Source: Oscillospiraceae bacterium (GTDB lineage Bacteria; Bacillota; Clostridia; Oscillospirales; Ruminococcaceae). Taken from it: a DNA stretch of 64,000 bases. Positions 1-64,000 of the stretch are shown one piece after another. Both the position numbers and the translations under genes were made by a program. The notes under the pieces were generated by a model. It saw only the letters and a program-made list of their open reading frames with translations, made no database searches and was not told the DNA's origin. Each line of letters starts with the position of its first letter. The stretch's first letter is position 1. Location: the NCBI GenBank assembly GCA_021769725.1, contig JAETSI010000006.1, forward strand, positions 1-64,000, written 5' to 3'.

Positions 1-40
1 GCTTCTTAAATTCCTCATCATACTGTCTTACTGTTCCCAT
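1..40 (-). CDS. IS-type transposase OrfA, N-terminal fragment cut by window edge
   Basis: An ATG at base 40 on the minus strand is preceded by a strong AAAAGGAGG ribosome binding site. It opens a frame reading MGTVRQYDEEFKK before the window ends. The QYDEEFKK start is typical of the helix-turn-helix OrfA proteins of IS3-type insertion sequences. Only 13 residues are visible, so the family is a guess from the N-terminal pattern and the good ribosome site. A transposase here fits the other mobile-element remains in the first 4.7 kb. Confidence 0.4.
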   Translation of the reverse strand, partial: MGTVRQYDEEFKK

Positions 41-101
41 CTTTGACACCCTCCTTTTTTATTTTATCATACATTGATTGTCTGGATTGTGTCAAGTTTT
101 A

Positions 102-227
102 TTATACAACATCAAACTTCTCCATCGCCGTTCCGAATCGCACCATTTCATGTGCAATAAAAGGGAGCATCAGCCCGTACTCGGCAGCCTTAACTTCAAT
201 CTTATGCAGTATCTTCTCCTTAGTCAT
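102..227 (-). CDS. Small hypothetical protein, partial paralogue of its upstream neighbour
   Basis: This is a 41-residue ORF beginning MTKEKILHK, whose ATG overlaps the end of the preceding gene by 8 bases, suggesting translational coupling. I chose this internal ATG instead of the longer ORF in the track because it has this overlap. The segment KAAEYGLMLPFIAHEMVRFG closely parallels KANEYGMTLRAITREMLRIG near the C-terminus of the upstream gene, so the two genes share a duplicated roughly 30-residue helical module. I do not recognise the family. It is probably cargo of the local mobile element. Confidence 0.4.
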   Translation of the reverse strand: MTKEKILHKIEVKAAEYGLMLPFIAHEMVRFGTAMEKFDVV

Positions 228-477
228 TGGCGTCCTCGTCTCGTTTATCCAAAATTGCAAACATATTGTTGAGGTCAGTACCAATTCGTAGCATTTCACG
301 TGTGATTGCACGAAGCGTCATGCCGTACTCATTCGCTTTCTGCTCAATCATTTTCGGATCAGAAACCGTATTCGACCAGCCGTCGGGCTTATCTTTACTA
401 AGCTGTCGGAACACCAATGCCCACTGTATCGTTTCTGCAAAATCCCAGATCGAACCATTCCAGCGCCACTCTTTCAT
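220..477 (-). CDS. Small hypothetical protein with a helical C-terminal module
   Basis: This is an 85-residue protein starting MKEWRWNGSIWDF. The GGAGG site lies inside the end of the upstream gene, 7 bases before this ATG; an ATG two codons earlier sits too close to that site. The N-terminal half is rich in Trp and Phe. The C-terminal half (EQKANEYGMTLRAITREM) is shared with the next gene downstream. Three genes (480-671, this one, 102-227) run in one direction with overlapping or adjoining ends and one upstream promoter, so they form a small operon. The function is unknown. Confidence 0.5.
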   Translation of the reverse strand: MKEWRWNGSIWDFAETIQWALVFRQLSKDKPDGWSNTVSDPKMIEQKANEYGMTLRAITREMLRIGTDLNNMFAILDKRDEDAND

Positions 478-479
478 AT

Positions 480-671
480 TCATTCCTCCGTTGAAATTTC
501 AATTTTTTGACCTGTCAAGCGCTCATAGTATTCAATTGCCATGAGCAGAACGACAGAACCGTCATCACATCTGATCGCTACCGGATTGCCGTAGCGAAGC
601 AAAAAGTCATCGTCCTCTATATGATCGCACAGCTCCTGCTGCGAGATCATGTTGATATACGGCAGCTTCAT
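480..671 (-). CDS. Small Phd/YefM-like protein, possible antitoxin-type
   Basis: This 63-residue protein is preceded by a GGGGGAA ribosome site. The pattern, an N-terminal beta strand and helix followed by GNPVAIRCDDGSVVLLMAIEYYERL, resembles Phd/YefM-type antitoxin folds (short strand, 'I' helix, strand ending in a YxxL helix). The family assignment is only by pattern. No recognisable RelE or Doc toxin follows; the two downstream genes are unrelated small helical proteins. It is the first gene of a three-gene operon behind a good sigma-A promoter. Confidence 0.4.
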   Translation of the reverse strand: MKLPYINMISQQELCDHIEDDDFLLRYGNPVAIRCDDGSVVLLMAIEYYERLTGQKIEISTEE

Positions 672-737
672 GATAATTCCCCCTTATGCTGCTACAGCCA
701 CAGACTGCCGCTGTAGACAGGCGTGATCTTGCTGACT

Positions 738-766
738 ATTATGCCATAGGATCAGGATTTTGTCAA
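738..766 (-). promoter_or_regulatory. Sigma-A promoter for the small-gene operon
   Basis: On the minus strand, TTGACA and CATAAT are separated by 17 bases, about 70 bases upstream of the 671 start. Between promoter and gene lies an inverted repeat CTACAGC...GCTGTAG, a possible operator or hairpin. Confidence 0.6.
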
Positions 767-858
767 TTGAACTGTCAGTTTACTTTTAACAGCCGATGTT
801 AAAGATCCTGCAGCGAAATTTCACGTTTTTGGGTCTATACTTCATTCGGCTGAATTAC

Positions 859-897
859 AAAATACAAACAATTGTATGTATTTTCAGTGTACTGAAA
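859..897. repeat. Two adjacent palindromes in a 330-base gene-free stretch
   Basis: Bases 672-1004 hold no convincing gene. Within them are a 26-base near-perfect palindrome centred on ACAATTGT with AAAATAC/GTATTTT arms (859-884), and immediately after it TTTCAGT-GT-ACTGAAA (882-897). There is also a weaker TTTAACA/TGTTAAA hairpin near 787-805. These could be operators for the nearby XRE repressors or remnants of element ends. Confidence 0.35.
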
Positions 898-1004
898 GTT
901 CAATAGCGGTGTTTCAATTGTCTGAAATGTTTAGAAATTTCTCTGATGTGTATAAAAATCATGGGAAAGTTTGGCGGTTTTAACGATGCAATTTCATTAT
1001 CATT

Positions 1005-1346
1005 TTATCTGATAATCAGCTCAGCAAGTGTATCGCAGAACGCCTCACGAAGAGGCGGCGAGCCTTTTGCCTTTATGCCCGCCCAGCGAATTAAATCTGC
1101 GATCCGCTTTTCCGCCATTGCACGATTTTTCTGAACGATTAGTTCTTCCACAGGCTGGTCAACCAGTTCAGCAAGAATAAACAAATGCTCTGCTGACGGG
1201 AGCGTTTCTCCGCGAAACCATTTGTATACTGCCTGCGGACTTTTGAGTTTTAATACATCCTGCAATATAGCAGGGGTAATTTTCTTTTGTTCGCACAGCA
1301 TTTTTATGTGATGTCCGGTTTCTCGCAAATCTATAAAGCCTCTCAA
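1005..1346 (-). CDS. XRE-family helix-turn-helix regulator
   Basis: The track ORF starts at 1367, but a GGAGG site sits inside its codons 3-4, about 9 bases before a TTG codon. I therefore prefer the TTG start at 1346 (113 residues). The N-terminal 60 residues form a Cro/C1-type HTH: IKMLCEQKKITPAILQDVL, then LKSPQAVYKWFRGETLPS as the recognition region. The C-terminal 45 residues are basic and helical and match nothing I know. The gene lies head to head with the XRE gene at 1524, so cross-regulation is plausible. It is probably the regulator of a mobile element. Confidence 0.7.
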   Translation of the reverse strand: MRGFIDLRETGHHIKMLCEQKKITPAILQDVLKLKSPQAVYKWFRGETLPSAEHLFILAELVDQPVEELIVQKNRAMAEKRIADLIRWAGIKAKGSPPLREAFCDTLAELIIR

Positions 1347-1523
1347 TATTATCAGCCTCCATTGCATTCAGATGATAGTATCTTACCGTCTTTTGCAATA
1401 AAATACAAGAGGTTGATTTTCACAAAATACTGCTGCAAAATTTGTCGGGTATGGTGAATAGACTTTACATTCAGCTGTTGGTATAATGTCTGGTACAAAT
1501 ACATTCAGCAGGAGGTATTTTAC

Positions 1524-1778
1524 ATGAATAAAAAGATCGGCAGAGAAGCTATGATTCTGCAAAAGCGCAGGAAAGAAATGGGAATGACGCAGACTGATGT
1601 TGCCGGACAAGTCGGAATACAGCTTCAGCAGTATCAGCTGTATGAATACGGAAAGCGCAAGGTGTCCAGTAGCAGTATGCTCCTTGGTCTGCGGCTTTGT
1701 GCTGTGCTGGAATTGGATCCCTATGAGCTTATTTTTGAAAAAAGTACAGACTGGGTGAAAAAGGTACGCAAGCTGTAA
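1524..1778 (+). CDS. XRE-family helix-turn-helix regulator, short
   Basis: This 84-residue protein has a CAGGAGG ribosome site. The HTH covers most of the protein: LQKRRKEMGMTQTDVAGQVG then IQLQQYQLYEYGKRKVSS, followed by a short C-terminal helix LCAVLELDPYELIFE. It is essentially a single DNA-binding domain, as in small phage or element repressors. It lies upstream of, and in the same direction as, the recombinase remnant. An inverted repeat (1794-1818) just after the stop codon and a 16-base palindrome at 1865 are candidate operators. Confidence 0.75.
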   Translation: MNKKIGREAMILQKRRKEMGMTQTDVAGQVGIQLQQYQLYEYGKRKVSSSSMLLGLRLCAVLELDPYELIFEKSTDWVKKVRKL

Positions 1779-1793
1779 GGAAACTGCGAATAT

Positions 1794-1818
1794 CATTTTG
1801 TCGATTATTAACAAAATG
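1794..1818. repeat. Inverted repeat after the XRE gene
   Basis: CATTTTGT and ACAAAATG are separated by 9 bases. No run of T follows on either strand, so it looks more like a protein-binding dyad than a terminator. Confidence 0.3.
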
Positions 1819-1864
1819 CATTGGATTATTCCCTTCTAACTTCTACGCTGAAAATTTGGCAATT

Positions 1865-1880
1865 ACAACTCCGGAGTTGT
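1865..1880. repeat. Perfect 16-base palindrome ACAACTCCGGAGTTGT
   Basis: This is a perfect 16-base palindrome, about 140 bases upstream of the serine recombinase reading frame. It could be a repressor operator or part of a recombination site. Position is the only support for either. Confidence 0.35.
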
Positions 1881-1957
1881 GGACAAGAAAAATGGAATAT
1901 GGTAATATGTCCATAGGCTTGAAAAGCCCTAAAATACATTGTTTTGGAGGAATGCGT

Positions 1958-2020
1958 ATGAATGAAAAAAAGATAAAACCTGATTCGGCGCTGCCGATTA
2001 TCAGGGGGTGCAGAATTTGA
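1958..2020 (+). CDS. Tiny ORF overlapping the recombinase start
   Basis: This 20-residue ORF begins MNEKKIKPDS and ends IIRGCRI. The GGAGG site is 7 bases upstream, an ideal spacing. Its stop overlaps the possible GTG start (2008) of the recombinase frame, so it may couple translation of the recombinase or be the remnant of an upstream recombinase gene. It was missed by the ORF track because of its length. Confidence 0.3.
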   Translation: MNEKKIKPDSALPIIRGCRI

Positions 2021-3424
2021 AGGATGTACAAAAAGCCGTCGCAGAGCGAGCATCACACCCAATCAGCGCTCCTGCAGGCAGCAGTTTTGAGACAGAACGG
2101 CAACGGCAGAGAACTGCTGTAGGCAGACAGTTTGATGCACTGGACGGCACCCGTATCCGGAAGATCAGCGCATTGTCGGATGCAGATTCCGGCGGTTCCC
2201 AGAGAAAACTACGTGTTGCAGCTTACTGCCGTGTCAGCATTGACGATCTCGATCAGGCGCTTTCGATTCATATGCAGAAAAGAGTTTATCGGGAGAAAAT
2301 CAAGGCAAATCCCGAATGGATCTACGCCGGAACCTACGTGGACAACGGATTTTCCGGAACCAATACAACGCATAGACCAGGCTTCTTAAAATTGATCGAT
2401 GACTGCCGGGCGGGAAAAAATCGACATGATCATCACGAAAGCGGTCTCGCGTTTCGCGAGAAATCTGCTCGACTGCATCGGCTATATCGAAGAGCTGAGT
2501 AATCTGAATCCCCCGGTTCGGGTATTTTTTGAACAGGAAGGTCTTGACACCAGCGTACAGACAAGCGGCATTATTCTGTTTGTACTGGCGATGGTTGCCG
2601 AGGAAGAAAGTCATATGAAAAGCGAAGCGATGCTGCTTTCGCTGGAATGGCGGTTCAGCCGAGGACGTTTTCTTACACCTGCATTGTTCGGTTACGATAA
2701 GATTGAAGTGCCGGATGGTTTTGGCGGCAAACGGAAAATGCTGGACATCAATCCACAGGAGGCAAAGGTAGTAAAATGGATGTACGCAATGCTGCTCAAT
2801 GGCAGTACGCCGGAAGAAATCGCAGGTGTTCTCACAGAGCTGCAGATTCCTACAGGAGGCAGACGGAAGGACGGCTCGCCAAATACAAACTGGATGCCCG
2901 GCGGATTGGTTTCCCTAATGCGAAACGAAAGATACTGCGGAGACGTACTTGCAAGAAAAACATATACCCCTAATTTCAAAGATCATAAGGCAAAAAAGAA
3001 TTGCGGGAAAAAGAACAAGTACTTTCAGGCAGATCATCATGAGGCGATCGTTACCAGAGCGGTATGGAACGCCGCACAGCGAATCCTGAACAGCCGTCGG
3101 TTCGGTCATGAGGGTTCTTATCTTCCGATGCAAATCATTGACAAGGGCGTTCTTGCAGGATTCATTTCTATGAACCGCTCATGGGCAGGCTTTGATACAG
3201 AGGACTATTACCGTGCATCACAAATTGCAATGGGGCTGCTTGACGAAGATCTGGAGGATGATCTTGAAAATGAATATCTTCCGGACGGCGGTCACAGGCT
3301 CGCCGGACTGATCGACGATCATGGCATTTCACAGATCGCCCGTGAACTGACGGAAGCCGAGCAGCAGATCAGAGATCAAGTCCAAGATTCAGGCTGTGGC
3401 AGATGCGGTCACCGGAGTTGCTGA
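2008..3424 (+). pseudogene. Large serine recombinase, frameshifted and truncated
   Basis: Two overlapping frames together encode a large serine site-specific recombinase. The first (from about 2008) has the catalytic segment LRVAAYCRVS and the GFSGTNTTHRPGF loop. The second (from about 2399) continues with IITKAVSRFARNLLD, the recombinase domain (MLDINPQEAKVVKWMYAMLL) and NTNWMPGGLVSLMRNERYCG. The frames meet at GCGGGAAAAAATCGAC: removing one A from the A6 run restores RAGKIDMIITKAV. The C-terminal part is also missing; after about base 3370 the DNA belongs to a tape-measure gene and the frame ends with unrelated residues. It is either an inactive remnant or, at the A run only, a sequencing error. 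Confidence 0.8.
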
Positions 3425-4634
3425 TAAAATCAAAAGCTTTCTGCACTTTTCCGTTCCGGACGAAGGTCCTCTGACGGACTTTGAATCTTGGATGCCGGAC
3501 TTTATGCAGGGACTTGCTGACGGTATTTCGGCAAATGCAGGAATTGTGGGCGATGCTCTCAGCACCTTCGGTACAAATGTTACGACTGCACTTACAGATA
3601 CGTTCAAAACTGCAATGAGCAATATTGTGACTACAGTGCAGACGTTCATGGAGAATACTCTGACCGAAGTCACCAACGTTTGGAATAACATCAGCACTTC
3701 AATGACGACTGTTCTTACCAATATCGGAAACGCTGTCAAAAATGGTTGGAACGCAATTACAATGTCAATCAGGACTTCCCTTGAAAATATAAAGACCGCA
3801 GTCAGCACAAGCTGGAACGCAGTCAAAAACATCGTAACAACGGCGATAAACAGCATTAAAACTGTAATCTCAACTGTGTGGAATGCTATCAAAAATTTCA
3901 TTTCCACAGGTCAGCTTGACATTAAAAATACCGTAAATACAATGTGGACGGCGATTTCTGATGGTGTGAAAAATACCGTTAATTCGGTCAAATCCGCTGT
4001 ATCTTCGGCTTGGAATGCTATGCCCGATGCAGTTCGAGGGGCGATGAATAATGTCCGTGATACCGTTTTCAATATCTGGGATAACGTGAAAAGTGGCGTT
4101 TCTGACAGGCTGGGCGGTATTCGTGACGCAGTTTCAAGCGGACTGAATTTCGCTGCGGACTGTATCAGAAATATCGTCAATTCCTCGTGGCAGTGGGGCT
4201 ATGACATTATGCAAAACCTCATCAACGGAATCCGCTATATGCTGTCTGATTTAATCAACACAGTCGCAGATGTGGCGAATTCTATCTGGGAGTATCTGCA
4301 CTTCTCCGTTCCCGAAAAAGGACCGCTTACCGATTTTGAAAGTTGGATGCCGGACTTTATGAAAGGACTTGCAAAGGGTATTGACAAAAGCAGAAAATAT
4401 GTAGAATCGGCTATCGAGGGTGTGTCTGAGGCGATGCAGCTTACGATGACCTCGGGACTTAGCATGAAGCTTGACGGCATTTCGGGGGCGATGATGAACG
4501 GCGGCAGCGGTACGACTGTCATCAACAACTACAACAACGACAACAGCCGGACAGTCAACCAGACGAATAACTCGCCGAAGTCGCTGTCACGGCTGGAAAT
4601 TTATCGACAGACGAGGAATGCCTTGAAAACGTAA
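3396..4634 (+). CDS. Phage tail tape-measure protein, C-terminal fragment
   Basis: This frame opens at GTG 3396 but its homology-like sequence starts around 3372 (IKSKIQAVADAV), so the N-terminus is lost. The 412 residues are long low-complexity helix with regularly spaced Trp (WNAVKNIVTTAINSI, VWNAIKNFI), as in tail-length tape-measure proteins of Firmicutes siphophages. A motif LHFSVP-x-x-GPLTDFESWMPDF appears twice, near residues 18 and 310. The end (TTVINNYNND...SRLEIYRQTRNAL) is typical of tape-measure C-termini. No other tail gene follows, so this is a prophage or element remnant fused by deletion to the recombinase. A terminator lies right after the stop. Confidence 0.75.
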   Translation: MADAVTGVADKIKSFLHFSVPDEGPLTDFESWMPDFMQGLADGISANAGIVGDALSTFGTNVTTALTDTFKTAMSNIVTTVQTFMENTLTEVTNVWNNISTSMTTVLTNIGNAVKNGWNAITMSIRTSLENIKTAVSTSWNAVKNIVTTAINSIKTVISTVWNAIKNFISTGQLDIKNTVNTMWTAISDGVKNTVNSVKSAVSSAWNAMPDAVRGAMNNVRDTVFNIWDNVKSGVSDRLGGIRDAVSSGLNFAADCIRNIVNSSWQWGYDIMQNLINGIRYMLSDLINTVADVANSIWEYLHFSVPEKGPLTDFESWMPDFMKGLAKGIDKSRKYVESAIEGVSEAMQLTMTSGLSMKLDGISGAMMNGGSGTTVINNYNNDNSRTVNQTNNSPKSLSRLEIYRQTRNALKT

Positions 4635-4668
4635 AAAGGAGCGATTTAGATGTCGCTCCTTTAGTTTA
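4635..4668 (+). terminator. Hairpin terminator after the tape-measure fragment
   Basis: AAAGGAGCGA and TCGCTCCTTT form a 10-pair stem around a 7- to 8-base loop, followed by a short T-rich tail. It begins immediately after the stop codon. Confidence 0.6.
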
Positions 4669-4684
4669 ATATAATTTGTGTCAT

Positions 4685-5308
4685 TTAATTTAAGTTATTA
4701 ATTTCATTTTGCAAATTTGCTAAAAACCGCCCTGCGTGAGCACCATCCATTTGTGTGTGATGAAACTGAAAAGAAATTGTCAGATAATATCTAAGAAACT
4801 TCTTCTTGTATTTTCCCCAGATGATAAATGGATTATTAAATATGCCACTATTCATTCCAACAGCACCATCAATTTCCGTATCAATAATTGCTGATGTACC
4901 TATTACCATACTGTTATCTGATAAATCTCTATCTTGACATTTATCAGCAACCTGCGAAGTGTAAATTAGATATTCTTCATTGAATTTATCCAAATCAGCA
5001 TTAAACAAAATATCGCAGGAATTGACTTCTCCATCTTTATTTTTAACAATTGTATTTACAGCAATTGAATTGTATTGAAGTAATTTATCACCGACTGGAA
5101 GAATGTAAAATTCCTTTACCAATACTGCGGATTTTCCAATACAGTAATCAAGCAGCATATTAAATTTCAGATGTCTTTTCTTGCTTAACTTGATTAGTTT
5201 TGTTACATCTATTGTTTTGAAAAACGTTACCATTGGATTTGGAGCTTTCATCCAAAGTTCGTATGCCATAGAACGTGTTGTCATTTTTGGATCAATTTCT
5301 TGTACCAT
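4685..5308 (-). CDS. Chloramphenicol O-acetyltransferase family protein (CAT-like)
   Basis: This 207-residue protein is of the trimeric CAT family length. The first ATG of the track ORF contains the ribosome site in its own codons (ATGGAGGAAATA), so the fifth codon, ATG giving MVQEIDPK, is the better start. Near the C-terminus, FQFHHTQMDGAHAGRFL carries the family HHxxxDG catalytic motif with the active-site histidine. NPFIIWGKY and a Y-x-L-T-I-S-F strand also fit the family. These enzymes transfer acetyl from acetyl-CoA to chloramphenicol, but many clostridial homologues have unknown acceptors, so resistance is not established. Adjacent mobile-element remains suggest acquisition by transfer. 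Confidence 0.8.
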   Translation of the reverse strand: MVQEIDPKMTTRSMAYELWMKAPNPMVTFFKTIDVTKLIKLSKKRHLKFNMLLDYCIGKSAVLVKEFYILPVGDKLLQYNSIAVNTIVKNKDGEVNSCDILFNADLDKFNEEYLIYTSQVADKCQDRDLSDNSMVIGTSAIIDTEIDGAVGMNSGIFNNPFIIWGKYKKKFLRYYLTISFQFHHTQMDGAHAGRFLANLQNEINNLN

Positions 5309-5386
5309 TATTTCCTCCATGAATTATAATTTGAATATAAAATGCACCCGGCTTTTTAGTATATCACATTTTCTTGAAAAAGTCAA

Positions 5387-6602
5387 TCACGAATGAAGTG
5401 ATATATTCTCCTTTTTCAGAATTCTTTGACTTGTCATATCGATTCCAATTGCGCCAAGCGGTGCAGTGATTAAAATTGCAAGTACTGCAACAGATAATAC
5501 AATTTTTCCACACGGCAATCCAAGCGCAAGTGGAACAGAACCAATTGCTGCCTGTACGGTTGCTTTCGGAAGATAAGAAATAATACAGAAAATCTTTTCT
5601 TTCAGGTTCAATTCCGTCCCCACCATACAAACTGCAACACCAACAGCACGAAATGCAAGAGCAATAAAAATCATGGCTATTGCAGATAATCCGGAAGCAA
5701 GCGTATATCGAATGTCAACAGCAGCGCCAACCAAAACAAACAACAGGATTTCTGCTGCGATCCACAAGCTTTCCAAATTTTTGTGAAAGCCTTTCAGATA
5801 CATTTTTAACAGATTTGATTTTGATGACACAAGCCATTGCAACAACAGCAAGAAAACCTGATACGGCGAGATGTTCATTTAATACGGTTTCGATGGACAT
5901 AAGTAGAAATGACATTGCCAGCATCACGATTACCTTTGTGCTGTTTCTGATTTTCTGATTTCTCTGGTAAGATTTTTCAAAGAAAAAATGCACGGTAAAT
6001 CCTGTCAGAATACCAAGCAAAATGCCAAGAACAATGGAAATAGGAATATTCAAGAAGTCAATAATATGAGCCGAACCACCTTGTGCTATTGTTACAAAAG
6101 TACTGAATAGTACGATCACAAATATATCATCGCACGAAGCTCCTGCAAGGATCATTTGCGGTATACTCTTTTCTGTACCTGTTTTTTCCTCGATCAGCTT
6201 TACCATTCTGGGTACAACAACAGCGGGAGAAACTGCACTTAGTACTGCTCCCAAAACAGCCGATTCCATTCGACTGACACCAAGAAAACCGGGTGCAAAG
6301 CATAAATATCCGATAATTTCAAAGCAGGCAGGAACGAAAGACATCATAATTGCAGGTCTGCCTACCTTTTTCAAATCCGAAAGATTTAGTGAGAGTCCTG
6401 CTTTTATTAAAATGATGATCAACGCAATTTGCCGAAGTTCCGAGGATATTCCAAGAATAGATGAATCAAGCCAATCTAACACAAATGGTCCGGTTAAAAT
6501 TCCAACGGCAAGCATTCCAATAATTCTTGGCAGTTTGATTTTTTGAAAAATTTCAGCAGCTGAAAGACCAACAAGAAAAATAATGGCAAGTGACAACAAC
6601 AT
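5387..6602 (-). pseudogene. Na+/H+ antiporter (CPA family), frameshifted
   Basis: The first frame (6602-5715) encodes about ten membrane segments of a CPA-type cation/proton antiporter (LPRIIGMLAVGILTGPFVLDW, ILAGASCDDIFVIVLF). After RLSQKFGKL it runs into unrelated sequence. The missing remainder (WIAAEILLFVLVGAAVDIRYTLA to the end) lies in another frame down to 5387. Deleting one G in AAGCTTGTGGATC would give AAG CTT TGG ATC and restore KLWIAAEIL, so a single inserted base explains the split. It has a strong GGAGGAG site and a structured leader with an intrinsic terminator just upstream. The full protein would be about 400 residues; with the shift as read it should be inactive. Confidence 0.75.
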
Positions 6603-6620
6603 AAAATCTCCTCCTTAAAA

Positions 6621-6665
6621 TAAAAAAGCTGACAACATCTGCGTAGAATGCAGACGTCATCAGCT
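6621..6665 (-). terminator. Intrinsic terminator inside the antiporter leader
   Basis: On the minus strand, AGCTGATGACGTCTGC and GCAGATGTTGTCAGCT form a long stem followed by TTTTTT. It ends about 20 bases before the antiporter start codon, leaving no room for a separate promoter. Confidence 0.7.
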
Positions 6666-6715
6666 TTATAAGCGGTTTAGGTTTCCCAAACTCCGCTTTC
6701 TTACGTCAGCTTTGC
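6666..6715 (-). promoter_or_regulatory. Structured 5' leader, candidate riboswitch or attenuator
   Basis: Upstream of the terminator lies a hairpin AAGCGGAGTTTGG-GAAA-CCTAAACCGCTT capped by a GNRA tetraloop. Before it is AGCTGACGT, whose AGCTGAC part is the exact complement of the terminator's 3' arm (GTCAGCT). Pairing of these would break the terminator, the usual riboswitch or attenuator logic. I cannot match it to a known class with confidence. Confidence 0.45.
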
Positions 6716-6776
6716 TATATCTTTTTTCTGCTCTATTTCCTTCCTCAACTTTGGTTATTTTGCCTATTGATTTTTC

Positions 6777-9141
6777 TTAGCAGGTTTCAGATGAATTATT
6801 CTCGATGGTAAGAGCCTTGCCGTATGTGTCTTGAATAGTATATGTACCGTCATTTTGTTTGGTGATCGTCCAATTCCGGGCGCTGCTCTGAATGGCACTG
6901 CCGTTTTTTTCTGATATAAATAGTCCGCTGTTGAGATTTTTTATCGTATAAGTGCCGCTGTTGACAGTTGGATAAACAGGGGATATTTTCCAAAGCTGGC
7001 AGTCGCCGCCCCAGTAATTCCATTGATTTACGTTTCCGCCGTTTTCAGTTGACCATTCAAATACGTCAAGTCCTGCCGCATCTCCGGAACATTTAGAAAT
7101 AATGCCGTAGTATGCCCCGTTTTTAACAAGCTTCCAGAGCTGATTATCAGAACCGGTATATTTCTGTAATTCGATGTTTACGCCGTTATCTGCGGAGATT
7201 TCCGAAACAGCAAGGCATTTGGATTCGTCTCCAAGGGAAACTATTCTGCAATATCCGTCATTTTCTGAAATAATCCTCCATTGCTGTGCAAAGCTGGAAT
7301 TTTTCTCCCACTGTTGGATATTAGTGCCGATATCAAGTTTGCCGTCCGGTAAATCAAGAACAAGCCCGCTGTTTTTATTGGAAATAAAGTATGAAATACC
7401 GCTTAACAGATCTGTTTCGTCTATTTTGACTGTCTTTCCGGTTTCGCCGGCTGTTTCCTGTGCATAAACAAGATTACAGTCCGGTTTGGAATAGTCAAAA
7501 AGACCGGATCTTTCCTTTCCAGTGAATTCCTTTGTTTGAGCGCCCCAGACAGTCTGGTTATTGTTTCCGACAGCGGTAAAGGACATAATTTTTTTCCGTT
7601 TTCGTCCTGTGCAGCAATGAAATATCCGCTGTATTTCTGGTTTCCGACAGTAATTTCTGCGGCAGAACTATCTTTTGCCTGAGACCATGTTCCGGTTGCT
7701 GCACCGCTGATCTTTCCGTCTGTGCTGAGTGTTATTTTTATGTAGTTGTTTATGTTGGAATCAGTTGCAGTTCCGTGATTAATAAATTCGTAATCGCCGG
7801 CAATATCTGATGTTTCATATCCGAATTCTGCCATTACATCGCCGCTGTATTCATAAGGTACGATAACCGGCCAACCTTCATCGTTAAAGTACATTGAATG
7901 TGTACGTACTTCATGGAATTCATAGCCATCGTCAAATCTCGCATGATAGAAAAGATACCATTTTCCGTCGCTGTCACGCAGAACAGAATTATGTCCGCAC
8001 GCCATATAGGCTTTGTCAAGACTGCTGAACTTGTAGTTTCCCATAACTTTGAGTCCCACCGAGTCAAGGTTAGTGTTTTGACCTAAAACTGCCGGGTTGC
8101 CTGCCGCATCGTAAAACGGGCCTGAGGGGCTTTCGGAACGGAATACACGCATATTGTAGCTGCCGTCAGACAGAAGTCCGCCGTATGTGACCCAGAGGTA
8201 ATAGTATCCGTTATCCGGATTATACTCGATAAACGGACCTTCTCCGGATTTGTAATATCCGCCTGAGATTTTAGCGCCAAAGTAGCTGTCGATTATTCTT
8301 CCGTCAGCAGTTTTTCCGCTTTTCGGGTGGATACATTTTCCGGTGGAGGGATCAATTTCAAGAGTGAAGATTCCTCCCGACCATGAGCCGTAGCACATAT
8401 ATATTGTACCGTCTGTTCCGTAATAGATTGTCGGGTCAATTGCGTTCGGATAAAGATAATTATTGTAATTCTTGTTGCTGAACCAGTTGCTGTTGTAGGT
8501 TACTTCTCCGGAAGCAATCAGTTCGTCAACGTTGGTAGAAGTATATTTTCGGTTGACATTCTTTGTAGAGCTTGTTACATAGCTGTCGTTCTCTGTAAAT
8601 CCCGAGTAGATCAATGTATCAACAAAGGTGTATGGGCCTTCAAGTTTTTTCGATGCTGCAAATCCTATTACAGAGCGCATATAGGTAGAGGAAGTGCAGA
8701 AATACATCAGATATGCGCCTTTTGTGCCGTCTGAATTCACATATTCGGGGTTCCATATAACATCTGGTGCCCATACTGCAAATCCGCTGGAATTCGGCTT
8801 TGTAATATCACAGTCCTCAAGATTTTCGCCTGCCCAGTCAAAAGCCTTTTTGAGGTTCTGAGAAAGATCGCCGAATACAACGTTTCCTGACGCAGTATAG
8901 CCGTTTGTGAAACATGTCCAGTTTTGCAGATCTTTTGACTTTGCCGCTTCGATGTGTGAACCCCAGACATAGTATGTACCGTCCTCTGCTTTAAATATGG
9001 ATGGGTCGTGAACGGATACACGTGTTTTTCCGGAGGCTGCGTCCGTGCTGATATTATATGAAATATCTGTTTTGGATACTGAAAACAGCATTGCTCCTGA
9101 GAGGGTGAGAGCTGCTGCTTTCTGAAAAAAATCTTTTTCAT
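6777..9141 (-). pseudogene. Secreted GH43 arabinanase-like enzyme with ricin-type CBM13, two frameshifts
   Basis: Three frame segments make one protein. The true start is ATG 9141 (AAGGAG site): MKKIFF, then adding one T to a T7 run gives QKAAALTLSGAMLFSVS, a signal peptide leading into the GH43 frame. That domain shows the expected acids: SVHDPSIF, NAIDPTIYY and GEGPFIEYN. The C-terminal beta domain of GH43 arabinanases follows to QDENGKK. There an A7 run needs one more A to continue IMSFTAVGNNNQTVWG and a ricin-B lectin domain (QQWRIIS, DNQLWKLV, QLWKIS). The protein ends early at NNSSETC, without a dockerin. Its likely substrate is arabinan. A good promoter precedes it. Confidence 0.8.
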
Positions 9142-9219
9142 ATGGTCACTCCTTGTTAAATCTGTTAAAAAATGTGCCTAATAATTTATCCGTTAACAGA
9201 TTATTAATTATTTTCTTTC

Positions 9220-9248
9220 AGTATACACTATTTTTCTGGATTTGTCAA
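9220..9248 (-). promoter_or_regulatory. Sigma-A promoter of the GH43 gene
   Basis: TTGACA, 17 bases, TATACT on the minus strand, about 80 bases upstream of ATG 9141. Downstream, TCTGTTAACGGA is an imperfect dyad that could be an operator. Confidence 0.7.
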
Positions 9249-9302
9249 TAAAAAATGATATAAATACACGGTATTTCAACGAGTAAATACAGTTTAAAAA
9301 AT

Positions 9303-9331
9303 AAAAGCACGCCGATTAAGGCATGCTTTTT
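9303..9331 (-). terminator. Bidirectional-looking terminator
   Basis: AAAAGCACGCC and GGCATGCTTTT pair around a 6-base loop with one mismatch. A run of T is present on both strands. It serves the minus-strand gene ending at 9374. Confidence 0.6.
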
Positions 9332-9373
9332 GCGTTAAGACCTGTATGCGTACGATGCAGAACGGCTTCTGAA

Positions 9374-9811
9374 TCATATCGTTTTATGTGGTTCAAGTAT
9401 GGTGGTAAAGTATTCCAAATTTGACGCTTGACTTGGGAAGCCATCTATATGGGGAGCAGTTTGAAGGCTTACGTCGTCAAATTCCTGCGTATGAATATTG
9501 AAAAGTTTCCCCTCGATAATTATTTGATTAGCCATACTTTTCTTAATTGTCAACTTTTTAGGCGAATGAAAATCGTACAAAGCGGCGCTTTTCACCGGAA
9601 TTATAGTATATAGAACCAAAATATTCGTATTCGTAATCGCAGCGAATCCGGAAGCGATTGCTTTTGAACTAAACAATGTTTTTGTTTTAAGGGAAACTCC
9701 GATTGAACACAGCGCTTGCGAAGCGAGGGGAGTCAGCAGCTGGTCAAAACATTTTATCATATTTTCTTCCGTGTAACCGGATATTTTATTTAGTATACCA
9801 AATAAGCCCAT
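9374..9811 (-). CDS. Hypothetical protein, possibly PH-like beta fold
   Basis: This 145-residue protein is soluble, with no signal peptide or membrane segment. It starts MGLFGILNKISGYTEENM, preceded by a weak AGGAGAA site. The middle is rich in beta strands (NILVLYTIIPVKSAALYDF, NQIIIEGKLFNIHT), reminiscent of small bacterial PH-like proteins that begin with a short Gly-Leu-Phe/Phe-Gly leader. I do not recognise a family and the fold is only a guess. It is monocistronic, with a terminator 43 bases after the stop codon. Bases 9812-10053 upstream show no other gene. Confidence 0.5.
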   Translation of the reverse strand: MGLFGILNKISGYTEENMIKCFDQLLTPLASQALCSIGVSLKTKTLFSSKAIASGFAAITNTNILVLYTIIPVKSAALYDFHSPKKLTIKKSMANQIIIEGKLFNIHTQEFDDVSLQTAPHIDGFPSQASNLEYFTTILEPHKTI

Positions 9812-10053
9812 AGAAATTCTCCTGAATTTTGAAACTATTTATAGAGTCTGCGTGCAGATTTTTGAGAATAATTTTGGCGAATGCAAAGCAAAATTATGCA
9901 GTCAGATAACTCACGTCAATACTTTCAACGTAGTAGTCGTCAAAATTTGCCGAAAAGGCAAGCATTTATTTTATGTGATCAAACTCCAAGTTTATTTCAT
10001 TATACTGCAAAACCATTACGTTGTCAAGTTTTTGATTTAATTTGTCTCACATC

Positions 10054-10077
10054 ATTGACAAGTCAACACTTGTCAAT
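10054..10077. repeat. 24-base inverted repeat upstream of the ABC-F promoter
   Basis: ATTGACAAGT-CAAC-ACTTGTCAAT has two perfect 10-base arms, 22 bases before the -35 box. The TTGTCAAG/TTGACAA motif occurs again at 10021 and at the -35 box itself, as expected for a repeated operator half-site. It could also fold as a hairpin in a longer transcript. Confidence 0.4.
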
Positions 10078-10099
10078 CAGAAAAAATAATATAACTATA

Positions 10100-10128
10100 T
10101 TGACAAATCCGGCATTGTATGGTATAAT
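10100..10128 (+). promoter_or_regulatory. Consensus sigma-A promoter of the ABC-F gene
   Basis: Perfect TTGACA and TATAAT boxes are separated by 17 bases. The expected transcript start is near 10135, giving a leader of about 210 bases before the ABC-F start codon. Confidence 0.85.
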
Positions 10129-10160
10129 CAAAACATAATTTAAGAATGTGAGGTGGAAAG

Positions 10161-10172
10161 ATGCGTAAGTAA
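10161..10172 (+). CDS. Three-codon upstream ORF (Met-Arg-Lys) in the ABC-F leader
   Basis: ATG CGT AAG TAA follows a GAGGTGG ribosome site at good spacing and is the first start codon in the predicted transcript. It sits before two hairpins with T runs and the resistance-type ABC-F gene. Very short upstream ORFs are known in leaders of inducible ribosome-protection and ABC-F genes, where an antibiotic-stalled ribosome changes the downstream fold. That role here is inferred from layout. Confidence 0.5.
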   Translation: MRK

Positions 10173-10187
10173 TCCTGTATTTATTAA

Positions 10188-10240
10188 GGTATACAAAAAA
10201 TCAGCGGCAGTATTTCTGTCAGTTTTGTTGTACCTTTTTT
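10188..10240 (+). terminator. First leader hairpin with T6 tract
   Basis: GGTATACAAAA pairs imperfectly with TTTTGTTGTACC around an inner GGCAG/CTGTC stem, and TTTTTT follows. It may act as an early terminator or as the part of the leader that refolds when the upstream ORF is stalled. Confidence 0.45.
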
Positions 10241-10294
10241 GCAGGATCAATACGCTTTTCCGTCTGTATATAGGGCAGTTATGCCTCTTTTTGT

Positions 10295-10330
10295 GCAGCC
10301 GCAGGAAACGTATATCCTGCGGCTGTTTTT
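10295..10330 (+). terminator. Attenuator terminator before the ABC-F gene
   Basis: CAGCCGCAGGA and TCCTGCGGCTG form a perfect 11-pair stem with an 8-base loop, then TTTTT. It ends only a few bases before the AAGGAGG site of the ABC-F gene. An upstream segment GCAGGAT (near 10241) can pair with ATCCTGC of the 3' arm, a candidate antiterminator. Confidence 0.75.
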
Positions 10331-10345
10331 GAAGGAGGTAATTAC

Positions 10346-11842
10346 ATGTCATTAATAAATATATCTGATCTGACATTTTCTTATGACGGAAGTTCTGAAA
10401 ATGTTTTTGAAAACGTGAATTTACAGCTTGATACCAACTGGAAATTAGGATTGACCGGACGAAACGGGAGGGGGAAAACTACACTCCTCCGGCTGCTTAC
10501 CGGAGAACTTCGTGGCAGCGGAACTATTTCGTCACAGGTCGAATTTGAGTATTTCCCGTATCCTGTGAAAAATCCGGAGCTGTTTACTATCGACATCATT
10601 CGGGAAATTGCTCCGGAAGCTGACGACTGGGAGATCTATCGTGAAATGTCGCTGCTGAAAATAGGGCGGGATGCGGATTATCAGCAATTCCGCACGCTCT
10701 CAGGTGGTGAACAAGCAAAAGCAATGCTGGCGGGATTATTTCTGCGTAGGAATTCATTTTTGCTTATAGACGAACCTACAGATCATATTGACAGCGAAGG
10801 CAGACGGATTCTTGGACAGTATCTTAGACGGAAAAAAGGATTTATTATTGTATCGCATGACAGAATGCTGCTTGATGAGTGTACCGATCATATTTTGTCA
10901 ATAGACAGATGTGGAATAAGTCTGCAAAAAGGAAATTATTCCGACTGGCAGCGCAGCAAGGATATGCAGGACAGCTTTGAGCTTGCCATGAACGAGAAAC
11001 TGAAAAAGGAAATAAAACATCTTGAAGAAGCGGCAAAACGAACGGCGGAATGGTCGGACAAGGCGGAAAGAGCAAAGATTGGTTTTGATCCGTTGAAAGT
11101 TGAAAAGAGCATATCCAGACGCCCTGGCGAGGCGGCAAAAGCCAAGAAGATAATGTCACGTTCCACTGCTATATCAGAGCGCAGAGAGAAAGCTGTCCGT
11201 GAAAAATCCGGACTGCTGAAAAATATTGAGCAGACGGCAGAACTGAAACTCATGCCTCTTGAATTTCATTCCCGACGGCTTTTACAGCTCGAAAAGATTT
11301 CCCTGAGTTATGGCGGAAGAATTGTTTGCAGCGGCGTTGATCTGACTGTGATGCAGGGGGAGCGGATCGCTCTCACCGGCGGAAACGGATGTGGAAAATC
11401 AAGCATACTGCGGCTCGTCAATGGTGAGAACATTGAACACAGCGGAGTTGTCGTCCGGAACGGTCAGCTGAAAATATCTTATGTTCCGCAGAAAAGCGAT
11501 CATCTTCATGGTTCACTGAGAGAATATGCTGAATTGCTGGGAATAGAAGTCAGCCTATTTTTTGCTGTTCTGAGAAAGCTCGGTTTCTCCCGTGAGCTTT
11601 TTGAGCGTAATATGGCGAGCTTTAGCGCTGGTCAGAAGAAAAAAGTTCTTATAGCAGGAAGCCTATGCGAACGTGCGCATCTTTACATCTGGGATGAACC
11701 GCTGAATTATATTGATATAATTTCACGCATACAGATCGAAAAGCTTATCCTTGAAAGCCGCCCGACAATTATATTTGTCGAACATGATGAGGCTTTCAGA
11801 AAAAAAATTGCAGATAAGGTTATTGAAATCGGAATGAGATAA
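10346..11842 (+). CDS. ABC-F ribosome protection protein, Lsa/Vga/CplR-type
   Basis: This 498-residue soluble protein has two ABC domains and no membrane part. Domain one has Walker A GRNGRGKTT, signature LSGGEQ and Walker B FLLIDEPTDH. A charged helical linker follows at about residues 205-290 (KKEIKHLEEAAKRTAEW). Domain two has GGNGCGKSS, FSAGQKKKVLIAGSL and LYIWDEPLNYID; the FSxGQKKK and WDEPLN forms are typical of antibiotic-resistance ABC-F proteins. Such proteins bind the ribosomal E site and dislodge lincosamides, pleuromutilins and streptogramin A. Specificity lies in the linker tip and cannot be read here. The promoter, Met-Arg-Lys upstream ORF and terminator hairpin point to antibiotic-induced attenuation. 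Confidence 0.85.
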   Translation: MSLINISDLTFSYDGSSENVFENVNLQLDTNWKLGLTGRNGRGKTTLLRLLTGELRGSGTISSQVEFEYFPYPVKNPELFTIDIIREIAPEADDWEIYREMSLLKIGRDADYQQFRTLSGGEQAKAMLAGLFLRRNSFLLIDEPTDHIDSEGRRILGQYLRRKKGFIIVSHDRMLLDECTDHILSIDRCGISLQKGNYSDWQRSKDMQDSFELAMNEKLKKEIKHLEEAAKRTAEWSDKAERAKIGFDPLKVEKSISRRPGEAAKAKKIMSRSTAISERREKAVREKSGLLKNIEQTAELKLMPLEFHSRRLLQLEKISLSYGGRIVCSGVDLTVMQGERIALTGGNGCGKSSILRLVNGENIEHSGVVVRNGQLKISYVPQKSDHLHGSLREYAELLGIEVSLFFAVLRKLGFSRELFERNMASFSAGQKKKVLIAGSLCERAHLYIWDEPLNYIDIISRIQIEKLILESRPTIIFVEHDEAFRKKIADKVIEIGMR

Positions 11843-11890
11843 TGTTATAATGGAAGAGGAATGTTGTCTTAATGAAAGGAAAAGAGGAAT

Positions 11891-12664
11891 ATGCGAAGAA
11901 AAATATTTCAGTATACAGCAGAAAAATATGATACACAGCCGGAGTATCTCTGGGACAAAACACCGGATGCCGCTGTTCTTCGCCATTCTGACAACAGAAA
12001 GTGGTACGGAATTGTGATGACTGTAGCATATAAGAAGCTCGGACTTGCGGGTGAGGGGAGCATTGATATTCTCAATGTAAAGACCGACCCTCTGCTGGCA
12101 GGCTCGCTGAGGCTCAGAGATGGGATTTTGCCGGGATATCACATGAATAAAGGAAACTGGATAACGCTTCTTCTCGACGGAACACTCGGGGAAGATAATA
12201 TATTTCCGCTTATTGATATGAGTTATGAGCTGACGTCAGGCAGAAAAGTTGGATCCTCTGATAAGTGCAGCAACTGGATAATTCCGGCAAATCCAAAGTA
12301 TTATGACATTGACAGGCATATATCCGAATGCAATGACGGAATATTTCTCTGGAAACAGAGCAGAAGTATGTCGGCAGACAATAACGTCTATATTTATATA
12401 ACCGCTCCGGTGTCCGGCATCAGGTATAAATGCCGTGTATTGGAGACAGATATTCCCTACAGGATGTCCGACGACAATATAAGAATGACAAAGGCGATGC
12501 GCCTTAAATTGCTGAGGCGCTACGATGAACCTGTCAGTCTTGCACATCTCCGGGAACACGGAGTTTTTTCAGTGCGTGGCCCCAGAAGTATGCCGGATAG
12601 TCTTGCACGTGAGCTTGATGACGGTTCCGGATCGGGCAGCGTACCGGAATTTTCAAAAAAATAA
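11891..12664 (+). CDS. YjbR/MmcQ-like protein with a C-terminal EVE-like domain
   Basis: This 257-residue protein has a GAAAGGAAAAGAGG ribosome site. Residues 1-115 match the YjbR/MmcQ pattern (PEYLWDKTPDAAVLRHSDN, RDGILPGYHMNKGNWITLLL, FPLIDMSYELT). Residues about 125-205 (NWIIPANPKYYDID, then VYIYITAPVSGIRYKCRV) resemble an EVE/PUA-type fold. The tail is Gly/Ser-rich and may be disordered. YjbR proteins are small and often called DNA-binding, though their true role is unclear; EVE domains tend to bind modified bases. It starts 48 bases after the ABC-F stop in the same direction and may be cotranscribed. Confidence 0.65.
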   Translation: MRRKIFQYTAEKYDTQPEYLWDKTPDAAVLRHSDNRKWYGIVMTVAYKKLGLAGEGSIDILNVKTDPLLAGSLRLRDGILPGYHMNKGNWITLLLDGTLGEDNIFPLIDMSYELTSGRKVGSSDKCSNWIIPANPKYYDIDRHISECNDGIFLWKQSRSMSADNNVYIYITAPVSGIRYKCRVLETDIPYRMSDDNIRMTKAMRLKLLRRYDEPVSLAHLREHGVFSVRGPRSMPDSLARELDDGSGSGSVPEFSKK

Positions 12665-12684
12665 GAAAAAAATTACAAAAGTAC

Positions 12685-12713
12685 TTGAAAAATTTCTTGA
12701 AATAGTGTAAAAT
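12685..12713 (+). promoter_or_regulatory. Sigma-A promoter of the glycolytic operon
   Basis: TTGAAA, 17 bases, TAAAAT with a TG-like extended -10. The predicted start is near 12720, right at the Rex-like operator. Confidence 0.65.
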
Positions 12714-12724
12714 ATAATTGTACG

Positions 12725-12742
12725 TTGTTATAATATTAACAA
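12725..12742 (+). promoter_or_regulatory. Rex-like operator
   Basis: TTGTTATAATATTAACAA matches the Rex consensus TTGTTAA-N4-TTAACAA with one mismatch. It overlaps the predicted transcript start of pgk. Rex is a redox (NADH/NAD+) repressor that commonly controls fermentative and central-carbon genes in Firmicutes. Confidence 0.55.
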
Positions 12743-12772
12743 CTTATCTTAAAACGAAAGGATGTCATACCA

Positions 12773-13993
12773 ATGGCAGGATTAAACAAGGTTACAGTAG
12801 AAGACATTAACGTTAAGGGAAGAAAGGTTCTCGTAAGAGTTGACTTCAACGTTCCCCTGAAAGACGGAGTTATCACAAATGATAACAGAATCCAGGCAGC
12901 TCTTCCCACTATCAACAAGCTGATTGAAAACGGCGCAAAGGTCGTTCTTTGTTCGCATCTGGGCAAACCCAAGAACGGTCCCGAGGCTAAGTTCTCCCTT
13001 GCTCCCGCTGCCGCAAGACTTGCTGAGCTCGTAAACACAAAGGTAGTTTTTGCCGCTGACGATACAGTAGTAGGCGACAACGCAAAGAAAGCTGTTGCTG
13101 AAATGGCTGACGGCGAGATCGTTGTTCTTGAGAATACAAGATTCCGTGGCGCTGAAGAGACAAAGAACGGTGAAGAATTCTCCAAGGAACTGGCAGAGCT
13201 CGTTGACGGTGAAGTATTCGTTATGGATGCTTTCGGTTCTGCACACCGTGCTCATGCTTCAACAGCAGGCGTTACAAAGTTCGTTAAGGAAACAGCTGTA
13301 GGCTATCTTATGCAGAAAGAGATCAAGTATCTCGGCAATGCAGTTGAAGTTCCCGAAAGACCCTTTGTTGCTATCCTTGGCGGCGCTAAGGTTGCAGATA
13401 AGCTCAATGTAATCTCCAACCTCCTTGAAAAGTGCGACACGCTTATCATCGGCGGCGGTATGGCTTATACATTTATAAAGGCTAACGGCGGTTCTATCGG
13501 TCAGTCTCTCGTTGACGACGAAAAGCTTGACTACTGCAAGGAAATGCTTGCTAAGGCAGAATCTCTCGGCAAGAAGATTCTTCTCCCTGTTGATACTACA
13601 GTAGCAGCTTCTTTCCCTGATCCTATTGACGCTGAGATCACTGTTGAAAACGTTGATTCCGACAAGATCCCTGCTGATAAAATGGGTCTTGATATCGGTG
13701 AAAAGACACAGGAGCTCTTTGCTGAGGCAGTAAAGACAGCCAAGACTGTTGTATGGAACGGACCTATGGGCGTATTTGAGAATCCTACTCTTGCTAAGGG
13801 AACAATTGCAGTTGCTAAGGCTCTTGCTGAGACAGACGCTACAACCATTATCGGCGGCGGAGATTCCGCAGCAGCAGTTATGCAGCTCGGTTTTGCTGAC
13901 AAGATGAGCCACATCTCCACAGGCGGCGGAGCATCTCTTGAATACCTCGAGGGCAAGGTTCTTCCTGGCGTTGCAGCAATCGCTGAAAAGTAA
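12773..13993 (+). CDS. pgk: Phosphoglycerate kinase
   Basis: This 406-residue protein is of family length. The N-terminal substrate-binding motif [14 protein letters not shown] is present, followed by SHLGKPK, the [15 protein letters not shown] segment and the C-terminal nucleotide loop [11 protein letters not shown]. It makes ATP from 1,3-bisphosphoglycerate in glycolysis, in the cytosol. Its codon choice (GCT, CTT, AAG, GTT) is strongly biased, as in highly expressed genes. It is the first gene of the pgk-tpiA-gpmI group and has a GAAAGGATG ribosome site. Confidence 0.97.
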
Positions 13994-14053
13994 TTCAATA
14001 AATCAATAGGGCGGGTAGAGATATTCGCCCTTATTGCGATTGAGGAGATTAAA

Positions 14054-14263
14054 ATGAAAATCACGGAAAAGATAAAATCCAATTATTCTGCCGAGGTAAT
14101 GTTACTTACCATTGTCAGCTTTCTGTCAGGAGTTATTGCAGGGATTATTATTTCTCCGGTAAAAAACGGCATTTCTATTGGTAGTTATAACGGAAGCTAT
14201 AATAAGTTTGAAGATTCAAACAATGTAAACAAGCCGGATAAAAAATGCAGATGTAACAACTGA
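14054..14263 (+). CDS. Small membrane-anchored protein inside the glycolytic operon
   Basis: This 69-residue protein has a TGAGGAG ribosome site 7 bases before ATG. Residues 13-34 (EVMLLTIVSFLSGVIAGIII) are one membrane span. The rest is a Gly/Ser/Asn-rich tail ending in KKCRCNN with two cysteines. The start resembles small single-span YtxH-type proteins, but the assignment is weak. It lies between pgk and tpiA, in the same direction, about 60 bases from pgk and 42 from tpiA. Confidence 0.55.
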   Translation: MKITEKIKSNYSAEVMLLTIVSFLSGVIAGIIISPVKNGISIGSYNGSYNKFEDSNNVNKPDKKCRCNN

Positions 14264-14305
14264 TATCATACTGATCTGCAAAAATCTATAAAGGAGTTAA
14301 TTACT

Positions 14306-15082
14306 ATGAACAAGTCAAAAAGAAAGGCAATTATTGCCGGAAACTGGAAAATGAATAAAACAAGACCTGAGGCTAAGGAACTTCTCGAAGCTATCAAGCC
14401 TCTCGTAGCAAACGCAGAGGGAAACGTTGAGGTTATCGCCTGCGTTCCTTTCACAAACCTTGAAACAGCTATCAACGCAACAGAGGGATCTAATGTAAAG
14501 ATCGGCGCTGAGAACGTTCACTTTGAGAAGAGCGGTGCATTTACAGGCGAGATCTCCGCAGATATGCTGGTTGAAGTAGGCGTTGAATATGTTGTAATCG
14601 GTCACAGCGAGAGACGTCAGTATTTCGGCGAAACAGACGAAACTGTAAACAAGAGAACTCTTGCTGCTCTTAATGCAGGTCTCAAGCCGATCGTATGCGT
14701 CGGCGAGCTTAAATGGGAGCGTCAGTGCAATATCACAGAGGAAGTTATTGCTCGTCAGATCAAGCTTGATCTCTGGAATGTAACTGCTGAGCAGGTAAAG
14801 AACGTTGTTATCGCTTACGAGCCTGTATGGGCTATCGGAACAGGTCTTACAGCTACTCCTGAACAGGCTGAGGAAGTATGCGGATTCATCCGTGCTCAGC
14901 TTGCAAAGCTCTACGATCAGGCAACAGCTGATTCTGTAACTATTCAGTACGGCGGCTCTATGAACGCTGCAAACTGCGCTGAACTTCTGGCAAAGTCCAA
15001 CATTGACGGAGGTCTTATTGGCGGAGCTTCACTCAAAGCTGCTGATTTCAATACTATCGTTCAGGCTGCTGTTAACGGCTGA
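14306..15082 (+). CDS. tpiA: Triosephosphate isomerase
   Basis: This 258-residue TIM barrel has a perfect AAGGAG site. The substrate lysine lies in AGNWKMNKT, the catalytic histidine in VIGHSERR and the catalytic glutamate in AYEPVWAIGTG. The phosphate-binding loop is QYGGSMNAAN. It interconverts dihydroxyacetone phosphate and glyceraldehyde 3-phosphate in the cytosol. It shares the biased codon use of pgk and is probably cotranscribed from the Rex-like promoter. Confidence 0.97.
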   Translation: MNKSKRKAIIAGNWKMNKTRPEAKELLEAIKPLVANAEGNVEVIACVPFTNLETAINATEGSNVKIGAENVHFEKSGAFTGEISADMLVEVGVEYVVIGHSERRQYFGETDETVNKRTLAALNAGLKPIVCVGELKWERQCNITEEVIARQIKLDLWNVTAEQVKNVVIAYEPVWAIGTGLTATPEQAEEVCGFIRAQLAKLYDQATADSVTIQYGGSMNAANCAELLAKSNIDGGLIGGASLKAADFNTIVQAAVNG

Positions 15083-15122
15083 TTATTTATTCATAAAAAT
15101 CTAATTTGAAAGGGTTTTAACA

Positions 15123-16640
15123 ATGTCAAAAAAACCTGTAGCACTTATAATTATGGACGGCTTCGGCTACAATCCGGAGGACTACGGCAATGCAATAACT
15201 GCCGCAAAAAAGCCGAATATTGATAAATATATGAAAGGACCGCACACGCTTATCGGAGCAAGCGGTCTTGACGTAGGACTTCCCGACGGACAAATGGGAA
15301 ATTCCGAGGTAGGTCACACCAATATCGGGGCAGGACGTATCGTTTACCAGATGCTGGTGAAGATCTCCAAGGATATCAAAGACGGAACTTTCTTCAATAA
15401 TCAGGTTCTTCTTGATGCAATGGAAAACTGCAAGAAAAAGAATTCCGCTCTCCACCTTATGGGACTTCTCTCGCCCGGCGGCGTTCACAGCCACATGGAG
15501 CACCTTTTCGGTCTCGTTGAAATGGCAAAGAAAAACGGTCTTGACAAGGTGTATATCCATGCATTCCTTGACGGACGTGACGTTCCGCCATCCTCAGCGG
15601 CTGAATATATGGAAGAAACTGTGGCTGAACTTAATAAGATAGGTCTTGGAAAAATTGCAACTATCAGCGGACGTTTTTATGCTATGGATCGTGACAATGC
15701 CTGGGATCGTGTTGAAAAGGCATACTCCGCTCTTGTTTACGGCGAGGGCGTTCAGGAAATTGATCCGGTTCAGGCAATAAAGAATTCCTATGCAAATGAG
15801 GTAACGGACGAATTTATGCTTCCGACAGTTATCGAGGGCGGCGCTCAGATCAAGGCAGATGACAGCGTTATTTTCTTTAATTTCCGTCCTGACCGTGCAA
15901 GACAGATCACAAGAGCCTTTGTTGATCCGGATTTTGCAGGATTCACAAGAAAGAAAGGCTTCTTCCCGGTCAAATTTGTCTGCATGGCTCAGTATGACGC
16001 TGCAATGCCGAACGTTACTGTTGCATATCCTCCCGAGCAGCTTACAATGACTCTTGGCGAATATCTCAGTAAATCAGGAAAGACCCAGCTTCGTATAGCC
16101 GAAACTCAGAAGTATGCGCACGTTACATTCTTCTTTAACGGCGGTGAGGAAAAGCAGTTTGAGGGTGAGGACAGGATACTTATAAAGTCGCCCGACGTTG
16201 CGACCTTTGATATGAAGCCGGAAATGAGCGCATATGAAGTCTGTGATGCCGTTGTGGATGCTATAAACAACGACAAGTACGATGTCATCATTCTGAACTA
16301 TGCAAATTGCGATATGGTTGGACATACGGGTATCTTCGATGCCGCAGTACAGGCTGTTGAAGCGGTTGATGAGTGTGTAGGACGTATGGTGGAGGCTATC
16401 CTTGCAAAGGGCGGAGCAGCCCTGATCACTGCTGATCACGGCAATGCCGATAAGATGTACGAGCCGGACGGAAGTCCGTTTACTGCTCACACAACGAATC
16501 CTGTACCTCTTATCGCTGTCGGAGTTGATGGACGGCTTCGTGACGGCGGAGTTCTTGCTGATCTTGCACCTACGATGCTTGAAATACTTGAACTGCCCCA
16601 GCCAAAGGAAATGACGGGAAAATCACTTCTTGTCAAGTAG
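15123..16640 (+). CDS. gpmI: 2,3-bisphosphoglycerate-independent phosphoglycerate mutase
   Basis: This 505-residue alkaline-phosphatase-superfamily enzyme binds metal at LIIMDGFGYN and ITADHGNADKM. The catalytic serine is in GQMGNSEVGHTNIGAG. FLDGRDVPPSSA and NFRPDRARQ are also diagnostic. It converts 3- to 2-phosphoglycerate with two Mn ions and no bisphosphoglycerate cofactor. It starts 40 bases after tpiA with an AAAGGG site and is the last gene of the glycolytic group; a terminator follows. Confidence 0.97.
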   Translation: MSKKPVALIIMDGFGYNPEDYGNAITAAKKPNIDKYMKGPHTLIGASGLDVGLPDGQMGNSEVGHTNIGAGRIVYQMLVKISKDIKDGTFFNNQVLLDAMENCKKKNSALHLMGLLSPGGVHSHMEHLFGLVEMAKKNGLDKVYIHAFLDGRDVPPSSAAEYMEETVAELNKIGLGKIATISGRFYAMDRDNAWDRVEKAYSALVYGEGVQEIDPVQAIKNSYANEVTDEFMLPTVIEGGAQIKADDSVIFFNFRPDRARQITRAFVDPDFAGFTRKKGFFPVKFVCMAQYDAAMPNVTVAYPPEQLTMTLGEYLSKSGKTQLRIAETQKYAHVTFFFNGGEEKQFEGEDRILIKSPDVATFDMKPEMSAYEVCDAVVDAINNDKYDVIILNYANCDMVGHTGIFDAAVQAVEAVDECVGRMVEAILAKGGAALITADHGNADKMYEPDGSPFTAHTTNPVPLIAVGVDGRLRDGGVLADLAPTMLEILELPQPKEMTGKSLLVK

Positions 16641-16650
16641 AATTTATTTT

Positions 16651-16681
16651 AGTGCCGGCTTTTTCGTCGGCACTTGCTTTT
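16651..16681 (+). terminator. Terminator of the glycolytic operon
   Basis: AGTGCCG and CGGCACT form a stem, extended by GC/GT pairs, around a T-rich loop. TGCTTTT follows. Confidence 0.6.
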
Positions 16682-16689
16682 AAATATAT

Positions 16690-17721
16690 ATGTTAAAAAC
16701 AATTTTTATAGTTTTTTTCTGCCTTATATCACTGGTGGGCTGCGGAAAGCGCAGTATTGATCCGGATATGAATCAGGCAAGCGACCGCAGCTTGTTTGCA
16801 ATGGATACCTATATGACGATGCGTGCTTATGGCGACTCCGGTGAAGAGGCTCTTGAAAAAGCAGAAGAGAAGATTAATTTTCTTGAATCCATTCTTTCCG
16901 TGACAGCAGAAAACAGCGATTTACAGCGTATCAACAATGCTGATGGCTCATCTGTGAAAGTATCGGAAGAAACTGCCAAACTGATTGATAAGGCTGTTGG
17001 ATTTTGTAATAAAACTGATGGTGCACTTGATATAACATTGTTTAGCGTTCTTTTAGAATGGGGATTCACCGGTGACGAATTCTGTATACCGGATGCAGAC
17101 AGCCTTGCCAGCTCTCTTGAATACGTTGACTACAGCAGGGTTTTGGTCGAAGGACAAACAGTTACGCTGCCGGCGGGATTCAAGATTGATCTCGGAGCAT
17201 TGGCAAAGGGATATACATCCGATGCCGTAATAGGTATACTGCGTGAAAACGGCGTGAAATCAGCGATTATCAGTCTTGGCGGAAATGTACAGACTCTCGG
17301 CAGAAAGCCTGACGGTTCACGGTGGAAGATCGCAGTACGTGATCCGTTTGCTCCCGAGAGCGATATGTGCATTCTTGAGACAGGGGAAACGTCGGTTGTT
17401 ACTTCCGGAAATTATGAACGCTTTTTCATTGGAGATGACGGAAAAAAATACTGGCATATTTTGGATCCATCCGATGGTTATCCGGCAGATAACGGTCTTG
17501 TTTCTGTTACGGTCATTGGTGAGAGCGGTCTGTATTGTGATGCGTTGTCAACAGCGCTGTTTGTTATGGGAAAGGAACGTGCTGTTGAATTCTGGCGTGA
17601 AAATAAGAATTTTGATATGATTCTTGTAACGGATTCAAAGAAAATATTTTATACGAAGAGTAAAGCATATGAGTTTGAAAATCTGACAGAAATGTCTGCG
17701 GAGGTGGTTGGAGATAACTAA
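16690..17721 (+). CDS. apbE: FAD:protein FMN transferase (ApbE-type) lipoprotein
   Basis: This 343-residue protein has a signal peptide and lipobox (FFCLISLVGC), so it is anchored outside the membrane. ApbE motifs are seen: FAMDTYMTMRAYG, then IDLGALAKGYTSDAV, SAIISLGGNVQTLG, and the metal-binding end WHILDPSDGYPADNG with VTVIGESGLYCDALST. It attaches FMN covalently to threonine or serine of exported flavoproteins. No clear ribosome site precedes the ATG. The stop overlaps the next gene by 14 bases; the three genes apbE, NusG-II-like and Gx-type are coupled and probably work together in extracytoplasmic redox chemistry. Confidence 0.9.
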   Translation: MLKTIFIVFFCLISLVGCGKRSIDPDMNQASDRSLFAMDTYMTMRAYGDSGEEALEKAEEKINFLESILSVTAENSDLQRINNADGSSVKVSEETAKLIDKAVGFCNKTDGALDITLFSVLLEWGFTGDEFCIPDADSLASSLEYVDYSRVLVEGQTVTLPAGFKIDLGALAKGYTSDAVIGILRENGVKSAIISLGGNVQTLGRKPDGSRWKIAVRDPFAPESDMCILETGETSVVTSGNYERFFIGDDGKKYWHILDPSDGYPADNGLVSVTVIGESGLYCDALSTALFVMGKERAVEFWRENKNFDMILVTDSKKIFYTKSKAYEFENLTEMSAEVVGDN

Positions 17722-18097
17722 AGGAGTAGTGATATGCCTGATTTCTGTAATTGTGATCTTTATTGCGTCGGCTGTGACATCATTTATTATTATGCATTCA
17801 TCTGACAGGGAAGATCCTAAAGAAAATAATGGTACAAATTATGTAGAGATCGTCCAGGATAATAAAATAGTGTACATCTTCGATCTCAACAGTGAATCAG
17901 ACCGAACTTTTCGGATAGAGTGTCCGAAAGGCGGCTGGAATGATATAACTATCGAAAATTCGCAGATTTTCATTTCTGATTCCGACTGTCCTGATAAGAC
18001 GTGCGTCAATATGGGAAAGCTGCGGTCAGAATATGCTCCCATTGTATGTCTGCCGCACAAATTGGTAATACGATTTAGTGACCGGGGTGACGAGTGA
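17708..18097 (+). CDS. NusG domain II-like extracytoplasmic protein (EetA-like)
   Basis: This 129-residue protein has an N-terminal membrane span (VVICLISVIVIFIASAV) and an external domain of about 90 residues. The domain has the NusG-II-like pattern (VEIVQDNKIVYIFDL, then ISDSDCPDKTCVNMG, and PIVCLPHKLVIRF) with three conserved cysteines. Such proteins are regularly found beside ApbE and Gx-type proteins. In flavin-based extracellular electron transfer loci I recall the EetA protein being of this type. Translation is probably coupled to apbE by overlap. Confidence 0.75.
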   Translation: MEITKGVVICLISVIVIFIASAVTSFIIMHSSDREDPKENNGTNYVEIVQDNKIVYIFDLNSESDRTFRIECPKGGWNDITIENSQIFISDSDCPDKTCVNMGKLRSEYAPIVCLPHKLVIRFSDRGDE

Positions 18098-18624
18098 TGA
18101 AGATAAGAAAGATTACCGAGCTTTCATTGCTGACAGGACTTGCACTGATAATATTTGTAGTGGAACTCAGATTTCCGGACATCCTGCCTGTTCCCGGGGG
18201 AAAACTGGGACTGGCAAATATAATTACAGTATACGCTGTGTATAAATACAGAGCCTGTGAGGTGTTTCTTCTTGTGCTGGCAAGAATAATACTGGGAACA
18301 GTGTTTGCGTCAAATTTTTCAGCTCTGATTTATAGTTTGTCCGGGGCACTTTTCTGCCTCGCAGGGATGCTTTTACTTAAACGCATTATACCTGTTCGGT
18401 GGCTGTGGCTATGCAGTACTATCGGAGCCGTTCTGCACAATACCGGGCAGATCGCTGCTGCTATTGCTGTTATGCAATCTTTTGCCGTGATATACTATTA
18501 TCCGTTTCTGGTTTTCTGCGGATGTATTGCAGGAGCTTTTACAGGAATATGTGCTCAGCTTGTAGTCAACAGGATAGGGAGAAAAGGAAGAAGTTATAAC
18601 GAAAAGAGGTTATTTTATGATTAA
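18097..18624 (+). CDS. Gx-transporter family membrane protein (EetB/HepS-I-like)
   Basis: This 175-residue protein has about five membrane helices. I take ATG 18097, which overlaps the preceding stop (TGATG), instead of the GTG listed in the track. PDILPVPGGKLGLANIITVYAVY with its Gly-rich start and LARIILGTVFASNFSALIYSLSG match the family named 'heptaprenyl diphosphate synthase component I' or Gx transporter. Its exact function is not known; it resembles ECF S-components and the EetB protein of flavin-based electron transfer. A prenyl-transferase partner is not seen here. Confidence 0.75.
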   Translation: MKIRKITELSLLTGLALIIFVVELRFPDILPVPGGKLGLANIITVYAVYKYRACEVFLLVLARIILGTVFASNFSALIYSLSGALFCLAGMLLLKRIIPVRWLWLCSTIGAVLHNTGQIAAAIAVMQSFAVIYYYPFLVFCGCIAGAFTGICAQLVVNRIGRKGRSYNEKRLFYD

Positions 18625-18847
18625 TCCGGCATCATTGCTGAATTTAAAACGCTGTTTCGGTGTTTTCAGAAACAATCACCCCAAGGCTATTCAATTTGCG
18701 GAAGCTATTTCAGATAAGGTAACCGAGGGCAGTATAGTAGAGATTAATGTACAGTTTCCTGATGGAACCAGGAGTAAGGCAAATATTAAGGTGAACAGGG
18801 ACGATATTGAACTTATCAACGAGTTGCGGAGGTCGCTTGGTAAATGA
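18617..18847 (+). CDS. Conserved small hypothetical protein
   Basis: This 76-residue soluble protein starts 8 bases before the end of the preceding gene, with an AAGAGG site. The sequence (NLKRCFGVFRNNHPKAIQF, then VEINVQFPDGTRSKANIKV) suggests a helix followed by a small beta meander. I have no family name. It overlaps the HAD gene by 4 bases (ATGA), so it sits firmly in the apbE-to-HAD operon. Confidence 0.55.
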   Translation: MINPASLLNLKRCFGVFRNNHPKAIQFAEAISDKVTEGSIVEINVQFPDGTRSKANIKVNRDDIELINELRRSLGK

Positions 18848-19653
18848 TTTCTGAAATAAATAATAAGCTGTCGGTTATTTTTTTTGACATAGATGGAACT
18901 CTGGTTACCGAGGATAGGCGTGCCATTATTCCCGACAGCGCCAGGGAAGCTATTGCCGAAACCAGGCGGCGTGGAAATCTTACATTTATAAACACGGGCA
19001 GAACTGCTTTTAACGTAAGCAGCCGTGTGAGGGAGCTCGGCTTTGACGGATATATCTGTGGTTGTGGAACTTATATTGAATACGAAGGTCAGATTATTTC
19101 GGATAATCGGCTTGAACAGGGATTCTGCCGAAAAATTGCGGAGATAGTGAGAGAATGCCTTGTTACTCCGGTTTACGAGGACAGAAACAAATATTTCTTT
19201 GATGATAAACTGCCCATGAATGATGTACTAAGAAATTTTTTGGACGTTTTTGTTGATCCTGGCATAGATATTACCGGTCGTGTGGAGGATGACGATTTTA
19301 TTTTTGATAAATTTGTTGTGTGGCTTGACGAGAATTCGGATGAAGAAAAATTCCGATCTGAGGCAGGTAAATATTTTGATATAATAGACCGAGGCGGAAA
19401 TTTTTTTGAGAATGTTCCTCTTGGTTTTTCAAAATCTACCGGCATCAGGCTTATTCTTGACAAGCTGGGAATACCAATTGAAAACGCTTATGCTATCGGA
19501 GACAGTATGAATGATATTTCGATGTTCCGGACTGTACCCAATAGTATTGCAATGGGTGGAGCAGAGCAGATTTATCCTTATGTTTCTTATGTTACAACAT
19601 CTATCGAAAATGATGGGATTGCAAACGCTCTTAAACATTTTAATTTAATCTGA
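18844..19653 (+). CDS. HAD-superfamily phosphatase, Cof type
   Basis: This 269-residue protein has the HAD motif I FFDIDGTLV with the nucleophilic Asp, motif II FINTGRT, and the C-terminal motif AIGDSMNDISMFR with the metal-binding Asp residues. A C2-type cap lies between about residues 85 and 185. Cof-type enzymes dephosphorylate sugar phosphates, FMN or pyridoxal phosphate; the substrate here is unknown. FMN hydrolysis would fit the flavin-related neighbours but is speculative. ATGA overlap with the previous gene indicates coupling. Confidence 0.85.
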   Translation: MISEINNKLSVIFFDIDGTLVTEDRRAIIPDSAREAIAETRRRGNLTFINTGRTAFNVSSRVRELGFDGYICGCGTYIEYEGQIISDNRLEQGFCRKIAEIVRECLVTPVYEDRNKYFFDDKLPMNDVLRNFLDVFVDPGIDITGRVEDDDFIFDKFVVWLDENSDEEKFRSEAGKYFDIIDRGGNFFENVPLGFSKSTGIRLILDKLGIPIENAYAIGDSMNDISMFRTVPNSIAMGGAEQIYPYVSYVTTSIENDGIANALKHFNLI

Positions 19654-19739
19654 ACAATCATAGGAGCAGCATCCCCCTATAAAAGAAATGCTGTTGCTTG
19701 CAAGACTGGTGTATTTTAGAATAGAGGGGAATATAAATA

Positions 19740-19768
19740 TTGACATAAACCGACAAAAGTGGTAAAAT
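19740..19768 (+). promoter_or_regulatory. Sigma-A promoter before the lipoprotein and radA
   Basis: TTGACA, 17 bases, TAAAAT, ending about 33 bases upstream of the TTG start of the lipoprotein gene. Confidence 0.65.
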
Positions 19769-19801
19769 AGTTATGCATAAAAATTTGGGGGAGGAATAAG
19801 C

Positions 19802-20860
19802 TTGAAAAAATTTTATGCTGCCGCAGCCTGCATGATTTTTGTAGCTGCTGTATCCGGATGTTCGGACAAAAAAAGCAACTCATCGGGAAAAGAGACGGAG
19901 AAGATTGTTTCACCGAGAACCGTTACTTTTGAATGGCAGGAATCCTATAAAGCAAAATTGGAGGAATTCAGAAATTCTGAGAACTATCAGGAAAGTAACG
20001 GGATAATTGGCTCTATGTTCGATCTGAGGGACCTCAATTCGGACGGTATTCCGGAACTTATAATTTCTCCGTCTGACGGCGTAGATTCAGTCTGTACCAT
20101 TTATACATATTATGATGGTTCTTTAACAGAAATAGGTACAAACGGAAATAATGGATTTTTTGCTTTTTATCCGTCTGCCGGAATTATTAATAATGAGTTT
20201 CAGGGCAGTGGTTTCGTTATGGGTGAATTCCGCCGTATTGAAGGCAGTTCGTTCATGACAGAGATGACGTATTACAACAATATTGATTCAGTTAATTCCG
20301 GAGCAGTTATCAGGTATGAGATCGATAAAGAAGAAGTACTGCCAGCGGAGTATAACGAGAAATTTTACAGTTATGCAGATCAGCCGTCCCTTACAGTAGG
20401 AAGAAAGTATACATTCGGGGAGCGCACTATGGATTATGCAGTATATTGCTCTGAAAGCTGGGATGATGCGGCATCTTCTTCCATGAAGAAACTATTCAAA
20501 AAGAAAGTCAAAGACCTGGCTGAGGAATATGAATACGCAGGTTTTGAGCTTTTGGATATGAACGGAGATGAATGTCCGGAACTGATTTTTTCCGAGGGCT
20601 TTTCCAGTCAGGATTCATGTCGTGTATTTGTCTACAGTGACGGAGAACTTGTTGAGCTCAGCGAAAAATGCGGCATTAACGGAAGGTTTGGATTTGACAA
20701 TGAAAAAATGGTATTTTTCACTATTAATCCTCAGGATGTTGACAAATACGGAAGTCTGACGGATATTTCTCTTGACGGATATGAAAAATCCGGAAGTCTC
20801 ATGGAGTGCGGAAGAAAATATCTTGTCAGTGACGAGACTGCTTTATCCATTTTTGACTGA
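19802..20860 (+). CDS. Lipoprotein with repeated acidic DxNxDxxPE motifs
   Basis: This 352-residue protein starts with TTG behind GGGGGAGG. The lipobox is FVAAVSGCSD. Two similar halves carry a calcium-loop-like motif: DLNSDGIPELII near residue 78 and DMNGDECPELIF near residue 257, each followed by a VCTIYTYYDG- or SCRVFVYSDG-type strand pair. This is the FG-GAP/EF-hand-like repeat seen in many ruminococcal surface proteins. The function is unknown. It is followed by radA after 14 bases. Confidence 0.7.
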   Translation: MKKFYAAAACMIFVAAVSGCSDKKSNSSGKETEKIVSPRTVTFEWQESYKAKLEEFRNSENYQESNGIIGSMFDLRDLNSDGIPELIISPSDGVDSVCTIYTYYDGSLTEIGTNGNNGFFAFYPSAGIINNEFQGSGFVMGEFRRIEGSSFMTEMTYYNNIDSVNSGAVIRYEIDKEEVLPAEYNEKFYSYADQPSLTVGRKYTFGERTMDYAVYCSESWDDAASSSMKKLFKKKVKDLAEEYEYAGFELLDMNGDECPELIFSEGFSSQDSCRVFVYSDGELVELSEKCGINGRFGFDNEKMVFFTINPQDVDKYGSLTDISLDGYEKSGSLMECGRKYLVSDETALSIFD

Positions 20861-20874
20861 CCGGGGGGATAAAT

Positions 20875-22245
20875 TTGGCAAAATCACGAATAGTATATAC
20901 TTGTAATCAATGCGGTTTTGAAAGTTCCAAATGGAACGGAAAATGTCCTTCCTGCGGAGCATGGAACAGCTTTGAGGAAGGGACGCCGGAGATACTCCCG
21001 TCTTCCGGGCGCTCTTCTTCGCAGAATATCGCCGATCTTTCAGAAAGAATACTGGAACTTGAAAATATTGGTTCAGACAGTGACATACGTTATGATACCG
21101 GAACAGCAGAGTTGAACCGTGTACTTGGCGGAGGTCTTGTAAAGGGTTCCCTTGTCCTTTTGGGAGGCGAGCCGGGTATCGGCAAGAGCACGCTGTTGTT
21201 GCAGGTGTGTCAGTTTTTAGGTGAAAATCATTCTATCTTGTATGTTTCTGGTGAAGAATCCGCAAGGCAGATAAAGCTGCGTGCTCAGCGGCTTGGGGTG
21301 GATACCGAGAATCTCTACATCCTTACTGCGACAGATGCCGAAGCTATCGCCGCAACTATTGCCGGCTCTGCTCCCGATATCGTTATAATTGATTCGATTC
21401 AGACCATGAATATCGGCAGGATACCGTCAAGCCCCGGCAGTCTTACTCAGGTACGTGAGTGCGCCAATCTTTTTATGCATACGGCAAAGACTCAGGAAAT
21501 ACCTATTATAATAGTAGGGCATGTCAATAAGGACGGAGCGATCGCAGGGCCGAAAGTAATGGAGCATATCGTTGACGCCGTTCTTCATTTTGAGGGGGAG
21601 CGTCATCAGAGCTACCGTCTGCTGAGAGCAATAAAGAATCGTTTCGGCTCTACTAATGAGATCGGTGTTTTTGAGATGAACGACAGGGGATTGAGGGAGG
21701 TTGAAAATCCTTCGCAGATGCTGCTTTCAGGACGTCCCCATGATGTTTCCGGAACTTGTACTGCTTGTGTTATGGAAGGAAGCCGTCCGATTCTGGCTGA
21801 GATACAAACTCTTGCGGCAAAAACTAGTTATTCTGCACCGAGAAGAATGGCTACAGGATTTGATTTCAATAGACTGAGTATAATTCTGGCAGTTCTGGAA
21901 AAGCGGCTTGGAATTTATACTGGTTCCATGGATATTTACCTGAATGTTGTAGGCGGCTTTCGTCTTGATGAACCTGCCGGCGATCTTCCGGCAGCTATGG
22001 CTCTTTTTTCCGGAATAATGGATAAGCCTGTCAGGGAGGATTTAATTGCTTTCGGCGAAATAGGTCTTGGAGGTGAGATACGCTCTGTATCTCACATTTC
22101 TCAGCGTATCCGTGAAGCCGAGCGTATGGGTTTTAGTACCTGCATAATACCAAAGCATTCCATGTCTGCGCTGGACGTGAAAGACTACGGTATTGAAATC
22201 GTTCCGGTTTTAAGCCTTAAACAAGCTTTTTCACACATTAAATAG
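20875..22245 (+). CDS. radA: DNA repair protein RadA
   Basis: This 456-residue protein starts at TTG behind GGGGGGA and begins MAKSRIVY as usual for the family. It has the four-cysteine zinc finger CNQCGFESSKWNGKCPSCG, Walker A GGEPGIGKST, the RadA-specific KNRFG motif and a C-terminal Lon-like domain (DIYLNVVGGFRLDEPAGDLP). RadA is a RecA-like branch-migration helicase acting in recombinational repair. Confidence 0.96.
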   Translation: MAKSRIVYTCNQCGFESSKWNGKCPSCGAWNSFEEGTPEILPSSGRSSSQNIADLSERILELENIGSDSDIRYDTGTAELNRVLGGGLVKGSLVLLGGEPGIGKSTLLLQVCQFLGENHSILYVSGEESARQIKLRAQRLGVDTENLYILTATDAEAIAATIAGSAPDIVIIDSIQTMNIGRIPSSPGSLTQVRECANLFMHTAKTQEIPIIIVGHVNKDGAIAGPKVMEHIVDAVLHFEGERHQSYRLLRAIKNRFGSTNEIGVFEMNDRGLREVENPSQMLLSGRPHDVSGTCTACVMEGSRPILAEIQTLAAKTSYSAPRRMATGFDFNRLSIILAVLEKRLGIYTGSMDIYLNVVGGFRLDEPAGDLPAAMALFSGIMDKPVREDLIAFGEIGLGGEIRSVSHISQRIREAERMGFSTCIIPKHSMSALDVKDYGIEIVPVLSLKQAFSHIK

Positions 22246-22265
22246 AAAAGAGTGTTAATTTAAAA

Positions 22266-23465
22266 ATGGACAGAATAGCTTTTTTCAGAGATCTTGCCAT
22301 AATTATTGTATGTTCAAAATTTTTTGGTCTTGTAGCTCAGAAGCTAAAAGCTCCGCAGGTAGTGGGAGAAATAGTAGCAGGATTAATTATTGGCCCTGCA
22401 TGTCTGGGAATCGTAGGAAATTCCGATTATCTTTCACTTCTTGCAGAAATAGGCGTTGTTATGTTGATGTTTGGTGCAGGTCTTGAAACAAATATGAGAG
22501 ATCTTCTAAAAACAGGCCCGAAGGCTCTGCTTATCGCCTGTGCCGGTGTTTTTGTGCCGCTTGTAGGCGGTACGCTTTTATATAGCTGTTTTTATGGATT
22601 CAGCGCAGTAGGCAGTGAGCAATTCTACCGGGCTGTGTTTATTGGTACTATCATGACTGCTACATCTGTTGGAATTACCGTGCAGACACTTAAAGAAATG
22701 GGACGTTTAAAAAGTTCTACGGGAACGCTTATAACAAGCGCCGCAATTATTGATGACATAATTGGAATAATTGTGCTGACTTTTGTAATTGGTCTGAAAA
22801 ATCCTGAATCAAAGCCTACAGACGTGGTTATTCATACGCTGCTCTTTATAGCGTTCAGTTTTTGTCTTGGATTTTTGACATATTATATCTTCAAATACAT
22901 TGATAAAAAATATCCTCATCAGCGCAGAATCCCGATTCTTGGACTTGCGGTATGTATGTTTATGGCGTTTGCCGCTGAGGAATTTTTCGGAATTGCAGAT
23001 ATTACGGGAGCATACGTTGCCGGACTGATATTATGCAGTCTCAAGGATTCAGAATATATCGCAAGAAAAGTAGATATCAATTCATACATGATTTTCGGTC
23101 CTGTATTTTTTGCAAGCATCGGTCTTAATACTACTTTCAGCGGTTTTACTCCGTCACTGCTTTTGTTTTCAATATTCTTCGTATTGGTTGCTTTGCTGAC
23201 GAAGATTATTGGCTGCGGACTGACCGCAAAGCTTATGCGGTATGATTTCAAAAGCAGCCTTAAAGTCGGTGTTGGAATGATGACAAGAGGCGAAGTTGCA
23301 CTTATCGTGGCAAAAAAGGGACTTTCAGAAGAAATGCTTGATCCGAAATATTTTGCTTCGGTAATTTTGCTGATAATCGTTTCGTCAATTTTAGTTCCGA
23401 TTATTCTTAAACTGCTTTACAGAGGAGATAAAGAGGATGAACCGGCACAGATTTCAGCAAATTGA
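22266..23465 (+). CDS. Kef-type (CPA2) cation:proton antiporter
   Basis: This 399-residue protein has about 12 membrane helices. QKLKAPQVVGEIVAGLIIGP is the classic CPA2 start. SAAIIDDIIGIIVLTF carries the paired acidic ion-binding residues (DD). FGPVFFASIGLNTTF and MMTRGEVALIVAKKGL are further family motifs. It lacks the C-terminal TrkA-N nucleotide-binding domain of KefB/C. It exchanges Na+ or K+ for protons across the membrane; the ion is not determinable. It is 20 bases downstream of radA. Confidence 0.88.
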   Translation: MDRIAFFRDLAIIIVCSKFFGLVAQKLKAPQVVGEIVAGLIIGPACLGIVGNSDYLSLLAEIGVVMLMFGAGLETNMRDLLKTGPKALLIACAGVFVPLVGGTLLYSCFYGFSAVGSEQFYRAVFIGTIMTATSVGITVQTLKEMGRLKSSTGTLITSAAIIDDIIGIIVLTFVIGLKNPESKPTDVVIHTLLFIAFSFCLGFLTYYIFKYIDKKYPHQRRIPILGLAVCMFMAFAAEEFFGIADITGAYVAGLILCSLKDSEYIARKVDINSYMIFGPVFFASIGLNTTFSGFTPSLLLFSIFFVLVALLTKIIGCGLTAKLMRYDFKSSLKVGVGMMTRGEVALIVAKKGLSEEMLDPKYFASVILLIIVSSILVPIILKLLYRGDKEDEPAQISAN

Positions 23466-23475
23466 GGAGGGGAGT

Positions 23476-24324
23476 ATGAAATACGGTCTTGTTCTTGAGG
23501 GCGGTGCAATGCGTGGACTTTTCACAGCAGGCGTAACCGATGTATTTATGGAAAACAGTATTGTTTTTAACGGTGCTGTCGGGGTGTCCGCAGGAGCTGC
23601 TTTCGGATGCAACTACAAATCTGATCAACCGGGCAGAGCAATTCGCTATAATACAAGATTCTGCCGTGACAAGCGATATTGCAGTTTAAGGTCGCTGGTA
23701 AAGACCGGGGATATGTTCGGTGCGAATTTCTGTTATCATGAGATTCCGGAAAAATTTGACATTTTTGATTTTGAAACGTATGAAAGTTCGGCAATGGAAT
23801 TCTTCGTTGTGTGTACTGATGTAGTAACTGGAAAACCTGTATATCATCGCTGCGACACCATGAACAGCCGGGAGCTTGAATGGCTGAGAGCTTCTGCATC
23901 CATGCCCATGGCAGCAAGAATAGTAAGCGTAGACGGTTGTAATATGCTTGACGGCGGGATCTCCGATTCAGTGCCCTTGAAATTTATGGAAGATTCCGGA
24001 TATGACCGTAATGTGGTTATACTTACTCAGCCGAGAGATTATGTGAAAGAAAAAAATAAGCTTATGCCAATGCTCAGAATTGTTTACAGAAAGTATCCAA
24101 ATCTCCTGAAAACAATGGAAAACAGGCATAAAATGTATAATAGTGAACTGAAATACATCAGAAAAGCCGAACAGGAAAAACGTGCTCTTGTAATCGCACC
24201 CGAAACGAAGCTTCCGGTTGGACGTATTGAGCATGATCCGGACGTTCTGCGTGAAGTTTATCGCATAGGACGCAAAGCAGGAATGAAGCATCTTGCAGAG
24301 GTAAAGAAATTTATCGCAGATTAG
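23476..24324 (+). CDS. Patatin-like phospholipase
   Basis: I place the start at MKYGLVLEGG (23476), which has a perfect GGAGGGG site; the track ORF begins 13 codons earlier inside the antiporter gene. This 282-residue protein has the oxyanion loop GGAMRG, the nucleophile motif GVSAGA and the catalytic dyad aspartate DGGI. Related YjjU/RssA-type proteins are lipid acyl hydrolases. A C-terminal basic region follows. No signal peptide, so it is cytoplasmic. Confidence 0.88.
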   Translation: MKYGLVLEGGAMRGLFTAGVTDVFMENSIVFNGAVGVSAGAAFGCNYKSDQPGRAIRYNTRFCRDKRYCSLRSLVKTGDMFGANFCYHEIPEKFDIFDFETYESSAMEFFVVCTDVVTGKPVYHRCDTMNSRELEWLRASASMPMAARIVSVDGCNMLDGGISDSVPLKFMEDSGYDRNVVILTQPRDYVKEKNKLMPMLRIVYRKYPNLLKTMENRHKMYNSELKYIRKAEQEKRALVIAPETKLPVGRIEHDPDVLREVYRIGRKAGMKHLAEVKKFIAD

Positions 24325-24353
24325 AGCTTGTTCATTTTATGTGAACACGCTCT
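24325..24353 (+). terminator. Imperfect hairpin after the patatin-like gene
   Basis: GAGCTTGTTCA and TGAACACGCTC pair with one mismatch around a 7-base loop. Its right-hand 21 bases recur exactly at 60539-60559. Confidence 0.4.
24331..24351 (+). repeat. 21-base dispersed repeat, copy 1
   Basis: TTCATTTTATGTGAACACGCT is identical to 60539-60559 and in the same orientation. Both copies are intergenic. Confidence 0.5.
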
Positions 24354-24355
24354 AA

Positions 24356-24401
24356 AAACCAGGCAGAAATACACATTATACGTGTATTTCTGCCTGGTTT
24401 A
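24356..24401. terminator. Perfect 19-base-pair bidirectional terminator hairpin
   Basis: AAACCAGGCAGAAATACAC and its exact complement are separated by 7 bases, between two convergent genes. AT-rich ends on both sides could serve transcription from either direction. Confidence 0.75.
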
Positions 24402-26072
24402 TTATTGTATTTCATCGGCGTATTCCGTAAGTTTTTCTGCGAGTTCATCGATATAATCTTCGTTCAGAACATCATTGAAACCGGCTTCTTTTATTGCAGA
24501 GCGGAATGAATAACTGTAGTCGTTGTAAGATATCCGGGCTATTTTCTCATATTTTTCAAGAGCCGCATCCGGATCGCTAAGGCAGTCCTCCCAGATGTCA
24601 AAGGCAGCAAGAGCTGAAACGGCATAACTGATATAATAACCGGGTGATTCAAAAATATGATTTACCATATATAGTTCGACACCGGGCAAAGAATCGTATA
24701 CGATATCTTCCCAGCATTCCAATACATCCTCCGGAGTGAATGTATTGACGTTTTGGAGTACTGTATATTCAAATTCGCCTACTGCAAATCCTGAAACGAC
24801 GGCATTGACAAGATCATAACTTTTAGCCGCAAACATTGCATCTGCCTGATCTTCGTATATATCGTCGTAAAAACGTGTGAAAAGGCATTCAAATCCCTGT
24901 GACTGTATTTCGGCTATATCCAGGTTTGACGAAGCAAGATACGTTGGTATGTTGTCGTATGCCTGGGCATAATAATGACCGAATTCATGAACGGGAGTGA
25001 GCAGACTATAGTAATCATTGTTGTCAGTGATATAAACAACACCTTTTTTGCTGACAGGCAGATATGCTGTAAAAGAACCGTTATAGCTGCCGTCTCCGTC
25101 AGAAATCGAGTATTCCTCGTCGTTAAGGAGTTTTTGTGCTGCATTGCTGATTTCCGGTGAAAGTTCTCCGGCATATTCGGCAATAGTTTCAAACGGATTA
25201 TCAAATTTTTTTGGTTTTGTTACAATATCCATTCCGCCGTCCATTTTCATGATCTCTCCGATTATTTCTTCGGAAACCGGCATCAGTTTTTCTCTGACAA
25301 TGTCTGAGAGTTCAATTATATCTTCCGGAGTATAGTCACGATAATATTGCTTGTAAAACATTTCTGTGTCATATCCTTTAAGGATCTCAAGCAGTATTTC
25401 TGCACAGATGAGATTTTTCTCATCGTCATCCATATCCTCGTCGTAAGCGGCATCATGAAATCGGTCGATCTTTTCGTCCCTGAGCCAGTTCTCCACACGT
25501 GTATATCCTTCAATCCTGTATGTGTCCATAGACGGATCTGAGTATGCTTCAAGCGTTTCGTCATCATGAATTAGTGAAGTGAACATATCTCCATAGTTTT
25601 CGCTGTTATACCCCTTGCAGAAAGCAAATGTGATGAGTTCGGCGGCAATATACATATCTTCAGCAGCGTCATCGGCATCGGCTTCAAGATCTTCGTTGTC
25701 AAAATCAAGATAATATGGGATGGTCAGGGATGTATACTCTTCGTATAATTGGTCGAAATCAGCAATAAGAGTATCTATATCATCCTGAACGGCATCCTCG
25801 TTTGAATCAACAGTAAGGTCGCCGATTAGTGTATCGACATGATCTCTTACTATATCAAGCCGTTTGGAATTTTTTATAGGATTGAAAGCAGCAGGCGTAT
25901 CGTTTTTATCCCGGCTGTTGTCGTCAGAAGAACCTTTTTTTCTGTCATTTCGGCTGTCCGATGATTTTACTGTTCTTTCCGAACTGCTTCCCATTCCACG
26001 TAAAGTACAGGAACTTACCGAACAGGTCAGAGTAAGAGCCGAAAGAAATGCGATTATCTTTTTGATTTTCAT
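24402..26072 (-). CDS. Secreted lipoprotein, zinc metallopeptidase-like (M3-like HExxH)
   Basis: This 556-residue protein has a lipobox (LTLTCSVSSC) followed by a Ser/Asp/Lys-rich linker. TPVHEFGHYYAQAYDN near residue 350 contains the HExxH zinc motif, and about 20 residues later IAEIQSQGFECLFT supplies a glutamate context as in M3/oligopeptidase-F-like enzymes. The sequence is very acidic. It starts 17 bases after the HAD gene of the riboflavin operon in the same direction and ends at the strong hairpin, so it may be an operon tail gene without a functional link. A peptidase role is inferred from the motif. Confidence 0.65.
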   Translation of the reverse strand: MKIKKIIAFLSALTLTCSVSSCTLRGMGSSSERTVKSSDSRNDRKKGSSDDNSRDKNDTPAAFNPIKNSKRLDIVRDHVDTLIGDLTVDSNEDAVQDDIDTLIADFDQLYEEYTSLTIPYYLDFDNEDLEADADDAAEDMYIAAELITFAFCKGYNSENYGDMFTSLIHDDETLEAYSDPSMDTYRIEGYTRVENWLRDEKIDRFHDAAYDEDMDDDEKNLICAEILLEILKGYDTEMFYKQYYRDYTPEDIIELSDIVREKLMPVSEEIIGEIMKMDGGMDIVTKPKKFDNPFETIAEYAGELSPEISNAAQKLLNDEEYSISDGDGSYNGSFTAYLPVSKKGVVYITDNNDYYSLLTPVHEFGHYYAQAYDNIPTYLASSNLDIAEIQSQGFECLFTRFYDDIYEDQADAMFAAKSYDLVNAVVSGFAVGEFEYTVLQNVNTFTPEDVLECWEDIVYDSLPGVELYMVNHIFESPGYYISYAVSALAAFDIWEDCLSDPDAALEKYEKIARISYNDYSYSFRSAIKEAGFNDVLNEDYIDELAEKLTEYADEIQ

Positions 26073-26089
26073 GATTATCTCCCTTCATG

Positions 26090-26743
26090 TTATATGGTAA
26101 GTTTTGCAACCGCAGATATTATCCCCAGCGGGTTGTCAGCTATGATATCAGCAGCAGCAAGCTCTTCCGGCGAACCGTAACCGTAACTGCATCCTACAGA
26201 CCGCAGATTATTCCTGACGGCAGTTTCAATATCGTGAAAGCGATCGCCTATCACTATGAATTTACCGGGATGTTCGGGTGCTATTTTCCTGAATATCTCG
26301 TACTTCGGGATAAAGGCAAATTCCTCGCAGCAATAGAAACGGTCAAAAAATCTGTCCAGGGAGAAAACTCTCCTGTGTCGTTCCATATAATGTATACGGC
26401 AGTTGCTGAGGAATATGAGTCGGTATCCTATTTCTTTCAAATGTAGGAGCATTTCTTCTGCACCGCTGAAAAGTTCGCCTTCACCGCTTTCTATTCTCCG
26501 TGCCATATCTTCACCGAGCCGTATACGTGCCGCTTCACGTATTTTTTTATCAAGGCAGGGCATAAAATTCTGCCACATATCGTTTGAATTGAAGCCAAGC
26601 CAATAGCTGATTTCGGAATCGGTGTAGTTTTTTGGCTTTATATAGTCGTTTTCAGCCAGCCATTGAATGGTGCTGCGGAATGCCGGTGCATAGGTTTTCA
26701 TGGAATTATGGATAGTTCCATCGTAGTCAAATATCAGATTCAT
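26090..26743 (-). CDS. HAD-family phosphatase at the end of the riboflavin operon
   Basis: This 217-residue protein has motif I NLIFDYDGTIHNS, motif II FLSNCR, motif III lysine in FIPKYEIF and motif IV VIGDRFHDIETA. The C1-type cap spans roughly residues 20-85. It starts one base after the end of ribH. Riboflavin synthesis needs a phosphatase for 5-amino-6-(5-phospho-ribitylamino)uracil, a step carried out by diverse HAD enzymes, and none of the other genes here supplies it. That assignment is inferred from the operon. Confidence 0.75.
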   Translation of the reverse strand: MNLIFDYDGTIHNSMKTYAPAFRSTIQWLAENDYIKPKNYTDSEISYWLGFNSNDMWQNFMPCLDKKIREAARIRLGEDMARRIESGEGELFSGAEEMLLHLKEIGYRLIFLSNCRIHYMERHRRVFSLDRFFDRFYCCEEFAFIPKYEIFRKIAPEHPGKFIVIGDRFHDIETAVRNNLRSVGCSYGYGSPEELAAADIIADNPLGIISAVAKLTI

Positions 26744-26744
26744 A

Positions 26745-27209
26745 TTACTTGATGCGCCTGCAAAGATTTATCATTTCAATAGCTCCCTCGGCGCATTCGG
26801 AGCCCTTGTTTCCTGCCTTGGAACCTGCACGTTCGATAGCCTGTTCGATATTTTCAGTTGTGATGATTCCGAAAAGCACTGGAACTCCGGTCTCCAGCGA
26901 GACCTGTGCAACGCCTTTGGCAGCTTCATTGCATACAAGCTCATAGTGGGATGTACTTCCTCGGATTATCGCTCCTAGACAGATAACAGCGTCGTACTTG
27001 CCGGTCTCAGCCATTTTCTTGGAAATAAGCGGGATCTCGAATGCTCCTGGTACCCAGGCAACGCTGATATTTTCGTCGTTTACTCCGTGGCGGAGCAGAG
27101 TATCAACTGCACCGGAAAGAAGTTTTCCGGTGATAAATTCGTTGAATCTTGACACTACAATGCCGATTTTTGCTTCTTTACTGATAAGATTTCCTTCTAA
27201 AATATTCAT
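26745..27209 (-). CDS. ribH: 6,7-dimethyl-8-ribityllumazine synthase
   Basis: I start at [10 protein letters not shown] (27209), with AAAGGAAAAA upstream; the track ORF adds 8 residues that include the ribosome site. The 154 residues fit the family. [28 protein letters not shown] and [14 protein letters not shown] with the catalytic histidine are diagnostic, as is [18 protein letters not shown]. It condenses the ribityl pyrimidine with dihydroxybutanone phosphate. It follows ribBA after about 20 bases. Confidence 0.96.
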
Positions 27210-27229
27210 GATTATTTTTCCTTTCTTAA

Positions 27230-28429
27230 TCAATAATTGAGAATATGTCCCATTTTATCACGCTTTGTTTTAAGATAAAAGAGATCGTGAGCCGTAGCGT
27301 CCATCTGGATAGGAACACGCTCTTTTATTTCAAGACCAAAGCCGCTCAGACCATATATCTTGTCAGGGTTGTTTGTAAGCAGCCGGAGTGTTTTGCAGCC
27401 GAGATCACGCAGTATCTGCGCACCGATATAGTATTCCCTCATATCTCCGGGAAATCCCAGTGCAAGATTTGCTTCAAGCGTGTCCATGCCTCTGTCCTGA
27501 AGCTCATAGGCACGAAGCTTGTTTATAAGACCGATACCACGTCCTTCCTGACGCATATAGAGAAGTATACCTCTGCCTTCCTTTTCAATGCTGTTCATGG
27601 CTGCCGCAAACTGTTGTCCGCAGTCGCATTTCAGAGAACCAAAGGCGTCCCCGGTCAGACACTCTGAATGAACACGGCAGAGGATATCCTCACCATTGCC
27701 GATATCTCCCTTGACCAGAGCCACATGATGTTCGCCGTTAAGCCGGTTCACATAGCCCATAGCCCGGAATTCGCCGTATTTCGTTGGCAGCTTCGTATCT
27801 GCCACACGTTCCACAAGAATGTCATGGCATTTCCGGTAATCTTTCAGAGAACGAATAGTTATGAATTTCATTCCCCATTCTGCTGCTTTTTCCTGAAGCT
27901 CTGCGGATCGCATCATGGTGCCGTCATCACGCATTATTTCGCAGCAAAGGCCGCATTCCTCAAGACCGGCAAGCCGCATCAGATCTACCGTAGCTTCGGT
28001 ATGTCCCTCACGTTCAAGAACGCCGTTCTTCTTTGCAGTCAGCGGAAACATATGACCCGGACGCCGGAAATCTTCAGGCTTTGTATCCGCTGAAACAGCC
28101 ATTCTTGCGGTAAATCCACGTTCTTCGGCAGAAATTCCTGTCGTTGTTTTTATATGATCTATCGAAACCGTAAAAGCTGTGGAATGATTGTCTGTATTGA
28201 AGTCTACCATCTGTGGCAGATGCAGGCGGCGGCAAAGATCTATACTCATTGGCATACAGATAAGTCCCTTGGCGTGCATTGCCATAAAATTGACATTTTC
28301 CGTAGTTGCATACTGAGCAGCACAGATCATATCGCCTTCATTTTCTCTTTCCTCGTCGTCGGTAACAAGGATTATTTCCCCTTTGCGGAGAGCTTCAAGA
28401 GCTTCCTCAACAGTGTTGTACTGAAACAT
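27230..28429 (-). CDS. ribBA: Bifunctional DHBP synthase / GTP cyclohydrolase II
   Basis: This 399-residue fusion starts with the RibB domain ([31 protein letters not shown]) over residues 1-200. The RibA domain follows, with zinc ligands in [34 protein letters not shown] and [12 protein letters not shown]. It makes 3,4-dihydroxybutanone 4-phosphate from ribulose 5-phosphate and opens GTP for the pyrimidine branch, supplying both precursors of riboflavin. It sits 12 bases after ribE. Confidence 0.96.
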
Positions 28430-28441
28430 AAAAATTCCTCC

Positions 28442-29089
28442 TTAATATCCGTTTCGTGCCAGAAAATCCATAGTTATCCGGCTTTCCGGAATATTTTCAG
28501 ACTTCGGTCTCATCAGTTTTTCCACATATTTGCCGATAATGTCATTTTCAAGATTGACTGTGTCGCCGCTTTTTTTAGATCCCAGTATTGTTCGGGCGGC
28601 AGTGTGGGGAATAACCGATATCTTGAAACCGGAGTCGGAAACTGCGGCTACTGTCAGACTTATGCCGTCAACTGCTACAGAACCCTTTTCAACAATATAC
28701 CGCATGATTCCGGCGTCTGCACAGATCGTATACCAGATTGCTATCCCGTCTCTTTTTATATCAGTGATCGTTCCCGTGCCGTCGATATGTCCCGAAACAA
28801 TGTGACCTCCGAATCGTCCGTCCGCAGCCATTGCACGTTCAAGATTTACCGGACTGCCCGGTCTGAGGCTTCCGAGAGACGATCGGCTGAGGGTTTCGTT
28901 CATAACGTCAGCCCGGAAAGTATCGCCGGTAAGATCAGTCACCGTCAGGCACACGCCGTTTACGGCAATGCTGTCGCCGATATTTGTACCGGAAATAACT
29001 TTTTCCGCTTTTATTTCGATAAATGACGATACCGTCCCTCGCTGAACCGACCTAATGCAGCCTGTTTCTTCAACTATTCCCGTAAACAT
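28442..29089 (-). CDS. ribE: Riboflavin synthase, alpha chain
   Basis: This 215-residue protein begins MFTGIVEETG and has two similar lumazine-binding repeats, each with a GVCLTV- or GISLTV-type motif (DSIAVNGVCLTVTDL, GSVAVDGISLTVAAV) and GGHIVSGHIDGTG. It joins two lumazine molecules to give riboflavin. Its start overlaps ribD by 20 bases, so translation is coupled. Confidence 0.95.
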   Translation of the reverse strand: MFTGIVEETGCIRSVQRGTVSSFIEIKAEKVISGTNIGDSIAVNGVCLTVTDLTGDTFRADVMNETLSRSSLGSLRPGSPVNLERAMAADGRFGGHIVSGHIDGTGTITDIKRDGIAIWYTICADAGIMRYIVEKGSVAVDGISLTVAAVSDSGFKISVIPHTAARTILGSKKSGDTVNLENDIIGKYVEKLMRPKSENIPESRITMDFLARNGY

Positions 29090-30182
29090 TCTTTACCCTG
29101 CTTTCTATAAGAAAATCATCTCCGAGTCGTATTACCCTACTGTTTTCTAACATGAATGCAGCGTCCGGGTGCGGTACACCAGAACCGCCTACGGGAGATT
29201 TAGCGTTTGTTCCACCAAAGATTTTTGGCGAGATATAGGCGATCACGCTGCTGACAATACCGGATTCAAGGGCTGACCAATTCATTTCAGCCCCGCCTTC
29301 AAGGAGAATGCTGTCAATTTTTTCACGTCCGAGAACTGTCATAAGCTCACGAAGATCGACTCTGCCGTTTTTCTCAGATGTCCTTATAATACGGCAGCCA
29401 TGTGCTTCATATTCGTGTATGCGTGCGATGTCACCGGAAATCGTTGCAATGATAGTCGGAATATCTCCGGCAGTCCTGACTATATTGCTGTGAATCGGTG
29501 TTCTAAGAGAGGAATCACATATTATTCGTATGGGATCTTTGCCGTTTTCCAGACGGCAGTTTAGCATAGGGTCATCGCTGAGAACAGTTCCGACACCGAC
29601 CATTATACCGGAATGACGCAGCCGCTGAACATGAACGTCACGGCGTGATTCAGTGCCTGTGATCCATTTTGATTCGCCGGTATGACAAGAGATTTTTCCA
29701 TCCAGTGTCATGGCATATTTCATAGTCACATACGGAAGTCCGGTTGTGATATAATGGAAAAATATCCTGTTCAATGCGTCGCACTCTTCTCTAAGAATGT
29801 TCTCCGTCACTTCTATTCCGTGTTCACGCAGGATCTGAACCCCCTTTCCTGCAACAAGCGGATTGGGGTCGGGTGAACCGATAAATACACGTTTTATGCC
29901 GTGCTCAATAATCGCCTCGGTACATGGCGGCGTTTTTCCGTAGTGACAGCATGGTTCAAGAGTGACATAGAGATCAGCGCCTGTGCAGTCTGTATTCTGT
30001 AAATCACACTGTGCAAAGGCATTCCGTTCTGCATGAAGTTCGCCGTATTTCATATGCCAGCCAGAACCGATTATCTTGCCGTCTTTCACGATAACAGCGC
30101 CTACCATAGGGTTCGGTGAAACGAATCCCATTCCTTTTTTTGCAAGAGAAAGGGCATTTCTCATAAAGTCAATATGATCCAT
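29070..30182 (-). CDS. ribD: Bifunctional riboflavin deaminase/reductase
   Basis: I choose MDHIDFMRNAL (30182) with the site GGGAGGTAAT; the track ORF extends into the riboswitch. The 370 residues carry the deaminase zinc motif (HAERNAF, then TLEPCCHYGKTPPC) in residues 1-145 and the reductase domain (VTMKYAMTLDGKISCHTGESKWITG, ILLEGGAEMNW) after it. It performs the deamination and ribose reduction steps. It is the first gene of the riboflavin operon under an FMN riboswitch. Confidence 0.96.
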   Translation of the reverse strand: MDHIDFMRNALSLAKKGMGFVSPNPMVGAVIVKDGKIIGSGWHMKYGELHAERNAFAQCDLQNTDCTGADLYVTLEPCCHYGKTPPCTEAIIEHGIKRVFIGSPDPNPLVAGKGVQILREHGIEVTENILREECDALNRIFFHYITTGLPYVTMKYAMTLDGKISCHTGESKWITGTESRRDVHVQRLRHSGIMVGVGTVLSDDPMLNCRLENGKDPIRIICDSSLRTPIHSNIVRTAGDIPTIIATISGDIARIHEYEAHGCRIIRTSEKNGRVDLRELMTVLGREKIDSILLEGGAEMNWSALESGIVSSVIAYISPKIFGGTNAKSPVGGSGVPHPDAAFMLENSRVIRLGDDFLIESRVKNVYGNS

Positions 30183-30193
30183 ATTACCTCCCA

Positions 30194-30222
30194 ACAAAAA
30201 AGCCCCGGCTGTTTTCCGGGGC
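30194..30222 (-). terminator. Expression-platform terminator of the FMN riboswitch
   Basis: On the minus strand GCCCCGGAAAACAGCCGGGGC is followed by TTTTTTG. It ends just before the ribD ribosome site. Confidence 0.85.
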
Positions 30223-30250
30223 AGTAAATCCTGTATAGATACAGTAACTA

Positions 30251-30395
30251 TCTGTCTTCTTTCATCCGGACTATAAGCCTGATAAACAGGCATAACCGTC
30301 GGCTCCGGAATTTCACCGGATCAACCTATAAAAGGCTCACAGGCTGCGGACGAATTGTCCTTACTGCCGGTAGGGAATCTCACCCTGCCCTCGAA
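30251..30395 (-). promoter_or_regulatory. FMN riboswitch (RFN element)
   Basis: The minus strand shows the conserved RFN segments in order: GGGCAGGGTGAGATTCCC, CCGGCAGTAAGG, GCAGCCTGTGAGCC, GATCCGGTGAAATTCCGG, AGCCGACGGTTA and AGTCCGGATGAAAGAAG. A terminator follows, so FMN binding is expected to stop transcription of the ribD operon. Confidence 0.95.
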
Positions 30396-30404
30396 GATAA
30401 ATTA

Positions 30405-30433
30405 AGTATAGCATATTTACTTTTATTTGTCAA
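30405..30433 (-). promoter_or_regulatory. Sigma-A promoter of the riboflavin operon
   Basis: TTGACA, 17 bases, TATACT on the minus strand, placing the transcript start just before the riboswitch. Confidence 0.75.
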
Positions 30434-30498
30434 TAGTTTTTTGCAGAGGATCTCCGCACCATGCAAAAGGGGAGTACATTCCATTCTTACACGGAATT

Positions 30499-32733
30499 TT
30501 ATTTGCCTATAAGTTCGATACGCATCAAGCATATGTCGAATACGTCAATAACGTTATTTCCGTCCATATCTCCGGCTTTCCAGTCGGTAAGCTTTCCGGA
30601 GCCCAGAATCCACTTCTGTGTCATTACCAGATCGGCTATAGTGAACTCACCGTCTTTATTTACATCGCCTTTTACTGTGGCAGGAGTGTTTTCGTACTCA
30701 TACACAAGTTTAATGCTCTTGTAGGCAACACTGATTACGTCGCCGTCTTCTTGTTTTTCTGATGAATCCCACCATTTCTGGAATTCTATTTTTCCGTCAG
30801 CGATAACGGCTTCCACAACTTCATCGCCGTTTTTCAAGGTTCCGTCAAATTCAACGGTTGCTGAGGAATTGTTTCCAAGAGGCAGACTGAATGACTTTGA
30901 TGTCCAGAAATCCGTACCGTTGGTGTCTTTAGCGTTTATGCATATTGCGCATCCGGCGTTGCCCCAGGCAGAGCCTTTTTCTGATGTGACATCTGCGTTG
31001 ATGATGACTTTTTTCAAATGTTCCGGATCTTCGACAGGAACTTCGAGATATCCATTGGCGTTGATACGGCTATCAAGATCGTCAAAAGTAACTGTTTCGA
31101 CGGTTATAGCATCAGGATCGTAGATCTGGAGACCGTCAAAATCAGAAGCATCGTCTGAAATTACAATCATAGCTGCTGAAAGAGCCGGGAGAGTTACATT
31201 GACCTCATTATTCTTTACGTCGTCCACGATATCAATCAGCCTGATTTTATCAGAATCACCGTAAACTGCGTAAACAGCAGCAGCTTTGTAATCAGTGGAT
31301 GAATTTTCAAGAGAGATCGTTGCATTTTCGCTGTCGGTAAAGCTTTTGTTTGTAAGCATTGCCTTTACAGTTCCCTGATCGGAACCGTCTACTGACGCAT
31401 ATGAGCTTGCCAGTGAAACGTCGTCAGTCTTTGTAGGAACAAGGGTGTCGCCGAAAGAACTGCCGTTACCGTCATAGTTGGTGTAGAGCTTGATTCCTGA
31501 CAGTATATATGGGTTTCCGCCCCAGAGCGTTGCAAAGTAAACTCCTGCGTCGGCGTAGCAGCCGAGAGCTTCTGCCTGGGCGATAGTTCCGCTGAGATCT
31601 TCACCGCCGAAATTGTATTCAGATATAGCGAGTTTTGTTCCCGGATAATATTTATCAATAGAAGCTTGTATTGTAGGCAGGATAGGTACATTTTCCTGAC
31701 ACCACTGACCGATCCAGCTGTTTTCAACGAAGCCTTTTTCATACAGAGTGCGGACGGACTGTAATCTGTCCTCAGCACCTACTCTTGAGGATTCCGAGTA
31801 ATAGTGTATGTCCAGAACGTCCAGCAGACGTGTTCCCTCTTTGTCACTTGCCTTTTTCATTGTATCAAGATAATAGTCGAGATACCAGTGATAACCGCCC
31901 TGAGACTTGATGGTTTCCCATTCGGTACTGTTGTCGTCATCGGCAAGATGATCGTAAGCCGTATATCCGTAGAGAGCCGGACCGAAAACCTCGGCATTAG
32001 GATCAAGCTTCTTAACAGCTGCCGCCATTTCGATAGATTTGTCGCTGAGTTCTTTCATTGTTACGGGTTCAGGATGCATACGGCTGTGAGTATGATTCCA
32101 GAGAGCCGGTTCGTTGTCAAGGCTGTAAGCCTGAATTCCAGTTGATGTTGTAGAGTCGCCAAGCTTATTGATAATATAATTGACATATTCATCCATATAT
32201 ACCGTACCATCAGTGAGGTCTGGTTCAGCATCAAAGGGAGCATTTTTTGTAAATTCCACTTTATTCCAACGGTCGGACGGAGCTGCTTCTGCTTCGGAAA
32301 CGCTGCCGTCTTTGTCCGCAGCCACGTATCCCGCAAGCTGGAGAGTTGCAAGCTTGTAGCTGATTCCGTTCTTTGCGCTCATATCCGAAAGAACTTGTAC
32401 GCAGTCGGCAGGTCTGTCGGAATTGGAAAGATTGTTATCGCTGCTGTGCAGCCAGTCCGAACCGGCATTTGAAGCGTTGTTTTCCCAGTTATAGGCAGTC
32501 ATTCTGTTTCCGCCCTGACGAATTGAATTTACATTGAGTTCGCTCAGATAGTCCTCATTGCCATACTGGTTTACGCCGTAGATCAGCGGACTGATCTCTT
32601 TTGTTTTTCCGCTCAGGTCGATCGTTACATTCATATCGTAAGTTCCGCTTTCGGCTGCTGTGCTGCCGACAGGGATTGATACAGATGTAAACAGAACTGC
32701 CATTGCTGTCAGAAATGGTTTGTACTTTTTCAT
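30499..32733 (-). CDS. Secreted dockerin-bearing GH44 endoglucanase/xyloglucanase
   Basis: The start is MKKYKPFL (32733), spaced correctly from AAAGGAGG. The 744-residue protein has a signal peptide, then a GH44 domain (ISPLIYGVNQYG, SIRQGGNRMTAYNWENN). The acid/base glutamate is in SLDNEPALWNHTH near residue 209 and the nucleophile in LAISEYNFGGEDLS near residue 372. A beta-rich region (about 540-685), possibly a carbohydrate-binding module, follows, then a type-I dockerin with two calcium loops (GDVNKDGEFTIADLV, GDMDGNNVIDVFDI). The dockerin would attach it to a cellulosomal scaffoldin. Likely substrates are xyloglucan or beta-glucan. Confidence 0.9.
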   Translation of the reverse strand: MKKYKPFLTAMAVLFTSVSIPVGSTAAESGTYDMNVTIDLSGKTKEISPLIYGVNQYGNEDYLSELNVNSIRQGGNRMTAYNWENNASNAGSDWLHSSDNNLSNSDRPADCVQVLSDMSAKNGISYKLATLQLAGYVAADKDGSVSEAEAAPSDRWNKVEFTKNAPFDAEPDLTDGTVYMDEYVNYIINKLGDSTTSTGIQAYSLDNEPALWNHTHSRMHPEPVTMKELSDKSIEMAAAVKKLDPNAEVFGPALYGYTAYDHLADDDNSTEWETIKSQGGYHWYLDYYLDTMKKASDKEGTRLLDVLDIHYYSESSRVGAEDRLQSVRTLYEKGFVENSWIGQWCQENVPILPTIQASIDKYYPGTKLAISEYNFGGEDLSGTIAQAEALGCYADAGVYFATLWGGNPYILSGIKLYTNYDGNGSSFGDTLVPTKTDDVSLASSYASVDGSDQGTVKAMLTNKSFTDSENATISLENSSTDYKAAAVYAVYGDSDKIRLIDIVDDVKNNEVNVTLPALSAAMIVISDDASDFDGLQIYDPDAITVETVTFDDLDSRINANGYLEVPVEDPEHLKKVIINADVTSEKGSAWGNAGCAICINAKDTNGTDFWTSKSFSLPLGNNSSATVEFDGTLKNGDEVVEAVIADGKIEFQKWWDSSEKQEDGDVISVAYKSIKLVYEYENTPATVKGDVNKDGEFTIADLVMTQKWILGSGKLTDWKAGDMDGNNVIDVFDICLMRIELIGK

Positions 32734-32783
32734 GTGAATCATCCTCCTTTGACATAGTGCAATACATTTATATTAATATCATA

Positions 32784-32812
32784 ATTATACCATGTTTTTG
32801 TAAATAATGCAA
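32784..32812 (-). promoter_or_regulatory. Sigma-A promoter of the GH44 gene
   Basis: TTGCAT, 17 bases, TGGTATAAT on the minus strand, about 50 bases before the start codon. Confidence 0.65.
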
Positions 32813-32838
32813 GCGTTTTTGGAAATATATTTCATTTG

Positions 32839-33645
32839 TTACTCTTTTTTTGTTTTTATATCAGACCAGCCGGAAACATCACACTGACCAAAATCGTTAT
32901 TTCCGACAGCAACAACAGTGCCGTCTGATTTTAAGCCTAATGTGTGGAATTCTCCGGCGTCGAGAGTTCCATTTGGCAATGATGAAGATACTTTTGCAAG
33001 TGAAGAAATTAGTTTATCTTTAGAATCTTTATATCCGTTCAGATCTTCAAAAGCCTCAAGTGCCTCTTCATAATTGCCGCTGTTGTAAAGCTTCATTGCT
33101 TTGTTGTAATTTTTATTCGGAATAATAACATTATTTAAAACAATAACAAACGCAATTAAAGCTGCTGTAATTGAACAAATGGCAGTACAACTGATTAGTG
33201 TAATCCTCTTTTTCTTTTTCCGTTCTTTATTTATTTCTTCAATTCTTGCCGTGCATTTTTTTATTTGTTCCGGTGAGTCTTTGTAGTCTCCTAGATAGTC
33301 GCCGTCCTCTAAGATAGACCGGAACTGCGTCCGGTGGCAGGTCGGGATGCGTTTGTTTGTTTTGGGGTCGACAACGTACTCTATACCGTAGCGGCACAGG
33401 CACATTCCCCAATGAGCCTCCGCTTCATCCGGAGCCTCTGCGAGAATGTTCTCATAGACGACAGATGCCTTGTCGAATTCTTTGTTCATTCGATAGTGAT
33501 TGGCTCTGTCGAAGAGCTGATTTCGTTTTTCGTTATCAAGTTTTGGCAGTGTCTAGGCAGTTCCGCAGTACTCGCACTCGCAGACAGTCATTCCTGAACT
33601 GACGTTCAGCGCTGCCCCGCACATTTTACATTTAAATGCAGCCAT
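32839..33645 (-). pseudogene. Zinc-ribbon/TPR/RCC1-type membrane protein interrupted by an amber codon
   Basis: An ATG at 33645 opens a frame with an N-terminal zinc ribbon (FKCKMCGAAL, VCECEYCGTA) and then meets TAG at 33555-33553. The same frame continues TLPKLDNEKRNQLFDRA into the ORF listed from 33489, so a single CAG-to-TAG change splits it. The rest has TPR-like helices, a membrane span (LISCTAICSITAALIAFVIVL), a second TPR (KAMKLYNSGNYEEALEAF) and the start of an RCC1-type repeat (TLGLKSDGTVVAVGNNDFGQC) that stops after one unit. It is thus damaged at the front and probably truncated at the end. Confidence 0.7.
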
Positions 33646-33845
33646 ATTTATCACCTTCTGAAATAGATTTTATACTTGTCGCAATTCTATTTCCGTTTAT
33701 TCTTGTAGATTATGCGGCATAGAATACAAATGCACCTTAATTATATACCAAATTTTGTTAATTGTCAACAAGAATTGTAAATTGTTACGGAGATTATTCC
33801 TTTGACAGGCAGAAATTGATGTTCATGATAAATACGGATAATTTA

Positions 33846-33874
33846 TTGACGTAATGCAAAAGATGTGGTATACT
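33846..33874 (+). promoter_or_regulatory. Sigma-A promoter of the TetR gene
   Basis: TTGACG, 17 bases, TATACT with TG extension, about 43 bases before the start codon. Bases 33646-33845 show nothing else. Confidence 0.65.
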
Positions 33875-33916
33875 ATATAATAAGAAAAAAATCCATATTT
33901 TGAAAGGAGAATGTAA

Positions 33917-34492
33917 ATGGGCGGATTCACAAAGCAGGCAATACGCAGTTCGTGTATAAAGCTACTTAACGAGCGTCCTACGCATCAAACCATTACAGTA
34001 AAGGATATTGTAGAGGATTGCGGAATAAACCGTAATTCTTTTTACTATCACTATCAGGATCTTCCGTCACTTATCGCTGAAATATTCACAGAAGAGGCTG
34101 ACAGGCTTATACATGATTATCCCAAAATAGACACAATTGAAGACGGACTTCTGGCGGCTATATCATTTGTAATGGAGAATAAAAAGGCTATTCTTCATAT
34201 ATACTGTTCCGCCAACCGTGAGTTGTTTGAACAATATTTATGGCGTGTATGTGATCACGTTGCGGATACCTACATAAATACTGCATTTCCGGAATTTAAA
34301 ATTTCCATTCAAGATAAGCAGACCATAATCAGATTTCTCAAATGCGAATGTTTTGGCATTATTATGGACTGGTTCAGCAAGGGTATGGACACTGATATCA
34401 TTCAGGGAATAAATCGCATATGTGAGTTGAAAAGGGGAATGACGGAGGAAATGCTCCGGCGCTGTCAGCCGGACAATTCAGACAAATTTTAA
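33917..34492 (+). CDS. TetR/AcrR-family transcriptional regulator
   Basis: This 191-residue protein has the N-terminal TetR HTH: AIRSSCIKLLNERPTHQTIT, VKDIVEDCGINRNSFYYHYQ, and a helical ligand-binding domain after residue 60. The C-terminal domain is of the type seen in clostridial regulators next to MmpL-type exporters. An AAAGGAG site precedes ATG. It is followed, after a terminator, by an RND/MmpL transporter and a heptad-repeat protein, which it probably controls. Confidence 0.88.
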   Translation: MGGFTKQAIRSSCIKLLNERPTHQTITVKDIVEDCGINRNSFYYHYQDLPSLIAEIFTEEADRLIHDYPKIDTIEDGLLAAISFVMENKKAILHIYCSANRELFEQYLWRVCDHVADTYINTAFPEFKISIQDKQTIIRFLKCECFGIIMDWFSKGMDTDIIQGINRICELKRGMTEEMLRRCQPDNSDKF

Positions 34493-34510
34493 CAAATGCC
34501 TAAATTTTAA

Positions 34511-34543
34511 GCAGACGGGTTATCCTGTCTGTTTATTTTTTTT
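34511..34543 (+). terminator. Terminator after the TetR gene
   Basis: CAGAC and GTCTG with an inner GG/CC pair form the stem, followed by TTTATTTTTTTT. Confidence 0.65.
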
Positions 34544-34619
34544 GAACCAAATGATATAATATTAACAATCCAACATGATGTTCTGAATGTTGAATAATAA
34601 AGAAAGGATATGCATATTT

Positions 34620-36719
34620 ATGAAATTTTCAAATGCGGTGGTAAAGCATCGTATTCTCATTCTTGTAACAGCGCTGGTTCTTATGGTGCCGGCTGTGCTC
34701 GGAATGGTGAAAACAAGGATCAATTACGATATGCTGGACTATCTTCCGTCGGATATGGACACAGTAAAAGGTCAGAGTGAGCTTCTTGACGATTTCGGAA
34801 AGGGCGCTTTTTCATTTATTGTAATAGAAGATATGCCGGAAAAGGATGTTGCAAAGCTGAAGTCAAAGATCGAGAATGTCGATCATGTTGAAACAGCACT
34901 GTGGTATGATTCAATACTTGATTCATCCGTTCCTATGGAGCTTCTTCCGGATGATATATACAGCGCTTTTAACACGGAAAATTCGACGATGATCGCTGTT
35001 TTCTTCGATACATCAACTTCTTCTGACGATACTATGGATGCCATTCGTGAGATACGTTCCATAGCCGGAAAGCAATGCTTTGTTTCGGGAATGTCTGCCA
35101 TGGTTACCGACCTGAAAGACCTGTGCGAACGTGAAGAGCCTGTTTACGTCGTGATAGCAGTGTTAATGTCAACTGCGGTAATGCTGCTGTTGCTTGACAA
35201 CTGGCTGATACCGTTTGTATTCCTTGCAAGCATCGGTATGATGATATTGCTGAATCTCGGTACGAACATTTTCTTCGGTGAAATTTCCTATATTACCAAA
35301 GCTCTTTCCGCTGTGCTCCAGCTTGCTGTAACGCTGGATTATTCAATATTCCTCTGGCACAGCTATAATGAACAGCTTACAAAGCATGGTGATAAAGAAT
35401 CGGCAATGTCGGCTGCTATACATGAGACCCTTACAAGCGTTGTCGGAAGTTCCGTAACAACGATAGCAGGATTCATTGCATTATGCTTTATGTCATTTAC
35501 ACTGGGCAAGGACCTTGGAATTGTTATGGCAAAGGGCGTTATTTTTGGAGTTATAGGATGCGTTACAGTTCTCCCTTCACTTATCCTGCTCTTTGATAAG
35601 CTGCTTTCCAAGGCTCACCACAAGTCCCTTATTCCGGATATGAAAAAGGCTTCAGGAGCAATTATAAAGATATTCCCGGTATGTCTTGCAGTTTTTGCAG
35701 CTGCCGTTGCGCCTGCATACTACGGTTACTACAAGACAGATAAGGAAGTATACTACAATATATCCGAAAGTTTGCCGGACGATATGGACTTTGTCATTGC
35801 AAACTCAAAGCTTTCTGAAAGTTTTGATGTTGCATCAACCCACATGATACTTACTGACAGTACTCTGCCTGCAAAATCTGTTCGTTCTATGATAAATGAA
35901 ATGGAAAACGTTGACGGTGTAAATTATGTTCTTGGACTTGAATCGGTTGTAGGGCCGCTTGTGCCGGAAGAGATCCTGCCAGAATCAGTGATGGATATTC
36001 TTAAAAGCGACAAATGGGAACTGCTGCTTATAAATTCCGAATACGCTGTTGCAACCGATGAGGTGAACGAACAGCTTGACAGCCTGAACAGTATACTTAA
36101 ATCATACGACAGCAGCGGACTTCTTATCGGTGAAGCTCCCTGTACAAAGGATATGATCGAGACGACTGCTCACGATTTCAAAGTGGTAAATGCAATTTCT
36201 ATTCTGGCAATATTCCTTATAATTCTTCTCGTCCAGAAGAGTATCTCTCTTCCGTTTATCCTTATTGCCATTATCGAGCTGGCTATCTTTATCAACCTCG
36301 GACTTCCACATTATTTCGGACAGTCTCTGCCGTTCATAGCTCCTATCTGCATCAGCACGATACAGCTCGGTGCGACAGTAGATTATGCAATTCTTATGAC
36401 AACACGATATAAAACTGAAAGAATGTCGGGTCTTGGCAAAAAGGAATCCGTTCACACAGCTCTTTATACCTCGATACCGTCCATACTGGTCAGCGGTCTG
36501 GGATTATTTGCAGCCACGTTCGGTGTGGGGATCTATTCGGATGTTGATATGATAAGTTCGATGTGTATGCTTATGGCAAGAGGAGCTGTCATCAGCATGA
36601 TACTTGTTACCTTTACGCTGCCGGCAGGACTTATGCTCTGCGATAAGATAATATGCAAAACCACACTGGGAATGAATAAAATAAGCCGTAAATTTAAGGA
36701 GGCAGAATCTCATGAATAA
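34620..36719 (+). CDS. MmpL/RND-family transporter
   Basis: The start MKFSNAVVKHR (34620) has an AAAGGA site that lies inside the longer track ORF. The 699-residue protein has two repeats of the RND pattern: a first helix, a large external loop (about 30-180), then six helices including LAVTLDYSIFLWHSY, and again from about residue 350, with LGATVDYAILMTTRYK. These DY motifs in helix 4 and 10 are the proton-relay positions. Such proteins export lipids or drugs. It overlaps the next gene by 8 bases, which encodes a likely extracytoplasmic partner. Confidence 0.85.
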   Translation: MKFSNAVVKHRILILVTALVLMVPAVLGMVKTRINYDMLDYLPSDMDTVKGQSELLDDFGKGAFSFIVIEDMPEKDVAKLKSKIENVDHVETALWYDSILDSSVPMELLPDDIYSAFNTENSTMIAVFFDTSTSSDDTMDAIREIRSIAGKQCFVSGMSAMVTDLKDLCEREEPVYVVIAVLMSTAVMLLLLDNWLIPFVFLASIGMMILLNLGTNIFFGEISYITKALSAVLQLAVTLDYSIFLWHSYNEQLTKHGDKESAMSAAIHETLTSVVGSSVTTIAGFIALCFMSFTLGKDLGIVMAKGVIFGVIGCVTVLPSLILLFDKLLSKAHHKSLIPDMKKASGAIIKIFPVCLAVFAAAVAPAYYGYYKTDKEVYYNISESLPDDMDFVIANSKLSESFDVASTHMILTDSTLPAKSVRSMINEMENVDGVNYVLGLESVVGPLVPEEILPESVMDILKSDKWELLLINSEYAVATDEVNEQLDSLNSILKSYDSSGLLIGEAPCTKDMIETTAHDFKVVNAISILAIFLIILLVQKSISLPFILIAIIELAIFINLGLPHYFGQSLPFIAPICISTIQLGATVDYAILMTTRYKTERMSGLGKKESVHTALYTSIPSILVSGLGLFAATFGVGIYSDVDMISSMCMLMARGAVISMILVTFTLPAGLMLCDKIICKTTLGMNKISRKFKEAESHE

Positions 36720-38388
36720 TACAGCAAAAAAAGTTATTTCAATTATACTCTGCACATCGCTGATAACCGGAACTATCGGATACGGCGCTTACAGTGCTTT
36801 TGACAAAAAACAAAACGAACATAAGACGACAGTTGTTATGGATGAAGTAAAATCCGGTACGCAGCCTGAGATCATAAAGGACGAAACGGTTTATGTTCTT
36901 GCAGGTGCAGACGGAGATGTCCGTAAAGTGATCGTGAGCGACTGGCTGAAAAATGTGTCCGGGGCTGACAGTCTGACCGACAGTTCTGTCCTGACAGATA
37001 TTGAAAATGTCAAGGGAGATGAAAAATTTACTGCCGGCAATGATAATTCACTTGTATGGGAAAGCGGCGGAAATGATATCTATTATCAGGGATATACCGA
37101 CAAGGAGCTCCCCGTCAGCTTCAAGGTGTCATATAAACTGGACGGCAGGGATGTCGCTCCGGAGGAGATAGCTGGAAAAAGCGGCAGGGCAGTGATACGC
37201 TTTGACTATACAAACAATACCTCTGAAACCGCAGAAATAAACGGGAAGCAGGAAAAACTCTGTGTTCCATATGCAATGCTTACCGGAATGATACTTGACA
37301 ATGATGTTTTCAGTAATGTTGAAATTACCAACGGAGGACTTGTCAATGACGGAAGCAGGACTATCGCTGCCGGCATGGCTTTTCCCGGACTTCAGGAGAG
37401 TCTCGGAATAGACCCGGAAATTGCTGAAATACCCGATTATGTTGAAGTATCTGCCGATGTGGTTGATTTCCGTATGGCTATGACTGTTACCATTGCAGCC
37501 AATGATGTTTTCAGCAATATCAGCACTGACGGCAATGTATCATCTGACGAAATAGGCGGATCACTGTCTGAGCTTACTTCTGCTATGGATCAGCTTATAA
37601 ATGGTTCGTCAGGCTTGTATGACGGTCTTTGTACTTTGTTGAAAAAATCCGATGAATTGGTAAAGGGAATAGATAAGCTTGCAGAAGGTTCAAAGACTCT
37701 CTCAGACGGTGTAAAGAATCTTGACAGCGGGGCTTCCGAACTTCAGGCAGGAACAAATCAGCTCAACGATGGGCTTCAGGAACTTGACGGAAACAGCGAG
37801 ACTCTGAATAGCGGAGCAAAAGCGGTATTTGATTCTTTGCTTGCGGCTGCAAATGCACAGATCCAGTCATCAGGGCTTGCACTTCCGGAGCTAACTGCCG
37901 AAAATTATAGTGATATTCTGGATCAGGCTATTGCTGCAACGGGAGCACAGCCACTTATAGATCTCAAATCGCAGCTTGACGGATATAATACGTTTTATCA
38001 GGGACTTCTTAGCTATACGGCAGGTGTTTCGCAGGCGGCTGACGGTGCAGGAACTCTCAGGAGCGGTGTTGATTCGCTGAAAACGGGAGCATCGCAGCTC
38101 AGTTCAGGTGCAGGAGAACTTTACAATGGGCTTAAAAAGCTTCAGGAGAGCGCACCTGCGCTTATTGAAGGTATAAAGCAGCTCCGTGACGGCTCGCAGC
38201 AGCTTTCCGGAGGAATGCAAAAATTGTACGACAGTGTGAAAAATATTGTTGACGTTGATATTGCCGGTCTTGTGGCACGTATAAATGCTCTGTCGGAAAT
38301 TTCGGGAAATTATAAGGTATTTTCCGGCATATCCGATGACATGGACGGCAAGGTGAAGTTCTTCTTCCGCACGGATGAGATAGCATGA
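36712..38388 (+). CDS. Extracytoplasmic heptad-repeat (YhgE/Pip-like) protein
   Basis: This 558-residue protein has an N-terminal membrane anchor (VISIILCTSLITGTIGYGAY) and an external beta-rich domain to about residue 265. A long helical region of Leu/Gly-spaced heptads follows (DGVKNLDSGASELQAGTNQL, GAGTLRSGVDSLKTGASQL), as in YhgE/Pip-type proteins. There is no C-terminal membrane segment. The coupling to the MmpL gene suggests an adaptor or stalk for that exporter. The function is inferred. Confidence 0.75.
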   Translation: MNNTAKKVISIILCTSLITGTIGYGAYSAFDKKQNEHKTTVVMDEVKSGTQPEIIKDETVYVLAGADGDVRKVIVSDWLKNVSGADSLTDSSVLTDIENVKGDEKFTAGNDNSLVWESGGNDIYYQGYTDKELPVSFKVSYKLDGRDVAPEEIAGKSGRAVIRFDYTNNTSETAEINGKQEKLCVPYAMLTGMILDNDVFSNVEITNGGLVNDGSRTIAAGMAFPGLQESLGIDPEIAEIPDYVEVSADVVDFRMAMTVTIAANDVFSNISTDGNVSSDEIGGSLSELTSAMDQLINGSSGLYDGLCTLLKKSDELVKGIDKLAEGSKTLSDGVKNLDSGASELQAGTNQLNDGLQELDGNSETLNSGAKAVFDSLLAAANAQIQSSGLALPELTAENYSDILDQAIAATGAQPLIDLKSQLDGYNTFYQGLLSYTAGVSQAADGAGTLRSGVDSLKTGASQLSSGAGELYNGLKKLQESAPALIEGIKQLRDGSQQLSGGMQKLYDSVKNIVDVDIAGLVARINALSEISGNYKVFSGISDDMDGKVKFFFRTDEIA

Positions 38389-38406
38389 AAATGAATAAAT
38401 GATAAA

Positions 38407-38442
38407 AGCGGCGCCGCACAAGGTGATTTGTGCAGTGCCGCT
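38407..38442. terminator. Shared terminator between convergent operons
   Basis: AGCGGC-GC-CGCACAA and TTTGTGC-AG-TGCCGCT form an imperfect long stem between the heptad-repeat gene (+) and the cbiP end of the cobalamin operon (-). Confidence 0.6.
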
Positions 38443-38445
38443 AAA

Positions 38446-39921
38446 TTATCTAATTCCAACAATGCTGTATATCTTGCTCATATCAATATTTTTCCGCAAA
38501 GCATCAGCGAGACGGTCATACTGTATTTCCTTATATTCTTTGTAATTTATCGTATCGAAAAAATTCAGTCCACGGCGATTAAAAAGTTCACTGATTATTG
38601 CTGCTGAGATATCGTTGTTATCAAATATACCATGCAGATACGTTCCGAAAACGCAGCCGTTGTATGTACCGTCACGGCGTCCGTCTGAGAATTGTATCAA
38701 TGGCGGTTCATGACTTTCGGTTTGTCCCATGTGTATTTCATAACCACTGACGGTTTTTCCGTATAATTTACTGAAAAAATCTGATTTTGCAGTTATGATA
38801 CCGGAAGACTGCCTTTGCATCTTTTGGTTACAGAAAACAGTATGCGTATCGAGCAGTTCAAGTCCACGTATCGTTCCGCCGCATTCCATATTTTCAGGGT
38901 CTGAGATAGTTTTTCCGAGCATCTGATAACCGCCGCATATTCCGAAAAGCGGAATTCCGGCGGATACTTTTTGTTTTATCAGACTTTCAAATCCGCTTTC
39001 CCGGAGCCACTTCATATCAGAAATAGTGCTCTTGCTGCCTGGAATAATTATCATATCAGGACTGCCGAGATCGGCAGCTTTTCCGGCAAATCTTACCGAT
39101 ACGCCGTTGTATCTTGACAGCGGAGCAAAGTCGGTATAATTTGAGATTTTAGGAAGCTTTATTACAGTAATATCAATAATATCTGAATTTTTTTCGGATA
39201 ATCTGTCAGAGAGACTGTCTTCATCGTCAATATCGCAGTCAACATATGGAACAACGCCAAGCACCGGTTTACGGCTTTTTTCTTCAAGAATTTTTATTCC
39301 GTCCTGAAATAATGACCGGTCTCCACGGAATTTGTTTATGATCAATCCTTTGATACGCTGCTGTTCGTGACTTTCAAGGAGCGAAACAGTACCGATAAGC
39401 TGAGCGAAAACTCCTCCTCGGTCTATGTCGCCGACAAGCAAAACGGGAGCGTCAATAAGTTCTGCCAGTCCCATATTTACGATATCGTCATTTTTTAAAT
39501 TCATTTCTGCCGGACTTCCCGCACCTTCGGCGACAATGATATCTGCCTGTTCAGCCAGTTTTTCATAGGCTGTCTTTATTGTCGGGAGTAGCTCTTTCTT
39601 GCGGCGAAAATACTCTGCTGCACGCATATTTCCGAGAACCTTCCCGTTCACAATTACCTGCGAGCCATGATCTGTGGTCGGTTTTAAAAGGATAGGATTC
39701 ATCAGGACGGACGGATCGATTCCTGCTGCTTCTGCCTGCATTGCCTGCGCTCTTCCTATTTCCAGACCATCGCCGGTTATATATGAATTAAGAGCCATAT
39801 TTTGCGATTTAAAGGGAGCGGCGATATATCCGTCCTGTCTGAAGATCCTGCACAGCCCGGCACATATGATACTTTTCCCTACATTTGACATTGTTCCCTG
39901 GATCATTATTGATCTTGCCAT
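38446..39921 (-). CDS. cbiP: Cobyric acid synthase
   Basis: This 491-residue protein has the P-loop-like start IMIQGTMSNVGKSIICAGL, then MNLKNDDIVNMGLA, and a type-1 glutaminase domain with the cysteine in LFGICGGYQMLGK and histidine in GTYLHGIFD. It amidates side chains b, d, e and g of adenosylcobyrinic diamide using glutamine and ATP. It is the last gene of the minus-strand cobalamin operon. Confidence 0.95.
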   Translation of the reverse strand: MARSIMIQGTMSNVGKSIICAGLCRIFRQDGYIAAPFKSQNMALNSYITGDGLEIGRAQAMQAEAAGIDPSVLMNPILLKPTTDHGSQVIVNGKVLGNMRAAEYFRRKKELLPTIKTAYEKLAEQADIIVAEGAGSPAEMNLKNDDIVNMGLAELIDAPVLLVGDIDRGGVFAQLIGTVSLLESHEQQRIKGLIINKFRGDRSLFQDGIKILEEKSRKPVLGVVPYVDCDIDDEDSLSDRLSEKNSDIIDITVIKLPKISNYTDFAPLSRYNGVSVRFAGKAADLGSPDMIIIPGSKSTISDMKWLRESGFESLIKQKVSAGIPLFGICGGYQMLGKTISDPENMECGGTIRGLELLDTHTVFCNQKMQRQSSGIITAKSDFFSKLYGKTVSGYEIHMGQTESHEPPLIQFSDGRRDGTYNGCVFGTYLHGIFDNNDISAAIISELFNRRGLNFFDTINYKEYKEIQYDRLADALRKNIDMSKIYSIVGIR

Positions 39922-39925
39922 AATT

Positions 39926-40945
39926 TCACCCCGTTATTTCATTGACAGCATTTACGAGACGTTCGTTATCATCGTGGTTTTTTACAGCAATGCGAAAGTA
40001 ACTGTCATTTAACCCACGATAGTTCTTGCAGCTGCGCACTGCAATTTTTTTTTGTAATAGCAATTTATCAAAAGGCAGTGTACAATGCATAAACAGATAA
40101 TTCGTTTCTGACGGATATATTTTAATTTCAAGTCTTTTCAGGGAGCGGCACAGATAGTCACGCTCCTGACGAATAAAGGAGACCGTTTTTTTAATATATT
40201 CCGATTCCTGCAAAGCTGCAATTCCTGCAAGCTGCGCAGGAACAGATACGCTCCAGCATTGTCCGGTATTGCGCACTTTTTCCGACAGTTTCGTATTGCC
40301 TGAGATCATATATCCCAGCCTGAGACCAGCCATTGCATATATTTTCGTCAATGCTTTAAGGATGACAGTATGTTCATTTAGGAGTGCCGGATTACAGTTG
40401 CTTCTGCCGGTAAACTCCATAAAGCACTGATCAACGACAAGCAAGATATTTTCTTCAACGCACCGGTGTATTATTTTTTCCATTAGTTTGCAGGAAACAA
40501 GCGATCCGGTTGGATTATTCGGGTCGCATAAAAAGAAAACATCAACGTCATGCAGATCATCAAGAATACGTTCGGTAATACAGAAGTTTTCCGTTTCCCT
40601 CAGAGCATGGAATTTTATCCGGCAGTCGGCTTCGATCAGAGCTTTTTCGTATTCTGAAAAAGTCGGAGATGTCAGCAGTGCTCTGTGTGGTTTCAGGGCA
40701 TGGACAAGACGATATATCAGGTCGGCTGCTCCGTTTCCGCATACGATGTTATCAGGCTGGATTTTTTCGTATTCAGACAATTTCTGAACAAGTTCAACGC
40801 AGTTTGGGTCGGGATATTCTGAGAATCTGCTAATATTTCCAGCAAGAATTTTTTTGACGCTTTCAGGCATTCCGAGAGGATTGATATTTACAGAAAAGTC
40901 AAGTATTTCGTCCGAAAAATTTCCGCCGTGTTCAAATTGTTTCAT
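39926..40945 (-). CDS. cobD: L-threonine-O-3-phosphate decarboxylase (CobD-type aminotransferase)
   Basis: This 339-residue fold-type I PLP enzyme begins FEHGGNFSDEILDFSVNINPLG, typical of CobD. FFLCDPNNPTGSLV and VDQCFMEF are family motifs, and the PLP lysine is in ILKALTKIYAMAGLRLGYM. It makes (R)-1-amino-2-propanol phosphate for the nucleotide loop. It lies 4 bases from cbiP and 12 from cbiB, in the same direction. Confidence 0.93.
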   Translation of the reverse strand: MKQFEHGGNFSDEILDFSVNINPLGMPESVKKILAGNISRFSEYPDPNCVELVQKLSEYEKIQPDNIVCGNGAADLIYRLVHALKPHRALLTSPTFSEYEKALIEADCRIKFHALRETENFCITERILDDLHDVDVFFLCDPNNPTGSLVSCKLMEKIIHRCVEENILLVVDQCFMEFTGRSNCNPALLNEHTVILKALTKIYAMAGLRLGYMISGNTKLSEKVRNTGQCWSVSVPAQLAGIAALQESEYIKKTVSFIRQERDYLCRSLKRLEIKIYPSETNYLFMHCTLPFDKLLLQKKIAVRSCKNYRGLNDSYFRIAVKNHDDNERLVNAVNEITG

Positions 40946-40957
40946 AAATACCTCCAG

Positions 40958-41926
40958 TCAGAAAAACAGAAATGCGAGAAATATTCTTATGGAAAGTGCA
41001 AAGGCAAGCATGATCGCAGACGTGCAGAACATAAGCCGGTTTACACGGCGGATATCTTCAGCTTCTATGGGACGTGTATTGTCTCCGACAGTATTTTTGC
41101 GATGCAGCTTTCCGAAATAATAAGCGTCTCCGAGAAGTTGGATATCAAGAGCTCCGGCAGCGGCGGATTCAGTTTGTGCAGCATTCGGACTTTCCTGACT
41201 TGCTCTGTCACGTCTCCAGATTTTCCATGCTCCTTTTGTATTGAATCTCAGAATACAGGATGCCAGAATCATCATAAGAGCGGATAGTCTTGACGGAATA
41301 TAATTCATGATATCGTCAAATTTTGCTGAGAATCTGCCGAAATAAATATATTTTTCATTTTTATATCCAAGCATTGAATCCATAGTGTTGGCAGCTTTAT
41401 AAAAAAAACCCAGAGCCGCTCCGCCTAATGCAATAAAAAACAGCGGTGCAGTTTCTCCGTCAGAGGTGTTTTCAGCGACAGTTTCTACCGCCGCACGAAT
41501 CACGCCTTTTTCATCAAGTTTATCTGTATCACGTCCTACTATCATTGAGACGGCATGGCGAGCTTGTGTAATATCGTGAGATTCTGCCGCTCTGTAAACT
41601 TTCATGCTTTCTTTGTATAGGCATTTTGCTGCGAGTATATAGTAGATGAGAATGCTTTCAATTACTATGCCAAGCCATGGATTCAGACAGTAGCACAATA
41701 TCAAAGTAAGAAGCGGAACTGCGGAGGATACAGTCAGAACCGTAAGCGACAGCAGAGTTCCTGCAAGGATAAGTCTGTCCGGACACAGCTTTCTGAAAAG
41801 CTTTTCAAGTGACGAAATCATTTTTCCGATAAGCCGTACAGGGTGCGGAAGATTATATGGGTCGCCTATGATTAAATCTAAAATAAATCCGACAATAAGA
41901 GGTAAAACAGCAATAAGATATTTCAT
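40958..41926 (-). CDS. cbiB: Adenosylcobinamide-phosphate synthase
   Basis: This 322-residue membrane protein begins with FILDLIIGDPYNLPHPVRLIG, a hallmark of CbiB. RAAVETVAENTSDGETAPLFF and AANTMDSMLGYKNEKYIYFG are further signatures. It joins adenosylcobyric acid with aminopropanol phosphate. It overlaps cobC by 4 bases. Confidence 0.95.
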   Translation of the reverse strand: MKYLIAVLPLIVGFILDLIIGDPYNLPHPVRLIGKMISSLEKLFRKLCPDRLILAGTLLSLTVLTVSSAVPLLTLILCYCLNPWLGIVIESILIYYILAAKCLYKESMKVYRAAESHDITQARHAVSMIVGRDTDKLDEKGVIRAAVETVAENTSDGETAPLFFIALGGAALGFFYKAANTMDSMLGYKNEKYIYFGRFSAKFDDIMNYIPSRLSALMMILASCILRFNTKGAWKIWRRDRASQESPNAAQTESAAAGALDIQLLGDAYYFGKLHRKNTVGDNTRPIEAEDIRRVNRLMFCTSAIMLAFALSIRIFLAFLFF

Positions 41927-42486
41927 ATGATCTCCGATAAAATTTTAATTTTTTTTCCATTCCATTCAGTCAGAAAGCCGCATCCGTTTTTTACCTGATA
42001 GTCAAAATAAGAACTCTCCGGGATGCAAAAGCGTGACAGAACAGACATGACAGTTCCGCCGTGAACGATCATCGAAACGGATGAATTCCCGGGAATCCGA
42101 CTTATTTCATTTATAAAAGTGTTGCAGCATCTTTCACGGAAGTCATGCATAGATTCTCCATGCGGAAACGGCATTTCACCTCCGCTGTCTATCCACTGCT
42201 GATAATCCGTGTCACCGTTCAGCTCAGAATAATTTCTTCCTTCAAAATCACCAAAATCGCATTCACGGAAGTCCTCAGCAATTATCGGTTCAATACATGG
42301 ATAGATAATCTCCGAGGTTTCAATACATCGTTTCATAGGGCTTGAAATTACACAATCGGCTTCGGGGTAGATCCGTTTTCTGATTTCCTCAATTCCGTAA
42401 GCGGAAAGCTGCTCGTCGGTTCTGCCAATATAGCGGTGTTCAAGATTTCCGGGTGTGTATCCGTGGCGTATAAAGGTTATTTTCAT
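41923..42486 (-). CDS. cobC: Histidine-phosphatase family, alpha-ribazole phosphatase-like
   Basis: This 187-residue protein starts ITFIRHGYTPGNLEHRYIGR with the RHG phosphohistidine motif. The second histidine is in MIVHGGTVMSVL. Within a cobalamin operon this fold is typically CobC, which removes the phosphate from alpha-ribazole phosphate or adenosylcobalamin phosphate. It is flanked by 4-base overlaps on both sides. Confidence 0.88.
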   Translation of the reverse strand: MKITFIRHGYTPGNLEHRYIGRTDEQLSAYGIEEIRKRIYPEADCVISSPMKRCIETSEIIYPCIEPIIAEDFRECDFGDFEGRNYSELNGDTDYQQWIDSGGEMPFPHGESMHDFRERCCNTFINEISRIPGNSSVSMIVHGGTVMSVLSRFCIPESSYFDYQVKNGCGFLTEWNGKKIKILSEII

Positions 42487-42872
42487 ATCGTTTCTCCTTT
42501 TATGACGGCAGGAATTCCGCAGGTGATCCTTATTACCTTTTCAGCGTGTCCGGCTATCATACAGCCTGTTTTTCCGACCAGCTCACGATATATACGTTCG
42601 GATTTTTCGATGGGTATAATTCCGCAGCCTATTTCTGTCATTATAATTATTACATCAGGGTTGCTGATTAACAGTTTCCCGGTAAGTTCAAGCGGATCTT
42701 CATTCCGTCCGGCAGCCGATGATACAAAATCTTCAAAGTGACGGATGCATTTTGCACTTGTAAGCTTATCATAGGGAGCAGAACCCTCTGTAATTTCATC
42801 TGTTTTTAATCCGAATCTATTGACTGCAAAATCAGTTTTCCCCTGATATGAACCTCCAATAATAAAAATCAT
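42483..42872 (-). CDS. Short CobU-like kinase, second copy
   Basis: I take MIFIIGGSYQGKTDF (42872) with an AAAGGA site. The 129-residue protein has a P-loop GGSYQGKT and the C-terminal DVIIIMTEIGCGIIPIEKSER region, where EIGCG parallels the CobU E-V-G-x-G motif. It lacks the ATMxPxxxExxxRIxxHRxxR segment with the guanylylated histidine seen in the full-length copy at 43636. It is likely an adenosylcobinamide kinase of the short clostridial type. It lies between cobS and cobC. Confidence 0.7.
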   Translation of the reverse strand: MIFIIGGSYQGKTDFAVNRFGLKTDEITEGSAPYDKLTSAKCIRHFEDFVSSAAGRNEDPLELTGKLLISNPDVIIIMTEIGCGIIPIEKSERIYRELVGKTGCMIAGHAEKVIRITCGIPAVIKGETI

Positions 42873-42883
42873 ATTTGTTCCTT

Positions 42884-43648
42884 TCATTTAATAAGATTTG
42901 CTATTACAGCTGCCGTTAATGCTGAAAGTTCGGCAACCTGCAAAAACCAGCCGGCAAGATCTCCGGTTATGCCACCGAATTTTCGCTTTGAGAAATAATA
43001 GTAGTATATGAACAGAATCACTCCACAAACGGTCATCGCAGTTCCGGCAATGGGACAAATAATAATCATTGTCAGTGCAGAGAATGTCAGCCAGATTATT
43101 TCGGTAATGATTGTTATCGTTTTGTGCGCAGGTTCCGAAAAGTTTTGCAGACTTCCATGTCCCTTCGCATTGGGAAATGTAACGGCAGCCAGTCCGCTCC
43201 AGGCTCTTGACTGAATAAAGCACAAAGAGCATATTAAAAGCAGGTTAAAATTCCTCAGTTCAGTGAAAACAGCTGTCTGAATCAGAAGATATACTGAAAG
43301 CCGTATCAATGCAAAAGCGCCGGTGTTCGGGTCTTTCATGATCTCCAGCATTTTTTCACGGGGAGCACAGCTGGCAAGTGCGTCGTTTACGTCGCAGAAT
43401 CCATCAAGATGTATTCCTCCTGTTACTGCTATCGGAATTACGGTGCATCCAACAGAAAAGAACAGATTTCCGACTTCGAGCATTTCACATATTCTGTACC
43501 ATAGCAGCAGGCATATACCGATAACTGCTCCTATCAGCGGAAAAAAACACAGTGAGAAACGCCTGTTTTCCTCTTTCCATTGGACTTTGGGAAAAGGGAT
43601 TCTGGAGTACATCAAAAATGCCGAGCAAAGTGATTTTAATAAAGACAT
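42884..43648 (-). CDS. cobS: Adenosylcobalamin 5'-phosphate synthase
   Basis: This 254-residue integral membrane protein has the CobS signature GGIHLDGFCDVNDALASCAPREKMLEIMKDP, abbreviated here as GIHLDGFCDVNDAL and EIMKDPNTGAFA, and a C-terminal GGITGDLAGWFLQ. It joins adenosyl-GDP-cobinamide and alpha-ribazole. It overlaps cobU by 13 bases. Confidence 0.95.
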   Translation of the reverse strand: MSLLKSLCSAFLMYSRIPFPKVQWKEENRRFSLCFFPLIGAVIGICLLLWYRICEMLEVGNLFFSVGCTVIPIAVTGGIHLDGFCDVNDALASCAPREKMLEIMKDPNTGAFALIRLSVYLLIQTAVFTELRNFNLLLICSLCFIQSRAWSGLAAVTFPNAKGHGSLQNFSEPAHKTITIITEIIWLTFSALTMIIICPIAGTAMTVCGVILFIYYYYFSKRKFGGITGDLAGWFLQVAELSALTAAVIANLIK

Positions 43649-44163
43649 TCCGGAAGTTCTCCTTTCAGTATTACGGGTATTCCGAAAACAGCTTCAATAA
43701 CAATGTCAGCAGTATTGGCAAGAGCGCTGTTCAGTCTGCCAAGGGATTCCACATATTTCATTGTCTCTTTTGGGTAAATAATTCCGTCACCCCCCACCTG
43801 ACTTGTCACGGCAACGAGAATTTCCGTCTTTTCAGTAAGTTTTTTAATATCACGAAGGATCTTTTCGTCAGGGGATGAGCATCCGGCTGAGAACATTTCA
43901 TTTGCACAGAGATTTCCTATGCATTCAAGCAGAACGGAGCATTTATCAGGAAGATCAATTTCTCCTATATCTGTGTATTTTTCTATAGTTTTAAAATGTG
44001 TTCCGGCACGCATTTCTCTGTGACGTTTTATAGCAATTTCCGCTTCATTTCCAAAGGGCTGCATTGTGGCGATATAAAAACGCCCGGGATTTCCTGAACA
44101 TATTATTTTTTCTGCGATGGCAGATTTTCCGTTCTTACATCCGCCGCTAATAAGTATAAACAT
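43636..44163 (-). CDS. cobU: Adenosylcobinamide kinase / guanylyltransferase
   Basis: This 175-residue protein has P-loop SGGCKNGKSAIAEK, YIATMQPFGNEAEIAIKRHREMR containing the histidine that carries GMP, and VTSQVGGDGIIYP. These are the complete CobU set. It phosphorylates cobinamide and activates it with GTP. The stop lies inside cobS and the start overlaps the end of cobT. Confidence 0.94.
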   Translation of the reverse strand: MFILISGGCKNGKSAIAEKIICSGNPGRFYIATMQPFGNEAEIAIKRHREMRAGTHFKTIEKYTDIGEIDLPDKCSVLLECIGNLCANEMFSAGCSSPDEKILRDIKKLTEKTEILVAVTSQVGGDGIIYPKETMKYVESLGRLNSALANTADIVIEAVFGIPVILKGELPECLY

Positions 44164-45209
44164 CAGTATTCCTCATATTGTTTCATATTAAGATCATTGA
44201 ATCTGTGAGCGGAGTGATACACGGATAACGCACCGTCAAGCAGTGGAAGAAGCATTATTCCGCCTGTTCCCTCGCCAAGACAAAGTCCTGCGGTAATAAG
44301 CGGTTTTAGTCCGATATGATGCAGAACTTTAAGTCCTGCCGGTTCTGCCGAAACATGAGAGCACAGCAAAAAATCACGTACCAGAGGATTGATCTTTACT
44401 GCAAGTGCAGCGGAAACCGCCGAGATAAATCCGTCGATAACGACAGGTATTCTGTAAACCGCACCGCCGAGGAAAAGTCCTGTCATTCCGGCAATATCAA
44501 ATCCGCCGACTTTTGAAAGCACGTCAATAGGATCATTGGCGTCAGGTTCGGATATACTGACTGCCCGTTTTATGACGCCAATTTTACGCTTTAATCCTTC
44601 GTCGTCAAGTCCTGCGCCCCGCCCTGTAACGTTTTCAGGCGGAGTATTCAGCAGAACAGATGCTATTGCCGCTGATGTGGTCGTATTGCCTATTCCCATT
44701 TCTCCTGTAATGAGAATATCGTAACCTTTTTCCGCACATTCTCCGGCAATATCCATTCCGGCAGAAATTGCTTCAATAGCCTCTTCACGTGTCATTGCAG
44801 GACCGGCAGCAATATTTGCAGTTCCGTATGCCGATTTGCGTTTCAGGATTTTTTTTGATTCACTGTCAGTGTTCATTCCGATATCAACGGGAATAACGTC
44901 CGCATTGAACGTATGCGCCAGACGATTGATACTTGATGTTCCTGCTGAGATTGCTTCTGCAACTGTCATTGTAACGGAGCTGTCAGTCTGGGTAACGCCC
45001 TCACATACAACACCGTTGTCGGCGCAGAAAACAACAGCGCATCTTCTGTTTATTTTTACGTCAGGATCTCCGGTTATTCCTGCGATCTTTATTATGTAAT
45101 CCTCAAGAGCGCCAAGACTGTGCAGCGGTTTTCCGATACTGTTCCAATGCTCCTGAGCCTGACGTACGGCATTTTCGTCAAGAGGAAAAATTCTGTCTGT
45201 TCTTTTCAT
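44163..45209 (-). CDS. cobT: Nicotinate-nucleotide-dimethylbenzimidazole phosphoribosyltransferase
   Basis: This 348-residue protein has FCADNGVVCEGVTQ, GEMGIGNTTTSAAI and the C-terminal CLGEGTGGIMLLPLLDGAL with the catalytic glutamate. It makes alpha-ribazole phosphate from a lower-ligand base and nicotinate mononucleotide. The gene overlaps the end of cbiA by 32 bases, with its own GGAGT site. Confidence 0.96.
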   Translation of the reverse strand: MKRTDRIFPLDENAVRQAQEHWNSIGKPLHSLGALEDYIIKIAGITGDPDVKINRRCAVVFCADNGVVCEGVTQTDSSVTMTVAEAISAGTSSINRLAHTFNADVIPVDIGMNTDSESKKILKRKSAYGTANIAAGPAMTREEAIEAISAGMDIAGECAEKGYDILITGEMGIGNTTTSAAIASVLLNTPPENVTGRGAGLDDEGLKRKIGVIKRAVSISEPDANDPIDVLSKVGGFDIAGMTGLFLGGAVYRIPVVIDGFISAVSAALAVKINPLVRDFLLCSHVSAEPAGLKVLHHIGLKPLITAGLCLGEGTGGIMLLPLLDGALSVYHSAHRFNDLNMKQYEEY

Positions 45210-46539
45210 ATTTATTATACTCCATACATTTTTTTATAAACCGTACTGCAATTTCGGTGTCAGCATACAGATACAGGTGCGGAAATCCTGCATAAAGCGA
45301 TTCTGTGGAATGAATACATAAATCTTCACGGTTTCTGCTGCGCTTTGCCTGAAAAGAATTTCCGCAGTCCGTGCAGTCCCAGTAGTGGAATTCATGAGCA
45401 ATGATTTTTCCGCCTTTATCGCAAAGAAGATTACTGCACAGCGCAGTCAGTTCAGCATAGCCGAAGCGCTGAAGCCTTTTTGTGGGATAGCAGTTTCCGT
45501 TCAGAACACCGCACATTTTATACGTTATATTATTGATGTCAGTTAATGTGCGGCAGAGATACATAAATCCACCGCATTCGGCTATTGTCGGAATTCCTGC
45601 ATTTACGGCCGTTTTTACAGAATCAAGCATATTTATGTTTTCCGACAGTTTTTCTGCATATAATTCGGGGTATCCGCCGCCTATCCACAGACCGCAGATA
45701 TTTTCCGGCAGCTTTTCATCATGCAGGGGAGAAAAAAATACGATTTCACATCCCAGATTCCTTAGCAGTTCCAGATTTTCCTCATAGTAGAAACAAAATG
45801 CATTGTCACGGGCAACGGCTATACGCAAAGGTGTGTTGGTAAGCGGTGAAATATGCGTAAAAACTGATTTTATTTCCGGAGCAGTTTCTGCAATGCCGAT
45901 CAATCGGTCAAGTTTTATATGCTCCTCGGCAAGCTTCGCAAGGGACTGCATTTTAGTTTTTATATCATCAATTTCGTCAGTTGTTACCAATCCGAGATGT
46001 CGGCTTTCAATAACCGATTCAGCGCATACAGGCATTCTTCCGAGATATTCTGTTCCTGCATCGCTGCAAAGTTTTTTTGTCTGCTCAACGAGACTTTCCG
46101 GCAGTCGGTTGAAAATAAATCCGGCTATATTGTTTTTGCGGAAATCAAGAAATCCCTGCATAACGGCACCGATCGAAAAGCTCATTCCCTTGCAGTCGAT
46201 AACAATAACAGCAGGTGTCTGAGTATCAAGCGAGACGCCGCATGATGAAGTTTCAGGCTCTGTGCCGTCGTAAAATCCCATAACTCCCTCGATCACGGAA
46301 ATGTCCGTCTGATGTTCGCAAAGAAGCTGATTAAGTTGGCTTTTGTCGCAGAATCTGTGGTCAAGGTTATACGAAGGGATATTCGTGATCTTACTGTGAA
46401 ACATGGGGTCTATGTAATCCGGGCCGCACTTGAAAGATGATACGTTCATTTTACGGTTTATAAGCGCCTGCAATATGGCACAGGTCACAGTTGTTTTTCC
46501 GCATCCGCTGTGTGTGCCGGCGATCATGATTCTTTTCAC
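45178..46539 (-). CDS. cbiA: Cobyrinate a,c-diamide synthase
   Basis: This 453-residue protein has an N-terminal ATPase-type P-loop (IAGTHSGCGKTTVTCAI) and a C-terminal glutaminase domain with IAECGGFMYL as the nucleophile cysteine and EFHYWD as the histidine motif. It amidates side chains a and c of cobyrinate. ATGA overlap with the cbiET gene. Confidence 0.95.
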   Translation of the reverse strand: MKRIMIAGTHSGCGKTTVTCAILQALINRKMNVSSFKCGPDYIDPMFHSKITNIPSYNLDHRFCDKSQLNQLLCEHQTDISVIEGVMGFYDGTEPETSSCGVSLDTQTPAVIVIDCKGMSFSIGAVMQGFLDFRKNNIAGFIFNRLPESLVEQTKKLCSDAGTEYLGRMPVCAESVIESRHLGLVTTDEIDDIKTKMQSLAKLAEEHIKLDRLIGIAETAPEIKSVFTHISPLTNTPLRIAVARDNAFCFYYEENLELLRNLGCEIVFFSPLHDEKLPENICGLWIGGGYPELYAEKLSENINMLDSVKTAVNAGIPTIAECGGFMYLCRTLTDINNITYKMCGVLNGNCYPTKRLQRFGYAELTALCSNLLCDKGGKIIAHEFHYWDCTDCGNSFQAKRSRNREDLCIHSTESLYAGFPHLYLYADTEIAVRFIKKCMEYNKYEKNRQNFSS

Positions 46540-47732
46540 TTTACACCGCCTTTAATAATGAATATGGGATTTTCGGCTGCCAGCATGGTATGCGTCCCGA
46601 CTTTTTTTGTACGGGTCACGGATATCTGAGTTATTTCTGCTGATATGCCAATATTTTCAAAAACCGCTGCTGTACTGTTTAAAGTTTCGAGAGAAACAGC
46701 GGTAATAACAATTACTGCATACGGATTTTTTTCATAAACATTTTCGACTATTTCTGAGAGATGTCCGCCTGAACCACCGATAAATACGCAGTCTGGAGCA
46801 GGGAGCTCATGCACGATATTTTCAGCGCAGCCGTGAACAGGAATTATATTGTCGCAGCCGAATCTGCGGAGATTCTGCCTGACAAGCGAGATTGCATCTT
46901 CTGATCTGTCAACTGAATAAACCTTTCCGTTTGTACATTGAACAGCCATTTCGACAGATACCGAACCGCTCCCGCTGCCGATATCCCAGCAAATACTGTC
47001 ATTAGCAATTTCTAATTTTGATATACAGACAGAACGCACTTCCGATTTGGTCATAGGTACTTTGCTGCGTATAAATTCACAGTCCGGAATACCGGTTCTT
47101 TTCAGTTTTTCGTATTTTTTATTGACTGCAAGCAGAACTGAAAGATTGGCAGTCTGAATATCGCAGAGTTCATTGGCACAGCCGGAAGTTATTTTTTCGT
47201 TGTCATATGAAAGATTCTCACCGATATAAATTTCTGTTTCGCATAATCCGTATTCACAGAGTTGCCGGCAGATCTCGGAAGGAGTGACTTTTCCGCCGAG
47301 CAGGAAAAAAGTTTTTTCGTGAGCGCATATATTACGGACAATATTTGCGTCCGTACCGTGCAGACTTATGAAGCGCCAGTCATACCAAGGAATTCTTATT
47401 TTTGAACTAAAATAAACAGGGGAGGAGATTCCGCAGATAACTTCTGTACGGAAGTCGGCGAGATATGGGAGAAGCTTTTCTGTACCGCTGAAAAATCCGC
47501 AGTCCCCGGACATCAGAACGGCATATTTTTCGTAGGTATTTCTTTTAATGAATTCTGCCGTTTCCGCAGGATCATACGATATAAGTGCAGGCTTGTCCAT
47601 ACCGGAAAACGGATCCGTCATTCGTTTTGCACCGATAAGAGCATCTGCACTGTTGATCGCTTCAAGAGCCTGGGCTGTTAAGGATTTTTTTCCGTTCATT
47701 CCGATTCCTATTATGCTTACTTTTTTATTCAT
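46536..47732 (-). CDS. cbiET: Precorrin C5,15-methyltransferase/C12-decarboxylase fusion (CbiE-CbiT)
   Basis: This 398-residue fusion has an N-terminal tetrapyrrole methylase domain (SIIGIGMNGKKSLTAQALEA, VLMSGDCGFFSG, residues 1-195) corresponding to CbiE. The C-terminal Rossmann methyltransferase (VPMTKSEVRSVCISKLEI, CWDIGSGSGSVSVEMA) corresponds to CbiT. It methylates C5 and C15 and removes the C12 acetate carboxyl. It is fused as in CobL of the aerobic pathway. The start overlaps cbiJ by 8 bases. Confidence 0.92.
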   Translation of the reverse strand: MNKKVSIIGIGMNGKKSLTAQALEAINSADALIGAKRMTDPFSGMDKPALISYDPAETAEFIKRNTYEKYAVLMSGDCGFFSGTEKLLPYLADFRTEVICGISSPVYFSSKIRIPWYDWRFISLHGTDANIVRNICAHEKTFFLLGGKVTPSEICRQLCEYGLCETEIYIGENLSYDNEKITSGCANELCDIQTANLSVLLAVNKKYEKLKRTGIPDCEFIRSKVPMTKSEVRSVCISKLEIANDSICWDIGSGSGSVSVEMAVQCTNGKVYSVDRSEDAISLVRQNLRRFGCDNIIPVHGCAENIVHELPAPDCVFIGGSGGHLSEIVENVYEKNPYAVIVITAVSLETLNSTAAVFENIGISAEITQISVTRTKKVGTHTMLAAENPIFIIKGGVK

Positions 47733-48477
47733 ATTTCTCCACCAGAATCTTTTTCATAGTTTCGAGTAAAATTCCTTTTTCTTCCGGACGTTTCAGAATA
47801 AGGATTTCCACGTTATTTTTCTGTGCCGCTTCTACTTTCTCCATAAAGCCGCCGATGCTTCCACTGTCCTTAGTAACAAGGAATCTTATACCGAACTTTT
47901 TTATGTGAAGTTCATTCTGCTGGACGGTAAACGGACCTTTTTCTGCAATGATATGACTTTTTTCAAGTCCTGTTTCAGCGCATTTTTCTATTACATCATG
48001 AGAAGGCAGGACTCTTGCAATACATCGGTCTTGATAATTTTTTATGCCGCAGAATTCTTTCAGATTTTTGCTGCCGGTTGTAATAAGAATATTTCCGCTT
48101 GCAGAGTTAAGATATGAAACTATGTGAGAAATATTGTTGAAATACTTTGCGCCTTCAACGTTTTTTTCCTGTTCCCGGATTATGCGTATATACTTAATGG
48201 GGAGCGAATCACAGGCGCTTTTTATATTTTTAGAAGCTTCTTCGGCATAGGGATGTGTAGCATCTATTACAGTTTCAATTTCATGAGACAAAATAAAATC
48301 CCAGATGGCTTTAAAGTCCATTTTCCCCATAAGAATGTGGAGAAATCCGGATTTTCCGAGAAGCTCTGCACCATATTCTGTCGTTACGCTTACATATGCG
48401 TGAATATAATTTTCTGCACAGAACAGGGCAAGCAGACGTCCCTCGGATGTACCGCCGAAAATAAGTATCTTACACAT
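47725..48477 (-). CDS. cbiJ: Precorrin-6A/cobalt-precorrin-6A reductase
   Basis: I start at MCKILIFGGTSEGR (48477), which overlaps the cbiH end; the track ORF has 17 extra residues within cbiH. The 250-residue protein shows the NAD(P)-binding start IFGGTSEGRLLALFC, TVIDATHPYAEEASKN and ITTGSKNL typical of CobK/CbiJ, which reduces the macrocycle. Confidence 0.9.
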   Translation of the reverse strand: MCKILIFGGTSEGRLLALFCAENYIHAYVSVTTEYGAELLGKSGFLHILMGKMDFKAIWDFILSHEIETVIDATHPYAEEASKNIKSACDSLPIKYIRIIREQEKNVEGAKYFNNISHIVSYLNSASGNILITTGSKNLKEFCGIKNYQDRCIARVLPSHDVIEKCAETGLEKSHIIAEKGPFTVQQNELHIKKFGIRFLVTKDSGSIGGFMEKVEAAQKNNVEILILKRPEEKGILLETMKKILVEKYE

Positions 48478-49198
48478 TTTTGTATCCTCTTGGAGTGACC
48501 ATTTTTCCGTTGATAATTCTTGTTTCACTGCTGCCGATAAAAACAGTTGTGAACATATCGACGCTAATATTTTTCAGTTCTCCAAGGGTAGTGATATGGC
48601 TTTCTTCACCGTCTCTGCCAATATTTTTTATATATCCGCAGATGGTATTTTTATCTTTGTATTTCAGCAGGATTTCACAGGCTTTAGAAAGGTAATTGGC
48701 ACGTTTTTTAGAGGACGGATTATAGATAGCAATTGAAAAGTCTCCTATAGCAGCACATTCAAGACGTTTTTCTATCTTTTCCCACGGAGTAAGAAGGTCA
48801 GAGAGACTGATTACAGCAAAATCATGTGTAAGAGGAGCGCCGAGAACAGCTGCACCGCTGAGAGCCGATGTTACGCCGGGGATGATCTCAATTTCGACTT
48901 CGGGATAATGTTCGGACAGTTCCAGTGCAAGCCCTGCCATTCCGTATACTCCGCTGTCGCCGCCGCATATCAAAGAAACGGTATTACCGCTGCTGACTTT
49001 TTCCAGTGCGAGAAGCACACGTTCACGTTCCTGGCGCATGGGGGTCGTTATATATTTTTTATCGGGAAATATTTTCCGCATCAGATCTGCATAAACGGTA
49101 TACCCAATTATGATATCGCTTGTTTTGATGATTTGTTCCGCTGCAAGCGTCATGCCGCTGTAATTGCCTGCGCCGAATCCGACGATATATAGTTTCAT
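48470..49198 (-). CDS. cbiH: Precorrin-3B C17-methyltransferase
   Basis: This 242-residue tetrapyrrole methylase has VGFGAGNYSGMTLAAEQII at the N-terminus, LICGGDSGVYGMAGLALE and IIPGVTSALSGAAVLGAPL, then FSIAIYNPSSKKRANYL. These match CbiH/CobJ, which methylates C17 and contracts the ring. The usual GPG of the first loop reads GAG, a small variation. ATGA overlap with cbiG. Confidence 0.92.
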   Translation of the reverse strand: MKLYIVGFGAGNYSGMTLAAEQIIKTSDIIIGYTVYADLMRKIFPDKKYITTPMRQERERVLLALEKVSSGNTVSLICGGDSGVYGMAGLALELSEHYPEVEIEIIPGVTSALSGAAVLGAPLTHDFAVISLSDLLTPWEKIEKRLECAAIGDFSIAIYNPSSKKRANYLSKACEILLKYKDKNTICGYIKNIGRDGEESHITTLGELKNISVDMFTTVFIGSSETRIINGKMVTPRGYKNV

Positions 49199-50223
49199 AA
49201 AATCTCCTTTTCAAAGTCAATGTGCACCGGAAGTTCCGCAGCAGCAATGGTCATACCGTTTTCGGCGTATTTCGGGAAAAGCAGTCTGCCGCCGTCTGCA
49301 CAGGCGCTTCTTTCACATACACAGTCTGTTCCGGTTGTTTTCAATACAAACTCTGAACGGCTGAAATTTCCCTGAACAGCCATTAACTGTTCTGCCGAAA
49401 AAAAACTGAGAGATATGCCGTATTTTTTGGAAAAACTGCAAATTGCGTTTTCGTTTTTTTTCAGGTTTATGGTATTGACTGAACGCACACGCCATATCGG
49501 GATATTATATTTTTCAAGGTTTTTCAGGATAAAATTTTCAAAAGTTTCAGCATCTGTATTTCGTTTGCATCCTGTTCCTATTACGATATTTTTCGGCACG
49601 AGATGAAGCGTTTTTCCGAACGGATCACCTGAGTAATCTTCTGAAATCTTTATTCCGATATTGCTTTGAGAAACAAAAATATCAGGAAGATTTTCTATCG
49701 CATAGTTGCTGCATATCCCGATTTTCTCATTGTTCAGAACAGCGGCGGCGATCTCCTTTGCCATTTCCATTTCGCATATATAAAGATAATTTGCTGCTGC
49801 AAAGCTGTCTGGGGAAAATTTCTCACCAATATCAGTAGCCGTTGTAATTACCGGAACTGCATTCAGTATTCCGGCAATCTTTTTTGTCAGTGCATTAGCT
49901 TTCCCGATATGTCCCGACAGCAGTGATACGGCAAATTTTCCCTGCTCGTCAACTGCAATAACCGCAGGATCAGTAAGCTTGGAAGAAATAAAAGGTGAGA
50001 TAGTCCTTACTGCAATTCCGCAGGCACATATGAATATCAATGCGTCATATCTGCCGAAAATGTCGGAAACCAGATCACTGAGACTGCCGAAAGAAACAGT
50101 ATTCTTATCGCTGTATTTTTCAAAAGCATATCGTATGCATTGATGCTCATTTTTTAATGACGATGCGATTCTATACGATATTGCCGTACCGTTTTTTGTT
50201 ATTGAAATAATCGCTGCTTTCAT
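49195..50223 (-). CDS. cbiG: Cobalt-precorrin-5A hydrolase
   Basis: This 342-residue protein has an N-terminal domain with FICACGIAVRTISPFISSK and VSLLSGHIGKANALTKKIA, and a C-terminal domain with VIGTGCKRNTDAETFENFI. It opens the delta-lactone with loss of acetaldehyde, an oxygen-independent step of the cbi pathway. It overlaps cbiF and cbiH by 4 bases each. Confidence 0.93.
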   Translation of the reverse strand: MKAAIISITKNGTAISYRIASSLKNEHQCIRYAFEKYSDKNTVSFGSLSDLVSDIFGRYDALIFICACGIAVRTISPFISSKLTDPAVIAVDEQGKFAVSLLSGHIGKANALTKKIAGILNAVPVITTATDIGEKFSPDSFAAANYLYICEMEMAKEIAAAVLNNEKIGICSNYAIENLPDIFVSQSNIGIKISEDYSGDPFGKTLHLVPKNIVIGTGCKRNTDAETFENFILKNLEKYNIPIWRVRSVNTINLKKNENAICSFSKKYGISLSFFSAEQLMAVQGNFSRSEFVLKTTGTDCVCERSACADGGRLLFPKYAENGMTIAAAELPVHIDFEKEIL

Positions 50224-50975
50224 TTTACAGCCTTTCTGAATTCTGTTTCAAATTCCTTGTCATAGAGCTTTGACAATGAATAATCGCTTCCAAGAAAATT
50301 TCCGACACATATAAGCGCAGTCTTTTTTATATTATTTTTTTCGGCAGTTCCGGCAAGTGAATCAATGGTACACCGGCATATTTTTTCGTCAGCCCAGCTT
50401 GCTTTATAGACTATTGCCGCAGGTGTATCGGGGGAATATCCGCCCTTTTGAAGGGCTGCCGAAAGCTCCGGAAGAAGTCCTGTGCTTAAAAATATCACCA
50501 TTGTTGCATTGTGATGTGCAAACAGTTCGATTTTCTCCTTTTCCGGTACAGCCGTGCGCCCCTCCATGCGAGTTATGATGACTGACTGAGAAACGCCGGG
50601 AAGCGTATATTCTGCTTTCAGAGATGCTGCTGCTCCGCAGAATGAGCTTACTCCCGGACATACTTCAAAAGGTATGCCGAGATTATTCAGGCGGTCGAAC
50701 TGCTCGCGTACCGCACCGTACAGGCATGGGTCGCCCGTATGAAGCCTGACAGTCATTTTGCCATGTGATTCGGCTTCTTTCATGACATCTATCACTTCGT
50801 CAAGGGTCATATATGCGCTGTTATAGATCTTGCAGTTTTTGTCTGCATATTCCAGCAACTGAGGATTCACCAGCGATCCTGCATAAATAATTACATCCGC
50901 CTGCTGCAAAAGCCGCATTCCACGGACTGTTATCAGATCGGCAGCACCGCATCCGGCACCTACGAAATTAACCAT
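50220..50975 (-). CDS. cbiF: Precorrin-4 C11-methyltransferase
   Basis: This 251-residue methylase has VNFVGAGCGAADLITVRGMR, IYAGSLVNPQLLEY, RLHTGDPCLYGAVREQ and CPGVSSFCGAAASL, the CbiF/CobM set. It methylates C11 from S-adenosylmethionine. It overlaps cbiD by 8 bases. Confidence 0.95.
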   Translation of the reverse strand: MVNFVGAGCGAADLITVRGMRLLQQADVIIYAGSLVNPQLLEYADKNCKIYNSAYMTLDEVIDVMKEAESHGKMTVRLHTGDPCLYGAVREQFDRLNNLGIPFEVCPGVSSFCGAAASLKAEYTLPGVSQSVIITRMEGRTAVPEKEKIELFAHHNATMVIFLSTGLLPELSAALQKGGYSPDTPAAIVYKASWADEKICRCTIDSLAGTAEKNNIKKTALICVGNFLGSDYSLSKLYDKEFETEFRKAVK

Positions 50976-52107
50976 TATATTCCTCCGTAAGCCGACGGAT
51001 TATTTCGTCGGCAGAATTTGTCTTTCCCAGTATCCCGAATCTGTACGAAAAAGTTGCAGCGCCGATAAGGATATCTTTTTTTACTTTGGCATCGAGATAA
51101 TATTGAATCCGACGCATTAAAATATCCATTGTTTTTTCAAGCACTTCGTCACTTTCAAGCAGACCAAGAGCTGCATCTGCTGTTACGCATTCCGGGATTT
51201 TTTTTAAAATATCAAGATCTGCTCCGGCAAGAACACCGCAGGTTGTGAGAACATCCCTCCTTCCGTCAGCCTGTGCAGAGTGAGTGTTCATTATTCCGGC
51301 GCCCAGTTTGACAATTTTACCGATATGACCCAAAATAAGAACTGATTCAAAGCCGAGTTCAAGAGCAATATCAATTGCCTCACCTATAAAATTGCTACAT
51401 ATAACGCTTTGGGTGTTCATAAAAGGCAGGATTTTAAGGAGATAATCTTCACTGTAATTGCCTATGGTAAGCAGAAGATTCTTTCGTCCCTCAGCCCTGC
51501 GCATTCGCTGTTCGGTTCGTATCGTTTCGATGACCGCAGAATTGCTCATGGGTTCAATTATTCCTGTTGTGCCGATGATCGAGATTCCACCTTCTATCCC
51601 TAATCTCGGATTATAGGTTTTTTCTGCAATTTTTTTTCCTTGCGGAGCGGAAACGGTTATCCGGATTCCGCCGCAGTAATTTTTTCTTTCGCAGCTTTCA
51701 GACACTGCCGATTTTATCATTTTTCTGGGAATGCTGTTTATTGCCCATTCTCCTACAGGCTGATCGAGACCGGGTTTTGTTACAATTCCTATTCCTTCGC
51801 CGCCCTTTATCTCAATACCGGATTTTATTTTTTCAGCCATGCATCTTATAAGTATGCCATTAGTAATATCCGGGTCGTCGCCACTGTCTTTTATAACTCC
51901 ACAGGAAACGCAATTTTCAGTAATATCCGTATCAGTAATAGGGAGAATCAGTTTTGTTCCTTTTGGTGTGATAAGTTCTATCTCTGTTATATTATCTCCC
52001 GAAAGAAGCATTTCGACAGCTGCTTTTGCTGCGGCGGCTGCACAGGTTCCGGTCGTATATCCGCAGTGCAGTTTGCTTTTTCCATGATAAACAAACTCGT
52101 TAATCAT
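50968..52107 (-). CDS. cbiD: Cobalt-precorrin-5B C1-methyltransferase
   Basis: This 379-residue protein shows LHCGYTTGTCAAAAAKAA, IGIVTKPGLDQPVGEWAIN and GGISIIGTTGIIEPMS, which are specific for CbiD. It methylates C1 in the anaerobic pathway. It is separated from cbiC by two bases. Confidence 0.96.
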   Translation of the reverse strand: MINEFVYHGKSKLHCGYTTGTCAAAAAKAAVEMLLSGDNITEIELITPKGTKLILPITDTDITENCVSCGVIKDSGDDPDITNGILIRCMAEKIKSGIEIKGGEGIGIVTKPGLDQPVGEWAINSIPRKMIKSAVSESCERKNYCGGIRITVSAPQGKKIAEKTYNPRLGIEGGISIIGTTGIIEPMSNSAVIETIRTEQRMRRAEGRKNLLLTIGNYSEDYLLKILPFMNTQSVICSNFIGEAIDIALELGFESVLILGHIGKIVKLGAGIMNTHSAQADGRRDVLTTCGVLAGADLDILKKIPECVTADAALGLLESDEVLEKTMDILMRRIQYYLDAKVKKDILIGAATFSYRFGILGKTNSADEIIRRLTEEYNG

Positions 52108-52109
52108 TT

Positions 52110-52748
52110 TTACCTCTTGTACAGTTGATAAAGCAGTGCATTGCAGATCGCAGCAGCAACGGTGCTGCCGCCTTTTCTTCCTTGAGCAACAATATACGGA
52201 ACGCTGCTTGTCATGATAAGATCTTTTGACCGCACTACGTTAACAAATCCGACCGGCACACCGATTATCAGTGCCGGAGAGATCATTTTTTGTTCGATAA
52301 GTTCGTGAAGCCTTATCAAAGCTGTTGGAGCGTTCCCCACGGCATAGATAAAGTTTTTATTTCCGAAGAGATTTGCGGCCTTATCAACAGCGGCAACAGC
52401 ACGTGTGGTTCCGTTTGAGCGTGCCGATTCAGCAACGTCATTGTCAGCAGTGAAACAGAAAACTTTACATCCCAGAGCTTTTAATGCAGGCTTGCTTATT
52501 CCGGCAAGTGACATATTTGTGTCGGTGATTATGGCAGTTCCGCTGCGGATAGCCTGCAATCCGCTTTCTACAGCGTTTTCTGAAAATTTAAGATTTTGCA
52601 GATAGTCGAAATCAGCAGTCGTATGGATAACCCTTTTGACTATTTGTTTTTCAGAGTCAGTCAGATGCGAAGTATCGCCAAGTTCGCTTTCGATAATTTC
52701 CATGCTTCGTTTTTCAATATCATCAGGTTTAATATGCTTAATATTCAT
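52110..52748 (-). CDS. cbiC: Cobalt-precorrin-8 methylmutase
   Basis: This 212-residue protein has VIHTTADFDYLQNL with the catalytic histidine, ITDTNMSLAGI, and VPVGFVNVVRSKDLI. It moves the C11 methyl group to C12, giving cobyrinate. It is the first gene of the 17-gene cobalamin operon, with a strong promoter about 50 bases upstream and no riboswitch in the short leader. Confidence 0.95.
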   Translation of the reverse strand: MNIKHIKPDDIEKRSMEIIESELGDTSHLTDSEKQIVKRVIHTTADFDYLQNLKFSENAVESGLQAIRSGTAIITDTNMSLAGISKPALKALGCKVFCFTADNDVAESARSNGTTRAVAAVDKAANLFGNKNFIYAVGNAPTALIRLHELIEQKMISPALIIGVPVGFVNVVRSKDLIMTSSVPYIVAQGRKGGSTVAAAICNALLYQLYKR

Positions 52749-52799
52749 TGTACTTAAATTCCTTAATTAAATAAAATCGGCAGCTGACGCTTTTTTATT

Positions 52800-52828
52800 A
52801 TTATATCACGGAGAAATATTCATGTCAA
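52800..52828 (-). promoter_or_regulatory. Consensus sigma-A promoter of the cobalamin operon
   Basis: TTGACA, 17 bases, TATAAT on the minus strand, about 50 bases before the cbiC start. The leader is too short to hold a cobalamin riboswitch. Confidence 0.8.
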
Positions 52829-52925
52829 GATGAAGAATGTTCAGTCAAGGATCGTCCGACTGTACAATATGACTTCGATATTGTAAATATAATTTATGAA
52901 ATTTTACGATTATAGGAGAAAATAC

Positions 52926-52953
52926 TTGATTTTTGCAATATCAGTGGTATAAT
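52926..52953 (+). promoter_or_regulatory. Promoter of the cobalamin-riboswitch operon
   Basis: TTGATT, 16 bases, TATAAT, placing the start just upstream of the riboswitch. Confidence 0.65.
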
Positions 52954-52984
52954 TAAAAGGAGATTTATGTACATAACATCTGAA

Positions 52985-53175
52985 AATTGAATAGGTTTAT
53001 GGTGCCGCAGCTTGCCGTTTTCGGCGAAGACTGGGGGTAAAAGGGAAACAGGTGAAAGTCCTGTACGAACTCGTCACTGTGTAGGAGGAGTTCATGGCTA
53101 TAATGTCACTGGCTTTATGCTGGGAAGGCAGTCATGAATGTTGATTCCCAAGTCAGGAAACCTGCCATAGATCAG
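52985..53175 (+). promoter_or_regulatory. Cobalamin riboswitch
   Basis: The sequence shows the class-I features in order: GGTGCCGCAGC, GGGAAACAGGTGAAAGTCCTG, the GCTGGGAAGGC region and the B12 box AAGTCAGGAAACCTGCC. A hairpin with a T run follows at 53252. It lies upstream of the CbiK lipoprotein and transporter genes and should shut them off when cobalamin is abundant. Confidence 0.95.
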
Positions 53176-53251
53176 TACAGGAATAAGATTCCAGATCACG
53201 AGGTATTGATTGTACGTTTAAGGCACTATTATGTTAGTGTCTTGTTTGGCG

Positions 53252-53285
53252 TGCCATCTTTTTTAATAAAAAGGACGGCATTTTT
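53252..53285 (+). terminator. Terminator of the cobalamin riboswitch
   Basis: TGCCATCTTTTTT and AAAAAGGACGGCA pair with two mismatches, followed by TTTTT, 45 bases before the first gene. Confidence 0.65.
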
Positions 53286-53331
53286 AATTATCAATGCCTC
53301 TGATTGAAAAAAATCAATCGGAGGAAAATTT

Positions 53332-54336
53332 ATGAAAAATTTAAAGAAAATTTGTGCAGCAGCGGCACTCTCGCTTACGGCAGTAATGTTTGCCGGATGC
53401 GGCAACAAAAGCTCTGAATCAGAGAGCGGTAAGAAGTCAAATGTATCTGTTACAGAAGACAATAAAAACGAAACTTCCGCAGATGACGATGAAGATTATA
53501 CAACAGGTGATGCTTCACTGGACAATATACGCAATGAGGATGGGATTGGCGAAAAGGAACTGCTCGTTTTAAGTTTCGGCACAAGCTATAACGACAGCCG
53601 CCGTTTGACGATAGGCGCTATTGAAAACGCTATTGAAGCGGCAGTTCCTGATTACGCAGTGAGACGAGGCTTTACTGCAAATATTATTATTGACCACGTA
53701 AACAGACGTGACGGAATCCTCATTGACGATATTGATGCTGCACTGAAAAGAGCCGTTGACAATAAGGTGAACACTCTGGTTGTACAGCCGACTCATCTTA
53801 TGAGCGGAATTGAGTATGATGAAATAATAGAAAAAGTCGCAAATTATTCCGATGCATTTGATAAGGTCGTATTCGGAGACCCCCTCCTTACAAGCGACGA
53901 TGATTTTGAAAGAGTGGAAAAAGCAATTGTTGACTGGACATCTGAATATGATGATGGTGAAACGGCAATCTGCTTTATGGGTCACGGTACTGAGCATGAA
54001 GCAAATCAGGTGTATCAGAAAATGCAGGATATGCTTACTGCTGACGGATATACAAACTATTTTATAGGTACTGTCGAGGCAGAACCGTCTCTTGAAAATG
54101 TTATTGCAAAGGTAAAGGAAGGAAACTACAAGAGAGTTATTCTTGAACCCCTTATGGTAGTTTCCGGCGATCATGCCAATAATGATATGGCTGGAGATGA
54201 TGCGGATTCCTGGAAGTCTGCGTTCGAGGCTGAGGGCTATGAAGTGGAGTGTCTGCTCCGTGGACTTGGTGAAAATGAGGATATCAGAAAAATTTATGTG
54301 GATCACGCACAGGCTGCGATTGATTCCATTGAATAA
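53332..54336 (+). CDS. cbiK: Lipid-anchored CbiK-type cobaltochelatase
   Basis: This 334-residue protein has a signal peptide and lipobox (TAVMFAGC), then an acidic linker to about residue 75. The rest matches anaerobic sirohydrochlorin cobaltochelatase: VLSFGTSYNDSRRLTIGAIE, QPTHLMSGIEYDEI (His155), FMGHGTEHEANQVY (His218) and MVVSGDHANNDMAG (His281). The metal and catalytic histidines are therefore kept. CbiK normally works in the cytosol, but here it faces outside. It is the first gene after the cobalamin riboswitch and precedes a lipoprotein and an ABC importer. It may insert cobalt into, or carry, an imported tetrapyrrole; that is inference. Confidence 0.9.
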   Translation: MKNLKKICAAAALSLTAVMFAGCGNKSSESESGKKSNVSVTEDNKNETSADDDEDYTTGDASLDNIRNEDGIGEKELLVLSFGTSYNDSRRLTIGAIENAIEAAVPDYAVRRGFTANIIIDHVNRRDGILIDDIDAALKRAVDNKVNTLVVQPTHLMSGIEYDEIIEKVANYSDAFDKVVFGDPLLTSDDDFERVEKAIVDWTSEYDDGETAICFMGHGTEHEANQVYQKMQDMLTADGYTNYFIGTVEAEPSLENVIAKVKEGNYKRVILEPLMVVSGDHANNDMAGDDADSWKSAFEAEGYEVECLLRGLGENEDIRKIYVDHAQAAIDSIE

Positions 54337-54384
54337 TAAATGACTGCTTTTGCATTTGTCATATAAATAAAAGGAGTTTTTACA

Positions 54385-55266
54385 ATGAAAAAATTAATAT
54401 CAATTATGCTTTTATCAGGACTTATTATCAGTACTTTTTCAGGCTGCAATTCCGGCAATTCCACTTCCGGAAGCAGTACGTCTGATTCATCTGAAGCTTC
54501 GGAAAAAGTAGCAGGCGAGGAGAAAACAGCTCCTGAGATCGACCTTGGTACTGAAAATCTTACTCCTGTATACGGTAATGAACTGAAAGACGGAGTATAT
54601 GAGATAACAGCCGAATCAAGTTCGTCAATGTTTAAAATAGTAAAATGCGAGCTTACAGTGGAAAACGGTGAAATGACTGCTGTTATGACTATGAGCGGAA
54701 CGGGATATCTTTACATTTTTATGGGCAAGGGTGAGGATGCCGATGAAAGCGGATATATTCCTTTTGTCGAAAATGAAAACGGAGAGCATACATTTACCGT
54801 TCCCGTTGAAGCTCTTGATATGGCGATCGACTGTTCTGCATTCAGCAAGAAAAAGGAGCAGTGGTATGACCGCACATTGGTGTTCCGTGCTGATTCCCTG
54901 CCCCTTGACGCATTTTCCGCTGAAAATGTTGTTACAGTTGAATCCCTTGGTCTTAAAGACGGAGAATATACTGTAGACGTTATACTCGGCGGCGGTTCCG
55001 GCCGTGCATCGGTCGAGTCGCCTGCAAAGCTTACTGTAGAAAACGGTATTGCTTACGCTGAAATCATCTGGGGCAGTTCAAACTACGACTATATGGCAGT
55101 AGACGGCATAAAGTATGAGCTTATCAATAACGAGGGAAATTCGACATTTAAAATTCCTGTGACCTGCTTTGACCGTGAAATGCCTGTAAATGCAAATACA
55201 ACGGCTATGAGTACTCCTCACGAAATTGAATATACCCTGAATTTTGATTCTTCGTCAATAAACTGA
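54385..55266 (+). CDS. Lipoprotein with a duplicated beta-rich domain
   Basis: This 293-residue protein has a lipobox (ISTFSGCNS) and a Ser-rich linker. Two similar domains follow: one from about residue 67 (ELKDGVYEITAESSSS...KCELTVENGEM) and one from about 190 (GLKDGEYTVDVILGGGSG...KLTVENGIAY). Each ends with a strand and an F/Y-x-L-F/N closing segment. The DG-x-Y start, the SxxK...LTVENG strand and the YDYMAVDGIKY stretch recall NEAT-like ligand-binding domains, but I cannot assign it. Between CbiK and the importer, it is a good candidate for a tetrapyrrole-binding surface protein. Confidence 0.6.
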   Translation: MKKLISIMLLSGLIISTFSGCNSGNSTSGSSTSDSSEASEKVAGEEKTAPEIDLGTENLTPVYGNELKDGVYEITAESSSSMFKIVKCELTVENGEMTAVMTMSGTGYLYIFMGKGEDADESGYIPFVENENGEHTFTVPVEALDMAIDCSAFSKKKEQWYDRTLVFRADSLPLDAFSAENVVTVESLGLKDGEYTVDVILGGGSGRASVESPAKLTVENGIAYAEIIWGSSNYDYMAVDGIKYELINNEGNSTFKIPVTCFDREMPVNANTTAMSTPHEIEYTLNFDSSSIN

Positions 55267-56399
55267 TGAAAAAAATTACGTTATTATTAACAACCATAGT
55301 TCTGGCAGGTGCGGTGGTCTCATGCACCCGTTCTGAAAGTGAGCCGTCAAGCCTTACCGGATTGAAAAAAAGAGGCAGCATGGATTTAAAATATGCCGAG
55401 ATGTTTTCAGTCGATTACTACGAAAACGATCTTGCTCTTGTTACTGTCGGAAATAATGAACAGTATATGATAGTTCCTGAAGACAGCGATATTCCGCAGG
55501 GGATTCCTGATTCAGTCACGGTTATCCGTCAGCCTGCCGACAATATTTATCTTGCTGCTTCGTCTGCTATGGATCTGTTCAGCGGAATCGGCGCACTCGA
55601 TGCTGTAAGTCTGACTTCAACAGCAGAAAAAGACTGGTCACAGCCGGAAGTCAGAGAAGCGTTAAGTAAAGGCGAGATACTTTATGCCGGGAAATATTCA
55701 GCGCCTGACTATGAACTTATCGTAGACAGGGAATGTGATCTTGCAGTAGAATCAACAATGATCTATCACAGTCCGGAGATACGTGAACAGCTTGAAAAAA
55801 TGGGAATCCCGGTCATTGTGGAACGTTCAAGCTATGAGTCACATCCTCTTGGACGAATGGAGTGGATCAAGCTCTACGGACTTCTTACCGGAAAAGAAGA
55901 TGAGGCAGCAAATTTCTTCGATGAAAAGACAAAAGCTGTCGATGAGTTTTCCGGAGATGCGAACACCGGAAAAACGGCTGCCTTTTTCTGCATTACTTCT
56001 AACGGATTTGTTAATATCCATAAGCCGGGAGATTATGTTTCAAAAATGATAGAACTTGCCGGCGGACAGAACGCTTTCACGTCTGACGATTTAAATGTAG
56101 ATGATAATTCACTTTCAACTATGAATATACAGTTTGAATCTTTTTATGACTTCGCAAAGGATGCTGATTTTCTCATATACAACAGCGCTATTGACGGCGG
56201 TATATCGTCCGTCGACGAGCTGATCGGGAAAAATAATCTGCTTGCGGATTTTAAGGCGGTAAAGAACGGGAATGTCTGGTGTACGGAAAAAAATATGTTT
56301 CAGCAGACAACAGGAGCTGCGGATATGATCGCAGATATGCACCTTATCTTCACGGAAATCACTGATAAAGAACCGTCATACATTTATCATCTTGAATGA
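55266..56399 (+). CDS. Substrate-binding lipoprotein of a BtuF/FhuD-type importer
   Basis: This 377-residue protein has a lipobox (LAGAVVSCT). It shows the two-lobed TroA/BtuF-type pattern: DNIYLAASSAMDLFSGIGAL, VESTMIYHSPEIREQLEKMGIPVIVE and SKMIELAGGQNAF, with a long central helix between lobes. The ATG overlaps the stop of the previous gene, so translation is coupled. The cobalamin riboswitch upstream makes corrinoids or related tetrapyrroles the likely ligand. Confidence 0.85.
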   Translation: MKKITLLLTTIVLAGAVVSCTRSESEPSSLTGLKKRGSMDLKYAEMFSVDYYENDLALVTVGNNEQYMIVPEDSDIPQGIPDSVTVIRQPADNIYLAASSAMDLFSGIGALDAVSLTSTAEKDWSQPEVREALSKGEILYAGKYSAPDYELIVDRECDLAVESTMIYHSPEIREQLEKMGIPVIVERSSYESHPLGRMEWIKLYGLLTGKEDEAANFFDEKTKAVDEFSGDANTGKTAAFFCITSNGFVNIHKPGDYVSKMIELAGGQNAFTSDDLNVDDNSLSTMNIQFESFYDFAKDADFLIYNSAIDGGISSVDELIGKNNLLADFKAVKNGNVWCTEKNMFQQTTGAADMIADMHLIFTEITDKEPSYIYHLE

Positions 56400-56407
56400 G
56401 GTATGGT

Positions 56408-57418
56408 ATGAATAAAAATGTCAGATATACGGCTTGTTTCGTGATACTTTCAGTACTGCTTGCCACTGCTGTGATAATCGGGATATATTCGGGAAGCGTC
56501 AGGATCTCTGCCGCAGAAGTTACTGAAATAATTGCAGGAAAAAGCAATAATAGAGCTGCGGAAAACATTATAATGCAAATACGCATTCCACGGGTACTTT
56601 CGTCTGTGATACTTGGAGGAGCATTATCCATATCGGGATTTTTGCTGCAAACTTTTTTCGCAAATCCTATTGCAGGACCTTTTGTACTCGGAATTTCATC
56701 CGGAGCGAAGCTTGCGGTAGCCCTTACTATGATCTTTTCGCTGCAAATCGGGAGCATTCTTAGTTCGGCAGAACTTATTGCAGCAGCTTTTATAGGTTCG
56801 ATGCTTTCAATGGCAGTAATTCTTATGGTATCAGGCAAAGTACAAAAAAGTTCCGCATTAATTGTAAGCGGAGTTATGATTGGATATATATGCTCGGCGA
56901 TAACGGATTTTGCTGTAACATTTGCCGATGATTCAAATATTGTAAATCTTCACAATTGGTCAATGGGCAGTTTTTCAGGAATTGATCGGGCAGACGTTAC
57001 TGTAATGGCTGCGGTTATTTTTCCGACGGTCGCTGCCGCATTACTGCTCTCAAAGCAGATAGGCGCATATCAGCTCGGAGAAGTTTATGCAAGGAATCTT
57101 GGTGTTAATATAAAACTTTTCAGAGCGGTGCTTATTCTGCTTTCAAGTATACTTTCAGCCTGTGTCACGGCTTTTGCAGGTCCTGTTTCATTTGTGGGTA
57201 TCGCTGTTCCTCATATTGTAAAAAGAATTTTTGGCACGGCAAAACCGCATATTATTATTCCGGCGTCTTTTATTGGCGGAGCAGTTTTCTGCCTTGTCTG
57301 TGATATGATAGCCAGAACAGTATTTGCTCCGTCTGAGTTGAGTATAAGTACAGTTACGGCTCTTTTCGGCGCACCGATCGTGATAAGCATTATGCTTAAC
57401 CGTAAAAAATCAGTTTGA
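56408..57418 (+). CDS. BtuC/FecCD-type permease
   Basis: I use ATG 56408, with GAGGTATGGT as the ribosome site; an earlier ATG overlaps the stop of the binding-protein gene. The 336-residue protein has about 9-10 membrane helices and family motifs IRIPRVLSSVILGGALSISG, FANPIAGPFVLGISSGA, and the C-terminal coupling region SFVGIAVPHIVKRIFG. It transports corrinoids or siderophore-like ligands. Confidence 0.88.
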   Translation: MNKNVRYTACFVILSVLLATAVIIGIYSGSVRISAAEVTEIIAGKSNNRAAENIIMQIRIPRVLSSVILGGALSISGFLLQTFFANPIAGPFVLGISSGAKLAVALTMIFSLQIGSILSSAELIAAAFIGSMLSMAVILMVSGKVQKSSALIVSGVMIGYICSAITDFAVTFADDSNIVNLHNWSMGSFSGIDRADVTVMAAVIFPTVAAALLLSKQIGAYQLGEVYARNLGVNIKLFRAVLILLSSILSACVTAFAGPVSFVGIAVPHIVKRIFGTAKPHIIIPASFIGGAVFCLVCDMIARTVFAPSELSISTVTALFGAPIVISIMLNRKKSV

Positions 57419-57429
57419 GGTGGCAGGAT

Positions 57430-58524
57430 ATGCAGGACAATTTTTTCATTACCGAGCAAATGGCTGTCGGATATAATAAAAAAATTCTTATTGATAATAT
57501 TAATATTTCAGTAAACAGGGGAGAGATCGTTACTCTGATCGGGCCGAATGGGGCAGGGAAATCGACTATTCTCAAAACTATTGCGTCACAATTGTCGCTT
57601 CTTGCCGGAACCGTTTATATAAGCGGAAAAAACCTGCGGAATACAAGCAGTCATGAGTTGGCAAAAACAATGTCCATTATGATGACATCACGTATCGAAC
57701 CGGAATTAATGACCTGTTATGATGTTATAAAATCAGGACGTTATCCATATACTGGACAGCTTGGCATCCTTTCGGAATATGACAAGCAGCAGATAGCCGA
57801 ATCAATGAAATTTATGTCGGTTGACAGTATCGCTGATAAAGATTTCAGATGCATAAGTGATGGCCAGAGGCAGCGTGTGATGCTTGCAAGAGCGGTGTGC
57901 CAGGAACCTGATATTCTTATTCTTGACGAACCAACTTCGTTTCTTGATATTCATCATAAGCTTGAACTCTTGTCTATGCTGAAACGTCTTGTTATAAGAA
58001 AAAAGATCGGCGTTATCATGTCAATGCATGAACTTGATCTTGCCCAGAGGATCTCAGACCGTATTATTTGCGTAAGCAACAACAGAATTGACAAATGCGG
58101 TACTCCGGAAGAAATATTTACTGATGAATATATAAATAAGATTTATAATATTTTCCCGGCAAGTTATTATGCTGGATACGGTTCGGCAGAACTTGAACGT
58201 GTGACAGGTGAGCCGGAAGTATTTGTTATTGCCGGAGGTGGAAGGGGAATCAATACTTTCCGTCGTCTCCAGAGAAAGCAGGTTCCTTTTGCAGCTGGAA
58301 TTATCAGTGAAAATGATATTGATTTTCCTGTTGCATCTGCATTAGCTTCAGAAATGGTGTCGGAAAAAGCGTTTGAACCTGTTTCTACTGAAACTTTTGA
58401 TAAAGCTCTGAAAATCATTGAAAAGTGTCGGAAGGTCATAAGCTGCACCGATCGTTTCGGAATTCTTGACAATGCAAACCAAAAGCTTTATGATTATGCT
58501 CAGGAAAATAACTGGCTTGTATAG
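57430..58524 (+). CDS. BtuD/FecE-type ATPase with C-terminal extension
   Basis: The start is ATG 57430, in preference to the TTG listed by the track, with GAGGTGGCAGG before it. The 364 residues hold Walker A GPNGAGKST, Q-loop region MSIMMTSR, signature ISDGQRQR and Walker B LILDEPTSFLD in the first 250 residues. The final 110 residues form an extra domain (VFVIAGGGRGINTFRRLQRK, VSEKAFEPVSTETFDKALKI) not found in most FecE-type ATPases. I recall a similar extension in the archaeal cobalamin importer ATPase BtuD. It is the last gene of the riboswitch operon. Confidence 0.85.
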   Translation: MQDNFFITEQMAVGYNKKILIDNINISVNRGEIVTLIGPNGAGKSTILKTIASQLSLLAGTVYISGKNLRNTSSHELAKTMSIMMTSRIEPELMTCYDVIKSGRYPYTGQLGILSEYDKQQIAESMKFMSVDSIADKDFRCISDGQRQRVMLARAVCQEPDILILDEPTSFLDIHHKLELLSMLKRLVIRKKIGVIMSMHELDLAQRISDRIICVSNNRIDKCGTPEEIFTDEYINKIYNIFPASYYAGYGSAELERVTGEPEVFVIAGGGRGINTFRRLQRKQVPFAAGIISENDIDFPVASALASEMVSEKAFEPVSTETFDKALKIIEKCRKVISCTDRFGILDNANQKLYDYAQENNWLV

Positions 58525-58530
58525 CCTGAA

Positions 58531-58568
58531 AAATTAAGGCAGTCGCATTATTCACGGCTGTCTTTTTT
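58531..58568. terminator. Bidirectional terminator between the importer and dxs
   Basis: GGCAGTCG and CGGCTGTC pair (two G-T pairs) with T6 on the plus side and TTAATTTTT on the minus side. Confidence 0.7.
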
Positions 58569-58648
58569 ATATGCAAAAAAGTGAAAATTTCACAAAACTA
58601 TCACTAAATTATCACCTTTTTGTTCGGAACTATTTCAAGCCTGATCGT

Positions 58649-60397
58649 TTATTTTGAAATATCGTCAAAAATCTGTTCAGGAGTCAGATGATTTTCTCTG
58701 AGCACTCCTTCAACTGAATATCTGTCAAGGAATTCCTTTTTCAATCCGTAATTATAGACCTTGATATCGGATGTTCCGTAAAAGCGTGCGATTTTTTCAC
58801 CAAATCCACCGCTGAGGATACCGTCCTCAAGGGTAACGATCTTTGTGTGAGTCATTTTCAGTTTTTCAAGCAATTCCCCATCAATGCCGGTAATATACCG
58901 GGGATTAATGAGCGTTGGAGCTGTTCCCGTTTTTTCGATAATCATAGAAGCAAGTTCTTCACCTATCTGATAGAAGTCACCGAGAGCGATTATTGCAATT
59001 TTCTCACCCTGCTGTGTGACCTTATACTTGTTGATATTGCTGTAATCTGCATCAGCAGCAGAATCTGAATGAATTACACCGTTGCACGGAATTCTAATAG
59101 CAACGGGATATTTGTCCTGTTCGATACTCCAGTCAAGCATTGCAAAATATTCTTCGCAATTTGTCGGAGCAAGGTATACCAGCTCCGGTATATTTGACAT
59201 CATCGGAATATCAAAAATTCCCAGATGTGTTACATCATTCATTCCGTAAACAGAGGCAGTGTTGACAAGAAGAGTTGCAGGATTTTTGTTTACACAAAGA
59301 TCCTGAGATATCTGATCGTAAGTTCTCTGAAAGAAACTTGAATGAGTTGCAAATACAGGTTTTCCGCCGTTTCTTGCGATTCCGGAAACCATGGCAACAG
59401 CGTGTTCTTCGGCGATTCCGACGTCAATGAACTGCCTGCCGGCTTCCCTGCGTTTATCCTCAGTGAAACCGATACACACCGGAACAGCGGCAACTACTGT
59501 TACTACTTTTTTGTCTTTTTCCATCTTATCAAGCAGATAATCGCAGGTCATTGTGTCGTAGTTTTCTCCACTTGCAGAAAATCTGCTTATGCCGGTTTCA
59601 GGATCGAAAGGCATACACCAGTGCCAGTTTTCCTTTTCCGTTTCAGCCGGAGCATAGCCTTTTCCTTTCATGGTGTTGATGTGTACAACTATCGGATGAT
59701 CTATGTTCTTTACTTGTTCAAATGTTCCAATCAGTTCTGCAATGTCATTTCCGTTGGCAATATAAATATAGTCCAGACCCATTGCTTTGAAGAGATTACA
59801 CTCGCATTTACCGTTTGATTCACGCAGAGCTTTCAGATTCTTATACAATCCTCCGTGATTCTCGGCAATCGACATATCGTTATCATTTACGACAATAATA
59901 AAATTACTTTCGAGTTCAGAAGCAAAGTCAATCCCTTCAAGAGCTTCTCCGCCGCTGAGAGAACCGTCTCCGATTACGGCAATGATATTTTCATTATCGC
60001 CTTTTAAATCCCTGCCTTTTGCCAGTCCGCAAGCCAGACTGACAGACGTTGACGTATGTCCCACATTAAAGAAGTCGTGTTCGCTTTCCTCCGGGTTGGT
60101 ATAACCGGAAATATCTTCAAAATGCTCATCGCAGAAATAGCTTTTCTGTCTGCCGGTGAGCATTTTATGCGTATAGCTCTGGTGGGATACGTCAAAGACA
60201 AACTTATCTTTTGGGGAATCGAATACATAATGCAAAGCTATTGTTGCTTCGACGAATCCAAAATTTGGACCGAAGTGACCGCCTTTTTTGGAAAGACGAT
60301 TCATAAGTCCGTTTCTTATTTCTGATGCAAGTATGTTCAGTTCTTCAACAGATAATCTTTTAATATCTTCCGGCGAATTAATTCTTTCAATATACAT
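58649..60397 (-). CDS. dxs: 1-deoxy-D-xylulose-5-phosphate synthase
   Basis: I start at MYIERINSPED (60397) behind AAGGAGG. The 582-residue protein has the DXS pattern: GHFGPNFGFVEATIALHYVF, FDVSHQSYTHKMLTGR, the thiamin-diphosphate motif GDGSLSGGEALEGID, DVGIAEEHAV and TLEDGILSGGFG. At 582 residues it is shorter than the usual 620. It makes deoxyxylulose phosphate from pyruvate and glyceraldehyde 3-phosphate for isoprenoids. It is monocistronic. Its promoter carries a MerR-like dyad. Confidence 0.9.
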   Translation of the reverse strand: MYIERINSPEDIKRLSVEELNILASEIRNGLMNRLSKKGGHFGPNFGFVEATIALHYVFDSPKDKFVFDVSHQSYTHKMLTGRQKSYFCDEHFEDISGYTNPEESEHDFFNVGHTSTSVSLACGLAKGRDLKGDNENIIAVIGDGSLSGGEALEGIDFASELESNFIIVVNDNDMSIAENHGGLYKNLKALRESNGKCECNLFKAMGLDYIYIANGNDIAELIGTFEQVKNIDHPIVVHINTMKGKGYAPAETEKENWHWCMPFDPETGISRFSASGENYDTMTCDYLLDKMEKDKKVVTVVAAVPVCIGFTEDKRREAGRQFIDVGIAEEHAVAMVSGIARNGGKPVFATHSSFFQRTYDQISQDLCVNKNPATLLVNTASVYGMNDVTHLGIFDIPMMSNIPELVYLAPTNCEEYFAMLDWSIEQDKYPVAIRIPCNGVIHSDSAADADYSNINKYKVTQQGEKIAIIALGDFYQIGEELASMIIEKTGTAPTLINPRYITGIDGELLEKLKMTHTKIVTLEDGILSGGFGEKIARFYGTSDIKVYNYGLKKEFLDRYSVEGVLRENHLTPEQIFDDISK

Positions 60398-60444
60398 ATT
60401 AATTTTCCTCCTTAGAGCCTTTATCATTAAATCTCGATGTGTTT

Positions 60445-60475
60445 ATTATATACCTTAGAGTATACTCAAAGTCAA
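60445..60475 (-). promoter_or_regulatory. MerR-type promoter of dxs
   Basis: On the minus strand, TTGACT and TATAAT are 19 bases apart, with the dyad CTTTGAGTATACTCTAAG filling the spacer. The long spacer and dyad are the classic layout for activation by MerR-family regulators, and the dyad resembles NmlR/AdhR-type sites. Confidence 0.6.
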
Positions 60476-60538
60476 TAGATTTTTTTACTTTTTGTAGAAC
60501 TGCACAAATTCTATTGGCAGAATTATACATTGTACACA

Positions 60539-60559
60539 TTCATTTTATGTGAACACGCT
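60539..60559 (+). repeat. 21-base dispersed repeat, copy 2
   Basis: Identical to 24331-24351. Here the left arm of the hairpin is degenerate, so it may be a decayed copy. Confidence 0.5.
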
Positions 60560-60564
60560 TTAAA

Positions 60565-61800
60565 TCAGGCTTTCTGGAAAACGCAGGTAACGCTCATAAA
60601 ACCATTTTTTGTTTCGGCAAAAATTTCCCCGTTCATTTTTCTCATGAGCTGACGGCAGATGTAAAGACCAAGACCGCTTCCGCTTTTTCCGTCAGCATTT
60701 CTGCCACGGTGAAAGCTCTCGAAAATATGCAGGATATCCGTATCAGGCAGAGTATTTCCGCTGTTTTTTATCGTAATAAGCTGACAGTTTTCTTCTTCAC
60801 TGAACAGAATTTCTATATGTTTTCCGTCGCCGTATTTTATTGCATTTTCGATAATATTCTGAAGCACCTCCACACTGCGTTCAATATCACCTTTAATAAT
60901 ACAATTGCCATAGTTGGAAATTTTAAAATCAGTATGCATTATTTTCAGTTTTTCACTGTAATACAGGGATATATTTTTTACAAGTTCCGACAGATAAAAT
61001 TCGCTGTTGTTTACTTCAAGCTGTAAGAAGTCCTCACTGGATGCTTTGATGATCTGCGAAATGTATTTTTCTATTTCGTCTGCCTTGCCGTTAATTTTTT
61101 CTGCTGTCTCAAGCTGTTTTTTCTTATCAGTGTATAGTTCTTTGGAAAGCGCTTTCGCATAGAGTTTTATTGCAGACAGCGGAGTTTTTACATCATGAGA
61201 CAAAGAAAGAAGCAGTATTTTCTTTTCTTTCTGAAGTTCAAGTTCACGTTTTTTCTGCTCCTCCATATTTTCACGCAGCAGATCGACGCCCCAGATAAAT
61301 TTTCCGAAAAAACGGTTTCTGGTTTCTTTTACCGGTGCAGTGAGATTTCCCTTTGAGAGTTCATATGGGATATCTGACATTTTTTTAAATGGCTTAAGTA
61401 TTTTTACACGTATATACAGCATCATTCCTATCATGACCGCCGACATAATGCCAAGAGCAATGTTGACGATAATCGTCATATTTTCGGTACTGTCAGCAGA
61501 GGATGTATAGTCAAACCGGTAAAGTTCGCCGTTTATCACTCTGACTGCATAGTCGCTGCTGGCGCTGTAAAAGCTGTCAGGAGAGTCGGAATATTTGGCA
61601 ATGCCGGTCACATATTTGCATTCTGACAAGTCGGCGGCGGACAAAGAGTCTTTCTCTATCAGTTCTGTCATGCGGCTGATTTCCACACGGTAGGGTCTGC
61701 CGTTTATATCGCCAAGGCTAAAGATAAGTAAATTCGCTGCCGTAAAAATTACAGCGATCAGCAGGGTTATTCCCAGAAAAATTTTATTAAACGATCTCAT
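60565..61800 (-). CDS. Sensor histidine kinase
   Basis: This 411-residue protein has two membrane helices (ITLLIAVIFTAANLLIFSL; MTIIVNIALGIMSAVMIGM) around an external loop of about 85 residues, then a HAMP-like linker. The phosphorylated histidine is in LSLSHDVKTPLSAIKLY, and the ATPase domain has IENAIKYGDG and GSGLGLYICRQLM. It overlaps its response regulator by 4 bases. The coupled ABC transporter suggests it senses a peptide or antibiotic, or controls export. Confidence 0.9.
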   Translation of the reverse strand: MRSFNKIFLGITLLIAVIFTAANLLIFSLGDINGRPYRVEISRMTELIEKDSLSAADLSECKYVTGIAKYSDSPDSFYSASSDYAVRVINGELYRFDYTSSADSTENMTIIVNIALGIMSAVMIGMMLYIRVKILKPFKKMSDIPYELSKGNLTAPVKETRNRFFGKFIWGVDLLRENMEEQKKRELELQKEKKILLLSLSHDVKTPLSAIKLYAKALSKELYTDKKKQLETAEKINGKADEIEKYISQIIKASSEDFLQLEVNNSEFYLSELVKNISLYYSEKLKIMHTDFKISNYGNCIIKGDIERSVEVLQNIIENAIKYGDGKHIEILFSEEENCQLITIKNSGNTLPDTDILHIFESFHRGRNADGKSGSGLGLYICRQLMRKMNGEIFAETKNGFMSVTCVFQKA

Positions 61801-62459
61801 ACAAATTTATACCCAACGCCCCAGACTGTCAGGATATGCTCCGGATTTTTGGGATCATCCTCAATTTTTTTTCGCAGCCATTTTATATGAACTGTCAGCG
61901 TCTGCGTTTCAGAAATGCTGTCACTGCCCCATATCGTATTGAAAATGTATTCTTTTTTGAGCGTCTTTCCCTTGTTCTCTGCAAGCAGGAGAAGAAGTTC
62001 AAATTCCTTTGAAGTCATATTGAGCGGAACATCATTTTTACTGACTTTCTTCCCTGCTTTGTCGATCTTTAAACTGCCCATGGAAATTTCATCAAGAGCG
62101 TATCGGCGTTTAAAGATGCCTGCGATTTTTGCAAGAAGAATATCAATATCATAAGGCTTTTCTATATAATCGTCAGCGCCAAGAATAAGACCGTTCAGCT
62201 TATCGTCCTTGGCTGTTTTAGAACTTACTATAAGTATCGGCGTATTGCTTTGTTCACGTATCTTGCTGCAAACGGAAAATCCATCCATGCCCGGCAGCAT
62301 AATATCAAGCACTATAAGCCTTGCCCCGTATTTTTCATAAAGGGACAAGGCTTTTTCACCGCTTTCGGCAGTTGATACTGTGTAATTCTCTGCACGCAGA
62401 AAATCACACAGTACATCTGAAATTTCTTTATTATCTTCAACAATCAGAATATCGGTCAT
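61797..62459 (-). CDS. OmpR-family response regulator
   Basis: The start ATG 62459 overlaps the stop of the ABC ATPase gene (TAATG); the track ORF starts two codons earlier at a TTG. The 220 residues have the receiver domain with the phosphorylated Asp in LIVLDIMLPGMDG and lysine in IVSSKTAKDD, then a winged-helix DNA-binding domain (SKEFELLLLLAENKG, VHIKWLRKKIED). Confidence 0.93.
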   Translation of the reverse strand: MTDILIVEDNKEISDVLCDFLRAENYTVSTAESGEKALSLYEKYGARLIVLDIMLPGMDGFSVCSKIREQSNTPILIVSSKTAKDDKLNGLILGADDYIEKPYDIDILLAKIAGIFKRRYALDEISMGSLKIDKAGKKVSKNDVPLNMTSKEFELLLLLAENKGKTLKKEYIFNTIWGSDSISETQTLTVHIKWLRKKIEDDPKNPEHILTVWGVGYKFV

Positions 62460-63226
62460 TACCAACCCATCTCCATAAGCCAGTTATTAAGAGCACGTTC
62501 ACGCTCTCTTATTTGAGAATCATTTTCGTACTTACCTATATTATACTCGCCTTTTATGTTTCCGTCAACTATGTAGAGCACTCTTGTGCATTTTGCAGCA
62601 ACTTTTACATCGTGGGTAACAAGCATAATGGTTGTACCGTCATTATTCAGTTTGGTAAGTTCATCCATAACTTCATCAGAAGATGTACGATTAAGAGCAC
62701 CTGTCGGTTCGTCGGCAAAAATAATTTTCGGATTGTTTATCATACTTCGGCATATACAGGCACGCTGGAGCTGACCGCCCGAAACTTCGGTTATGTCGTT
62801 GTCAGCAATGCTGATAATATCAAGCTTTCGCATAAGCTCCTCACCCCTGTGAACCGTTTCCTTGCGACTCTCTTTTATTTTATTCGATTGGCAGGAGGGA
62901 AGGATGATATTATCAAGCACGGTAAGATTTTTCAGCATATACATCTGTTGGAAAATAAATCCCATTTCGTCAAGCCTTAGTCCGGCAATCTCCTTTTCAC
63001 TAAGTTTTGTTATATCCTTACCGCAGAACTGCACCTCGCCCGCGGTAATGCTGTCCATGCCGGAAACTGCATATAACAAGGTCGATTTTCCCGAACCTGA
63101 CGGACCCATTATGGCGACCATTTCTCCTTCGTCAATGCTGAAATTAACGTTTTTTAGCACGTTGTTCTGGCGCTTGTTTACGATATATGTTTTGCACAGA
63201 TCTTTTGCGGTTAAAACTTTACTCAT
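62459..63226 (-). CDS. ABC transporter ATP-binding protein (LolD/MacB-type)
   Basis: This 255-residue ATPase has Walker A GPSGSGKST, Q-loop FIFQQMYML, signature VSGGQLQRA and Walker B IIFADEPTGALN. It belongs to the class that pairs with FtsX-type permeases. It lies 14 bases after the permease gene. An AAGGAGATAATTATT ribosome site precedes its ATG. Confidence 0.92.
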   Translation of the reverse strand: MSKVLTAKDLCKTYIVNKRQNNVLKNVNFSIDEGEMVAIMGPSGSGKSTLLYAVSGMDSITAGEVQFCGKDITKLSEKEIAGLRLDEMGFIFQQMYMLKNLTVLDNIILPSCQSNKIKESRKETVHRGEELMRKLDIISIADNDITEVSGGQLQRACICRSMINNPKIIFADEPTGALNRTSSDEVMDELTKLNNDGTTIMLVTHDVKVAAKCTRVLYIVDGNIKGEYNIGKYENDSQIRERERALNNWLMEMGW

Positions 63227-63240
63227 AATAATTATCTCCT

Positions 63241-64000
63241 TTATTCAACATTAGTGGCTTCGGAAGTTCTGATCTTTCTGGTGTGAAGTGCAGTTATCCA
63301 CGCTGCTGCAATCGTCACTGCAAATATGACCGCAGGATAGATCAGGAATATACGCAGCGGTTCAATATTGAAACGAATATCGGATGCCCCCATCATTCCG
63401 AAGATAGGCGTTATGCATAAATCTGTCATAGGGATAGAAGCGATTGCCGCTAAAATTGCCGCCGCAAGTGCTGCTATTCCGAAACGTAATGTATGCCACT
63501 TGACTATTGTGCCGTTTGTAAATCCGATAGCCTTGAGGATCGCTATCTGGCTGCGTTCGTCTGAAATAAACGACCGCTCAACAAGTAGAGTAACAAGAAT
63601 AACCACAATAACAGTTATCAGCAGAAGCAGATATTTCACAGCTTCCATGGCAGGCACTACGGATAAGCAGTCCATGCAGTATTCAGCAGAGTTCATTACC
63701 TTGGCATTATCGTAAAGATTCTGGATCTTTTCCTTGCGGCTTTCGATTTCTTTGTCTGACGGATCATCGGTAAAATCGACCTGATATTGTCTTAAAACTG
63801 CTGCGAATTTCATATCCGCAGGAGCTTCGTCGCTCAATCTGATAAGTTCTCCTAAATTGTTCATTGTCTGGAAATATGCGGTTACGATGCAGTCGATTTT
63901 TTCCGAACCGAAATCAATCGTTATAGTATCTCCGATTTCAGCACCGAATGTTTCGGATATCTGCGGTGTTACTGCGATTTCGTTTTTGTTTTTTGGTGCA
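63241..64000 (-). CDS. FtsX-type ABC permease, C-terminal part (cut by window edge)
   Basis: The frame is open from the window end, with no stop between 63865 and 64000. It is therefore the C-terminal 252 residues of a larger protein; the ATG listed at 63864 is internal. An external segment (ISETFGAEIGDTITIDFG...) is followed by three membrane helices (YLLLLITVIVVILVTLLVE, GIAALAAAILAAIASIPM, IFLIYPAVIFAVTIAAAW) and FISDERSQIAILKAIGFTNG, a hallmark of MacB/FtsX permeases. It forms an exporter or antimicrobial-peptide transporter with the ATPase and two-component pair. Confidence 0.85.
   Translation of the reverse strand, partial: APKNKNEIAVTPQISETFGAEIGDTITIDFGSEKIDCIVTAYFQTMNNLGELIRLSDEAPADMKFAAVLRQYQVDFTDDPSDKEIESRKEKIQNLYDNAKVMNSAEYCMDCLSVVPAMEAVKYLLLLITVIVVILVTLLVERSFISDERSQIAILKAIGFTNGTIVKWHTLRFGIAALAAAILAAIASIPMTDLCITPIFGMMGASDIRFNIEPLRIFLIYPAVIFAVTIAAAWITALHTRKIRTSEATNVE

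Follow-up and report, generated by a model that had tools for sequence, protein, structure and literature searches.

Three-codon upstream open reading frames (uORFs) are usual for ABC-F genes that confer protection against pleuromutilins, lincosamides and streptogramin A (PMC9226507, PMC10201436, PMC12421871). The vmlR uORF of Bacillus subtilis encodes MIN (PMC9226507; its natural variants are MDN, MDK and MRK, and of these MRK, which occurs in Bacilli, gave induction in B. subtilis vmlR when tested, though weaker than with MIN), that of cplR in Clostridioides difficile encodes MR[I/M] (PMC10201436) and that of are5sc encodes MLV (PMC12421871). Initiation at the uORF and stalling at its start codon by lincosamide, pleuromutilin and streptogramin A drugs have been shown experimentally for vmlR and are5sc (PMC9226507; PMC12421871), with toeprints recording start-codon stalling in are5sc and tiaA (PMC12421871). 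In the cplR leader, which is induced by retapamulin and lincomycin, the terminator hairpin sequesters the cplR Shine–Dalgarno sequence (SD) (PMC10201436). The rli80-hflXr (PMC6310831) and msrD (PMC10314930) leaders of Gram-positive bacteria also use a drug-stalled ribosome on a leader ORF to prevent the terminator, there through longer, macrolide-type peptides and sequence-specific arrest (RLR in rli80).

Within the window (the whole 64-kb stretch of DNA analyzed here), the leader at 10100–10345 precedes a gene (10346–11842, plus strand) for a 498-residue ABC-F ribosomal-protection protein, and very probably acts as a ribosome-sensing transcription attenuator combined with a translational lock over that gene. 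The protein scores above the cut-off of the NCBIfam equivalog ribo_prot_ABC_F (447 vs 380 bits) and best resembles the Lsa family (NCBIfam NF000167), at 647.3 bits against a curated cut-off of 750; we call it Lsa-like, not Lsa. Its closest characterized relative, and best solved one, is Lsa(A) of Enterococcus (7nhk, 403 bits), and because of this kinship with Lsa(A) and the Lsa family it likely protects from lincosamides, pleuromutilins and streptogramin A. The lsaA uORF itself differs, encoding the four-codon MAGN (PMC10201436).

The mechanism we propose, and even the tripeptide, thus have precedent in known leaders. As in vmlR (PMC9226507), a three-codon uORF lies inside an anti-antiterminator stem, an intrinsic terminator is present, the antiterminator carries a pause hairpin at its apex and further structure hides the ABC-F SD; the likeness drawn is one of architecture, and the proteins belong to different ABC-F subfamilies (158 bits with VmlR, 6ha8, vs 403 with Lsa(A)). 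Unlike in vmlR, the uORF stop here runs into the anti-antiterminator arm, and uORFs of six to seven codons are found in relatives. The cplR leader (PMC10201436) resembles ours in its MR[I/M] uORF, in a 5′ hairpin sequestering the uORF and in joint transcriptional and translational attenuation; CplR, however, falls outside the Lsa type (180 bits for the window protein against the CplR model vs 647 against Lsa), and in the window it is CCTCTTTT, upstream of the terminator, that sequesters the SD. In contrast to rli80-hflXr and msrD, the window ORF has only three codons.

Every element that the initial annotation had named in this leader was found in its place, all on the plus strand. What it had called a perfect promoter is a sigma-70-type TTGACA-17-TATAAT (10100–10128) with an extended TG and a 12/12 match, kept in the nearest relatives (L009, L015, L012, L011). 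The uORF, ATG CGT AAG TAA (Met-Arg-Lys, 10161–10172), is preceded by the SD GAGGTGG (10150–10156; its GAGGTG block hardly varies among 32 leaders), and the pattern ATGCGTAARTAA has its single match in the 64-kb window at this site (0.02 expected). In the minimum free energy (MFE) fold, GCGTA (10163–10167, within uORF codons 1–3) pairs with TACGC (10251–10255) as the outer arm of the anti-antiterminator helix. The arm ATCCTGTA (10172–10179) pairs with TGCAGGAT (10240–10247); it contains ATCCTG (10172–10177), a key element absent from the initial list, which overlaps and follows the uORF stop and is the partner of GCAGGAT. Hairpin 1 (10186–10236), the upper part of the anti-antiterminator and a possible pause hairpin, is followed by a T6 tract (10235–10240) and by the antiterminator strand GCAGGAT (10241–10247), whose alternative partners lie at 10172–10178 and 10314–10320. 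Downstream, a pre-terminator hairpin GGGCAgttaTGCCT (10273–10286) forms the apex of the antiterminator and competes for the anti-SD CCTCTTTTT (10284–10292), which in the MFE fold pairs with GAAGGAGG (10331–10338) when the terminator helix is formed. The intrinsic terminator (10295–10330, with an 8-nt loop and U5) is identified by sequence, fold and covariation; its stem (10295–10326) comprises the 11 consecutive Watson–Crick pairs first described plus one outer G–U, making 12 pairs, with T5 at 10326–10330, and its 3′ arm ATCCTGC (10314–10320) is common to the antiterminator helix, as covariation indicates. The ABC-F SD, AAGGAGG, follows at 10332–10338, ahead of the ATG at 10346. The leader elements are far beyond chance, and the region folds with z = −6.6 (none of 200 shuffles being equally stable).

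These elements suggest the following sequence of events. Without drug, the uORF would be initiated and the ribosome released at once; ATCCTG (10172–10177) would then pair with GCAGGAT, allowing the terminator to form and ending transcription near 10330, and any readthrough RNA would hold the ABC-F SD paired to CCTCTTTT. If a drug arrested ribosomes at initiation or immediately after it, one would be parked on ATG CGT AAG, where its footprint would mask ATCCTG; GCAGGAT could now capture the terminator arm ATCCTGC, so that RNA polymerase would read through and the SD be freed. By analogy with the published relatives, which guide our view of drug identity, stalling and induction, the expected inducers are a lincosamide, a pleuromutilin or streptogramin A; we infer the transcription start, the stalling, the inducing drugs and resistance itself.

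To examine the competing helices across relatives, whose loci were taken from public genomes and from the same genus, we anchored four segments in 44 leaders (34 distinct) and used the anchored blocks; the antiterminator segment was placed in 44/44 by a fixed consensus, independently of each leader's own partner. Among the 34 distinct leaders, the anti-antiterminator:antiterminator helix, which joins uORF codons 4–6 (in the relatives' six-codon frame) to GCAGGA, is paired in 94.5% of cells, with double changes in 6/8 pairs, a count free of selection bias; the antiterminator:terminator-3′ helix (94.9%, 5/8 pairs) and the terminator helix (98.9%, 7/8) have counts that are inflated, since the terminator arms and the terminator-3′ register were picked by complementarity. 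No shuffle of 500 reached the observed covariation score for any of the three helices, and no permutation of partners among 5,000 reached the observed pairing, although kinship among the leaders exaggerates the contrast with the shuffles. RNAalifold, given a structure-blind MAFFT alignment of 32 leaders, returned the anti-antiterminator:antiterminator helix as its sole predicted helix. Matched changes are visible in individual leaders (L037, TTTCTTGC/GCAAGAAA; L031, TTTCTCGC/GCGGGAAA; L103, ATTTCTGC/GCAGAAAT). Sequence and covariation thus demonstrate the elements and three mutually exclusive helices (anti-antiterminator, antiterminator and terminator), each backed by covariation, and the role first proposed for GCAGGAT as an antiterminator stands, with its covarying helices to both the ATCCTG arm and the terminator 3′ arm. 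The first hairpin with T6 that the initial annotation had listed is present in the window, but its tract is not conserved as that of a terminator would be: a T-rich tract (at least five T in eight) follows hairpin 1 in 9/44 leaders and the main terminator in 44/44. Hairpin 1 with T6 was rejected on this count as an independent early terminator; from the comparative evidence it belongs to the anti-antiterminator and is not a conserved first terminator.

As in ARE-ABCF attenuators, a short, SD-bearing uORF lies upstream of the ABC-F gene and is conserved in relatives. Where upstream sequence is available, an MRK-stop uORF occurs in 6/6 members of the window clade (the window itself plus L009, L015, L012, L011 and L010, at 92–71% protein identity). 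Among relatives at 53–64% identity, most have six codons in the uORF (for example MRKISC), on nearly the same DNA (AAG ATT TCC TGC TAA vs AAG TAA TCC TGT in the window). Because six-codon uORFs sit on almost the same DNA, the window uORF is best read as a truncation of a longer one. The initial annotation had considered the tripeptide unusually short; three codons are usual in vmlR, cplR and are5sc, and the peptide is short only within its own Clostridia leader family, where six to seven codons (MRKISC-like) are the norm. Comparison of relatives points to truncation having also occurred independently outside the window clade: L095 has its own TGA stop at codon 4 inside a clade of six-codon uORFs, two- and three-codon uORFs recur elsewhere (L169, MR; L146, MRN; Lacrimispora, MKL), and the tree needs three short/long changes, of which the starred branches force at least two. 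This natural variation (six to seven vs three codons, with codon changes matched in the partner strand) offers a clean test of peptide against ribosome position.

That the ribosome senses the nascent Met-Arg-Lys itself, in the manner of RLR-type or other drug-dependent arrest peptides, would accord with the identity of MRK throughout the window clade, yet we consider such peptide-specific attenuation improbable. Codons 2–6 vary widely across the family (MINFSC, MYHFSC, MKTTSC, MRNFSC and others), and separate lineages show a stop shifted to codon 3 or 4 (TGA in L095, TAA in the window clade; also L169 and L146). In the MAFFT alignment, moreover, GCGTA (10163–10167) and TACGC (10251–10255) show compensatory changes in 5/5 pairs, and the SD/start region pairs better with its own than with a swapped partner (20.0 vs 16.5; 0 of 5,000 permutations). 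Since codons 1–3 covary with the downstream strand, Arg-Lys conservation appears to be due at least partly to RNA pairing. Codons 1–3 and 4–6 are themselves, on this covariation, arms of RNA structure, which makes a role for the peptide itself doubtful. As likely as not, in our estimate, is a stronger reading: the uORF would be a mere landing pad, with codons dictated by RNA pairing and an irrelevant peptide, and the switch would report whenever initiation or the first elongation step is blocked. The stop codon would therefore be free to wander anywhere from codon 3 to codon 8, and the module could be moved to other genes.

The length of the leader and its terminator/antiterminator anatomy would also fit a small-molecule riboswitch or a protein-binding antiterminator, with the tiny ORF accidental. 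Against this, however, the uORF SD and start codon are among the most conserved columns, the anti-antiterminator arm begins at the stop codon, within the footprint of a ribosome, and the leader has no conserved aptamer-like core, the upper part of hairpin 1 varying in both length and sequence; an Rfam search of the leader found no family at gathering score (best E 0.24). We regard this explanation as very unlikely, and give equally little credence to a decayed attenuator, in which the gene would be expressed constitutively and the terminator would merely shield it from upstream readthrough. The strength of the terminator and the metastability of the induced fold speak for decay, but the gene's own 12/12 promoter precedes the terminator, which would then silence the gene, and close relatives retain all three helices, including L010, whose leader is interrupted by a repeat. 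The ribosome-mediated attenuation of a resistance-type ABC-F gene that had been proposed at the outset is thus strongly supported by the comparative RNA evidence, although the original reading as a whole holds only in part, given its treatment of peptide length and of hairpin 1.

How a stalled ribosome could throw the ribosome-sensing switch was addressed by thermodynamic folding, from which alone the footprint-driven switch and SD release are predicted. An RNA ending at 10331 folds as anti-antiterminator plus terminator when free, and as antiterminator when 10146–10177 (the expected footprint of a ribosome at the uORF start codon) is blocked; folding alone thus predicts the ARE-ABCF behavior in which the antiterminator is favored once a uORF-bound ribosome masks the anti-antiterminator arm. 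For RNA extended to 10360 with the footprint blocked, the MFE still favors the terminator by 7 kcal/mol (−60.1 vs −52.7). Because this full-length RNA prefers the terminator even with the block, the calculations imply that the decision must be kinetic and co-transcriptional, working only as long as the 3′ end of the nascent RNA is close to the U tract. The computed probability that the ABC-F SD is unpaired is 0.00 in the free leader, where it pairs with CCTCTTTT just upstream of the terminator, and 0.83 with the antiterminator, so that, again as in ARE-ABCF attenuators, an SD hidden in readthrough RNA would be freed on induction. The hidden SD is, on this model, a second, translational lock. 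SD accessibility is higher in the induced fold for 36/44 leaders, and the lock is weaker and not uniform in distant relatives.

A covariance model built from the 5′ half of the leader has one match in the window's genome, the ABC-F leader itself, and matches in 39/299 genomes of its family and 58/394 of its order. Examination of 53 matched loci placed 51 of them ahead of an ABC-F homologue; of the other two, L157 is an orphan and L156 precedes an ABC exporter, which suggests that the attenuator module is transferable between genes. At L156, the leader (uORF MIYVSC plus terminator) is contained in the match's first 120 nt, and the exporter-like gene lies ~290 nt downstream. A plasmid search found no leader, returning just distant lsa(E)-type coding matches (~73% over 189 nt). 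What is new here is a conserved, Clostridia-wide leader family not in Rfam, its truncated uORF form, and the evidence for an RNA-structural role of the uORF codons. Inducible ABC-F control is thereby predicted to extend to Ruminococcus-type gut anaerobes, and the leader family could allow inducible resistance genes to be located from their RNA alone.

Other leaders were noted among more distant ABC-Fs. Those of ~50% identical proteins from the same genus (L111, L113–L117, L065) are of a second type, with uORF MKR, MKL or MKE and a strongly conserved block, TGTTGCCAAAAGTGGATTATGTTCTCATAACCTC, parts of which seem able to pair with TTCACTTTTG, which follows the uORF, and with GAGGTTAT farther on; they probably follow the same logic with other sequences. 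In Lacticaseibacillus (L078, L083), GAAAAGAGTGAAGCCGTTGAAGTAA lies upstream of 40–46% identical ABC-Fs and can be read as a possible two-codon uORF, TTG AAG TAA. Within the window clade, L011 (contig NZ_CALMHT010000160.1, labeled Prevotella) has a 71% identical ABC-F and an intact MRK leader, and is more likely a misbinned Ruminococcus-type contig than a case of transfer.

Downstream of the ABC-F gene, 48 nt past its stop, begins a gene (11891–12664) whose product joins a YjbR domain (Pfam, 64.7 bits) to a long C-terminal extension; from its position, the gene may be co-transcribed and co-induced with the ABC-F. On the other side, a second 12/12 promoter (TTGACA-17-TATAAT, 10027–9999, minus strand) diverges from that of the ABC-F and faces a gene at 9374–9811, whose 145-residue product had no family match in Pfam or NCBIfam. 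The stretch separating this divergent gene from the ABC-F promoter contains a dispersed repeat of ~105 nt (9852–9957), with ~13 more matches in the same genome (copies 68–94% identical). In L010, an element 74.5% similar to this repeat is inserted in the ABC-F leader, between antiterminator and terminator, and the leader keeps MRK and all arms.
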